Source: Bryobacter sp. CoA8 C33
GTDB taxonomy: Bacteria > Acidobacteriota > Terriglobia > Bryobacterales > Bryobacteraceae
DNA length: 41,309 nucleotides
Assembly (NCBI GenBank): GCA_019931185.1
Contig: JAINDK010000045.1
Coordinates: 1 to 41,309 of the forward strand
Direction: 5' to 3'
The translations under genes and the position numbers were made by a program. Below the pieces are notes generated by a model, which did not search any database, had not been told where the DNA came from, and saw only the letters and a program-made list of their open reading frames with translations. Shown piece after piece: positions 1 to 41,309 of the stretch (the first letter of the stretch is position 1; each line of letters starts with the position of its first letter).

Positions 1-134
1 GCCGATTTCAACCCTTTCACGGGGGTCAGCAAACCATTGCCAGCCCGCTGCCGATCGATTCTGGGCCGTTTGTGGGCCAAGAATTTTCAACTCGTGAGGC
101 CGCTTTTCGAAACAGCGAGTTTTTCAACAAGTTC
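1..134. other. Left edge, no gene; possible IS end
   Basis: I see no convincing gene here; the minus-strand oxidoreductase stops at 135. The motif GAGTTTTTCAACAAG at 117-131 resembles the terminal sequence found at the ends of several insertion-sequence families. That resemblance is from memory, and no transposase is visible to support it. Confidence 0.25.
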
Positions 135-2333
135 CTAGGCCCAGCGGAATCCTTCCTTGGCCATGGGCAGTGTCCGAACCCGTATGCCGCTCGCCGCGAA
201 AATGGCATTCGCCACGGCCGGCAAAAGCGGCGGCAGTGGCGGTTCACCCAGACCGGTCGGCGGATTATTGCTCTTGATGAAGTGGACCTCGATTTCCGGC
301 GGCGCCTGCTTCATCCGCACCATTTGGTGTTGGTGATAGTTGCTTTGCACCGTGCGGCCGCGCTCGATGGTGATCTCCTGCGCCATCATCTCGCTCATGC
401 CATCGATGATCGCCCCTTCCACCTGGTTGCGGGCGCTGCTGGGGTGTATGATTTGGCTGCCGACATCACCGACGGCCCACACCTTGTGCACTTTGACGCG
501 CTTGTTGGCATCCACGCTCACCTCAGCCACTTCGGCGAAGTAGCCGCTGTGGCTGTAGTGGAAACCAACACCCAGGCCGCGACCCTTCGGCAAACTCCGC
601 TTGCCCCAGCCACTTACCTCGGCCACCTTCTCCAGTACGGCGCGCATCCGCCCGGCGTCGTAGCTTTCCATGCCCTTGCCGACCACGCGCGGCTCGCCCA
701 ACAGATCCAGGCGAAACTGCACGGGATCCTGGCCGGCCGCGTGGGCCAATTCGTCGATAAAGCTGTGAAAGACCCAGGCCTGTGAATTCGAGCGCGGAGC
801 CCGCAGCGGTCCCGTGGGCACCGCCGTGGGAATCAGCGTTGCCTCCACGGCGAAGTTGGCCACGAAATTCGCGGGAAACTCCCCCGGCGGTATGTTCGAG
901 GACGGAACAAATTTATCGCCCTCACCGAAGCTGACGAAATGATCGTGCCAGGCCACAACCTTGCCGCTGGCATCGACACCGGCACGCAGGTGCTGGTAGC
1001 CACCTGGGCGGTAAAAGTCATGGCGCATGTCGTCCTCACGCGTCCACAGCAGCTTTACCGGAATACCCGGCAATTGCTTGGCGATCCAGGCTGCCTCGAC
1101 CATGTAATCATTCGCCAGCCGGCGGCCAAAGCCGCCACCGGTGCGCAGTTGGTGCACGGTGATGTCGGCCGGCTTGAGGCCCAGCGCCTGCGCCGTCATC
1201 TGGCGGCCGCGGCCGGGCGTCTGGCTCGGCGCCCAGACCTCCAGCTTGCCGTCGGTAAAACGCGCCGCGCAATTGCCCGGCTCCAGTTGTGCGTGCGAAA
1301 TGAAGGGAAAGGTGTACCGCGCCTCCACGGTCTTGGCCGCGGTCCGCAGCGCCCCTTCGACATCCCCGTCCCGGCGGATCACAAACCCCGGCTTGCGCGC
1401 GAACAACTCCTCCGCCGCCGCATGATAGCCCGCACTCGAGTGGTTTGCCGTCGGCCCCTCGTCCCAGGTGACCTTCAACTTCTTGCGCGCCTCGTTGGCG
1501 TACCACCACTTCTCGGCCACGATGGCGACGCCGCTTGACAGGCTGGCTACATCGCCATTGCCCTCGCACAGAAACACATGCTTCACTCCGGGCAGCTTGC
1601 GCACTTCATCGAGATTCGCCGAAAGCGCCTTGCCCCCGAAGACGGGGCACTTCTCGTAGACGGCAAACAGCATGCCCGGCAGCTTGAAGTCGATGCCGTA
1701 AATCGGCTTGCCACTCACCATCGCCGGCAGGTCCACGGTCGGCATGCTGCGGCCGATGATCTTGTAATCCTTCGGGCTCTTCGGCCTGACCTGATCCGCG
1801 TTCGGCATCGGCAGAGCGGCCGCTCTCGCCGCCACCTCGCCATAGCCCACGCTCCGCCCACTGGCCGGATGCAGCACACGGCCCAATTCCGTCTTGCACT
1901 CCGAGGCCGCCACGCCCCAGCCTTGCGCCGCCGCCTCGACCAGCATCAGCCGGGCCGTCGCGCCCACCCGGCGCAGCAGGTCCCAATTGTTCGGCGTCGA
2001 GCGGCTGCCGCCGGCCGACTGCGAGCCATACTTGTCCTCGTCCAGATCCCCTTGTACCACCTGAACCAGTTTCCAGTCGAGATCCATCTCCTCGGCGAGA
2101 ATCATCGGCAGTGCCGTCTTGATGCCCTGTCCCATCTCCGGGTTCTTCGCCGTCAGCGTCACCATGCCGTCCGGGGCGATCCGCACGAAGGCTTTCGGGT
2201 CGAGCGGCGCCTGCCCCGGCGCCCCGCCGCCGCGCCGGCCACCCGGCGGCTGCGCCAGGGCTTCGTGCCCGCCGATCCACATCCCCCCGCCGCCAAGCAG
2301 CGAAACCTGTAAGAAGAAGCGCCGGCTACTCAT
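135..2333 (-). CDS. Molybdopterin-binding subunit of a xanthine dehydrogenase/isoquinoline 1-oxidoreductase family enzyme
   Basis: This is the large molybdenum-cofactor subunit (732 aa) of a two-subunit hydroxylase that oxidises aldehydes or N-heterocycles, with electrons leaving through the iron-sulfur subunit encoded just upstream. The N-terminus is a Tat signal (SSRRFFLQVSLLGGGG), so the folded enzyme is probably exported to the periplasm. The family cofactor loop is visible as TGGGFGRRLANDYMVEAAW. The C-terminal GLGEPPLPPLLPAVANAIF carries the expected active-site Glu, near residue 697. I chose the ATG at 2333 because it overlaps the upstream stop and begins directly at the Tat motif; an in-frame start seven codons earlier is less likely. 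The substrate cannot be read from the sequence. No XdhC-type maturation gene is in the window. Confidence 0.9.
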   Translation of the reverse strand: MSSRRFFLQVSLLGGGGMWIGGHEALAQPPGGRRGGGAPGQAPLDPKAFVRIAPDGMVTLTAKNPEMGQGIKTALPMILAEEMDLDWKLVQVVQGDLDEDKYGSQSAGGSRSTPNNWDLLRRVGATARLMLVEAAAQGWGVAASECKTELGRVLHPASGRSVGYGEVAARAAALPMPNADQVRPKSPKDYKIIGRSMPTVDLPAMVSGKPIYGIDFKLPGMLFAVYEKCPVFGGKALSANLDEVRKLPGVKHVFLCEGNGDVASLSSGVAIVAEKWWYANEARKKLKVTWDEGPTANHSSAGYHAAAEELFARKPGFVIRRDGDVEGALRTAAKTVEARYTFPFISHAQLEPGNCAARFTDGKLEVWAPSQTPGRGRQMTAQALGLKPADITVHQLRTGGGFGRRLANDYMVEAAWIAKQLPGIPVKLLWTREDDMRHDFYRPGGYQHLRAGVDASGKVVAWHDHFVSFGEGDKFVPSSNIPPGEFPANFVANFAVEATLIPTAVPTGPLRAPRSNSQAWVFHSFIDELAHAAGQDPVQFRLDLLGEPRVVGKGMESYDAGRMRAVLEKVAEVSGWGKRSLPKGRGLGVGFHYSHSGYFAEVAEVSVDANKRVKVHKVWAVGDVGSQIIHPSSARNQVEGAIIDGMSEMMAQEITIERGRTVQSNYHQHQMVRMKQAPPEIEVHFIKSNNPPTGLGEPPLPPLLPAVANAIFAASGIRVRTLPMAKEGFRWA

Positions 2334-2817
2334 TGTTCGCGCCTCCCGAAGCATTCGTTCCGGTCAACATCCGCGAGGCCAGCCGCACCGCTTTCTTGAT
2401 CCGCGTGTAGGTGCCGCAGCGGCACAGGTTGCCATCCATGGCGTTCTCGATTTCCGCGTCGGAAGGGTTCGGGTTTTTCGCCAGCAGCGCGGCGGCCGTC
2501 ATCAATTGCCCTGCCTGGCAATAGCCGCACTGCGGCACATCCATTTCGATCCAGGCCTTCTGCAGCACATGCGCGCCCTCGGGCGACAACCCTTCGATGG
2601 TCGTGATCTTCCGGCCGGAAACACTGCCCACCGGCGTCAGACACGAGCGCACTGGCACGCCGTCCTGGTGCACCGTGCAGGCCCCGCACTGGCCCGCCCC
2701 GCAGCCATACTTGGTTCCGCACAGATTCAATTCATCGCGCAACACCCACAGCAGCGGCATGTTCGCGGGTACATCCACGCTGACAGTTTTCCCGTTCAGC
2801 GTCAGGTTTACGGCCAT
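2326..2817 (-). CDS. (2Fe-2S)-binding subunit of the molybdenum hydroxylase
   Basis: A 163-aa small subunit of the xanthine oxidase family, IorA/CoxS type. It carries an N-terminal plant-type ferredoxin domain with cysteines in LCGTKYGCGAGQCGAC plus a later Cys, and a C-terminal helical [2Fe-2S] domain with QCGYCQAGQ and NLCRCGTYTRI. It passes electrons from the molybdenum centre of the neighbouring subunit to an outside acceptor, in this family often a cytochrome. The start ATG at 2817 follows an AAGGAG ribosome-binding site, and longer upstream readings are unlike the family. Its stop codon overlaps the start of the large subunit, so the two are translationally coupled. There is no signal peptide, so export would be by riding with the Tat-targeted large subunit. 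Confidence 0.92.
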   Translation of the reverse strand: MAVNLTLNGKTVSVDVPANMPLLWVLRDELNLCGTKYGCGAGQCGACTVHQDGVPVRSCLTPVGSVSGRKITTIEGLSPEGAHVLQKAWIEMDVPQCGYCQAGQLMTAAALLAKNPNPSDAEIENAMDGNLCRCGTYTRIKKAVRLASRMLTGTNASGGANNE

Positions 2818-2826
2818 CGAAACGAA

Positions 2827-2832
2827 CTCCTT
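2827..2832 (-). promoter_or_regulatory. Ribosome-binding site fixing the (2Fe-2S) subunit start
   Basis: AAGGAG on the minus strand lies 9 bases before the ATG at 2817 and decides against the longer in-frame reading. Only about 40 bp separate this start from the divergent hydrolase start at 2858, so the two promoters must overlap. Confidence 0.6.
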
Positions 2833-2857
2833 ATGAGTGATATTCTTGCACTGCCCC

Positions 2858-4699
2858 ATGCTCATCCGCAGACTGCCTATTGTGATACTTCTCGTGCTTT
2901 CCTGCGCGGGCCAAGTTCTTGTGCGCGTTCCCATGCGCGACGGCGTCAAACTCGCCACCGATGTCTATCTGCCCCGCCCGGAAGGCAAATTTCCCGTCAT
3001 CCTGACCCGCACTCCCTATGGCCGGACTCGCGGCGCCGATGCCTACAAAGCCTTCGTGGCCGCCGGCTACGCCGTCGTCGTGCAGGATGTCCGCGGCCGC
3101 TACGAATCCGAAGGCCGCTGGACGCCACTGCGCGACGATCCCGCCGATGGCTTCGACACCACCAAGTGGATCGGCGAGCAGCCCTGGTGCGACGGCAACA
3201 TCGGCTCGATTGGCTCGAGCTACGGCGGCGCGACGCAGCATGCGATGGCGATCGCCAATGCCCCTCATCTGAAGGCGATGATCCCCCGCAACGCGATGTC
3301 GAACTTCGGCCGCTACGGCGTGCGTCACAACGGCGCCTTTGAGCTGCGCTGGTTCAATTGGGTCGCCACGCTTGGCAATGCCAGCGGCACCGCCCAGGCT
3401 TTGCCTGCCGCCCGCCGCGCCGCCGCCGTGCCCGAATCCGCCGCCGCCCTGGTCGACTTCGGCAACCTCGCGCAGCAATACGTGCGGGCCCTTCCCCTCC
3501 GTCCCGGCACGACCCCGCTCAAGTTCGCCCCAGACTATGAATCCTGGCTGATCGAGGCCATGAGCCATGGCGACTATGACAGCTTCTGGAAGAATCACGG
3601 CGCTAGCGTCGTCGATCACCTCGACACCTACAAGGACATTCCCGCTTATCACACCACCGGCTGGTATGACTCCTGGGGTACGCCGGTAGCCAATCTGAAT
3701 TTCGTCGAATTGACCAAGGCCAAGAAGAGCCTCCAGCGCCTCATCGCCGGGCCGTGGATTCATTCAAGCGAATCCCAGTCGCATGCCGGCATCGCCCAAT
3801 TCACCGAAGATGCCGCCCTCGATCTCAATGCCTTCCAGCTCCGCTGGTTCGACCGCTGGCTGCGTGGTCTCGACAACGGCGTCGACCGTGAGCCTCCCGT
3901 ACGCATTTATGTCATGGGTGGCGGGGATGGACACAAGACCAAGGAGGGACGGATTTTTGTCGGCGGCCAGTGGCGCGCCGAAAAGGAATGGCCCCTGGCG
4001 CGAACGCGCTACACCGACTATCACCTGCACGAGGGCGGCCTGCTGAGCCCGCGCCCGCCTGCCGCGGCCGCCCCTCCGGTCACCTATCGCTTCGACCCCG
4101 CCAAGCCCGTGCCCACACTCGGCGGCAATGTCTCCTCCCAAGGCGCCCTCATGTTCCAGGGCGCCGCCGACCAGAAGTGCCGCAAGGACTTCTGGCTCTG
4201 CGGCGATGAACTTCCGCTCTCGGCACGCCCCGATGTCGTCGTCTTCCAAACCGAACCCCTCGCCGAAGACCTCGAGGTGACCGGCCGCCTGGTCGTCAAG
4301 CTTTGGGCTTCCTCGGATTCGCCCGACACTGATTTCACCGCCAAACTCATTGACGTCTATCCGCCAAACCAGGATTTTCCCAATGGCGTCGATCTCCTGA
4401 TCGGTGACAGCATCGTGCGTGGCCGCTACCGCGAGGGCCTCGCCCGCCCCGTGCCGATGAAACCCGGCCAGCCCTACGAATTCACCATCGAGCTCTACCC
4501 CACCAGCCTGCTGTTTCAGAAGGGCCATCGCATCCGGCTCGATATCTCGAGCAGCAATTTCCCCCGCTTCGACATCAACCCCAACACGGGTGAAGCCTTG
4601 AACCAGCAGCGCAGCCACCGCATTGCCCACAACACGATTTATCTCAACCGCGCCCATCCCTCCCGGATCATTCTCCCCGTGATCCCGGCGGCGAAATAA
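2858..4699 (+). CDS. CocE/NonD family hydrolase (X-Pro dipeptidyl-peptidase S15-like)
   Basis: A secreted alpha/beta hydrolase of 613 aa. The N-terminus LIRRLPIVILLVLSCAGQ is a signal peptide, possibly of lipoprotein type. The alpha/beta domain starts VPMRDGVKLATDVYLP, and the nucleophile elbow GSSYGG puts the catalytic Ser near residue 121. A downstream Asp in YDSWG and a His in GPWIHSSES are likely triad partners. The C-terminal jelly-roll domain of the family ends with KGHRIRLDISSSNFPRFD. Known members cleave X-Pro peptides, cocaine-like esters or glutaryl-cephalosporins, and the substrate here is unknown. A GTG at 2837 would give seven more residues, but the ATG at 2858 starts the signal peptide cleanly. 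It is divergent from the molybdenum hydroxylase. Confidence 0.9.
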   Translation: MLIRRLPIVILLVLSCAGQVLVRVPMRDGVKLATDVYLPRPEGKFPVILTRTPYGRTRGADAYKAFVAAGYAVVVQDVRGRYESEGRWTPLRDDPADGFDTTKWIGEQPWCDGNIGSIGSSYGGATQHAMAIANAPHLKAMIPRNAMSNFGRYGVRHNGAFELRWFNWVATLGNASGTAQALPAARRAAAVPESAAALVDFGNLAQQYVRALPLRPGTTPLKFAPDYESWLIEAMSHGDYDSFWKNHGASVVDHLDTYKDIPAYHTTGWYDSWGTPVANLNFVELTKAKKSLQRLIAGPWIHSSESQSHAGIAQFTEDAALDLNAFQLRWFDRWLRGLDNGVDREPPVRIYVMGGGDGHKTKEGRIFVGGQWRAEKEWPLARTRYTDYHLHEGGLLSPRPPAAAAPPVTYRFDPAKPVPTLGGNVSSQGALMFQGAADQKCRKDFWLCGDELPLSARPDVVVFQTEPLAEDLEVTGRLVVKLWASSDSPDTDFTAKLIDVYPPNQDFPNGVDLLIGDSIVRGRYREGLARPVPMKPGQPYEFTIELYPTSLLFQKGHRIRLDISSSNFPRFDINPNTGEALNQQRSHRIAHNTIYLNRAHPSRIILPVIPAAK

Positions 4700-4746
4700 G
4701 CCCCGCCGCGATACTCAGCTTCTAAATCCGATATGATGCGCCCATT

Positions 4747-5958
4747 GTGAAGCGCATTCTTCTCGCCGCCGCCTTTCTCTCTCTCGCCTCTCTTGCCTGG
4801 CGTTATGAACAAAGCGTTGCCGCCGCCACTCCGGCTGCCCCCCGCTTTGAGGTCGATCCCTTCTGGCCTAAACCCCTGCCCAACCATTGGGTCGTCGGCG
4901 CCATCATCGGTGTCGCCGTCGATAGCCGCGATCATGTCTGGATCGTGCACCGCGCCGGCTCTCTTGAGGCCAAGGAACAGTACGCCACCATGAAGCCGCC
5001 CGCGTCTAACTGTTGCGCCGCCGCGCCCCCCATCCTCGAATTCAACGCCGCCGGCGACCTCGTCGGCTCCTGGGGTGGCCCGGGTAAGGGATACGACTGG
5101 CCCGTCTCCGGCCATGGCATCGATGTCGACCACCAGGGCAATGTCTGGCTCGGCGGCAACGGCCGCGGCCAACAGGCCGCCGCTCTCGCCCACAACGAAG
5201 ACCGCATGGCCGACGCTGGGCCCGTTCACGATTCCATGCTGCTCAAATTCAACACCGCCGGCAAACTGCTGCTGCAGATCGGCCAGCCCAACCTAAGCAA
5301 GGGCAGTAACGATACGCGAAACCTCCGCCTCCCCGCCGAATCGATCGTCGACCCCAAGACCAACGAACTCTACGTCGCCGACGGCTATGGCAACCGCCGC
5401 GTCGCCGTCTTCGATGCCGCCACCGGCGCCTACAAGCGCCACTGGGGCGCCTACGGCAACAAACCCGATGACACCCAGTTGCCCGCCTACGACCCGGCCG
5501 CGCCCCTTCCCCAGCAATTCCGCACCCCCGTGCATTGCGTCGCTCTCGCCAGCGACGATCTCCTCTACGTCTGCGACCGCACCAACAACCGGATCCAGGT
5601 CTTTCGCAAGGACGGCACTTACGTCAAGGAGAAGGTCATCGAAAAGAATACGCGCGGCGACGGTGCGGTTTTCGACATCGCCTTCTCCCGTGACGCCGAA
5701 CAGAAGTTCCTCTATGTCGCCGACGGCTCCAACATGAAGATTCACATCCTGCGCCGCGATACCCTCGAGGAGCTCACCACCTTCGGCGACGGCGGCCGCC
5801 AGCCGGGCCAATTCTACGCTGTCCATTCCCTCGCTACCGACTCCAAGGGCAATCTCTACACCACCGAAACCTATCGCGGCCAGCGCCTGCAGAAGTTTCT
5901 CTACAAAGGCCTCGCGCCGGTCACGCGCCGCGATCAGGGGCCTCCCTGGCCCCGCTGA
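4747..5958 (+). CDS. Secreted NHL-repeat beta-propeller protein (peptidyl-alpha-hydroxyglycine lyase-like)
   Basis: A 403-aa protein with a GTG start followed by a signal peptide (KRILLAAAFLSLASLAW). After that come about six NHL-type blades, for example GVAVDSRDHVWIVHR, GIDVDHQGNVWLGGNG, ELYVADGYGNRRVAVFD and LYVCDRTNNRIQVFRKDG. This fold is shared with the lyase half of peptide-amidating enzymes and with many binding proteins that have no known activity. Acidobacteria carry many such paralogues, so I do not assign a reaction. It lies 47 bp after the CocE-type hydrolase on the same strand and could be cotranscribed. Its last 38 bp overlap the convergent acetyltransferase gene. Confidence 0.8.
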   Translation: MKRILLAAAFLSLASLAWRYEQSVAAATPAAPRFEVDPFWPKPLPNHWVVGAIIGVAVDSRDHVWIVHRAGSLEAKEQYATMKPPASNCCAAAPPILEFNAAGDLVGSWGGPGKGYDWPVSGHGIDVDHQGNVWLGGNGRGQQAAALAHNEDRMADAGPVHDSMLLKFNTAGKLLLQIGQPNLSKGSNDTRNLRLPAESIVDPKTNELYVADGYGNRRVAVFDAATGAYKRHWGAYGNKPDDTQLPAYDPAAPLPQQFRTPVHCVALASDDLLYVCDRTNNRIQVFRKDGTYVKEKVIEKNTRGDGAVFDIAFSRDAEQKFLYVADGSNMKIHILRRDTLEELTTFGDGGRQPGQFYAVHSLATDSKGNLYTTETYRGQRLQKFLYKGLAPVTRRDQGPPWPR

Positions 5959-6361
5959 CCGTCTCGCCGGCCCGCAGGATCCAAGCCGACTCGTGCCGCT
6001 TGAATCCGATGCGCGGGTAGTAATCCACTGCCTTCGGCGCCGCCAGCAGAATCAGATTCGCCAGCGGCGCAGCGGCTTGCGTGCGCCGGATCAGTTCCTT
6101 ACCGATTCCACGCCGCTGGTGCGTCACCCGCACCGCCAGGTCGGCCAGGTACGTGGCATAAGCTCCATCGCTCAGCGAGCGCGAAATGCCAACCAACAAT
6201 TCTCCTTCCCAAGCCGTCACCACCAGTGAGGCTTGCCCAAGCATCCGCGCCATGCGGTCCCGATCCTCGACCGGACGACGCTCCCCAAGCGTCGAGGCCC
6301 GGTACAACTCGATCACTTCATCCAAGTTCAAATCATTGCCAAGGCGGTAGACGATTTCCAT
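5921..6361 (-). CDS. GNAT family N-acetyltransferase
   Basis: A 146-aa single-domain GCN5-related acetyltransferase. The acetyl-CoA pyrophosphate loop is visible as VRVTHQRRGIGKELIRR (the Q/RxxGxG/A motif). The preceding strand LADLAV and the late GFKRHES segment also fit the fold. The product transfers an acetyl group from acetyl-CoA to an amine, and the acceptor is unknown. It is transcribed convergently with the NHL protein, and their 3' ends overlap by 38 bp. Upstream lies the AT-rich gap that probably holds its promoter. Confidence 0.85.
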   Translation of the reverse strand: MEIVYRLGNDLNLDEVIELYRASTLGERRPVEDRDRMARMLGQASLVVTAWEGELLVGISRSLSDGAYATYLADLAVRVTHQRRGIGKELIRRTQAAAPLANLILLAAPKAVDYYPRIGFKRHESAWILRAGETVSGAREAPDRGA

Positions 6362-6600
6362 TTCTTGCCATTGTCGCCGATGGGCCCCTGTTTCCGTGTG
6401 CCACCAAGCGCCCGCTCTTTTTCCATAAAAAGATTCTATTTATAAAATATCTATTGAATTAATTCGAAAAATATTACAAAATATCTCCATGCAATGGCCG
6501 AAAGAATACGCTATCAGTTTGAATCAAAAAATAAAAGGGCGCAGCAAAGAGAACTCATTTGCATTATTTTCTGCAAATAATTCTGACACTTTATTGCCCG
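6362..6600. other. AT-rich intergenic island
   Basis: The stretch from about 6420 to 6600 is strikingly AT-rich against the very GC-rich surroundings. A 9-nt direct repeat AAAATATCT lies at 6444-6452 and 6478-6486. Several TATAAAAT/TACAAAAT-like strings could serve as -10 elements for the acetyltransferase gene (leftward) and the flavoenzyme gene (rightward). No RNA gene is recognisable. Confidence 0.5.
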
Positions 6601-6755
6601 ATTCGATCTGCCGCTCGGTTGCCGCTTTCGTCGATCAGTCGGAATCCGCCATCACCCGCACCCTCTATGAGCGCTGCTTGCGGCACCTGCGCCGCCGCGA
6701 GCGCCGCCGCGAGCGTTTGCAATCGCGCCGCCGGATGATAGACTTCCTCGCATGA
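6489..6755 (+). CDS. Possible small hypothetical protein upstream of the flavoenzyme
   Basis: An 88-codon reading frame whose stop overlaps the flavoenzyme start in an ATGA arrangement. The first 35 codons lie in AT-rich DNA. The rest is GC-rich and encodes a strongly basic Arg-rich helix (LRRRERRRERLQSRRR). The overlap is the main argument for it being real. Against it are the lack of a recognisable domain, the composition break and the absence of a clear ribosome-binding site. It may be a 5' leader that is merely open. Confidence 0.25.
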   Translation: MQWPKEYAISLNQKIKGRSKENSFALFSANNSDTLLPDSICRSVAAFVDQSESAITRTLYERCLRHLRRRERRRERLQSRRRMIDFLA

Positions 6756-7930
6756 ATCAGGCCTTAGCCCGCCGCCGCTTCCTCGAGTTTCTTGCCGCCA
6801 GCCCCCTGCTGGCACAGCAGCCGCCGGCCAAAGACACTGGGATGCAGGATATCTTCAACGTGATGGACTTCGAGCCCCGCGCCAAGGCAGCCATCGCCCC
6901 CGCTCACTGGGGATACCTGCGGACCGGCGTGGATGACGACCTCACCCTGCGCGCCAATCGCGCCGCCTTCGACCGCCTCTTTCTGCGCCCGCGCCGCATG
7001 GTCGATGTCTCAAAGCTAGATTCTTCGATCGAACTGTTTGGCCAAAAATGGCCAACCCCCATCGTGCTGGCGCCGGCCGGCAGCCAAAAGGCCTATCACC
7101 CCGAAGGCGAAGCCGCCGTGGCCCGGGCGGCAACGCGATTGAACCATCTGCAAATCCTTTCCACCGTCACCTCCACGCCCATCGAGGATATCGCCAAGAT
7201 TCATCGCCGGCCCATCTGGTATCAGCTCTATCCCACCAGCATCTGGGACAACACCGAGCGCATGGTGCGCCGCGCGGAAGCCGCTGGCTGCCCGGTGCTG
7301 GTCATTACGGTCGATACTCAGGGTGGCCGCAATACCGAGACGGAAGCCCGCTCGGTGGCTCTCGATCCGCGGCCCTGCTCCGCCTGCCATCCCGTCACGA
7401 GCGACGGGCGGCGGGGCCGCCGCATGATGCCCATGTTCCAGGGCTTCCAGACCCAGGAGTTTACCGTTCATAATCCCGCTCAGACCTGGGATAGCATTCG
7501 CCGCTATCGCCAATTGACAAGCATGAAGTTGATCCTCAAGGGCCTCGAGACCGCCGAAGACGCCCGCCTTGCCGTCGAGCATGGCGTCGATGGCATTGTG
7601 GTTTCCAACCACGGCGGCCGCGCCGTTGAGTCCGGCCGCGGCACCCTCGATGTTCTCCCCGAAGTCATGGATGCCACCGCCGGCCGCCTGCCCGTGCTCA
7701 TCGATGGGGGCTTCCGCCGTGGCACTGATATTTTCAAGGCCATGGCCCTCGGCGCTTCCGCTGTTTGCATCGGCCGTCCTTACCTCTGGGCCCTGGGCGC
7801 CTTTGGCGAAGCAGGCGTTGCCCGCGTGCTCGAGATTCTCACCGCGGAGTTCCGCCTCGCCATGACCCAGTGCGGGACAATCCACATCGCCGCCATCAGT
7901 AAATCGCTGGTTGGCTACCATTCCCGCTAA
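6752..7930 (+). CDS. Exported FMN-dependent alpha-hydroxy-acid oxidase/dehydrogenase with a CxxCH motif
   Basis: A 392-aa TIM-barrel flavoenzyme of the L-lactate dehydrogenase/glycolate oxidase family, which oxidises 2-hydroxy acids to 2-oxo acids. The catalytic His and substrate-binding Arg lie in VVSNHGGRAVESGRG. The FMN phosphate-binding region is PVLIDGGFRRGTDIFKAMALGA followed by GRPYLWAL. The N-terminus RRRFLEFLAASPLLAQ is a Tat- or Sec-type signal, so the enzyme is probably periplasmic. Unusually, the mobile-loop region contains CSACH (C209, C212, H213), the classic c-haem attachment motif, which would make it a flavocytochrome. A disulfide or metal site is the alternative. It ends 23 bp before the histidine leader peptide. 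Confidence 0.88.
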   Translation: MNQALARRRFLEFLAASPLLAQQPPAKDTGMQDIFNVMDFEPRAKAAIAPAHWGYLRTGVDDDLTLRANRAAFDRLFLRPRRMVDVSKLDSSIELFGQKWPTPIVLAPAGSQKAYHPEGEAAVARAATRLNHLQILSTVTSTPIEDIAKIHRRPIWYQLYPTSIWDNTERMVRRAEAAGCPVLVITVDTQGGRNTETEARSVALDPRPCSACHPVTSDGRRGRRMMPMFQGFQTQEFTVHNPAQTWDSIRRYRQLTSMKLILKGLETAEDARLAVEHGVDGIVVSNHGGRAVESGRGTLDVLPEVMDATAGRLPVLIDGGFRRGTDIFKAMALGASAVCIGRPYLWALGAFGEAGVARVLEILTAEFRLAMTQCGTIHIAAISKSLVGYHSR

Positions 7931-7953
7931 TACGTGTGCTAACCTTTGGATTC

Positions 7954-8025
7954 ATGGCTTCTGGGCTTCATTTTGATCGGCATCACCATCACCACTGCGT
8001 GATGCGGCCGGCCCACGTGTTGTGA
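7954..8025 (+). CDS. hisL: Histidine operon leader peptide
   Basis: A 23-aa reading frame (ATG at 7954, TGA at 8023-8025) with seven His residues, five of them consecutive (codons 10-14, 7981-7995). It lies directly before hisI and is followed by an intrinsic terminator, the layout of enterobacterial HisL. Stalling at the His codons when charged tRNA-His is scarce would favour an alternative fold that prevents termination. It shares no other similarity with the enterobacterial peptide. The ribosome-binding site is weak (GGA before the ATG), and no clear promoter could be fixed between the flavoenzyme stop and this start. Confidence 0.8.
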   Translation: MASGLHFDRHHHHHCVMRPAHVL

Positions 8026-8091
8026 TCCTCGCGATCCACTTCTCCTCTTAGCCCGCCGCTCTGTACCCCAGCCCGGCGGGCTTTCTGTTTT
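7979..8091 (+). promoter_or_regulatory. Candidate his attenuator leader RNA
   Basis: Within the leader, GCATCAC at 7980-7986 can pair with GTGATGC at 7999-8005. The first arm overlaps the His codons, as expected of a region 1:2 pause hairpin that a stalled ribosome would open. Freed region 2 contains GCGGC (8004-8008), which can pair with GCCGC (8055-8059) in the 5' arm of the terminator. That gives only five base pairs, so the antiterminator is the weakest part of the model. Confidence 0.55.
8050..8091 (+). terminator. Intrinsic terminator of the his leader
   Basis: AGCCCGCCG (8050-8058) pairs perfectly with CGGCGGGCT (8074-8082) around a 15-nt loop and is followed by the T-rich run TTCTGTTTT. 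It lies between the leader peptide stop and hisI, so it can only act as an attenuator or as the end of an upstream transcript. Confidence 0.8.
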
Positions 8092-8111
8092 GCTATCGAA
8101 GGATTTTCATT

Positions 8112-8498
8112 GTGCTGATACCCAAACTTGACTACTCCAAGCTAGACGGCCTCGTCACCGCCGTCATCCAGGACTGGCAAACCAAACGCGTACTCATGGT
8201 CGGTTTCATGAACCAAGAAGCTTTTGCCCGCACCCTCGAGACCGGCAAGTGCTGCTTTTATTCCCGCTCCCGCAACAAGCAGTGGCTCAAAGGGGAATCG
8301 AGCGGCCACTTCCTGCTCGTCCGCGAAATCCGCACCGACTGCGATTTCGATACGCTCCTCATTCTGGCCGAAGCCGTCGGCCCCGGCGTCTGCCACGAAG
8401 GCTATGAATCCTGCTTTGCCAAGCGCCTCAACGAAGTCAACGAATTCGTCTATGTCGACACACCCACCTACAACCCCAACGAGGTCTACCAGCACTAA
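8112..8498 (+). CDS. hisI: Phosphoribosyl-AMP cyclohydrolase
   Basis: HisI (128 aa) opens the adenine ring of phosphoribosyl-AMP, the third step of histidine synthesis. The conserved stretch FYSRSRNKQWLKGESSGHF and the metal-binding CDFDT and GVCHEGYESCF segments are intact. Length matches a stand-alone cyclohydrolase; there is no fused HisE pyrophosphohydrolase domain, and HisE is not elsewhere in the window. The start is GTG at 8112 after GAAGGA at 8098-8103, just beyond the leader terminator. It is the first structural gene of the operon. Confidence 0.95.
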   Translation: MLIPKLDYSKLDGLVTAVIQDWQTKRVLMVGFMNQEAFARTLETGKCCFYSRSRNKQWLKGESSGHFLLVREIRTDCDFDTLLILAEAVGPGVCHEGYESCFAKRLNEVNEFVYVDTPTYNPNEVYQH

Positions 8499-8501
8499 GC
8501 C

Positions 8502-9371
8502 ATGAAGCTCAAACTCGGCATTCCCAAAGGCTCACTCGAAAACGCTACGATCGACATCTTCCGGCGGGCCGGCTTTCAGATCACCACCAGTTCCCGCAGC
8601 TACTTTCCCTCGATTGACGACCCGGAAATTGAATGCATGCTGATCCGCGCTCAGGAAATGGCCCGCTATGTCGAGGACGGGATCCTCGACGCCGGCTTGA
8701 CCGGCCGCGACTGGGTCGAGGAAAACAACGCCGATGTCGTGGCCGTTTCCGACCTCGTCTACAGCCGCGCCAGCTTCTCGAAAGTCCGCTGGGTTCTGGC
8801 CGTCCCCGAAAACTCCCCCGTGCATAGCGTGCGCGATCTCGAGGGCAAGATCATCGCCACCGAACTGGTCGGCGCCACCCGGCGCTACCTCGAACGCAAC
8901 GGCGTAACGGCCAAGGTGGAATTCTCCTGGGGCGCCACCGAAGTCAAGCCGCCCGTGCTCGCCGACGCCATCGTCGAGGTGACCGAAACCGGAAATTCAC
9001 TCCGCGCCAACAAGCTGCGCATCGTGGAAACCATACTCGAGTCCAACACCCAGCTCATTGCCAACAAGGCCAGCTACCAGGACCCCTGGAAGCAGCGCAA
9101 ACTCGCCGACATGAAGCTGCTGCTCGAAGGCGCGATTGCCGCTCTCGGTAAAGTCGGGCTGATCCTTAACGTCGAGCGCGAGAACCTCGATCAGGTCATC
9201 GCCGTCCTCCCGGCCCTCAAGAAACCAACCATCAGCCAACTCTCCGACCCCGGCTGGGTGGCCGTCCACACCATCCTCGATGAAACGACAGTGCGCACGA
9301 TCATCCCGCGCCTCAAGGAAGCTGGCGGCCAGGGCATCGTTGAATATCCGCTGAACAAGATCATCGTCTAA
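8502..9371 (+). CDS. hisG: ATP phosphoribosyltransferase, long form
   Basis: The first committed enzyme of histidine synthesis, joining ATP and PRPP. At 289 aa it is the long, self-sufficient form: two periplasmic-binding-like catalytic lobes ([21 protein letters not shown] at the N-terminus, [18 protein letters not shown] as the PRPP loop) followed by a C-terminal regulatory domain (from about residue 215) that binds histidine for feedback inhibition. No HisZ subunit is therefore needed. It starts 3 bp after the hisI stop. Enzyme-level feedback would act alongside the transcriptional attenuation proposed upstream. Confidence 0.95.
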
Positions 9372-10618
9372 TGGCACTTCTACGCATCCTCCCCCGCTCC
9401 CGCGCGACGAGCCTCCTCAAGCGCCGACAGGTCCAATTGGCCGAAGCCGTCGCCACCGTCGAGCCAATTCTCGCCGCCGTCGAGCGCGATGGCGACCGGG
9501 CTCTGTTTGAATATGCCCGGCGCTTCGATGGCTTCGACCGCAAGTCCCCCCGCGTCAGCCCAGCCGAGTGTGCCGCCGCGGCTAAAACGCTTTCCCCCGC
9601 CTTTGTCAAAGCGGTCCGCGCCGCCGCGGCCAATGTCCGTGAGTTCGCCCGCTTCCAGCTGCCCAAACCGGGCACGATCGAAGTCGCCCCGGGCTTGAAG
9701 CTCGGCTACGTGGTGCGGCCCCTCGAAACCGTGGCGGCCTACATTCCCTCCGGCCGCTATCCCCTGCCTTCAACTCTCGTCATGACGACGCAACCCGCCC
9801 AGGTGGCCGGCGTCAGCAATATCTGTGTCACCAGCCCCCGCTTTGTTCCCGGGATCTTCGGCGCCGCTCACCTGCTTGGCGTAACGAATGCCTTCCTGCT
9901 CGGGGGCGCCCACGCGATCGCCGCCTTCGCCTTTGGCACCCGCACCGTACCCCGCGCCGACCGCATCGTGGGCCCGGGTAACATCTATGTCGCCGCCGCT
10001 AAGAAACTGCTCGCCGGACAGGTGGGCATCGATTTCATCGCCGGCCCCACCGAGATCCTGATCATCGCCGGCCAAGGCAATCCGCGCTGGATCGCCGCCG
10101 ATATGCTCGCCCAGGCCGAGCATGATACCGATGCCGCCGCGATTCTGCTGACACCCGATTCGACCCTCGCCGCCGAGGTGGCCGCCGAGGTCGAACTCCA
10201 GCTCGAGACCCTTCCCACCGCCTCCGTCGCCCGCACCGCCATCCGCAAGAACTCGGCCATTCTTCTTGTCGACAGCTTGGAGGAAGCCTGCGAGCTTTCC
10301 AACCGCTTCGCCCCCGAACATCTCTCGATTCCCTCGGCAAAGTATCTGAAGCAGATCCAGCACGCCGGCGGTATCTTCATCGGCGGCTACTCGCCCGAGG
10401 CGGCGGGAGACTATGCCAGCGGGCCCAACCACGTGCTACCCACCAGTGGCGCCGCTCGCTTGCGCGGCGGCCTCTCGGTCACCGACTTCGTCAAGATCAT
10501 CACCACCCAGCAGTTGAGCCCGGGCGCTCTGCGCGCCCTCGCCCCCAGCATCACCACGCTCGCCCGCGCCGAGGGGCTCGAGGCTCACGCCCGCAGCGTG
10601 GAGGAGCGTTTACGCTAA
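9371..10618 (+). CDS. hisD: Histidinol dehydrogenase
   Basis: A zinc enzyme of 415 aa that oxidises histidinol to histidine in two NAD-dependent steps, the last reactions of the pathway. Family hallmarks are VGPGNIYVAAAKKLLAGQVGID, GPTEILIIA, DMLAQAEHD, the catalytic region RFAPEHLSI, and GPNHVLPTSGAARL near the C-terminus with its zinc-binding His. Length is slightly below the common 430 residues but no motif is missing. The start overlaps the hisG stop by one base (TAATG). Confidence 0.95.
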   Translation: MALLRILPRSRATSLLKRRQVQLAEAVATVEPILAAVERDGDRALFEYARRFDGFDRKSPRVSPAECAAAAKTLSPAFVKAVRAAAANVREFARFQLPKPGTIEVAPGLKLGYVVRPLETVAAYIPSGRYPLPSTLVMTTQPAQVAGVSNICVTSPRFVPGIFGAAHLLGVTNAFLLGGAHAIAAFAFGTRTVPRADRIVGPGNIYVAAAKKLLAGQVGIDFIAGPTEILIIAGQGNPRWIAADMLAQAEHDTDAAAILLTPDSTLAAEVAAEVELQLETLPTASVARTAIRKNSAILLVDSLEEACELSNRFAPEHLSIPSAKYLKQIQHAGGIFIGGYSPEAAGDYASGPNHVLPTSGAARLRGGLSVTDFVKIITTQQLSPGALRALAPSITTLARAEGLEAHARSVEERLR

Positions 10619-11691
10619 TGGATCTGCCCCGTCCCAAACCACGTCCCGCCATCGAGCGCATGGCCGCCTACCACCCGCCGAGTTCGGGCCGGGCCGGTAA
10701 ACTGCGGCTCGACTTTAACGAAAACACAGTCGGCGCCAGCCCCCGCGTCGTCAGCAAACTCCAGCAAGTGCTCAGCGCCGATGCCCTCACGGTCTACCCC
10801 GAGTACACCGAAGTGCTGCCCGCCCTGGCCCGCTTCTTCGAGGTCGCCGAAGATGAGCTGATTCTCACCAACGGCACCGACGAAGCCATACAGGTGCTTA
10901 TCAATGCCTACGTCGACAACGATGACGATGTACTGATCCTCACCCCCAGCTATGCCATGTATCGCTTCTACAGCGAGGTCGCCGGCGCTCGCGTCCGCAC
11001 TCTGCCCTACAAGCCCGATACGCTCAAGTTCCCCCTCGAAGAGCTTCTCGCCGCCATTCGGCCCACCACCAAGGCCATCCTCATCTCCAATCCCAACAAC
11101 CCCACAGGCACCGCGCTCAAACGCGAGGGCATCGAACGCATTCTCGACAAGGCCCCCGAAGCCGCCGTGCTCATCGACGAGGCCTACTTCGAGTTCTGCG
11201 GCATCACCATGCTGCCATACCTGAACGAGTATCCCAACCTCTTCGTCAGCCGCACCTTCTCGAAGGTCTACGGCATGGCCGCCCTGCGCGTCGGCTGCCT
11301 CTTCTCCTGCGCGGAGAACATGGCCGCCCTGCACAAATCTCACTCTCCCTATTCGGTCAACTACCTCGCCGCCATCGCCGCCCGCGCCGCGATCGAAGAT
11401 ACCGCTTACCTCAAAAGCTTTGTCACCGAAGTGCTGGCCGCCCGCGAAGTGCTTACCGCTGGCCTCGAAAAGCTGGGCGTCCCTTATGTTCCTTCGCAGG
11501 CCAATTTCGTCCTCATGCACATCGGCCCGCGCGCCCAGGAAGTCTGCGACCGCCTCAAGCTCGAGGGCATCCTCGTGCGCAACCGCGGCTATGAGATCCC
11601 CGGCGCCGTGCGCGTTACCGTCGGCACCCAGGAGCAGACCCGCCGCTTCCTCATCGCTCTGGCGCCGCTCTGGCAGGAGATCCAGCGATGA
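10618..11691 (+). CDS. hisC: Histidinol-phosphate aminotransferase
   Basis: A PLP-dependent class I/II aminotransferase (357 aa) converting imidazole-acetol phosphate to histidinol phosphate with glutamate as amino donor. The PLP lysine lies in SRTFSKVYGMAALRVG. SNPNNPTGTALKREG, IDEAYFEF and the C-terminal RVTVGTQEQTRRF complete the fold-type I pattern. The N-terminal LDFNENTVGASPRVV matches HisC. It starts by TAATG overlap with hisD and ends in ATGA overlap with the phosphatase gene. Confidence 0.94.
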   Translation: MDLPRPKPRPAIERMAAYHPPSSGRAGKLRLDFNENTVGASPRVVSKLQQVLSADALTVYPEYTEVLPALARFFEVAEDELILTNGTDEAIQVLINAYVDNDDDVLILTPSYAMYRFYSEVAGARVRTLPYKPDTLKFPLEELLAAIRPTTKAILISNPNNPTGTALKREGIERILDKAPEAAVLIDEAYFEFCGITMLPYLNEYPNLFVSRTFSKVYGMAALRVGCLFSCAENMAALHKSHSPYSVNYLAAIAARAAIEDTAYLKSFVTEVLAAREVLTAGLEKLGVPYVPSQANFVLMHIGPRAQEVCDRLKLEGILVRNRGYEIPGAVRVTVGTQEQTRRFLIALAPLWQEIQR

Positions 11692-12335
11692 GCCGCCCGA
11701 TGCTCGTCTTCGACATGGACGGCGTCCTCGTCGAGGTCAAGGAGTCTTATCGTGAATCCATCCGCGCCACCGTGCAACACTTCACCGGCCGCGAGCCCTC
11801 TCACGCCCTCATCCAGGACTACAAGAATCGCGGCGGCTGGAATAACGACTGGAAGCTGTCCCAGGAGCTTTGCCGCATCGAGGGCCACCACATCGCCTAT
11901 GACACCGTCATCGAGGTCTTCAATCAATATTTCTTCGGTCACGACGGCGTGCCGGGCCTCATCCTGCGCGAGCGCTGGATCGACTCAAACGGCGTGCTCT
12001 CCCGCCTGAATGACCGCTTTGACTTCGCCGTCTTCACGGGCCGCCTCCAGCAGGAAGCCCGCATCACGCTCGCGCGTTTCGCCACGCATCTGCGCTTTGC
12101 CGAAGTCATCGGCGACGATGACGTCTCGCGCTCCAAGCCCGACCCCGAAGGCCTGCTGACCCTCCAATCGCGTCACAACGTCGTCTACTACCTCGGCGAT
12201 ACGGTCGACGATGCCCGCGCCGCCGCGGCGGCCCGCGTTCCTTTCATCGCCATCACCGCGCCGGGCGGTGACTTCAGCGGCTTAGCCCCGGCCCACTTTC
12301 TCACCAGCATCAACGAACTGGAGACCATCCTCTAA
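11688..12335 (+). CDS. HAD-IA phosphatase within the his operon, candidate histidinol-phosphatase
   Basis: A 215-aa haloacid-dehalogenase phosphatase. The motifs are intact: [13 protein letters not shown] (nucleophile and acid Asp), [10 protein letters not shown] (motif II), SKPDPEG (motif III Lys) and [12 protein letters not shown] (motif IV). It is embedded between hisC and hisB with 4-bp and 1-bp overlaps, and no other histidinol-phosphate phosphatase (HisN, PHP type or HisB-N) is in the operon. I infer that it removes the phosphate of histidinol phosphate. It is not closely similar to the HisB N-terminal phosphatase domain, and a phosphoglycolate-type housekeeping role remains possible. 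Confidence 0.85.
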
Positions 12336-12922
12336 TGCGCACTGCAGCCATCGAACGCATCACCAAGGAAACTCAGATCCGCGCCGCCCTCAAAATCGAG
12401 GGTAAGGGCAAGTACACCATCGCCACCGGCGTCCGCTTTCTCGACCACATGCTCGAGCTTTTCACCCGCCACGGTGGATTCGACCTGAAACTCGAGGCCA
12501 CCGGCGATCTCGATGTCGATCAGCATCACACGGTCGAGGATACCGGTATCGTTCTCGGCCAACTCTTCAACCAGGCTCTCGGCGACCGCAAGGGTATCAA
12601 CCGCGCCGGCTACTTCGTGCAGACCATGGATGAAACCCTCGCCGTCACCGCCGTCGACTTGGGTGGCCGCCCCGCTCTCGTTTATAAGGACCTCGTCCGC
12701 GTGGTCCACATCGGCGACCTGCAAACCGAACTGCTGCCCGATTTCTTCGACGGCTTTACCCAGCACGCCAAAGCCAACCTGCACGCCAAAGTGCTCTACG
12801 GCCGCTCCAATCACCACAAGATCGAAGCTATCTTCAAGTGCTTTGCCCGGGCCATGAAATATGCCTGCTCCAAGGATCCGCGGCTGAAAGACCAGTTGCC
12901 CTCCACCAAGGAACTGCTGTGA
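12335..12922 (+). CDS. hisB: Imidazoleglycerol-phosphate dehydratase
   Basis: A manganese enzyme (195 aa) that dehydrates imidazoleglycerol phosphate to imidazole-acetol phosphate. Metal-binding motifs are complete: [28 protein letters not shown], and [17 protein letters not shown] near the C-terminus. It is the monofunctional form, with the phosphatase supplied by the separate HAD gene just upstream. It starts in TAATG overlap and ends in GTGA overlap with hisH. Confidence 0.95.
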
Positions 12923-13515
12923 TCTCCATTCTCGACTATGGCGCCGGCAATCTGCGGTCCGTCCAGAACACGCTCGCCGAGCTGGGCGCCAGCTACCGTC
13001 TCATCGACACCCCCGAGGCGGTGCTCGCCGCCGGCAAGCTCATCCTGCCCGGCGTCGGCCATTTCGGCCAATTGATGGCCGCTCTCGATTCCCTCCGCCT
13101 GCGGGAGCCGCTTCTGGCCAAAATCGCCGCCGGCACCCCGTTTTTCGGGATCTGCCTCGGCATGCAAGCCTTGTTCTCCGCCAGCGACGAAGCCCCGGAG
13201 CTGAAGGGCCTGGGCCTGTACCCGGAGCGCATTGAACGCTTTCCCGCCACGGCGCGGGTACCCCACATGGGCTGGAACTCGCTCGAGGCGCGCCCGGGCT
13301 CCAAACTCCTCGCTGGCCTTGCCGGCCCCATCTACGTCTACTTCGCCAACAGCTACTACGCGCCACCCGTGCCCGCCACGGCCGCCATCTGCCACTACCA
13401 ACTCCCTTTCACTGCCGTCATCGAGCAGAACAACGTCTACGGCGTGCAGTTTCACCCTGAAAAATCCGGCCCCACCGGCTTGCGCATCATTCGTAACTTC
13501 TTGGAGCTCGCCTGA
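12919..13515 (+). CDS. hisH: Imidazole glycerol phosphate synthase, glutaminase subunit
   Basis: A class I glutamine amidotransferase (198 aa) that produces ammonia for HisF. The nucleophile Cys is in [12 protein letters not shown] and the catalytic His in [23 protein letters not shown] is the typical N-terminus. The start is a GTG at 12919 overlapping the hisB stop (GTGA). An in-frame upstream ATG inside hisB would add 27 residues unlike the family and is rejected. The gene ends in TGATG overlap with hisF, its structural partner. Confidence 0.94.
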
Positions 13516-14276
13516 TGCTCGCCAAACGCATCATCCCCTGCCTCGACGTCACCGCCGGCCGCGTCGTCAAGGGCGTCAACTTCGTCAACCTGCGTGATGC
13601 CGGCGACCCGGTCGAGCTCGCCGAGCGCTATAACCTCCAAGGCGCCGACGAAGTCGTCTTTCTCGACATCACGGCCAGCTCCGACGAACGCACCACCATG
13701 GTCGATGTCGTCTTCCGCACCGCCCAGCGCGTCTTCATCCCCCTCACCGTCGGCGGCGGCATTCGCCAGGTGCGCGACGCCCGCAAGATCCTGGTTTCCG
13801 GCGCCGATAAAGTCAGCGTCAACACCGCCGCCGTCCGGCGCCCCGAACTCATCACCGAACTCAGCCGCGAATTCGGCGCCCAAGCCGTCGTACTCGCCAT
13901 CGACGCCCGCCGCAAGGCCGATTCCTGGTCGGTCTTCACCAAGGGCGGCCGCGTCGACGAGTCCATCGATGTCATCGAATGGGCCCAGCGCGGCGAGGCT
14001 CTCGGCGCCGGCGAAATCCTGCTGACATCCATGGATACCGATGGCGTCCAACGCGGCTTCGACTGCGCTCTCACCCGCGCCGTCAGCCGCGCCACCCGCA
14101 TCCCCGTCATCGCCAGCGGCGGCGGCGGAACCCCCGAACACTTCCTCGAAGTGCTGACCACCGGCGAAGCCGACGCCGCTCTGGCTGCCAGCATCTTCCA
14201 CTACGGCACTTACACCGTCAACGATCTTAAGGAATTCCTCGATCGTCACAATATCCCCGTCAGGAAAAACGCATGA
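13515..14276 (+). CDS. hisF: Imidazole glycerol phosphate synthase, cyclase subunit
   Basis: A TIM barrel (253 aa) that uses ammonia tunnelled from HisH to close the imidazole ring, giving imidazoleglycerol phosphate and AICAR. Catalytic Asp residues lie in [15 protein letters not shown] and in [15 protein letters not shown]. The phosphate loops [11 protein letters not shown] and [12 protein letters not shown] are present. Length is normal for the family. It overlaps hisH by one base and hisA by four. Confidence 0.96.
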
Positions 14277-14968
14277 TTGTTCCTTGTATTGATCTTCAGG
14301 ATGGCAAGGTCGTCCAACTTGTCCAGGGCAAGAAGAAGGCCCTCGAAGGGGAAGAGCCGCTCGTCATGCTGGCCCGCTTCGCCGGGTTCCCTGAAATCCA
14401 GGTCATTGACCTCGATGCCGCCATGGGCCGCGGCGCCAACGACTCCATCGTCGAACTGCTCGCCGGCCGCGCCCGCTGCCGCGTCGGCGGCGGCGTACGC
14501 AATGCCACCCGCGCCCGCGCCCTCATCGATCAAGGCGCGGCGCAGGTCATCGTCGGCACCGCTGCCTTTACCCGCGATGGCATCCACCAGGAAACCCTCC
14601 AATCCATCGCCGGCTCCATCGGCCGCGAGCGCGTCCTGATCGCCCTGGATTCCTTCGCCGGCAAGATCGTCGTCAAAGGCTGGCAGGAATCCACCAACCT
14701 CGCCGCCATCGAGGTCCTGCGCCAACTCGAGCCCTACTGCGGCGGTTTCTTGTGTACTTATGTTGACAAGGAAGGCATGATGCAGGGTACCGACCTCGAC
14801 TGGTTCCGTCAGTTGCGCGCCGCCACTACCCTGCCCATCACTGCCGCCGGCGGTATCACCACCATTGACGATGTCAAGGCACTGATGGCGCTCAATATCC
14901 ACTCCGCCCTCGGCATGGCCATCTATACCGGCCGCCTATCACTCGAAGATCTCCGCCGATTGCTTTAA
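14273..14968 (+). CDS. hisA: ProFAR isomerase (HisA), divergent form
   Basis: A (beta/alpha)8 isomerase (231 aa) that performs the Amadori rearrangement of ProFAR to PRFAR before the HisHF step. The first catalytic Asp is in [16 protein letters not shown] and the phosphate loops are [13 protein letters not shown] and [11 protein letters not shown]. The second active-site segment reads [15 protein letters not shown] instead of the usual bacterial TDISRDGTLxG; it has the Asp but resembles the FLVHGVDVEGK pattern of plant and fungal HisA. The function is secured by position as the last gene of the operon, by ATGA overlap with hisF, and by sequence. Confidence 0.9.
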
Positions 14969-15013
14969 GACTCCCGCTGCCCGGCCGATATGACCATTGG
15001 GTAAGCTCTGGCA

Positions 15014-15961
15014 GTGACGATCCTCAATCCTCCTCTTGATTCAGCCGGCGATGCCGATCTGGCTCTCTGGCGTGCCAGCTTGCGCTGTTTATGCGAAATA
15101 CTGCCCGCCGAGCCGGCGTCCATCTCCACACCCCATCGCGAGAGCCTCGAAAATCTGGCCGCCTCAATACCGCAAAAAGCCGATCTGAATTCCCTCGAGC
15201 TGTGCCGCCAACAAACAGCCGCGATTCTGGCTAGCTACGGCGCGCAGTTGAGCGCGTATCTCGATACCCACGACAAAGAAGCAAAAGCCGTCTTGCAGTC
15301 TGTCGCCCAAATGACGGATACGCTCGCCGCCCTCGAGCGGCGCCACACCGCCACCCTCGATGCCCTGCTCAAAAAGCTCCGCGCGCTCGCCTCCACCGAG
15401 GGCCAAACCATGCCGCGCCGCGCGTTCGAGGCGGAGACCCAAAGCCTTGCGCTGTCCCTCGAGCAGGCAATCGAACTACAGCAACGCGAATTGCTCCAAG
15501 CCAGAAGCCGGCTGAGCGAAGAGATCTCCCGCAGCGAAGCCCGCAAACGGCTTGCCCTTCCCGGCCCCGCCGCTCAACATGGCTCCAGCCATCTGCGTAC
15601 CCTTAAGGACGCCGTCCGGTCGTGGCCCCACTATTGCCTTGTGCGCTATGAGTTCTCCGCCCCCTCCGGCAGTAATTTCGATGCCGCCGCTTGGCTCGAT
15701 TTCGAAGCTGCCCTTGCCGCCGTGCTGCCCGGCCTGATCGGGCATCCCGTTACGCTCGTCTCCCCGCAGCCGGGCGCCGTCCTCGCCGCCGTCGCCTGTT
15801 ACCTGCTCGAGTATGCCGCCAAGGCCGAAGAGATCGAAGCGTCCCTCTCCCAACTCAGTGGCGCCCTCTGCCGCTCCCGTGTTGTCGAGCCCAGGCGCGG
15901 CCCATCGCTCCATGACGAATCGATGCGGGAAGCCCTCGCCCGCCTCGAGCAAGCCCGCTAG
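15014..15961 (+). CDS. Coiled-coil protein, possible degenerate GGDEF-like C-terminus
   Basis: A 315-aa protein of no family that I recognise with confidence. Residues about 85-180 are charged and heptad-like (ALERRHTATLDALLKKLRAL, EQAIELQQRELLQARSRL), indicating a coiled coil. The C-terminal about 120 residues (HYCLVRYEFSAPSG onward) have the alternation of an alpha/beta domain and could be a GGDEF-related domain that has lost its signature; no GGDEF motif is seen. There is no signal peptide. The GTG start lies 45 bp after hisA on the same strand, so read-through from the his operon is possible. Confidence 0.65.
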   Translation: MTILNPPLDSAGDADLALWRASLRCLCEILPAEPASISTPHRESLENLAASIPQKADLNSLELCRQQTAAILASYGAQLSAYLDTHDKEAKAVLQSVAQMTDTLAALERRHTATLDALLKKLRALASTEGQTMPRRAFEAETQSLALSLEQAIELQQRELLQARSRLSEEISRSEARKRLALPGPAAQHGSSHLRTLKDAVRSWPHYCLVRYEFSAPSGSNFDAAAWLDFEAALAAVLPGLIGHPVTLVSPQPGAVLAAVACYLLEYAAKAEEIEASLSQLSGALCRSRVVEPRRGPSLHDESMREALARLEQAR

Positions 15962-15986
15962 CCCTCCGCCCCTCACCCGTTTCCGC

Positions 15987-16949
15987 TCAGTTCAGCTTCA
16001 CCAGTTCCGCGTAGCCGATCTGCCCGTTCAACCGCTCATCCGGCCGCGCTTGATCCCCTCCACCAAACCAGATCCGCACTCTCCCCTCCTCCACCAAAAC
16101 TGTCGCATCGCACACAACCGCGCTGTTCCAAGCCTGCTCCCCGCGCAATACCGGCTGCCTCAGCTTCACCCACTTTTCCCCATCCTCCGAGATCGCATAC
16201 CCCATCGCCCGTCGCTCCCGCCGGTCCCGGCCCGTGTACAACATCACCCACTTTCCCCCAGCAGGGAAGACCGCCGCCTCGCCCAGTCCGTTTTCATCAA
16301 AATCCCCCGCCCCGCCCAACTCCAGCAACGGCCCGCGTTTCTTCGTCCAATTCACTCCATCCAGCGAACGCGCCAGCCCCAGCCGCTGCCGCCGCGCCCG
16401 GTCCTCTCCCAGATAAAACAGGTAAAGCTGGCCTCCGGCCGCCAACAGGTAAGGGTCCCCGATGCTGACCTCATCCCAACTCATGCGCGGCCCCACCCGC
16501 AGCACGGGCTCGGGCAGAACTTCCCAATTCCCGCCATCGCGGCTGCGCGCCAGCTTCAGCTCATTGCGGCCCTTCGGCCCCGCTTGAAATACATAATGCA
16601 AGGCGCCCTGAAACTCAAGCACCGCGCCATTGGCGGCAATGTACTCCCCTCCCCCTTCGACGACTGTCCCTTCTTCCGTCCAGGCAATCCCGTCTGCCGA
16701 ACGGGCTCTCCGCGTCGACCAGCTCCTGCCATCGAATACCGAATACAGGTTCAGATACGATCCCTTCCAGCGAACCACCGAAGGATTCAAAACGTCCACC
16801 GCTGTCCCGCGCGGCATCACCGGGCCCGCCTCCGGCCGCCACATGAGTTCGAAGCGCGGAGTATGGCGCTCCGGCGCTGGCAGCCCAAACTCCCCATATC
16901 TTCCGCACCCGCCAAGCAACACCAACAGCCCCCACCACAAATACTTCAT
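15987..16949 (-). CDS. Lipoprotein with a glycosidase-type five-bladed propeller
   Basis: A 320-aa protein with a lipobox signal (WWGLLVLLGGCG), so it is probably anchored in a membrane. The body has repeated blades with S-x-D-G-x-x-W-like strands (ARSADGIAWTEEG, ARSRDGGNWEV, ARSLDGVNWTKK, AISEDGEKWVKL), typical of GH43/GH32/GH130-like folds. I cannot name the enzyme class, and catalytic acids cannot be assigned with certainty. Its start overlaps the kinase stop by 4 bp, making it the last gene of a seven-gene operon. Confidence 0.75.
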   Translation of the reverse strand: MKYLWWGLLVLLGGCGRYGEFGLPAPERHTPRFELMWRPEAGPVMPRGTAVDVLNPSVVRWKGSYLNLYSVFDGRSWSTRRARSADGIAWTEEGTVVEGGGEYIAANGAVLEFQGALHYVFQAGPKGRNELKLARSRDGGNWEVLPEPVLRVGPRMSWDEVSIGDPYLLAAGGQLYLFYLGEDRARRQRLGLARSLDGVNWTKKRGPLLELGGAGDFDENGLGEAAVFPAGGKWVMLYTGRDRRERRAMGYAISEDGEKWVKLRQPVLRGEQAWNSAVVCDATVLVEEGRVRIWFGGGDQARPDERLNGQIGYAELVKLN

Positions 16950-18097
16950 AACGGTATGCGGATCCGCAGCGCCGCCCCATGCCCCGGCCGGCTGTTCACC
17001 AGCATCTCCCCCCCGAGACTGCGCACGCGGCGCTTGATACTCCCTGGCCCGATCCGCAACGCCTCCAGTTCTCCCAGCTCATAGCTCCCGCTGAAGGGAA
17101 ATCCCGTGCCATCATCCTCGATGTCGATATGCAGCAGGTCTCCCTGCATGCTCAAGGCAATCGCCACCCGCGATGCCTTCGAATGCTTCTGCGCATTGTT
17201 CAAACTCTCCCGCACAATCTGCAGCACCTCAAGAAAACTCTCCGGCTCCCCCGTTACCTCCACACTCGTGTATGCAGCCGCGATCCCCGTATCTTTCTTG
17301 AAATTCTCCACCAGCCGCCGGATCGCCGTCGAAAGGCTCTCCCCTTCCACCTCGAGCGGCCGCATGCTCCGCACAAATGCCCGTAATTCCGCTACCTGCG
17401 CCCGGCAAATCATCTGTAGCTCCTGCAACTCCTTCAGCCCCGTTCCCAGATCCCGCCCCAGCATCTGCTGCACCACGTTCAGCCTCATCTGAAAACTGAT
17501 AAAGCTCTGCAAGGGCCCATCGTGAAAATCATTCGCGATCCGCTGCCGCTCGTTTTCCCTCAGCTTCTCGGCCTCGGCCCGCAATTCCTGCGCCTCCTGC
17601 TGCGTCCTGACCAGCCGCTCGGCCAATACCCGCTTTTCGAGCGCCATCGCGCAAGCCAGTATCCCCGACAGCATCACCAGCGGCTGCAGAAAATCGAGCT
17701 CCGGTTTCCGCAGCAGCAGGAAGAATCCCTGGCTCAGCACCAGAATCGTGAATACCTCCCGCCAGGAATGCAGAATCGCTCCCTCCAGCAGCAAGAAGAT
17801 GTAGAACAGCGAATGGAACCAGATCGTCTGGCCCGCCGAAAAAAAGGCGAACAACAGAAACACCGTTACATCGATGCAAATGCTCATCAGGGGCGGCCAA
17901 CGGCGCTCCACATCGCGCCATAGCAGCACCATCAGACTGTAAATCGTGAACGCCGAAGCCATTGCTATCACCGTCCATGGCAGCGGTCGTACCGCCGTAC
18001 TCCCCACTGTGAGAAACGCAAGCGCCAGCAAAGTCCGGATCACGGCCAGACTTTGCCACCACAGCGGAGAGAGATACTTCGGTTCGCCTTCCATCAT
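16946..18097 (-). CDS. Membrane sensor histidine kinase, NarL/DegS type, without an adjacent regulator
   Basis: A 383-aa kinase. The first about 170 residues contain about six hydrophobic segments (for example LAVIRTLLALAFLTVGS and SICIDVTVFLLFAFFSAG). A linker helix is followed by the HisKA_3 phosphoacceptor ENERQRIANDFHDGPLQSF, whose His is the phosphorylation site. The ATPase domain shows ESLNNAQKHSKASRV (N box) and EDDGTGFPF (G1). Such kinases phosphorylate LuxR-type response regulators, but none is encoded nearby. It lies 3 bp after the methyltransferase gene and overlaps the downstream lipoprotein gene. Confidence 0.9.
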   Translation of the reverse strand: MMEGEPKYLSPLWWQSLAVIRTLLALAFLTVGSTAVRPLPWTVIAMASAFTIYSLMVLLWRDVERRWPPLMSICIDVTVFLLFAFFSAGQTIWFHSLFYIFLLLEGAILHSWREVFTILVLSQGFFLLLRKPELDFLQPLVMLSGILACAMALEKRVLAERLVRTQQEAQELRAEAEKLRENERQRIANDFHDGPLQSFISFQMRLNVVQQMLGRDLGTGLKELQELQMICRAQVAELRAFVRSMRPLEVEGESLSTAIRRLVENFKKDTGIAAAYTSVEVTGEPESFLEVLQIVRESLNNAQKHSKASRVAIALSMQGDLLHIDIEDDGTGFPFSGSYELGELEALRIGPGSIKRRVRSLGGEMLVNSRPGHGAALRIRIPL

Positions 18098-18100
18098 CGT

Positions 18101-18622
18101 TCAGCGCCGGTACAAAAACAGCGTGTGACTGCGCCCCTCCTCGTCCTCGATCACTTCCGTCTTCTCCGGATTCCATTCCGTGAATTCAAAATCGTGGCAA
18201 ACCACCCGCGCCCCGCGCTTCATCTTCTTTTCGAGCACCGGCGAGAGCCGGATATTCGTCACCGGCAACAGGTACACCGTAATCAAATCCGCGTCCGAGT
18301 AATCCTGTTCGAACAGATCCCCTTCAATGATTTCCGCCAGAGACTGCAACTCGAGCTTGGCGATCGACCGCCGGCTCTGCGCCACGAGCCCCTTGTCCAG
18401 CTCCACACCGGCCGCCCGCGCCTTGAATTTCTGCGCCCCCGCGATCACGATCCGCCCATCCCCCGAGCCAAGATCGAACAGCTTCTCCCCTTTCCTCAAC
18501 TCCCCCAAACGCAGCATCCGCTCCACTACCACCGGGGGCGTCGGATAGTATGGCGCCGCCCGCTCCGGCGGTTTATCGTGGCTTTGCCACACTAGCGCGA
18601 TCAGCGGCAGGATCCACTTCAT
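18101..18622 (-). CDS. Class I SAM-dependent methyltransferase with an N-terminal signal segment
   Basis: A 173-aa Rossmann methyltransferase. Motif I is LFDLGSGDGRIVIAG, followed by AAGVELDKGLV (motif II acidic residue). The N-terminus KWILPLIALVWQ is hydrophobic and looks like a signal peptide or anchor, which is odd for an enzyme that needs cytoplasmic SAM. The segment PYYPTPPVVVERMLRL before the Rossmann domain recurs in an acidobacterial/planctomycete group of exported-looking methyltransferases of unknown substrate. Gaps of 4 and 3 bp tie it into the operon. Confidence 0.82.
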   Translation of the reverse strand: MKWILPLIALVWQSHDKPPERAAPYYPTPPVVVERMLRLGELRKGEKLFDLGSGDGRIVIAGAQKFKARAAGVELDKGLVAQSRRSIAKLELQSLAEIIEGDLFEQDYSDADLITVYLLPVTNIRLSPVLEKKMKRGARVVCHDFEFTEWNPEKTEVIEDEEGRSHTLFLYRR

Positions 18623-18626
18623 GATT

Positions 18627-19358
18627 TCACCGGATCGGAGAGTATGCCGTCGCCATCAGCACCGCGTTCGAAATGTTCGATACCACCTCGCCATCGCTTA
18701 ACCCGGGTGTGTTCTTCAGCTTCTGCCAGTCCGGATGCGCAATGAACTTCCGCCAGTTCCCCTCGCGCGCCGCCAGGCTGTCGTACCAAAGCATGTAAGT
18801 CAGATTCGGCATATTGCGGCCAATCAGCGTCTCGCCAAAGAACAGTGGATTCAGCCCCGTCTTGCGAAACACGGCGATCTCCCCGTTGTTGAACATTCCG
18901 ATCTTCTTGCCCAAGGACTGAAACGTGTTCGATTCATACGTGCGCAGTTCAAACACCCGCCCCGCCGCGCCCGCCGGCGGAACTTCCATCCCCGGCAGCC
19001 CATCAAAGCCCCGCAGCAGACTCGTCTCCACCCGTACATAGTCGCCCGCCTCCTGCCCCGTCCCGGCCCAAACCTCCTCCATCTGCCCCAGTGACTGGTA
19101 CTCGCTCACCTGCAGAACATACGGGCTGTTCATGCCGATCACGTTCGCGAAAAAGCCGATCTTCTTCACCCCAGCCCTGCGTAGGGCCTGCAACTGACGG
19201 TTCGCCAGAAACTCATTCAGCTTTTGCGGCATCCCATCGACCGTGTTGCGCAGTTGGTAATAGCGCAGCTCGATCAGGCTGTTGCTTCTCTTTTGCGTGG
19301 GTTCGTAGGCGGACGCTCCCAGAGCGGCGGCACTAGACAGAAACAGACGACGGTTCAT
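18627..19358 (-). CDS. NIPSNAP family protein with Tat-like signal
   Basis: A 243-aa protein with an N-terminal Tat-like signal (NRRLFLSSAAALGASA) and two tandem ferredoxin-like NIPSNAP domains. The first starts IELRYYQLRN at about residue 29 and the second VFELRTYESNTFQSLGKK at about residue 137. The biochemical role of the family is poorly known. The first 26 bp overlap the 3' end of uppS, and the short gap to the methyltransferase gene implies cotranscription. Confidence 0.85.
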   Translation of the reverse strand: MNRRLFLSSAAALGASAYEPTQKRSNSLIELRYYQLRNTVDGMPQKLNEFLANRQLQALRRAGVKKIGFFANVIGMNSPYVLQVSEYQSLGQMEEVWAGTGQEAGDYVRVETSLLRGFDGLPGMEVPPAGAAGRVFELRTYESNTFQSLGKKIGMFNNGEIAVFRKTGLNPLFFGETLIGRNMPNLTYMLWYDSLAAREGNWRKFIAHPDWQKLKNTPGLSDGEVVSNISNAVLMATAYSPIR

Positions 19359-20013
19359 TCATGTTGATCGTACAACGCCCGAAGCGCCGCTCGCGCCCCC
19401 GAAACTCCTCCATCGCCCGCTCGAGGTCCCGCTCGCTGAATTCCGGCCACGCCACCGGCGTGAAGTGAAACTCCGCATAGGCGCACTCCCACAACAGAAA
19501 ATCGCTCAGCCGCTTCTCCCCACCCGTGCGGATCAGCAGGTCCACGTCCGGCCCTATCGCCCGACTCAACTCCTCCCGGCTCATGCCCGGCCGCAGCGCC
19601 GCCAGCAACATATCCCGCGATGAATAGTCCAGGGCCACCCGCACCCGCAGCCGCTTGCCCTCCGCCGTGTCCCGCTCCGCCCCCGTAATGGCTGGCAACA
19701 GCGTCCCGGGCAACCGGTCGCGCCGCCCGATAAACTCCAACCTCACCTGCTGCCGCTTCAGTTCCGATACCTCGGTGGCGATGAAGTGCTCGAGCAAACC
19801 CATCAGCCCCGATACCTCCTCGGCCGGCCGCTTCCAGTTGTCGCTCGAAAACGCATACAGCGTCAGTTCGTCAATGCCCAACTCCGGCGCATGCCGGATC
19901 ATCCGCCGCACCGTATCGGCACCCCGCCGGTGCCCGTCGAGCCGCGGCCAGCCAAATTTCCGTGCCCACCGCCCGTTGCCGTCCATGATGATTGCTACGT
20001 GCACTGTCCTCAC
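19333..20013 (-). CDS. uppS: Undecaprenyl diphosphate synthase
   Basis: A cis-prenyltransferase (226 aa) that elongates farnesyl diphosphate to the C55 carrier lipid of peptidoglycan and O-antigen synthesis. It carries the catalytic IIMDGNGRWARK (Asp11), LTLYAFSSDNWKRP, and the C-terminal LIRTGGEKRLSDFLLWECAYAEF. The start is a GTG whose first bases overlap the winged-helix gene's stop (GTGA). It is somewhat short of the usual 240-250 residues but complete. ispD and ispF, which supply isoprenoid precursors, lie nearby on the other strand. Confidence 0.94.
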   Translation of the reverse strand: MRTVHVAIIMDGNGRWARKFGWPRLDGHRRGADTVRRMIRHAPELGIDELTLYAFSSDNWKRPAEEVSGLMGLLEHFIATEVSELKRQQVRLEFIGRRDRLPGTLLPAITGAERDTAEGKRLRVRVALDYSSRDMLLAALRPGMSREELSRAIGPDVDLLIRTGGEKRLSDFLLWECAYAEFHFTPVAWPEFSERDLERAMEEFRGRERRFGRCTINMNEPSSVSV

Positions 20014-20354
20014 TTCTCCTTCGGCTTCATTGCGCCTACCAGCGCTTCCATGTGATTGATGTACTTCTCAAATGCCAGCCGCCCGGCCGCCGTCAACTCG
20101 TACTCGGACTGCGGCCTCCGCCCCAGAAAAAACTTGCGGCAATCAATATAGCCGCCCTCCTCGAGCTTCCGCGCATGCATGCTAAGATTCCCATCGGTCA
20201 AACCAAGGATTTCCTTCAGCTCTCCAAAGGTCAGCTTTCCGCTTGCCACCAGCGCGCTCACGATTCCCAACCTCACCCGCTCATGGATCAACTGATCCAA
20301 TTGCACCGCCTTTTGCGGCAGCGCCACCAAATCCAGCTTCGCCCTAGCCCCCAT
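20010..20354 (-). CDS. Winged-helix transcriptional regulator
   Basis: A 114-aa MarR/ArsR-like winged helix. The recognition region is LTFGELKEILGLTDGNLSMH followed by ARKLEEGGYIDCRKFF and the wing RRPQSEYELTAAG. I chose the ATG at 20354, inside the 3' end of the membrane-protein gene, because a longer reading would only translate that gene's end in another frame. Regulators of this type are commonly paired with an integral membrane protein of unknown role, as here, and repress their own operon. Candidate operators are the inverted repeats at 20947-20978. Confidence 0.85.
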   Translation of the reverse strand: MGARAKLDLVALPQKAVQLDQLIHERVRLGIVSALVASGKLTFGELKEILGLTDGNLSMHARKLEEGGYIDCRKFFLGRRPQSEYELTAAGRLAFEKYINHMEALVGAMKPKEK

Positions 20355-20928
20355 GCTTGCTCGCAATCCACCAACCAAATCCCAAATGCAATCCCCCAAA
20401 GCCCGCCGCCAGCCAGCCATCCGCCCACTCCGGCCGGCTGAATAATGCCCCCGCGCCCAATCCCATGAACGCTACCCCCATCAGCGGCACCGCCCGCACA
20501 CTCGACATCCCGCCCGTGATCACCCCCGCTCCATACAGCAAAAGCCACATCCCCGGTACTTCCGTATAGTGTTGCGCCCGGCCCGCCGCCGCCGTCAGCA
20601 CCGCCCCGGCCAACAGCGGCGGCGCAAAACCCAACCCGAAGCGCCGCGCCGGCGTCGACAATAACGACACCCCCGAATGGTTTGCCTTCCAGATCAATCC
20701 GATAAACCCCATCAACACCGCCGCCATCCCCTCCGCTGTCCAAATCGCCAGCCACGTTTCCTTCGTTCCCGCCCCCGCCCCCAGCCATGCCGCCGTCAGC
20801 GCCGATACCCCCACCAGCATCATCGCGTAGCCCGGCACCGCCGTAAACTCTGTCGCCCCCTGCATCGCGGATCGTATGTACTTCAGATTGTCGAGCGCAT
20901 GCTCATGCATGTCGGCGCGCTGTCCCAT
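20344..20928 (-). CDS. Integral membrane protein of unknown function
   Basis: A 194-aa protein with about five hydrophobic helices (VPGYAMMLVGVSALTAAWLG, GMAAVLMGFIGLIW, FAPPLLAGAVLTAAAG, MWLLLYGAGVITGG, AVPLMGVAFMGLGAGALF). The N-terminus HEHALDNLKYIRSAM is a cytoplasmic-looking amphipathic stretch. An internal ATG at 20910 is an alternative start. It is the first gene of the operon, directly upstream of and overlapping the winged-helix regulator, with which it probably forms a functional pair. No transport or enzyme motif is seen. Confidence 0.7.
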   Translation of the reverse strand: MGQRADMHEHALDNLKYIRSAMQGATEFTAVPGYAMMLVGVSALTAAWLGAGAGTKETWLAIWTAEGMAAVLMGFIGLIWKANHSGVSLLSTPARRFGLGFAPPLLAGAVLTAAAGRAQHYTEVPGMWLLLYGAGVITGGMSSVRAVPLMGVAFMGLGAGALFSRPEWADGWLAAGFGGLHLGFGWWIASKHGG

Positions 20929-20946
20929 GTTTTAGATCGTAGAGTA

Positions 20947-20978
20947 CTTTGTGAAACAAAGCAAGTGAAATTTACTTG
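20947..20978. promoter_or_regulatory. Two adjacent inverted repeats, candidate operator
   Basis: CTTTGT (20947-20952) and ACAAAG (20956-20961) form a perfect inverted repeat with a 3-nt spacer. One base later CAAGT (20962-20966) and ACTTG (20974-20978) form a second one. The pair sits 19-50 bp upstream of the membrane-protein/regulator operon, a plausible place for autorepression by the winged-helix protein. Confidence 0.5.
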
Positions 20979-20994
20979 CCCTCGCCGGTCTTTC

Positions 20995-21957
20995 TTACAG
21001 CCCCAAAACCATCTGCCGGCCTGCTTCCCAGTCCGGCGGCCGGTACGGCGCTGCCTTCCGGCTCAGCCCCGCAAACGCCCGCAAACGCTCGAAAATTCCC
21101 TCGACCCGCTCCTGATAAGCCCGCGGCAGCCTCGCCTGCTCCCGGTACGCCCGCTCATAGCGCCCCGCAAGCCAGGGCGCCTCCCGCTCGAGGTATTGCT
21201 GGAACACCTCCCGCGTCGGGCTCTTCAAAAACAACACCCCGCCGCCAAACCACAACGCCCCGGCCGCCCGTGCCCCTACCGCCAACCCCTTGAGGTCTTC
21301 CTCCCGGTCGTTCAATCCCGGCATCACCGGTGAGGCGATCACCCCGCACTGGATCCCCGCCCCGGTCAGCGCCGCCACAGCCGCCAGCCGCAAGTCCGAC
21401 CGCGGCGCTTTCGGCTCAAGCCCCCGCGCCAGTTCCACATCGAGCGTCGTTACCGTCAGGTTCACAGAAACGACATTCCGCCGCGCTACCCGCTGCAGCA
21501 CGCGCAAGTCCCGCACCACCAGGTCGCTCTTCGTTGTGATCCAGATGCGCCGCCCGCTGACCGTCGCAAACACCTCGAGCATCCGCCGCGTCAGTTCATA
21601 CCGCCGCTCAGCGTGTTGATACGGGTCTGTCGCCGTGCCAATCGCAATCGCCTCCTCCATCGGCACCCGCTCCAACTCCCGCCGAAATTCCCTCGCATTC
21701 CACTGCTTGGCAAAAATAAGCGTTTCAAAATCCTCCCCGCCCTCCAACTCCATAAACTCATGCGTGTAACGGGCATAGCAGTATTGGCAGGCCATCTCGC
21801 AGCCGCGATACGGGTTGATCGACCACCCAAAGGAATGCCGGCCCCCCTCCACCCGGTTGATCCACCGCCCCGTCGCCAACTGACGGTAATGCACACGTCG
21901 CTTGGCCTCGAGCACCGGCGCCGCATGCGCCGACCTCGCGATTCCGACAAGTTGCAT
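20995..21957 (-). CDS. Radical SAM protein, SPL/Rv2578c-like
   Basis: A 320-aa radical SAM enzyme. The [4Fe-4S]-binding motif is CEMACQYC within SINPYRGCEMACQYCYARYTH, the CxxxCxxC pattern. AIGTATDPYQHAERRYELTR and the later SPVMPGLND are typical of the group related to spore photoproduct lyase and called Rv2578c-like. The reaction is unknown. It is transcribed divergently from ispD with 77 bp between the starts and ends only 67 bp from the next minus-strand operon. Confidence 0.87.
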   Translation of the reverse strand: MQLVGIARSAHAAPVLEAKRRVHYRQLATGRWINRVEGGRHSFGWSINPYRGCEMACQYCYARYTHEFMELEGGEDFETLIFAKQWNAREFRRELERVPMEEAIAIGTATDPYQHAERRYELTRRMLEVFATVSGRRIWITTKSDLVVRDLRVLQRVARRNVVSVNLTVTTLDVELARGLEPKAPRSDLRLAAVAALTGAGIQCGVIASPVMPGLNDREEDLKGLAVGARAAGALWFGGGVLFLKSPTREVFQQYLEREAPWLAGRYERAYREQARLPRAYQERVEGIFERLRAFAGLSRKAAPYRPPDWEAGRQMVLGL

Positions 21958-21991
21958 GGGAGTGATTCGATATTCGCCTTTTCTTCGTTTT

Positions 21992-22017
21992 TTGTCAAGA
22001 CGCGCCTCCAGTACAAT
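21992..22017 (+). promoter_or_regulatory. Possible promoter of ispD-ispF
   Basis: TACAAT at 22012-22017 is a good sigma-70 -10 match. TTGTCA at 21992-21997 resembles a -35 element, but the spacer is only 14 nt, so the -35 assignment is doubtful. The -10 lies 18 bp before the ispD ATG. Confidence 0.4.
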
Positions 22018-22034
22018 GAAAATGGCCCAACTCT

Positions 22035-22727
22035 ATGAAAGTCAGCGTCATCCTGCCCGCCGCCGGCTTGGGCACCCGCATGGGCAAGTCTGCCCGCAAG
22101 CAGTTCCTCCAACTCGACGGCGCCCCCATACTCGTGCACACCCTGCGCCGCTTCGCCGGCATCGCTGATGTGGTCGAAATCGTCATCGCCTGCCGGACCG
22201 AAGACCACGAAGAGGTCCGCGCCATAGCCGGTCAGGCCGGCCTCGATATCCCCATCCGCCTCGTTGTCGGCGGGGATAGCCGCCAGGAAAGCGTCGATCA
22301 TGCCCTCGCTACCATCGATGATTCCGTTCCCCTCGTGGCCGTGCACGATGCGGTTCGCCCCTTTGCCGACGAGGCGATGATTCGTAAGGTCATTGCGGCC
22401 GCAACGGAATCGGGCGCCGCGATTGCTGGCATCGTACCAGTTGACACCGTCAAGCAGGTCCACCTCTCTCACATCCAAGCCACGATTCCCCGCGATCGCC
22501 TCGTGCTCGCCCAAACGCCGCAGGTATTCCGCACCAGCCTCCTCAAGCAGGCTTTTGCCAAGGCGAAGGCCGATGGCTTCCTCGGCACCGATGAATCGAG
22601 CCTCGTCGAACGCCTCGATGCCATCGAAGTGCGTGTCGTCCCCGGCAGCGATCGCAACATCAAAATCACCAAGCCCACAGACCTCGACCTCGCCCGCCAT
22701 TTCCTGGCCGAGGAGACTGGCACTTAG
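22035..22727 (+). CDS. ispD: 2-C-methyl-D-erythritol 4-phosphate cytidylyltransferase
   Basis: The third enzyme of the MEP isoprenoid pathway (230 aa), transferring CMP to methylerythritol phosphate. The nucleotide-binding N-terminus ILPAAGLGTRMGKSARKQF has the catalytic Arg and Lys. VAVHDAVRPFADEAMI, PVDTVKQV, AQTPQVFRTSLL, TDESSLVE and IKITKPTDL complete the family pattern. It abuts ispF with no gap, and the two enzymes act two steps apart in the same route. Confidence 0.96.
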   Translation: MKVSVILPAAGLGTRMGKSARKQFLQLDGAPILVHTLRRFAGIADVVEIVIACRTEDHEEVRAIAGQAGLDIPIRLVVGGDSRQESVDHALATIDDSVPLVAVHDAVRPFADEAMIRKVIAAATESGAAIAGIVPVDTVKQVHLSHIQATIPRDRLVLAQTPQVFRTSLLKQAFAKAKADGFLGTDESSLVERLDAIEVRVVPGSDRNIKITKPTDLDLARHFLAEETGT

Positions 22728-23222
22728 GTGTCCTACGAATACCGCACCGGCCTCGGTTGGGATTCGCACCGGCTCGCTTCCGGGCGCCCGCTCATCCTCG
22801 GCGGCATCACCATCCCCAGTGAATTCGGCCTCGACGGACACTCCGATGCCGACATCCTCCTGCATGCCCTCACCGACGCCCTCCTCGGCTCGGCCTGCCT
22901 CGGCGATATCGGCATGCACTTCCCCGATACCGACCCCCGCTGGAAGGGCGCCAACAGCCTCCAGTTCCTGCTCCACGCTCTCTCCCTCGTTCAGTCCGGC
23001 GGCTTCGAACTCACCCACGCCGACACCACCGTCATCCTCGAGCGCCCCAAGCTCAAGGACTACCGCGACACCATCCGCCAGCATCTCGCTCAGCATCTCG
23101 CCCTGCCCATCGACTCGGTGAGCGTAAAGTTTAAGACAGCCGAAAAAGTTGGCCCTGTCGGCGAGGGCCGCAGCGCGGAAGCGCAGGCGATTGTAACAGT
23201 TCGCCGCCGCGTTGCATCCTAA
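22728..23222 (+). CDS. ispF: 2-C-methyl-D-erythritol 2,4-cyclodiphosphate synthase
   Basis: The fifth MEP pathway enzyme (164 aa), a zinc trimer that cyclises CDP-methylerythritol phosphate. Metal ligands lie in GWDSHRLASG (Asp and His) and LDGHSDADILLHALTDALLG. GDIGMHFPDTDPRWKGA and the C-terminal KFKTAEKVGPVGEGRSAEAQA are diagnostic. The start is GTG, immediately after the ispD stop, so translation is probably coupled. The stop codon overlaps the strong ribosome-binding site of the next gene. Confidence 0.96.
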   Translation: MSYEYRTGLGWDSHRLASGRPLILGGITIPSEFGLDGHSDADILLHALTDALLGSACLGDIGMHFPDTDPRWKGANSLQFLLHALSLVQSGGFELTHADTTVILERPKLKDYRDTIRQHLAQHLALPIDSVSVKFKTAEKVGPVGEGRSAEAQAIVTVRRRVAS

Positions 23223-23227
23223 GGAGG
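23221..23227 (+). promoter_or_regulatory. Strong ribosome-binding site of the cytochrome gene
   Basis: AAGGAGG, a full anti-Shine-Dalgarno match, sits 6 bases before the ATG at 23234 and overlaps the ispF stop codon. It is one of the strongest sites in the window and suggests high expression of the secreted product. Confidence 0.7.
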
Positions 23228-23233
23228 TCCGTC

Positions 23234-24487
23234 ATGCTCGCTCGTTTGATTTTGATTTGTTTCCTCGCTACCGCTTCGCTGTGGGCCGAAGTGACTTATG
23301 CCCGCGAAGTCTCGCGCATCCTCGAGTCGCGTTGCGCCTCCTGTCATCGCCCTGGCGACATCGGGCCCATGAGCCTGCTCACCTATGATGACGCCGTCGC
23401 TTACTCCCCCGACATCGAGCGCGTCGTCAAGGATGGCATCATGCCCCCCTGGAAGCCCAGCGACAGCCACGGTGTCTTCAAGGGCGCTTTCGCCCTCAAG
23501 CCCGAAGAGAAAGCCGACCTGCTCAGTTGGGTCGCCGCCGGTACTCCTTTCGGCAACGAAGCCGACCTGCCTGAAAAGCGCGAACAACCTTCCGGCTGGC
23601 TCCTCGGCGAACCCGACCTCGTCGTGCGCATGCCCCAGCCTTACACCCCCGCCCGCGGCAAGGACATCTACCGCTGCTTCGTCCTGCCCACTGGCCTCGA
23701 TGCCGACCAGTTCGTCAGCGCCGTCGATATCGACCCCGGCAACCGCCGCATCGTCCACCATGTCATCGTTTACCTGGACTCCTCCGGCGAAGCGGAAAAA
23801 CTCGACGCCCGCGACGAAGAACCGGGTTATGACTGCTACGGCGGCCCCGGCTTCGACATCGGCGGCAGCAATATCCAAAGCCTCCTTCTCAACGGCTATA
23901 CCCTCGGCGGCTGGGCCCCCGGCGCCCGCGCCGACCGCCTGCCCCAAGGCATCGGCATGAAACTCGGCAAGGCCGCCCGCATCGTCCTCCAGGTCCACTA
24001 CTACACCGGCGGACGCACCGGCGAGGATCAGACCGCCGTCGGCCTCTACTTCAATCAGGAGCGCGTCGAAAAGCAGCTCTACTACATCCCCGTCGTCAAC
24101 ACCCGCCTGAACATCCCCGCCGGTAACGCCAATTACACCGTCTCGGCTGAATTCCCCGTCTTCCCCGGCCTCGAGATGCGCGTCATCAATGCCTTCCCCC
24201 ACATGCACATGATCGGCAAACGCATCGAACTCGAACGGCAGGCCTCCGGCGTCCGTACCCGCATGATGCTCATTGATCAGTGGGATTTCAACTGGCAGGG
24301 CGCTTACACCTATGTCGAGCCCATCCGCATGCCGGCCTTCTCCCAGGTCAATCTCCGTTGCACCTACGACAACTCCGCCAATAACCCCCGCAATCCCAAC
24401 AACCCGCTTAAGAACGTCCGCTGGGGCGAAGGCACCGAGGATGAAATGTGCCTCGCCTTCCTCGGCGTCGTCTTTGAGCGCTTCTAA
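23234..24487 (+). CDS. Secreted c-type haem protein with a PHM-like copper monooxygenase domain
   Basis: A 417-aa protein: signal peptide (LARLILICFLATASLWAE), a short cytochrome c domain with CASCH (C34, C37, H38) and IMPPWKPSDSHGVF, then a two-lobed domain resembling copper type II ascorbate-dependent monooxygenases. Likely copper ligands are the His pair in RRIVHHVIVYLD, the His in LQVHYY, FPHMHMIGK, and the Met in GEGTEDEMC. The combination suggests a periplasmic copper oxygenase with a built-in electron donor; the substrate is unknown. Similar proteins are abundant in Acidobacteria and Planctomycetes. It may be read from the ispDF promoter. Confidence 0.82.
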   Translation: MLARLILICFLATASLWAEVTYAREVSRILESRCASCHRPGDIGPMSLLTYDDAVAYSPDIERVVKDGIMPPWKPSDSHGVFKGAFALKPEEKADLLSWVAAGTPFGNEADLPEKREQPSGWLLGEPDLVVRMPQPYTPARGKDIYRCFVLPTGLDADQFVSAVDIDPGNRRIVHHVIVYLDSSGEAEKLDARDEEPGYDCYGGPGFDIGGSNIQSLLLNGYTLGGWAPGARADRLPQGIGMKLGKAARIVLQVHYYTGGRTGEDQTAVGLYFNQERVEKQLYYIPVVNTRLNIPAGNANYTVSAEFPVFPGLEMRVINAFPHMHMIGKRIELERQASGVRTRMMLIDQWDFNWQGAYTYVEPIRMPAFSQVNLRCTYDNSANNPRNPNNPLKNVRWGEGTEDEMCLAFLGVVFERF

Positions 24488-24496
24488 CAGGCCCCC

Positions 24497-25879
24497 ATGT
24501 CTGAATTCAAGGCCCGCGTACTGGTTGTCGACGACGAGGCAAACCAGCGCCGCGGCCTTGCTTCCCTCATCGGCGCCTGGGGCTATGAAGTCCGCGAGGC
24601 CCACCACGGTGCGCACGCCCTCGAAGTCCTCGACTCCTTCCCTGCTCAACTCATCGTCACCGACATGATGATGCCCGTTCTCGACGGGCCCGCCCTGCTG
24701 CGCAAGCTGCGCGAACTCCCCAGCCCCCCCGTCGCCCTCGTCGTCACTGCCTTTGGCAGTCTCGAGATCGCCCTCAACACCATTCACGAACTCGGCGCCT
24801 TCTGGTTCCTCGAAAAACCCATCGATACCCAAGCCCTCAAGCTCCTGCTCGAGCGCGCCCTCCATTCCCGCCGCCTCGCCGAAGATAAGGAAATCCTCGA
24901 GCGCCAGTTGGGTTACGACGGACGCCTCGCCGGCCTCGTCGGCCACACCCCCGTCATGCGCCGTCTCTTCGGCCTCGTCCAGCAGGTCGCCCCCACCAAG
25001 GCCTCCGTTCTCATCACCGGCGAAAGCGGCACCGGCAAGGAAGTTCTCGCCCGCGCCATCCACTCCCTCAGCCCCCGCGCCAAAGCCCCCTTCGTCGCCC
25101 TCAATTGCGCCGCCCTCCCCGAGAGCCTCATCGAAAGCGAACTCTTCGGCCATGAAAAAGGCGCCTTCACCGGCGCCCTCGAAAAACGCGCCGGCTGCTT
25201 TGAACTCGCCCACCGCGGCACCCTCCTGCTCGACGAAATCGGCGAAATGCCCGTCGCCACCCAGGCCAAACTCCTGCGCGTTCTCGAGGACGGCCAGGTG
25301 CGCCGCCTCGGTGCCCGCTCGGAAATCGAAGTCGATGTCCGCATCGTCGCCGCCACCAACCGCAAGCTCGAAGACGCCATCGGCAAGGGCGCTTTCCGCG
25401 AAGACCTCTTCTACCGTCTCAATGTCTTCCGTCTCGAACTCGCCCCCCTCCGCGAACGCCTCGACGATCTGCCCCTGCTCGCCGAAACCCTCATTCAGCA
25501 ACTCAACCGCAAGCACGGCCTCCGCATCCCTTCCATCGATCCCGCCGCCCTGCTCGCCCTCTCCCGCCGCTCCTGGCCCGGCAACATCCGCGAGTTGCGC
25601 AACGTCCTCGAGCATGCCGCCATTCTTTCCGCCGATGGCCCCATTCGCTTATCCCATCTCCCGCCCGCCCCCGGCGAACACGCCCCACTCTCCCCCGATC
25701 CAGGCGCCCTCACCATTCGCATCGGCTCCACCGTCGACGAGGCGGAAAAAGCCCTGATCTTCAAAACCCTCGAACACACTCGCCACAATAAGACCCGAGC
25801 CGCCGAAATCCTCGGCATCAGCCTCAAAACCATGCACAACAAGCTCAAACAGTACGGCGCCGATTTCCCCGACCCCTAA
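24497..25879 (+). CDS. Sigma-54-dependent response regulator, NtrC/AtoC type
   Basis: A 460-aa transcription activator: receiver domain (residues 6-120) with VVDDEANQ and phospho-acceptor Asp56 in VTDMMMPVLDG; AAA+ domain with Walker A GESGTGKE (175-182), the sigma-54 loop GAFTGA (222-227) and Walker B-like LLLDEIGEMP; C-terminal Fis-type helix-turn-helix (AAEILGISLKTMHNKLKQYG). It activates RNA polymerase containing sigma-54 after phosphorylation by the kinase encoded 5 bp downstream. It starts 9 bp after the haem/copper protein gene. Targets are not evident; no clear -24/-12 sigma-54 promoter was found by eye. Confidence 0.95.
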   Translation: MSEFKARVLVVDDEANQRRGLASLIGAWGYEVREAHHGAHALEVLDSFPAQLIVTDMMMPVLDGPALLRKLRELPSPPVALVVTAFGSLEIALNTIHELGAFWFLEKPIDTQALKLLLERALHSRRLAEDKEILERQLGYDGRLAGLVGHTPVMRRLFGLVQQVAPTKASVLITGESGTGKEVLARAIHSLSPRAKAPFVALNCAALPESLIESELFGHEKGAFTGALEKRAGCFELAHRGTLLLDEIGEMPVATQAKLLRVLEDGQVRRLGARSEIEVDVRIVAATNRKLEDAIGKGAFREDLFYRLNVFRLELAPLRERLDDLPLLAETLIQQLNRKHGLRIPSIDPAALLALSRRSWPGNIRELRNVLEHAAILSADGPIRLSHLPPAPGEHAPLSPDPGALTIRIGSTVDEAEKALIFKTLEHTRHNKTRAAEILGISLKTMHNKLKQYGADFPDP

Positions 25880-25884
25880 TCACA

Positions 25885-27705
25885 ATGACGCTCAAGACCC
25901 GCTTGCGCCTCACCATCGCCATACCCCTGCTGGCGATCGCCCTCGGCTACTCCGCCTTGAGCCTCTTCACCACCGCCGGCGTCCTCTTCGCCGAGGCTGC
26001 CCGCGGCGCCTCTCTCCTCGCCAGCCACACCCAAACCCTTCTCCTGCAGCGCATCGACGACTACCGCGCCATCGAGCCCTCCTCCTCGCCCCCTCCCGCC
26101 CGGGAAAGCCTCTGGGCCAGCACCCTCGCCCGCGACGAAGCCCTCGCCAGAATGCTCGAGCAGACCATGGCCAGCTCCCGCACCGTCGTCGAAATCGCCA
26201 TCTGCGGCGCCACCGGCCTCGTCCTGTCCAGCTCCAATCCCAGCTCCATCGGCAAGTCTGCGCCCCCCGCCGCCTCCCTCGAACAGTGGGCCCGCCGCGG
26301 CCGCCTCAGCCAGATCTGGCGCGTCTTCACCACCCGCGAGGAATACCAAACCACCATCCCCCTCGGCTTCGCCGGCCGCGGCAAGCCCGTCTTTGAAATC
26401 CGTGTTCTCCTCTCGAGCGTCCTCCTGCGCAATGCCCTCGAGCCCGAAGTCCGCAACCTCCTTTACGCCCTCGCCCTTTCCCTGCTCGCCGCCCTCTTCA
26501 TCGCCGCCCTCACCGCCAACCTCGCCTTCCTCCCCTTGCGCAAGCTCAGCGAGGCCATCGACCGCGTCTCCCGCGGCGAGCCCCTCTCCTCAGCCCCACT
26601 GCGCGAATCCCGCGAATTCCAGGCCGTCGAGTCCAAGCTCAGCCTCCTCGGCGCCCAGGTTCGCGGCGCCCGCGAAGACCTCAAGCAAATGCGCGTCAAC
26701 GTCCAGCAATTGCTCGAACGCATGCAGGACGCCGTTCTCCTCTTCGACGAACAGGAACGCCTCGTCAATGCCGGCCGCGCCCTCGAAAAATTCCTCGGCC
26801 AAGGCCGCTGGCAACTGAACGGCGCCCACGTCTCGGAACTCTTCCCCCCCGGTTCCCCCGCCGGAGACCTTATCACCGGCGCCATGGCTCTGCGCCAAAA
26901 CCTCGACGGCGCCTCCTCCACCCTCGGCCCCCACTCCGTTGCCCTCGATCTCGAGGTTCTCGAGGCCCGCGGCTTCCTCCTCACCATTCGCGATGTCGAA
27001 GCCAAGCTCAGCCTCTCCCACCAACTCGACCTCTCCCAGCGCCTCAGCGCCATTAATTCCCTTACCAGCGGCGTCGCTCACGAAATCAAAAATCCCCTTA
27101 ACTCCATCGGCCTCCACCTCGAGATCCTCAACGCCACCATCGGCCAGTCCCACCCCACCGCCGCCGAAGAAATCCGCATCCTCCGCGAGGAAACTCTCCG
27201 CCTCGACCGCGTCGTCAAAACTTTTCTCAACTTCACCAAACCCGTCGAGCTCAAGCTCGCCCCTCTCGACCTCGTCTCCCTGCTCAACGGCTTGCTCCAG
27301 TTTCTCGGCCCCGAGGCCACGCGCCACCGCGTCCACCTGCTCCTCGATGTCGGCGTCAACCAGGCCCCCCTCCAAGGCGACGCCGACCTACTCAAACAGG
27401 CCTTCCTCAATCTCCTCCGCAACGGCATCGAAGCCATGCCCGATGGCGGCCCCCTCCATGTCGGCATCACCCCCGACGGCCCCCACTGGCTCGTCACCAT
27501 CACCGACCGCGGCATCGGCATCCCCACCGAGAGCCGCCCCCGCATCTTCCAGCTCTACTTCAGCACCAAGTCGAACGGCACCGGCATCGGTCTCGCCGTT
27601 ACCTATCGCGTCGTCCAATTGCACAATGGAAGTATCGACTTCGTAAGCGCCAACCCGGCCGGCACCTCCTTCCTCGTGCGCCTGCCGCGGATTGAGGAGA
27701 ATTGA
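25885..27705 (+). CDS. Membrane sensor histidine kinase, NtrB/AtoS type
   Basis: A 606-aa kinase: N-terminal transmembrane helix (IAIPLLAIALGYSALSLFTTAG), a periplasmic sensor region of about 150 residues, a second helix (LLYALALSLLAALFIAALTA), a HAMP-like linker, a PAS-like domain (MQDAVLLFDEQERLVNAGRA), the phospho-acceptor His399 in SGVAHEIKNPLNSIG, and an ATPase domain with NLLRNGIEAMPDGG and DRGIGIPTE, ending GTSFLVRLP. It is the probable partner of the adjacent sigma-54 regulator. The signal sensed is unknown. Confidence 0.94.
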   Translation: MTLKTRLRLTIAIPLLAIALGYSALSLFTTAGVLFAEAARGASLLASHTQTLLLQRIDDYRAIEPSSSPPPARESLWASTLARDEALARMLEQTMASSRTVVEIAICGATGLVLSSSNPSSIGKSAPPAASLEQWARRGRLSQIWRVFTTREEYQTTIPLGFAGRGKPVFEIRVLLSSVLLRNALEPEVRNLLYALALSLLAALFIAALTANLAFLPLRKLSEAIDRVSRGEPLSSAPLRESREFQAVESKLSLLGAQVRGAREDLKQMRVNVQQLLERMQDAVLLFDEQERLVNAGRALEKFLGQGRWQLNGAHVSELFPPGSPAGDLITGAMALRQNLDGASSTLGPHSVALDLEVLEARGFLLTIRDVEAKLSLSHQLDLSQRLSAINSLTSGVAHEIKNPLNSIGLHLEILNATIGQSHPTAAEEIRILREETLRLDRVVKTFLNFTKPVELKLAPLDLVSLLNGLLQFLGPEATRHRVHLLLDVGVNQAPLQGDADLLKQAFLNLLRNGIEAMPDGGPLHVGITPDGPHWLVTITDRGIGIPTESRPRIFQLYFSTKSNGTGIGLAVTYRVVQLHNGSIDFVSANPAGTSFLVRLPRIEEN

Positions 27706-27712
27706 TCCGGCC

Positions 27713-28318
27713 ATGCGCCCCCACCTCACCATCGCAATCAAAGCGCTCCTGTTGGCCGCCCTCTCCCTCGAACATGGCTGCCTCTTCAAGAAATCCCCCC
27801 GCAAAGCCACCATCGTCATCCCACCACCCCCGCCACCCCCGCCGCCTGCCCCCCTGCCCACCCCGCCACAACTTCCCGCCCCCGAACCCAAACCCGCTTC
27901 CCGCCAAGTTCAGATGCCCCGTCTCCCCCCGCCCACCGCCCCGCGTAAGTCCACCCCGCGCCGCAAGAAAAGCACCGTCGCCTCCACTGAGCCCAAACCC
28001 ACCGAGCCCAAAACCATAGACTCCAAACCCGCGGTCCCCAAACCTGCCCTCATCCCCAATCCCACCCCCTCGCTCCAGCCCATCCTCAGCCCCCGCGAGA
28101 CCGAGGAACGCACTCAACGCATCCGCACCTACCTCCAGCAGGCCCGCCTCGCCCTCCTCCGCGCCGAACGGGCTAAGCCCGACTCCCGTCAACGCCAGTT
28201 GATCAACCAAATCCGCACCTTCCTCCAACAAGCCGATGACGCCCGCCACACCGACCTCGTCCGCGCCGAAAACCTCGCCGAGCGCGCCGCCGTCCTCTCC
28301 CGTGGCCTCAGCCGCTAA
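27713..28318 (+). CDS. Proline-rich lipoprotein
   Basis: A 201-aa protein of no recognised family. Signal peptide with a lipobox-like Cys (ALSLEHGC, C23), then a long Pro/Lys-rich spacer (PPPPPPPPP and repeated EPK/KPA units, about residues 35-125), then a helical C-terminal segment (YLQQARLALLRAERAKP). The layout suggests a cell-envelope lipoprotein spanning peptidoglycan to present a helical domain. The start at ATG 27713 is chosen over a TTG seven codons earlier. It follows the kinase by 7 bp and so belongs to the same transcript; it converges on the OmpA gene. Confidence 0.7.
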   Translation: MRPHLTIAIKALLLAALSLEHGCLFKKSPRKATIVIPPPPPPPPPAPLPTPPQLPAPEPKPASRQVQMPRLPPPTAPRKSTPRRKKSTVASTEPKPTEPKTIDSKPAVPKPALIPNPTPSLQPILSPRETEERTQRIRTYLQQARLALLRAERAKPDSRQRQLINQIRTFLQQADDARHTDLVRAENLAERAAVLSRGLSR

Positions 28319-28350
28319 ACCCCCGCCAATTGCTCCCGCGGCCGGTCCCG

Positions 28351-29106
28351 CTACAGCGCCCCCCGCTGCGCCGCCCCTTCTCCCGCCACAAACACCTTCA
28401 CCTCCACCCGGCGGTTCCGCTGCCGTCCGCCCCGCGTCCGGTTGTCTCCCAATTGGCTTTCCTCCCCATAGCCCGCGACATAGATCCGGTGCAGTGGCAC
28501 CCCGTGCTTCGCCGTCAAATACCGCACCACCGCCTCCGCCCGCTTGCGGCTCAACTCGAGGTTCCTCTCCCTCGTGCCTGTGCTGTCGGTGAAGCCCCGC
28601 ACCTCGATCACGAAGTTCTCCCGGCCGCGCACCTGCCCCGCCGCCGCGTCCAGCCTCAGCGCCGCCTTCGCGTCCACTTCCCATTTCCCCAAGCCAAATC
28701 CCACCTCATCCGTTGCCGTCAGTTGATACTTCTGCACCCTCTCCAGCCGCGCCTCGAGCGCCGCGTCCACCGTCCTCAGACTCTTTTCCAACTCCTCGCT
28801 CCGCGTCAATCCCTTCATCGCCAGCCTCCGGCCCTCGGCCGCCTCCCCGCGCGCCAGCGCCGCTTCGTCCACCGCGCTGTCGGCCTTGCCCTGCGCTCCC
28901 CGCGCCCGCTCGTCGGCCCCGGCCACGCCACGCTCCAGTTCCTCGATGCTCCGGGCCTGTGCCTTTGCCCCAGCCTCGAGTTCCCCCACCTTCTGTTCCA
29001 CCGGCGTCACGGTCGTGCGCACAAACCTCTTCGTCGCACACCCCATCAGCATTGGCAGAATCGCCAGCGCCGAAATCATCGTCATCTTGTTCCTGCTTGC
29101 GGTCAT
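28351..29106 (-). CDS. OmpA family peptidoglycan-associated lipoprotein
   Basis: A 251-aa protein: lipoprotein signal ending LPMLMGCATKR, an alpha-helical, coiled-coil-like middle (repeated ELE/EEL and Ala-rich stretches, about residues 40-130), and a C-terminal OmpA peptidoglycan-binding domain (VIEVRGFTDSTGTRERNLELS, then RAEAVVRYL, and NRRVEVKVFV). It probably anchors the outer membrane to the wall. The start is set by AAGGAG about 8 bases before the ATG at 29106; longer readings are excluded. The 131 bp upstream up to the regulator gene contain no other gene. Confidence 0.88.
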   Translation of the reverse strand: MTASRNKMTMISALAILPMLMGCATKRFVRTTVTPVEQKVGELEAGAKAQARSIEELERGVAGADERARGAQGKADSAVDEAALARGEAAEGRRLAMKGLTRSEELEKSLRTVDAALEARLERVQKYQLTATDEVGFGLGKWEVDAKAALRLDAAAGQVRGRENFVIEVRGFTDSTGTRERNLELSRKRAEAVVRYLTAKHGVPLHRIYVAGYGEESQLGDNRTRGGRQRNRRVEVKVFVAGEGAAQRGAL

Positions 29107-29237
29107 CGTTGGTCTCCTTCCTTGCGCCACGCCCTCCTGTACCGCACTCCTCGTGCCAAACCCAAAACGCTTGATTCGATTGACTGCGCCCCCCACTGCC
29201 CCCGGCAAACTTTACTCTGGCCGCGTAAGAATTACCC

Positions 29238-30353
29238 TCACGCCAACTGCCGCCCCGTCTCGCGAGTGTCATAGCCGGCCAGCACCTCCAGCCTCCGCCG
29301 CAACACAGCCCGCTGCAACAGCTCGAGAAATCGCTCCACCCCCGGCGCCCCCATCTCCCCCCGTCGCATCACAAAGTCATAGCGCTCACTCCGCAGCGGC
29401 ACAAAGTCCAGCCCAAAGCTCTGCGCCGCCGACCGCGTCGCCAAACAACAATCCGCTTCCCCCGTCCGCACCAGATACGCCACCGCCAAATGCCCCTTCC
29501 CCTGCCGCTCATACCCGTTCAAGTCCCGCCCGCTCATCCCCGCCTCCCGCAGCAGCCTCTCAAGCAGCGCCCTGCTCCCCGATCCCGCCTCCCGGTTCAC
29601 AAATCGCACCTCCTTCCGCCCCAGGTCCCCAATCCCGCCAATCTCCAGCGGATTCCCCGGCGCCGTCACCAGCCCCTCCTCCCACCGCGCAAAGCTCACC
29701 ACCGCGAAATCCTCCCCCGCATAATGCTCCCGCAAATACGGTAGATTGAACTCCCCCGTCGCCGCATCCTCCAAATGGCTCCCCGCCACATGCACCTTGC
29801 CCTCCCGCAGCCACTCGAGCGCCTGCCGGCTCGACGCCGCCACCGGCACCACCTCCACTCCCGCCAGCTTTTCCGCCATCCTCCCCACAATCCCAATCGC
29901 CGGATCACACCCCGCCAGCACCAGCTTCCGCCCCCCGCTCGCTTCCGCCGCTAAACTCAACACCCCCGCCCGCTTCCGCGCCACGCGCCCCACGATTCCG
30001 TCCGCCTCCGGCAAAAAACTCGGTCGCGCATCCACCGGCACACTCACCACCCGCTCCCCCACCATGCACAGCCGCACCGCTTGCCCCTTGCTCACCGGTC
30101 CCGTGCTCAAAATCTCCGTCTCGATCAGCGCCGCCTCCCTCCCCGCCCAGCCCTCCAGTTCAAACAACTGCTCCACCCCGGCTTCGAGCGCCCGCGCCAG
30201 CTTCAACGCCACCTCCGTGTTCGGTACATAATTCCCCCCCTCGATGGCGTAAATCGTCTGCCGGCTCACTCCCACCTGCGCCGCCAGCTCCGCCGCCCCC
30301 ACCCCGCGCGCCTTGCGCACCGCCGCCAAGCGGCTTAGTACCTTTTCTCCCAT
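29238..30353 (-). CDS. HTH regulator fused to a periplasmic-binding-like domain
   Basis: A 371-aa one-component regulator. Residues 5-60 form an XRE-type helix-turn-helix (ELAAQVGVSRQTIYAIEGG). From about residue 140 onwards there is a type-2 periplasmic-binding-like domain (KLVLAGCDPAIGIVGRMAEK, VHVAGSHLEDAATGEFN, RFVNREAGSGSRALLERLL), the fold used for molybdate/tungstate or other small ligands. The start at ATG 30353 follows GGGAGG. It is the last gene of the glycan operon, 13 bp after the receptor gene, which hints that the ligand may relate to the imported substrate. The domain alone would suggest an anion. Confidence 0.85.
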   Translation of the reverse strand: MGEKVLSRLAAVRKARGVGAAELAAQVGVSRQTIYAIEGGNYVPNTEVALKLARALEAGVEQLFELEGWAGREAALIETEILSTGPVSKGQAVRLCMVGERVVSVPVDARPSFLPEADGIVGRVARKRAGVLSLAAEASGGRKLVLAGCDPAIGIVGRMAEKLAGVEVVPVAASSRQALEWLREGKVHVAGSHLEDAATGEFNLPYLREHYAGEDFAVVSFARWEEGLVTAPGNPLEIGGIGDLGRKEVRFVNREAGSGSRALLERLLREAGMSGRDLNGYERQGKGHLAVAYLVRTGEADCCLATRSAAQSFGLDFVPLRSERYDFVMRRGEMGAPGVERFLELLQRAVLRRRLEVLAGYDTRETGRQLA

Positions 30354-30366
30354 CGCTATGCCTCCC

Positions 30367-33300
30367 TCAAAAATGAATTTTACCCACCAACTCAAATACC
30401 CGCGGATCGAAAGCCGTCCCGATCACGCCAAACGCCGCCGTCCCGAAGCTGCCATTCGGGCTCCCCAAATTCGCTCGATTCGTCGCGTTGAACGCCTCCC
30501 CCCGCAACTCCATCCGCAGTCCTTCCCGCAACGGAATCGTCTTCGATACCACCACATCCAGCGTCCCAAAGCCCGGCCCGCGCACCGGATTTCGCGAACT
30601 GTTCCCCAATGTAAACTGCCCTGCCGCCGCAAATGCCCCCCGGTCAAACCAACGCTGCGGACTCTTCTCTCCCCCGCTCAATTCCGGCTGCCCCACCCGG
30701 TTCGGCCTCTGCGTCCCAAACCCGGCAAATGCATTCAGATTCGTCGCCTGCACCACCGCCACCGGGCTGCCCGCCTGCCGCCGCGCCACCCCCGCCACGC
30801 TCCACCCCCCCCGCCACCGCCCCCTTCCGAAAGGCAGCTCATACACAAAACCCGCCGACACCTGCCGCGGCACATCCCCCGTGCTCACATCCTTCTCCAA
30901 TCGCTTGTTGAAGCTGTCCGCCGCCTGAAAGTTCACCACCGGCCCTGACAACACCGCCGCATCAAACACCGCCCCCGCATCGTCGATTAGCTTCGACCAC
31001 GTATAGGCCACCGTAAACGCCAACCCCCGACCAAACCGCTTCTCCCCGCGCACCTGCAGCGAGTGATACGTCGAATGCCCCACATTGTTCCGGTACAGCG
31101 CCACCGTGCCAAACCGCGGATACGGCCGCAATAGTTGTGCCCGGGCGATTACTTCCCCCCCAAATGCCTCCGGATAGGGATTCCCCACCCCCTCGAGCAG
31201 CCTCGCCCCCTCCCGCAATTGCTCCACCGTCAATTGGTTCAGGTTCACATCCGGCACCCCCAGCCGCGTCAGCTTCGAGCCCAAATACCCTACCTCCACG
31301 CTCCCACTCGCCCCGATTGCCCTCTGCACGCTCATATTCCATTGCTGCGCATAGCCGCTTCCGTTATCCCGCTGCACCGCGAACACTCCCTGGCCCAACC
31401 CCGAATCCCGATTCCGCTCCCCCGCCCTCGGCTCCGCTCCCGCCCCCAGCACCAGCGCCGGCTCGAGGTTGTCCAGCGTCTGCCGCGTCTGAGTCTGGAT
31501 AAACGGAAACAGCGGCGTCGTGAACGGCGTCGTTATCCCCGTCTGTTCTATCCACATCAGTCCATATCCCGCCCGCGCCACCGCCTTGTCCCCCATCCGC
31601 CAGGCCAACCCCACCCGCGGCGCGATGTTCGCCTTCTCCAGATTCCGCGCCGCCCGCGGAAATCCCTCCACCCCCAAAAAATCCAGCTTCTCCGTCTTCA
31701 GATTGAATACCGCCCCCCGGTCCCCCACCACCGTCGACGGAAAGTTCAGCGTGTAACGCACCCCATAGTTCACCGACAAGCTCCGCCCCACCCGCCAGTC
31801 GTCCTGCGCGAAAAACTCAGCATTCGCCGCCCGCGGCCCCAACTTCCCCGCCTGCCGGTCGATCGTATACCGCGTCACCTGCCCCGTCAGAAACGACGCA
31901 AAGCTGCTGCCCGTATTCGCCACCGCCGCCCCGCTCCCCGTCAGCCCGCTCGTGAACAACGTCGTGAACTGGTAATTTCCCGCCGGGCTCCCCGGCTGCA
32001 ACACATCCAGCCGCTGCCAGCGCAAATCCACCCCCACCTTGATCGTGTGCGCCCCCCGCACCCGGCTCAGCTGATCGGCCACCTGCAGCACCGCCGTGCC
32101 CATCTCCGCGTTCGCCCCCGCCGCCGGCCCCAGTTGCTGAAACCCCACTACTTCATAGGTCGGCAGCACACTCTCAAGCCCCGCCCCGCTCCGCATTGCC
32201 ACCCGCTCCAATCGCCGCCCCGTCCATCCCAGCCGCAACTGGTTCACCAACACCGGCGAAATCGTCGCCGTATACTCGCTCGCCACGCCATCGGCCCGCG
32301 TCCGCGTATCGCCCAGAATTCCCGCCGTCACGCTCCCGCTCCCATCGGCCAGTGGCGTCGCTGGTACTCCCCGGTCCCGCAGATACGTATACCGCCCAAA
32401 CCACCGCTGCCTCGCCCCCACATACCGGTCCACCCGCAGCCCCCACTGCTCGGCCCGCGTCTCCTCCCGGCCCAGCCGCCGGTAATTGTTCGCCGTGCCC
32501 CCTAGGTTCGCCTCCGGATAGCGGCTCACCAGCCCCCGCACCACCGGGTTCCACCGCGCCGCCGGTATCTGATTCCCCGCAAACACATCCCGCGCCCACC
32601 CCGTCCCGTCCCGCCGTGTCGTCGCCGCGTCATATACCGGCTGCCGGAAGATTCCCCCCCGCTCCCCCGCCGTCGGCACCGTGCTCAACCGCACCACCCC
32701 CTGCGATAGCCGCGTCCCCTGAAAATCCCCAAACACAAAGCTTCTGTTCCTCTCCACCGGCCCCCCCAACACCCCTCCATATTGGTTCCGCCGGAAGCGC
32801 GGCCTCCCCCCAGGCGCCGCGAAAAAGTTTCTCGCGTTCAGCCCCTCATGCCGCAAAAATTCAAATAAACTCCCCCGCCACTGCCCATCCCCCGCCTTTT
32901 GGTTCACCAGTATGATCCCCCCATTCGACCGCCCAAACTCCGCCGCCACGCTGTTCGTCTCCACCCGAAGCTCCGCGATCGCGTCAACCACCGGAGAATA
33001 CGCCACCTGCCCCGGCTCCGGCTGTAGCACACTCACCCCGTCATAAAGATACTCGCTCGCCCGCGGCCGGCTCCCGTTGATCCGCGGCAACACACTCCCC
33101 GGCGCCAGATTCACCCCCGGCGACAAGGCCAGCAACGGCACAAAGTTCCTCCCGTCAAGCGGCAGGCTCACCGCCTGCCGCCCCTCCAGATGAAAGCTCA
33201 CCGTCCCCCGCGTGCTCTCCAGCACCGGCGGCGCCCCGCTTACCTCCACCCTCTGTCCCGCCTCCCCCAAGCTCATCTCCAAATCCAGATTCAGATGCTC

Positions 33301-33564
33301 CCCGGCCCGCAACTCCACCCCGCTTCGCCGCAACGGCGCAAAAGGCGCCCGCTCCACCTCCACCCGGTACTGCCCCGGCGGCGCCGCCAGCAGCCGGTAC
33401 CGCCCTGCCTCATCCGTCTCGAGCCGCACCCTGTACCCCGTACCCCCATGCTCAATTACTACCCACGCTCCCCCCAGCCCCAGCCCCGCCGGATCACGCA
33501 CTACCCCCGCCATCTCCCCACTCGTCGCCTGCGCGTAGGCAATCAGTAGTGCAATGTTAAACAC
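30367..33564 (-). CDS. TonB-dependent receptor with carboxypeptidase-regulatory N-domain (Oar-like)
   Basis: A 1065-aa outer-membrane protein. A signal peptide (FNIALLIAYAQA) is followed by a carboxypeptidase-regulatory-like domain (about residues 18-95: GVVRDPAGLGLGGAWV, TDEAGRYRLLAAPPGQY), a plug-type region (GRNFVPLLALSPGVNL, YDGVSVLQPEPG, VETNSVAAEFGRSNGG) and a long beta-barrel ending in the aromatic FELVGKIHF. Acidobacteria use such proteins to take up large or complex substrates. The start is GTG at 33564, 13 bp after the sulfatase stop. Placement in a sialidase/sulfatase operon suggests that it imports a glycan breakdown product. Confidence 0.92.
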   Translation of the reverse strand: MFNIALLIAYAQATSGEMAGVVRDPAGLGLGGAWVVIEHGGTGYRVRLETDEAGRYRLLAAPPGQYRVEVERAPFAPLRRSGVELRAGEHLNLDLEMSLGEAGQRVEVSGAPPVLESTRGTVSFHLEGRQAVSLPLDGRNFVPLLALSPGVNLAPGSVLPRINGSRPRASEYLYDGVSVLQPEPGQVAYSPVVDAIAELRVETNSVAAEFGRSNGGIILVNQKAGDGQWRGSLFEFLRHEGLNARNFFAAPGGRPRFRRNQYGGVLGGPVERNRSFVFGDFQGTRLSQGVVRLSTVPTAGERGGIFRQPVYDAATTRRDGTGWARDVFAGNQIPAARWNPVVRGLVSRYPEANLGGTANNYRRLGREETRAEQWGLRVDRYVGARQRWFGRYTYLRDRGVPATPLADGSGSVTAGILGDTRTRADGVASEYTATISPVLVNQLRLGWTGRRLERVAMRSGAGLESVLPTYEVVGFQQLGPAAGANAEMGTAVLQVADQLSRVRGAHTIKVGVDLRWQRLDVLQPGSPAGNYQFTTLFTSGLTGSGAAVANTGSSFASFLTGQVTRYTIDRQAGKLGPRAANAEFFAQDDWRVGRSLSVNYGVRYTLNFPSTVVGDRGAVFNLKTEKLDFLGVEGFPRAARNLEKANIAPRVGLAWRMGDKAVARAGYGLMWIEQTGITTPFTTPLFPFIQTQTRQTLDNLEPALVLGAGAEPRAGERNRDSGLGQGVFAVQRDNGSGYAQQWNMSVQRAIGASGSVEVGYLGSKLTRLGVPDVNLNQLTVEQLREGARLLEGVGNPYPEAFGGEVIARAQLLRPYPRFGTVALYRNNVGHSTYHSLQVRGEKRFGRGLAFTVAYTWSKLIDDAGAVFDAAVLSGPVVNFQAADSFNKRLEKDVSTGDVPRQVSAGFVYELPFGRGRWRGGWSVAGVARRQAGSPVAVVQATNLNAFAGFGTQRPNRVGQPELSGGEKSPQRWFDRGAFAAAGQFTLGNSSRNPVRGPGFGTLDVVVSKTIPLREGLRMELRGEAFNATNRANLGSPNGSFGTAAFGVIGTAFDPRVFELVGKIHF

Positions 33565-33577
33565 GACACTGTCATTG

Positions 33578-34933
33578 TTACACGACAGCCGGGTTCCGGC
33601 TCGGCATCCGTGCCCCCACCTCCTTGCGCCACGCCTCCAGCCGCGCCCGCATCGCTCGCGCTCTTTGCCCCATCCGCTCCGCCAGATCCTCCCGCTCTCC
33701 CTCGTCCGCCTCCAGGTCGAAGAGCTCGAGCCGCCCGTCTTCGAAATACTCCAGCAGTTTCCACCTCCCCTCGCGCAAGGCGCCCACCGGTGTGGTCGTC
33801 GGATAGTAATGCGGATAATGCCAGTGCAGTGCTTCCCGCGGCTTTCCCGCGAACAGGTGCCGCCCGTCGCGCACCCCCGCGGGCCCCCGCGCCCCGGCCA
33901 TCTCGAGCAGCGTGGGAAACAGGTCCGTCAACATCACCGGCCGCTTCACGATCCCCGGCTTCATCCCCGGTCCCTTCACCAGCAGCGGCACCCGAATCCC
34001 GCCCTCGTACAGCGATCCCTTGCCCGAGCGCAATGGCTCGTTCGAGGTTACCCGCCCCCCTTGCCCCTCCAGATAGCCTCCATTGTCCGAACTGAATACG
34101 ATCACCGTGTTCCCGGCCAACCCCTTGGCCCGTAAATACTCCTCAATGCGCCCCACGCTCTCATCCAGGCTCTCCACCATCGCCGCGTACACGGCATTCG
34201 TATGCCGCAGCCCCGCCCGCAACTTTCTCTCGTACTTGCGCACCAGTTCCTGCTTGGCCTCAATCGGGGTGTGCGGCGCATGATGCGCCAAATACAGAAA
34301 AAAGGGCTGCCGCCGCGCCCTAAACCGGTCCATCACCCCAATTGCTTCCTCCGTCAACCGGTCAGTCAGATACTCTCCCGCCGGCGCCGCCTCGAGGCCC
34401 GGCACAAATCGCAATTCCCGGTTGAACAACCCCCGGTACGGCGCAAAAAAGCTCGGCGGCGCCCCCCAGTGCGTCCCCCCGATGTTGATATCGAACCCCT
34501 GCGCCTCCGGGCTATGTCCCCCCGTTCCCAAATGCCATTTCCCCACCAGCGCCGTTCCATATCCCGCCTCCCGCAGACACTCCGCCAGCGTCTTCTCCCC
34601 CAACGCCAAGTTTGGCTCAGACGCCGCGCCCAACATCCGCCGGTCCCGCGCTGGCGCCGCCGCCGCTTCGTGCCAGATCGTCATCCCCAGCCTTGCCGGG
34701 TGCTTGCCCGTTAGAATCGAGGCCCGCGTCGGCGAACACACCGGCGATGGCGCGTACGCCTGCCGGAACTGCACCCCCTCTCGCGCCAGACGGTCCAGTT
34801 GCGGCGTCTCATGCAGATCCGCCCCGTTCACCCCAAGGTCTGCCCACCCCAGGTCATCCGCCAGCACCAGCACAATATTCGGTCGCCGCCGCCCTGCCCC
34901 CCACGCCAGCCCCAACGCCTCCCGCCGCGTCAT
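33578..34933 (-). CDS. Type I sulfatase (arylsulfatase family)
   Basis: A 451-aa sulfatase. The formylglycine motif is CSPTRASILTG with Cys66 as the residue to be oxidised; metal ligands sit in VLADDLGWADLG and VFSSDNGGY; ALVGKWHLG and LAHHAPHTPIE are further family motifs. The N-terminus TRREALGLAWGAG looks like a degenerate Tat signal. Activity would need a formylglycine-generating or anaerobic maturase enzyme, which is not in the window. The start at ATG 34933 overlaps the sialidase stop (ATGA). Substrate class cannot be fixed; the context favours a sulfated, sialylated glycan. Confidence 0.92.
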   Translation of the reverse strand: MTRREALGLAWGAGRRRPNIVLVLADDLGWADLGVNGADLHETPQLDRLAREGVQFRQAYAPSPVCSPTRASILTGKHPARLGMTIWHEAAAAPARDRRMLGAASEPNLALGEKTLAECLREAGYGTALVGKWHLGTGGHSPEAQGFDINIGGTHWGAPPSFFAPYRGLFNRELRFVPGLEAAPAGEYLTDRLTEEAIGVMDRFRARRQPFFLYLAHHAPHTPIEAKQELVRKYERKLRAGLRHTNAVYAAMVESLDESVGRIEEYLRAKGLAGNTVIVFSSDNGGYLEGQGGRVTSNEPLRSGKGSLYEGGIRVPLLVKGPGMKPGIVKRPVMLTDLFPTLLEMAGARGPAGVRDGRHLFAGKPREALHWHYPHYYPTTTPVGALREGRWKLLEYFEDGRLELFDLEADEGEREDLAERMGQRARAMRARLEAWRKEVGARMPSRNPAVV

Positions 34934-35994
34934 CCCTTCGCCACCTCCGCCAGCTTCAGCCGCTGGAATTCGATCCGCTCCGTTGGGCCTTGTTCGCCAC
35001 ACTCATACAACACCCCCAAATCCCCGCCTCGCAGCCCGATCACCGTCGAATAAGCCGCCGGCCCGGCATGCAGCACCCGCGGTGCCCCCCAGCTCCACCC
35101 CCCATCCCCGCTCGCCCGAATTACCAGGTTTTCCCGCTTCCGGCTCGCCGCGTTCGTCAGCACCAGCCACCTTCCCACCCGCGCCAGCCCCGCGTTACAC
35201 ACCGCATCGGTCAGTTGCTCATCTTCCCGCACCCGATCGAAGCTTACGCCACCATCCCGGCTCCAACCCACCAACCGTTGATTGCGGTAGCGCATGTTCT
35301 GGTACATCTCCCCATTGGCCAGCTCCACTGCCTTGCTTTCATCACTGCCCGGCCGGATCCCCGGCCCGATCGCCCACGTCTTGCCCCGGTCATCGCTATA
35401 GGCGTTGCGCGAGCTGATCACCCCATTCTCATCCCGCACCACCATCGGCACCACCATCCGTCCCCGGCGCGTCACAAAGTGCGTCCCCGAGGTGGGAAAC
35501 ATAGCCTGCCACCGCCGGTCCCGGATCCGCGGCGTCAAGTCCACCGGCTGCGTCCAGCTCCGCCCCGCGTCATCGCTGTGCATCGCCCAACTCTGCAATA
35601 CCGTCGGGCCCGTTAACTCCCCCGCCTGCGCCGTCGGAAATCCAATCCCCGGCGGCCCATAAGCAAAAAAACACCAGATCCGCCCGTCGCGCTCCCGCAG
35701 CAGCGAAGCATCCCCCACTCCTCCCTCCCGCACCTCTTTGAGTGTCGTGATCGCCCCCCAGCTCCGCCCCCCATCTCCGCTCCGCCGCATCACCAGCCGG
35801 ATCCGTCCCGGCAGGTCCCGGTCACTGTCCAGCCGCGCATCCGCCACCGCCAACAGATCGCCCCCCCGCGTCTCGATCAGCGCCGGGATCCGGTACGTAT
35901 GCACCCCCTCCTGGCCCCGCCGGAACAGCTCCACCCGCTGCTGCCCCCACGCCGCCCCGCCCCACAACACTCCCGCCAGATCCCGTCTTCTCAT
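34930..35994 (-). CDS. Exo-alpha-sialidase-like protein (BNR/Asp-box propeller)
   Basis: A 354-aa six-bladed propeller. The sialidase Arg motif is YRIPALIET, and five Asp boxes are visible: SGDGGRSWG, SDDAGRSWT, SDDRGKTWA, SRDGGVSFD and SGDGGWSWG. It would release terminal sialic acid or a related sugar from glycans. The N-terminus RRRDLAGVLWGGAAWG is a probable Tat/Sec signal, placing it in the envelope or outside. The start at ATG 35994 overlaps the epimerase stop by four bases. Some Asp-box proteins act on other sugars, so sialic acid specificity is an inference. Confidence 0.88.
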   Translation of the reverse strand: MRRRDLAGVLWGGAAWGQQRVELFRRGQEGVHTYRIPALIETRGGDLLAVADARLDSDRDLPGRIRLVMRRSGDGGRSWGAITTLKEVREGGVGDASLLRERDGRIWCFFAYGPPGIGFPTAQAGELTGPTVLQSWAMHSDDAGRSWTQPVDLTPRIRDRRWQAMFPTSGTHFVTRRGRMVVPMVVRDENGVISSRNAYSDDRGKTWAIGPGIRPGSDESKAVELANGEMYQNMRYRNQRLVGWSRDGGVSFDRVREDEQLTDAVCNAGLARVGRWLVLTNAASRKRENLVIRASGDGGWSWGAPRVLHAGPAAYSTVIGLRGGDLGVLYECGEQGPTERIEFQRLKLAEVAKG

Positions 35995-37148
35995 CGAATC
36001 CCCTCCAGTTCCTGTATGCTGAACAACAAAAATCGCGGCAAGTGAAAACAACCCTTGTAATGGTTGCCCTTCAGCTCGTGCGTCCGCCTTCCCTGCCGGT
36101 CGCAATAACCAAACCACTCCCCATACTCCCCATCCGCAAAGCAGCGGAATGAGTATTCATCCAGCCGCCGGATCCACTCCTCCCACCTCTGCTCCCCCGT
36201 CCGCGCATAAGCCAGGATCGCCGCGTACAGCCCTTCCGTGTGCGGCCACCAGAGCTTCATGCCCGCCTCCAGTTGCAGCGGCGGCCGCCCCTCGATATCG
36301 ACAAAATAATACAGTCCCCCATACTCCCTGTCCCACCCCTCCCGCAGGCTGCCCTCGATCAGGTCCAGCACCGTCCCCCGCTCCCGCCAATCCCCCAACC
36401 GCTCCATCACCAGCCACAGAAACCACGCCGTCTCCACCGAGTGGCCCGGATTCAGCAACCGCCCCTCCGGCAAATGACCAAACCGCTCGCCCCCCTCTCC
36501 CACGCTCTCGATCAATACCTCCCGGCCCGCCTCCCGGTGCCACAACGCCCGCCGCAGACAATCCCCCAATACCTCGCGGTAGCGCTCATCCCCGTCCTCC
36601 CGCGCAATCTCGAGCGCCATCGCCGCCACCACCATCACATCGGCCAGTTGCTGCATCCGCGGCCCCCCCAAAGCCGGCCGCCCCAACAGTTCCGGCCGCG
36701 CAATCCACTCCCGGATCCGCCAGAACAGCCGCTTCGCCTCCTCCTCATAGCGCTTCTCCCCGCTCGCCCGCCCATATTCGAGCATCCCCAACATCGCAAA
36801 CACCGCGCCATACGGCTTGCGCTGCACGGCGCTCCCCTCCCCATTCGGCTCCAACCGGAAGTAATAGCGTCCTTCTTCATCCCGCCCATGCCGCTCGAGA
36901 TACTCCATCCCATGCCGCGCCAGCTCAAGCCACTCCTCCCGCCGCTCCCACTCCCGGTACAGCCGGCTGAACATCCAAATCTGCCTCCCCTGCAGCCAGA
37001 TGTATTTCCGCGGATCATACACTTCCCCACGCCGGTCGAGACAGGTCCAAAATCCCCCATTCTCCCGGTCCACCGAATGCCGCATCCAAAACGGAATCAC
37101 CGATTCCAACAACTCCCGCCGGTACTTCTCGCGCAATCCTTCAATCAT
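35991..37148 (-). CDS. N-acylglucosamine 2-epimerase family protein
   Basis: A 385-aa (alpha/alpha)6-barrel enzyme of the AGE/cellobiose-epimerase superfamily. Likely catalytic residues lie in NPGHSVETAWFL, WWPHTEGLYAA and the C-terminal KGNHYKGCFHLPR. In sialic acid catabolism the family converts N-acetylmannosamine to N-acetylglucosamine; other members epimerise cellobiose or mannose. There is no signal peptide, so it is cytoplasmic. ATG 37148 is chosen because GGGAGT lies 4 bases upstream and the longer in-frame reading has no family similarity. It is the first gene of the operon, and its position next to the sialidase supports a sialic-acid-like route. Confidence 0.9.
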   Translation of the reverse strand: MIEGLREKYRRELLESVIPFWMRHSVDRENGGFWTCLDRRGEVYDPRKYIWLQGRQIWMFSRLYREWERREEWLELARHGMEYLERHGRDEEGRYYFRLEPNGEGSAVQRKPYGAVFAMLGMLEYGRASGEKRYEEEAKRLFWRIREWIARPELLGRPALGGPRMQQLADVMVVAAMALEIAREDGDERYREVLGDCLRRALWHREAGREVLIESVGEGGERFGHLPEGRLLNPGHSVETAWFLWLVMERLGDWRERGTVLDLIEGSLREGWDREYGGLYYFVDIEGRPPLQLEAGMKLWWPHTEGLYAAILAYARTGEQRWEEWIRRLDEYSFRCFADGEYGEWFGYCDRQGRRTHELKGNHYKGCFHLPRFLLFSIQELEGIR

Positions 37149-37337
37149 GTCCACTCCCGCTATGCTAGCTTGCTCGCCCCCGCCACCGGCATCCACCGCA
37201 TCCTTGCCTTCCCTCCTTCCCCCACCAACACGCCTCCCGGCCGGGAACGAACTTCCGTCGCGGCGCTCGGGCCCGGTTCCGGTCCCAGGTGTAACGATTT
37301 GGCTGCTGTGGCACTCTATCGAACAGTACTGTCGCGT
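37149..37337. promoter_or_regulatory. Divergent promoter region with a 10-bp palindrome
   Basis: This 189-bp gap separates the glycan operon (leftward) from the L,D-transpeptidase (rightward). ACAGTACTGT at 37323-37332 is a perfect palindrome lying 6-15 bases before the transpeptidase ATG and could bind a dimeric repressor. No convincing -35/-10 pair was fixed. Confidence 0.4.
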
Positions 37338-38087
37338 ATGGTGATGCTTCATTCCCGGGCTCTTTGTTTACAGCGGTCTTCGGTCTTGTGCATGCTGGCC
37401 TGGGGCTTGGCCGAAGACGCCGGATGGGCGCAGACCGCCGCCCTCGCTGGGCCTACGAAGGCCGCCCAGCGTGTCGTGCCGGCGGCGGAGATGAACTGGA
37501 AGGCTTTGACCAAGGCCCAGCTCGGGATACTCGAAAAACTGAACCGGGCCGATACGAACCATTTGCCGCGCTTACCATTCCTGGTCGCGCCCCTGCTCTC
37601 TCCCGAGGGGGGCTGGCCGGAGGATGAGTTGGGACTGAGTCCGCTGCCGCCGCTTGTAGAAGGCGCCGGCAAGCTGCTGAAGGTCGATCTGGCCTTGCAG
37701 GCCTTTGGGGCTTACGAAAACGGCAAGCTGGTGCGCTGGGGTCCGGTAAGCAGCGGGTCAAAAAAAGTGCCCACCCCGGCGGGCTCCTATCGCTTGACTT
37801 GGCGGGCGAAGCGGCATGTCTCCACCGACGATGCCTCTTGGATTCTGAAATGGTATTTCAACTTCCACAACCAGTCCGGCCGCGCCTTCCACGCCTACCC
37901 GCTGCCCGGTTATCCCGCGAGCCATAGCTGCATCCGCCTGCTTGCCCGCGATGCCGAATGGCTCTACCACTGGGGAGAAAGCTGGAAGCTGTCCGGGGAC
38001 GGGCGCGAGGTCTTGGAGCCGGGCACTCCCGTGGTGTTCGAAGGCGCCTATGACTTTACAGCGACGCCGCCCTGGCGAAAGCTCTAA
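37338..38087 (+). CDS. L,D-transpeptidase (YkuD family)
   Basis: A 249-aa envelope enzyme that makes 3-3 crosslinks in peptidoglycan or attaches proteins to it. The N-terminus carries a signal-like hydrophobic stretch (SSVLCMLAWGLAEDAG). The YkuD domain starts near LLKVDLALQAFGAYENGKL and contains the catalytic block HAYPLPGYPASHSCIRLL. The usual SHGCIRL reads SHSCIRL here, a Gly to Ser change next to the catalytic Cys. The preceding His and the Arg are kept. The reading frame stays open far upstream, but that part is antisense to the epimerase gene and is not coding. A Met two codons later is an alternative start. Confidence 0.88.
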   Translation: MVMLHSRALCLQRSSVLCMLAWGLAEDAGWAQTAALAGPTKAAQRVVPAAEMNWKALTKAQLGILEKLNRADTNHLPRLPFLVAPLLSPEGGWPEDELGLSPLPPLVEGAGKLLKVDLALQAFGAYENGKLVRWGPVSSGSKKVPTPAGSYRLTWRAKRHVSTDDASWILKWYFNFHNQSGRAFHAYPLPGYPASHSCIRLLARDAEWLYHWGESWKLSGDGREVLEPGTPVVFEGAYDFTATPPWRKL

Positions 38088-38095
38088 GACCAGAA

Positions 38096-38209
38096 TCACC
38101 GCCGGCGCGCTTCGACCGCTTCCCTCCATTCCCGCCGCTGCTTCGCCCGCACTGCCGCCATCTCGCCCGCTCCCGTTATCCTGGCCGGCCCTCCAAACTC
38201 CTCCGGCAT
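38096..38209 (-). CDS. Possible 37-aa basic peptide or gene remnant
   Basis: A short minus-strand frame from ATG 38209 to TGA 38096. It encodes a Glu/Arg-rich helical tail (KQRREWREAVEARRR) after MPEEFGGPARITGAG. It reads like the C-terminus of a longer protein or a small peptide. There is no ribosome-binding site that I trust. It lies at the boundary of the accessory segment and may be a fragment. Confidence 0.25.
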   Translation of the reverse strand: MPEEFGGPARITGAGEMAAVRAKQRREWREAVEARRR

Positions 38210-38215
38210 CGTCGT

Positions 38216-38280
38216 GGTCACAGTGTCATCGAGTGCCCCTGAGTGACTGCCAGTGCAACGGAGTGACGCTCAATGCCGCT
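38216..38280. repeat. Short iterated GTGAC/GAGTG motifs
   Basis: Within this stretch GAGTG or CAGTG recurs five times at irregular 8-15-nt spacing (for example GAGTGACTGCCAGTG and GGAGTGACGC). It is noncoding and lies just before the degraded ribbon-helix-helix gene. It could be an array of binding sites or a remnant of a mobile element; I see no exact long repeat unit. Confidence 0.35.
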
Positions 38281-38355
38281 ACGTAAAGCAAGGATGTCTC
38301 AAGACGCCTCGCGACGCTTTCCGCTTCTGCTGGGCATCTTGTACCGTCAAGCGGT

Positions 38356-38777
38356 ATCGCCAAGAAGCGCCCAAGCAAGGGAGACAAACCCAAGTACATT
38401 GCCGTTGTTCCGGTCGGCCAGAAGTTCATGAAGGCTAAGCCCGAATCCAGTACCAAACCTGAGGATCGGATCCGCCTTGCCTACCGGCTCCTCTTCACTC
38501 TGGACGATGCCCTGCGAACGCTGATGAAGCGGCGTGGCGAATTGAGCAGGTACGTCCTTGAAGCCTTGGAATCCGCCGCCTTCGAGAAAATGCCGCTGGT
38601 CGGCATCAACCTGGAAATCAAGGCCCCGGAGGTCAACATATTCATGCCCACCAGTCTCTGCCAGAAGAAGACCCGCGCCGCCGCCGAAAAGCGCGATGTC
38701 TCGCTGCACGTCATCGTCAATTCCGCATGGCGCAGTGGCTGTCGAAACGGGGGCTGGTCGAGATCCATCCCCTCTAG
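38356..38777 (+). pseudogene. Frameshifted ribbon-helix-helix-like gene
   Basis: Coding-like sequence starts at 38356 in the frame of IAKKRPSKGDKPKYIAVV; the codon where an ATG would be expected is ATC, and the first in-frame ATG is at 38428. The frame continues through EVNIFMPTSLCQKKTRAAAE and VSLHVIVNSA, the look of a ribbon-helix-helix DNA-binding unit. A single missing base near 38725-38727 then shifts the natural continuation MAQWLSKRGLVEIHPL (stop at 38775-38777) into another frame. Start loss plus frameshift suggest a dead gene. A sequencing error would explain the frameshift but not the start. Confidence 0.6.
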
Positions 38778-38793
38778 TCAATACATCAATCGT

Positions 38794-39252
38794 GATGTTG
38801 ATACAACGATTCCAGAATGGTGTGCCAGCGGCGACTTGCCGCCCGGTATACATTTCGCGGCCTGGGCCTAGATCGAGGAACGCTAGGCGCTCAATCCCCG
38901 GCGCGCACGCTTGCTGGCCGGATTTCGCCAAGCCTGCGAACTGCAGCGGAAAGCCGGATGCCGGTTGGTTTGCCTGGACGGCAGTTTCGTCACCCCGAAG
39001 GAGCATCCGGGCGGCTTCGACGCCTGCTGGGACATTCAACATGTGGACGAAGATGCGCTCGATCCCGTCTTCTGGGATCTCTCGCAAGGTCGCGCGGCCC
39101 GGAAACGGCGGTTCGCCGGCGAGTTCTTCCCGGTGCGCTTACCCGAGGGCGCGACCGGGCGGGCGTTCATCGAGTTCTTCCAGGTGAACAAGCTGACCGG
39201 CGAACCGAAGGGCATTGTGGCGATTCGGTGGAGAGGTGTTAAGAATCAATGA
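38794..39252 (+). pseudogene. DUF6932-like protein interrupted by two in-frame TAG codons
   Basis: One continuous frame reads IPEWCASGDLPPGIHFAAWA, TAG (38869-38871), IEER, TAG (38884-38886), ALNPRRARLLAGFRQACEL, then LVCLDGSFVTPKEHPGGFDACWD and PVFWDLSQGRAARKRRFAGEFF, ending PKGIVAIRW. This matches by eye the DUF6932 family, a nucleotidyltransferase-like group often paired with an XRE regulator. Family members have Glu and an aromatic residue where the stops are, each one base from TAG. No in-frame start precedes the first block. The stop overlaps the next gene (ATGA). Most likely a decayed toxin-like gene; the uninterrupted 3' part is 113 codons from 38911. Confidence 0.65.
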
Positions 39253-39683
39253 TCAAGAACGACAAGCAATACCGGATCACGAACGCGCAAGCCCGGCGTT
39301 TCGCGGAAGCCCTCGCCAAACTCGCCCGCCAGCAACGCCCGGCGGACATTACGCCCCGGCTCTGCCAGGCCCAACTCGACGCCGCCGGGAGCCAGTTGCA
39401 GGAACTGCAAGAACAGATCGCCGCCTATGATCGCCTCCACAGGGGAAAGAGCAAGGAACTCGTCCTTGAAGCCGTGGAGGATTTGCCAAAGACCCTCATC
39501 CGCGCCCGCATTGCGTCGGGAATGACGCAGGAAGGCTTGGCTCACCGGCTCGGCGTCAAAACCCAGCAGATCCAGCGCTACGAGGCGACGGAGTACGAGA
39601 GCGCCAGCTTTGCCCGTGTGCTGAAAGTTGTTCAGGCGTTCGGGTTGCGTATGCCCAAGCTTGCGCGCTTGGTTCGAGGCTGA
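39249..39683 (+). CDS. XRE-type helix-turn-helix regulator, probable antitoxin-like partner
   Basis: An intact 144-aa protein. The N-terminal half is helical (RITNAQARRFAEALAKLARQ, LQELQEQIAAYDRLHRG). The C-terminal half is a Cro/C1 helix-turn-helix (IASGMTQEGLAHRLGVKTQQ, then IQRYEATEYESASF). ATG 39249 overlaps the stop of the DUF6932-like gene. Long regulators of this sort are the usual neighbour of DUF6932 genes, probably as antitoxin and autorepressor. It appears undamaged although its partner is broken. Confidence 0.85.
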   Translation: MIKNDKQYRITNAQARRFAEALAKLARQQRPADITPRLCQAQLDAAGSQLQELQEQIAAYDRLHRGKSKELVLEAVEDLPKTLIRARIASGMTQEGLAHRLGVKTQQIQRYEATEYESASFARVLKVVQAFGLRMPKLARLVRG

Positions 39684-39685
39684 GC

Positions 39686-39939
39686 ATGGCAATCGGGAGC
39701 GATGTCACCGGGATCGTTCGAAGGATACTGGATCAGATTGGCGGCTCGGCGCTTGCTAGGCGAATTCGGAAGCTCCGAGTCGGGCTCGATCCAGCAGAGC
39801 GAGCGTGGGACTATGGCGCCGCTAACGACTTGGTGATTTGCTGTTCCGCTCTGGAGCATCCAGTATCAATCCCGCTCCAGCTTAACTTGGACAGCAGTGA
39901 TGCAAAACCCAAGTACGGCGAACCGGCATCGCCCGTGAC
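39686..39939 (+). pseudogene. Truncated hypothetical gene after the XRE regulator
   Basis: ATG at 39686, 2 bp after the XRE stop. About 60 residues look like a real protein (DVTGIVRRILDQIGGSALAR, WDYGAANDLVICC). The frame then runs on to 40075 through sequence that is antisense to the neighbouring minus-strand gene. I recognise no family. Close spacing suggests that it was a third gene of the DUF6932-XRE module whose 3' end has been lost at a junction near 39880-39940. Confidence 0.4.
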
Positions 39940-41072
39940 CTACGGCTGCGGCGATTCCTTGACAAGCACTTGCACAACCGCTCCATGGCGCTCCGGAAAG
40001 CTAAGCTCGATTCCTTCGTTCCACACCTTCCGCCGGTACGCCACATCGGCCAGCATCGCCATATCAAGCGAGTAGAAAGCGGCGATGCGGTAAACACCCG
40101 GCGGAATCCCATTCTTTCGAAACTGCCCCTTCGACTGGGACTCCTCAATCCACTTCCAGCTCGTGTTGCTTGCGATATTCTCCCCCGGCATCATCACAAT
40201 CACGGCGCCAGCCACTGGCTTATCGCGTTCAGCCAAGCTGACACCGGAAATGGCCGAACCCTCGGCAATCTCAATCTCAAGGCTCTCTCCCGCCGCCGGG
40301 ATAAACGGCGCCCGCAAAACATCCCGCGTACCGGACAGCATCCGCTTGACATAAAGCCCGGAAGGCAATCCCTGTATGTTCAAAAAGTGTGGGCCCTCCG
40401 CCACACCCTCGAACTGGAATTCCCCTTTACCGTCAGGCCGGGATTCCGATGGTTTCAAGGAAATGCCGTTGGTCTGAATCGGCCGGAGAGTGATTTTCAG
40501 GTTCGGGGGCAGCGGAGTCCCACGCCCAGCCGAGATCGTTCCGCGAATTACCATTCGCGAACGCATCGGCAAGAGAAGCCCTTCGACGGGGGAATCCTTC
40601 ACCGTGAAATCCAAAGACCCCGCCTCGCGACGGGGAGTTTTGTCATCCGTGGCGGCGGAAAGCAAGGCGCTCATCCGGTAGAAACCAGGCGTCAAAGCGG
40701 GGATGCGGAACGTGAGATCCCGGTTCAAGGAGACTCGCTGTTTGTCAGCACCGAGAGATTCTACTCGCTCAACATAGATCACGGATGAAGCGATAGGCTC
40801 CTCAAAGCTCACTTTTCCCTCCACCGGCCAAGCGGATACTTCTAAGAGTTTGAAGTCGAATCCGGAACTTTCCTGGCCCGAGAGAACCACAACTGGAGCC
40901 GCCGCCTGAGCGTCCATACCAACCGGATAAAAACTAGACTCCCTCTGCTTGCCCAACGTGGACGGCGAAGGCGTGGCCCGAAGCCGGTAAACTCCAGAGT
41001 CGAGTCCCGCGATGCGATAAAGACCTTCCGGCCCCGACACCGATGACCGCTCCTCCCTCCGTGCCAACATAG
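39940..41072 (-). pseudogene. Carboxypeptidase-regulatory-like repeat protein, 5' end lost
   Basis: About 375 codons of an extracellular beta-sandwich protein with repeated carboxypeptidase-regulatory-like units: GPEGLYRIAGLDSGVYRLRA, then FRIPALTPGFYRMSALLSA, FEGVAEGPHFLNIQGLPSG and KNGIPPGVYRIAAF. Coherent similarity starts in the middle of the first unit, close to the first usable Met at 41070. No signal peptide or first strand precedes it; upstream in-frame sequence is low-quality and runs into the element at the right edge. I infer that the 5' part was cut off by the IS3-type insertion. If a start near 41070 is used, a non-exported fragment would result. Confidence 0.65.
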
Positions 41073-41154
41073 CTGAGACACTACCGGTCTCACTAATTAG
41101 AGAGCAGGGCGGAGGAGCCAACCGCAATGAACAAGCAGTACAGGAATGGTCTAG

Positions 41155-41309
41155 CCTCGGCGTTGGGGGCCGGAGCGCAGTTCCCCGGCCCCCAACGCCG
41201 CCGACCCACAGCCACCCTCCCCTGAGGTCCGGTCCCGCGCCCAACGCCGCCGCTTCACGGCTGCCTATAAGCAAAAGATACTCGCCGCCGCCGATGCCGC
41301 CACCGCCCC
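41155..41309 (+). CDS. IS3-family transposase OrfA, N-terminal part (partial)
   Basis: The frame ending at the window edge reads PQPPSPEVRSRAQRRRF, then TAAYKQKILAAADAATA. RRRFTAAYKQKIL is the usual opening of the helix-turn-helix of IS3-family OrfA proteins that go on to insert into DNA. The frame is open after a TAG at 41152-41154, but I see no ATG, GTG or TTG in it before the conserved part. The start codon is therefore unclear: it may lie in another frame with a shift, or the N-terminus may be damaged. Confidence 0.7.
41158..41200. repeat. 16-bp perfect inverted repeat
   Basis: The arms at 41158-41173 and 41185-41200 are exact reverse complements (core GTTGGGGGCCGG) with an 11-nt loop. 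The right arm continues into CCCAACGCCGCCG (41191-41203), which is repeated directly at 41240-41252. It lies at the start of the transposase gene, where it could limit translation or transcription from outside the element. Confidence 0.7.

Follow-up and report, generated by a model that had tools for sequence, protein, structure and literature searches.

The histidine operon in the DNA analysed here (the window, 41,309 nt) is preceded by a short His-rich open reading frame (ORF), a GC-rich hairpin with a T-rich tail and a possible helix that competes with that hairpin. We read this arrangement as a ribosome-mediated transcription attenuator of the his operon with a probability of roughly 0.85, judging its function from sequence and predicted folding. 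Three of the parts by which such an attenuator is recognised are present: a short ORF with a run of end-product codons, an intrinsic terminator between the leader and the first gene (evident in the sequence), and an antiterminator competing for the terminator (evident in sequence and folding). This is a known mechanism in an apparently unreported lineage. The phylum is the one given by an earlier sequence-only reading of this DNA, as the named relatives closest to its HisI are MAGs with Bryobacter, Bryobacteraceae or Acidobacteria in their titles, at up to 86% identity. The features are the following.

7937–7945, forward strand: extended −10-like promoter element (TGC-TAACCT), 8 nt before the leader ATG
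7954–8025, forward strand: leader peptide ORF MASGLHFDRHHHHHCVMRPAHVL, 23 codons from ATG 7954 to TGA 8025, the frame conserved in six species
7981–7995, forward strand: five consecutive His codons, the proposed sensor (further His codons at 7969–7971 and 8014–8016)
7996–8012, forward strand: putative antiterminator 5′ strand inside the leader ORF (paired at 7996–7999, 8001–8002, 8004–8008 and 8010–8012)
8024–8036, forward strand: small GATC-N5-GATC hairpin that overlaps and follows the leader stop, intact in five of six genus members and with N6 in one
8038–8046, forward strand: ACTTCTCCT, between the leader stop and the terminator, invariant in all six genus members
8050–8091, forward strand: intrinsic terminator, arms 8050–8058 and 8074–8082, then TTCTGTTTT
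8051–8065, forward strand: putative antiterminator 3′ strand, overlapping the terminator 5′ arm (RNAduplex)
8100–8103, forward strand: Shine-Dalgarno-like AGGA of hisI, from sequence
8112–14968, forward strand: presumed regulated operon hisI-hisG-hisD-hisC-HAD hydrolase-hisB-hisH-hisF-hisA (NCBIfam names)

The leader peptide contains seven His residues, at codons 6, 10–14 and 21, of which five are consecutive; the 23-residue frame proposed in the sequence-only reading is borne out in this respect, as is its hairpin with a T-run followed by hisI, which starts with GTG at 8112. Among the six species, CAT and CAC replace one another at the leader His codons and the sole indel in the frame is one codon in length. 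Variable columns fall at the three codon positions in the proportion 8, 9 and 13 of 25, giving the whole frame no strong third-position bias. An upstream GTG start for the leader was considered and dropped, such starts not being common to the genus. Five-His runs give 12 matches in the organism's own genome, and among the ten loci fetched the only ATG-started frame of 60 aa or fewer over such a run is that of the leader itself. Within the operon, a HAD-family hydrolase is encoded at 11688–12335, between hisC and hisB; it is a candidate histidinol-phosphate phosphatase by its position, and no such model passes the cut-off. The scanned operon proteins include no hisE. The genome has a single PRA-PH match, located away from the operon (contig C42, 23581–23814), at 37.1 bits within a 264-codon open frame, and this may represent hisE or a MazG-like protein.

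Conservation of the leader was assessed upstream of hisI across the class. A HisI match is present in 96 of 101 genomes, the window's own included, and of the 97 matches listed we read 90 regions (again including the window's own), leaving out the seven weakest. An ATG-started ORF with at least three His in eight codons lies upstream of hisI in 73 of these 90 regions, with at least four in 65 and at least five in 57. The same test on dinucleotide shuffles returned 43, 3 and 0 of 1800 at these three thresholds, regions further upstream gave 3, 2 and 2 of 180, and in the reverse complements a frame with at least three His was found in 0 of 90. By these comparisons, the His-rich leader before hisI is not a chance occurrence. 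Had the His run or the terminator failed to recur in relatives, the sequence-only reading would have fallen by its own account; the opposite is found, since both leader and terminator are kept in five of five same-genus relatives with a hisI match (two further same-genus genomes have no such match) and recur across the class. We then enlarged the set with 61 of 80 regions from named contigs, the rest being identical to earlier ones, giving 151 distinct upstream regions. Leaders that reach the three-His threshold are found in 119 of the 151 (73 from the first 90 regions and 46 from later loci), corresponding to 116 distinct peptides.

The ATG leader is absent by this test from 17 of the 90 regions. 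In twelve of these hisI is followed immediately by hisD, an order that differs from the window's (L014, L027, L034, L041, L042, L046, L058–L060, L068, L075 and L077), and two have the hisI-hisG order with no leader (L026 and L056). The remaining three comprise a region with only 260 nt of upstream sequence (L022), one with a His-rich TTG frame (L065) and one with a short ATG frame containing two His (L052). Four of the regions in hisI-hisD order without a His leader (L034, L041, L042 and L068) share a different short frame, which reads ...TLTPWFWRK, about 150 nt before hisI.

The terminator recurs with the leader. Between the leader stop and hisI, a terminator-like hairpin at dG ≤ −10 is found for 107 of the 119 leaders compared with 35 of 357 shuffles, and at dG ≤ −15 for 100 of 119 compared with 6 of 357. 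For eleven of the 12 leaders below the threshold the stretch searched reached only as far as the hisI start, and the arms can be seen by inspection, while the twelfth (L090) scored −0.4; a laxer and longer search, run without a shuffle control, returned a stem in all 119. In 80 of the 119 the terminator begins 22–31 nt past the stop codon, and this places it outside the reach of a ribosome parked at the stop. The spacer itself yielded two candidates that we rejected. A conserved spacer hairpin, an idea taken from the GATC-N5-GATC element of the genus, has a class-wide mean MFE of −3.73 compared with −3.50 (p = 0.37; 118 of 119 spacers), and base-pairing between ACTTCTCCT and the Shine-Dalgarno site of hisI, judged by eye only, is short and L004 lacks the AGGA. 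No Rfam family reaches its gathering score in the window, and accordingly there is no T-box covariance-model match there.

A leader and hairpin so close to a gene might instead act on hisI through translation or reinitiation, with ribosome density around the start of hisI, and not transcription termination, as the controlled step. The leader stop is just 86 nt from hisI, and reinitiation has been proposed for short leader ORFs; as set out in the relevant part of that work, however, it is proposed for short distances, with a peak near 10–16 bp (PMC4833913). The hairpin in the window has a T-rich tail and sits upstream of the Shine-Dalgarno-like site of hisI, and hairpins with T-rich tails accompany 107 of the 119 leaders, which argues against an effect on translation and makes it improbable.

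The start of the leader transcript can be placed from a promoter-like element. A TATACT-like element ends 8–9 nt before the ATG in 84 of the 119 leaders, 75 of the 84 matching at five or more of the six positions, whereas shuffled upstream sequence gave a mean of 9.5 and a maximum of 21 in 50 trials. The hexamer in the window matches TATACT at only four of six positions, and each of the six genus members has TGnTAnnCT 7–8 nt ahead of the ATG. A Shine-Dalgarno-like 4-mer precedes 9 of the 119 leaders. The window leader has the combination by which leaderless mRNAs are recognised, namely a −10 element 7–9 nt before the ATG and no Shine-Dalgarno site. A transcript normally begins about 7 nt after its −10 element, so that the leader RNA would start at or within a few nucleotides of the AUG, and on the position of this element the leader mRNA is probably leaderless. 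A generic promoter scan of a 2.5-kb stretch found nothing, and the TATACT-to-ATG spacing signal is not visible genome-wide in the organism's own genome (85 matches compared with 91 for a control pattern). Leaderless genes were predicted in 2011 to make up 9.7–19.4% in three Acidobacteria, according to the figures given in that study (PMC3160421).

The sequence-only reading had considered the antiterminator its weak point, having found only five base pairs. This was an underestimate: RNAduplex pairs leader codons 15–20 with the terminator 5′ arm through 14 bp at −19.5 kcal/mol. Class-wide inspection by eye shows that many leaders end in R-R-A or similar and that the corresponding codons often resemble the terminator 3′ arm, GGCGGGC, so that two copies would compete for one GCCCGCC. 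We therefore compared registers with each leader anchored on its stop codon and each arm on CCCG, rather than on the pairing (114 of 119 were usable and five had no anchor). One register is 68% paired, compared with 36–49% in the other 15, and by this measure the antiterminator strand tends across the class to lie at one particular distance from the stop codon of the leader. Natural combinations of leader and arm are 0.677 paired compared with a maximum of 0.672 among 200 arm swaps, a small effect. The register in the window's genus is about one codon off the class mode and is interrupted by mismatches. The contrast is weaker against mononucleotide shuffles of the antiterminator segment (−17.1 compared with a mean of −12.8, sd 4.0, n = 119) because the segments are GC-rich, and the register test is the better guide.

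Covariation lends the antiterminator modest support. In another family than the window's (f11; ten of eleven loci, with L186 left out) the helix is 98% paired compared with 31.5–48.9% for slid versions, a comparison that favours it because the helix was read off the same alignment on which it was scored. The compensatory changes that the sequence-only reading had proposed as a check are seen at one antiterminator pair, which varies between CG (five), UA (three) and UG (two); 35 of 500 shuffles reach the real covariation score, 234 of 500 the number of doubly changed pairs and 454 of 500 the number of pair types.

The terminated transcript or the His-rich peptide could additionally work in trans, as a small mRNA or sRNA or as a metal-binding peptide, with his regulation being only part of its role. 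There is a precedent in rnTrpL of Sinorhizobium meliloti, which starts at the AUG and whose peptide is described as having a role in trans in the part of that work concerned with it (PMC7298713), and the leader RNA discussed here also appears leaderless. Outside the genus, however, the peptides vary widely by eye except for the His codons and a frequent R-R-A-like end, and this end encodes the antiterminator strand. Nothing that we tested lends support to a target in trans, and such a second role seems more remote than an effect on translation.

Under the attenuator reading, RNA polymerase would start on the leader ATG or no more than a few nucleotides from it, and a ribosome would load straight onto the 5′ end. 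Given ample charged tRNA-His, the ribosome would reach the UGA at 8023–8025 and cover codons 15–20, whereupon 8050–8058 would pair with 8074–8082 and transcription would end in the U tract. Under a shortage of tRNA-His, the translating ribosome would stall on the His codons, initially codon 6 or codon 10, freeing 7996–8012 to pair with 8051–8065 before the terminator 3′ arm exists, and the polymerase would read through into hisI. We modelled these ribosome states on transcripts cut before the 3′ arm, taking the chance that the terminator 5′ arm pairs upstream (n = 119). The class mean is 0.80 for a ribosome placed on the first His and 0.65 for one on the run's last His, compared with 0.24 for one on the stop codon and 0.68 when no ribosome is present, and the corresponding values for the window are 0.78, 0.77, 0.002 and 0.75. 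The first His exceeds the stop codon by more than 0.3 in 105 of the 119 leaders and the last His does so in 83, while the stop is not lower in two. Because blocking more RNA must lower pairing somewhat, the middle segment was shuffled as a control: the mean fell from 0.80 to 0.58, the real value being higher than the shuffled mean in 113 of 119 and higher than all ten shuffles in 49.

Folding with the ribosome placed at the His codons, a check proposed in the sequence-only reading, thus gives the anticipated difference between stalled and terminating ribosomes, but the same model fails on the E. coli his leader used as a positive control. There it returns 0.74 for the first His, 0.21 for the last, 0.72 for the stop and 0.00 with no ribosome, and the known switch is not reproduced; the measure ignores the extra hairpins of the E. 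coli leader. For this reason we treat the ribosome-state model as weak evidence and have slightly lowered our confidence in the attenuator. When the full-length window RNA is folded to equilibrium, the terminator is preferred in each ribosome state tried (Pterm 0.99), which means that the switch would have to be kinetic, decided during RNA synthesis. The consensus fold of the genus pairs the start of the ORF with its end, as a protector stem would; across the 119 leaders no clear protector stem was seen in the no-ribosome state, in which the 5′ arm stays paired upstream at the 0.68 given above.

Signals from the single sequence are mild or at chance: the window region alone folds only mildly better than its shuffles (z = −1.96), and a generic terminator scan of the 2.5-kb stretch found 2 compared with 2.2 expected. 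The case for the attenuator is a comparative one. The FMN-dehydrogenase gene upstream of the leader (stop at 7930) was found in L001, L002, L004 and L005 and is absent in L003 and L006. That the element is merely a chance His-rich frame beside an ordinary terminator of this gene, an idea to which the mild fold and the gene's end 23 nt before the leader might lend colour, can be dismissed, as L003 and L006 keep leader and terminator with no such gene upstream and the His-rich leader in 73 of 90 regions already contradicts it.

Similar leaders are found beyond the class. Twenty-nine loci from other classes (L172–L200) were read, of 77 genomes with a HisI match. In seven hisI-first operons among them the leader has five or more His in eight codons (L172, L174, L178, L181, L183, L185 and L197), four others have no such leader (L175, L177, L179 and L199), and at a further seven loci, where hisF precedes hisI, there is no leader at hisI. 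Of 29 hisG loci (L222–L250), 13 contain a frame in which four or more of eight codons are His, although here the whole loci were scanned on either strand and with no control. By eye, four of these loci (L230, L231, L236 and L237) have two tandem His-rich short ORFs upstream of hisG, each followed by a hairpin and a T run, and are possible double his attenuators. All four have GAGG shortly before the first leader ATG, also by eye, so these tandem leaders may not be leaderless. On contigs titled Acidimicrobium-like, Ferrithrix or Actinobacteria, leaders are found in five of eight cases (L109, L128 and L163–L165) and not in L159, L160 or L167. The titles of the five contigs are Acidimicrobiales, Acidimicrobiaceae, Actinobacteria or Ferrithrix, and in L163–L165 the leader end pairs fully with the terminator arm GCCCGTCG. 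The His leaders on these contigs may reflect transfer, shared descent or a binning error.

The element shares with enterobacterial hisL (Rfam RF00514, His_leader) a His run in a short ORF, a terminator before the first his gene and a competing antiterminator. It differs in having hisI rather than hisG as the first gene, a probable leaderless start and an antiterminator strand in the last codons of the ORF. The RF00514 model matches E. coli at 131.6 bits and none of 19 other loci at the gathering score, and it is not listed for 7900–8150 of the window even at E up to 10. The sequence-only reading saw no further similarity to the enterobacterial peptide, and by eye none is visible between the acidobacterial peptide and E. 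coli hisL, MTRVQFKHHHHHHHPD, beyond the His run. With neither an RF00514 match nor peptide similarity outside the His run, an origin independent of the enterobacterial his attenuator is plausible, if unproven. A fuller scheme, which we offer tentatively and which may well prove wrong, is that the his attenuator of Acidobacteriota is independent of that of Enterobacteria and would work from an mRNA that starts at the AUG, with the antiterminator in the last leader codons, the terminating ribosome as the sole switch element and no need of a protector; the leaders of other classes, some of them tandem, would then be descendants or repeated inventions.

His attenuators have been predicted in 17 species of Firmicutes, in the Bacillus cereus group, Eubacteriales and Erysipelotrichales (PMC9413887). 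According to the sections describing them, these are likewise comparative-genomics predictions with 3–5 His codons in a row, a terminator and an antiterminator, and there too RF00514 has no match in the phylum; they belong to another phylum, and those sections do not mention a leaderless start. Leader ORFs at the RNA 5′ end, several with a terminator downstream, are described in the relevant parts of work on trpL1, leuL and ilvL of Streptomyces (PMC8079986) and trpL of S. meliloti (PMC7298713). These leaders concern other amino acids and phyla, and their start sites are mapped, whereas ours is placed from the −10 element. Actinobacterial trp attenuators resemble the present one in a simple GC-rich terminator and an antiterminator that share short complementary triples but respond to tryptophan rather than histidine, and the abstract describing them names no his attenuator (PMC1262725). 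The hisD leader of C. glutamicum AS019 has no His leader peptide, as described in the passage dealing with it (PMC3896937). Among openly licensed papers we found no published his attenuator for Acidobacteria. Work by Lopatovskaya et al. in 2010 may already include such cases, so that we claim no priority, and a conference title cited in a reference list concerns His leader peptides in Actinobacteria.

The attenuator, if it operates as proposed, would extend control of his genes by leader peptides beyond Proteobacteria and Firmicutes, and it shows why annotation based on RF00514 misses such leaders. The class also supplies numerous natural versions of a single switch, probably with a leaderless start, and these would make it testable how ribosome loading on a leaderless RNA can be fast enough to match the polymerase.
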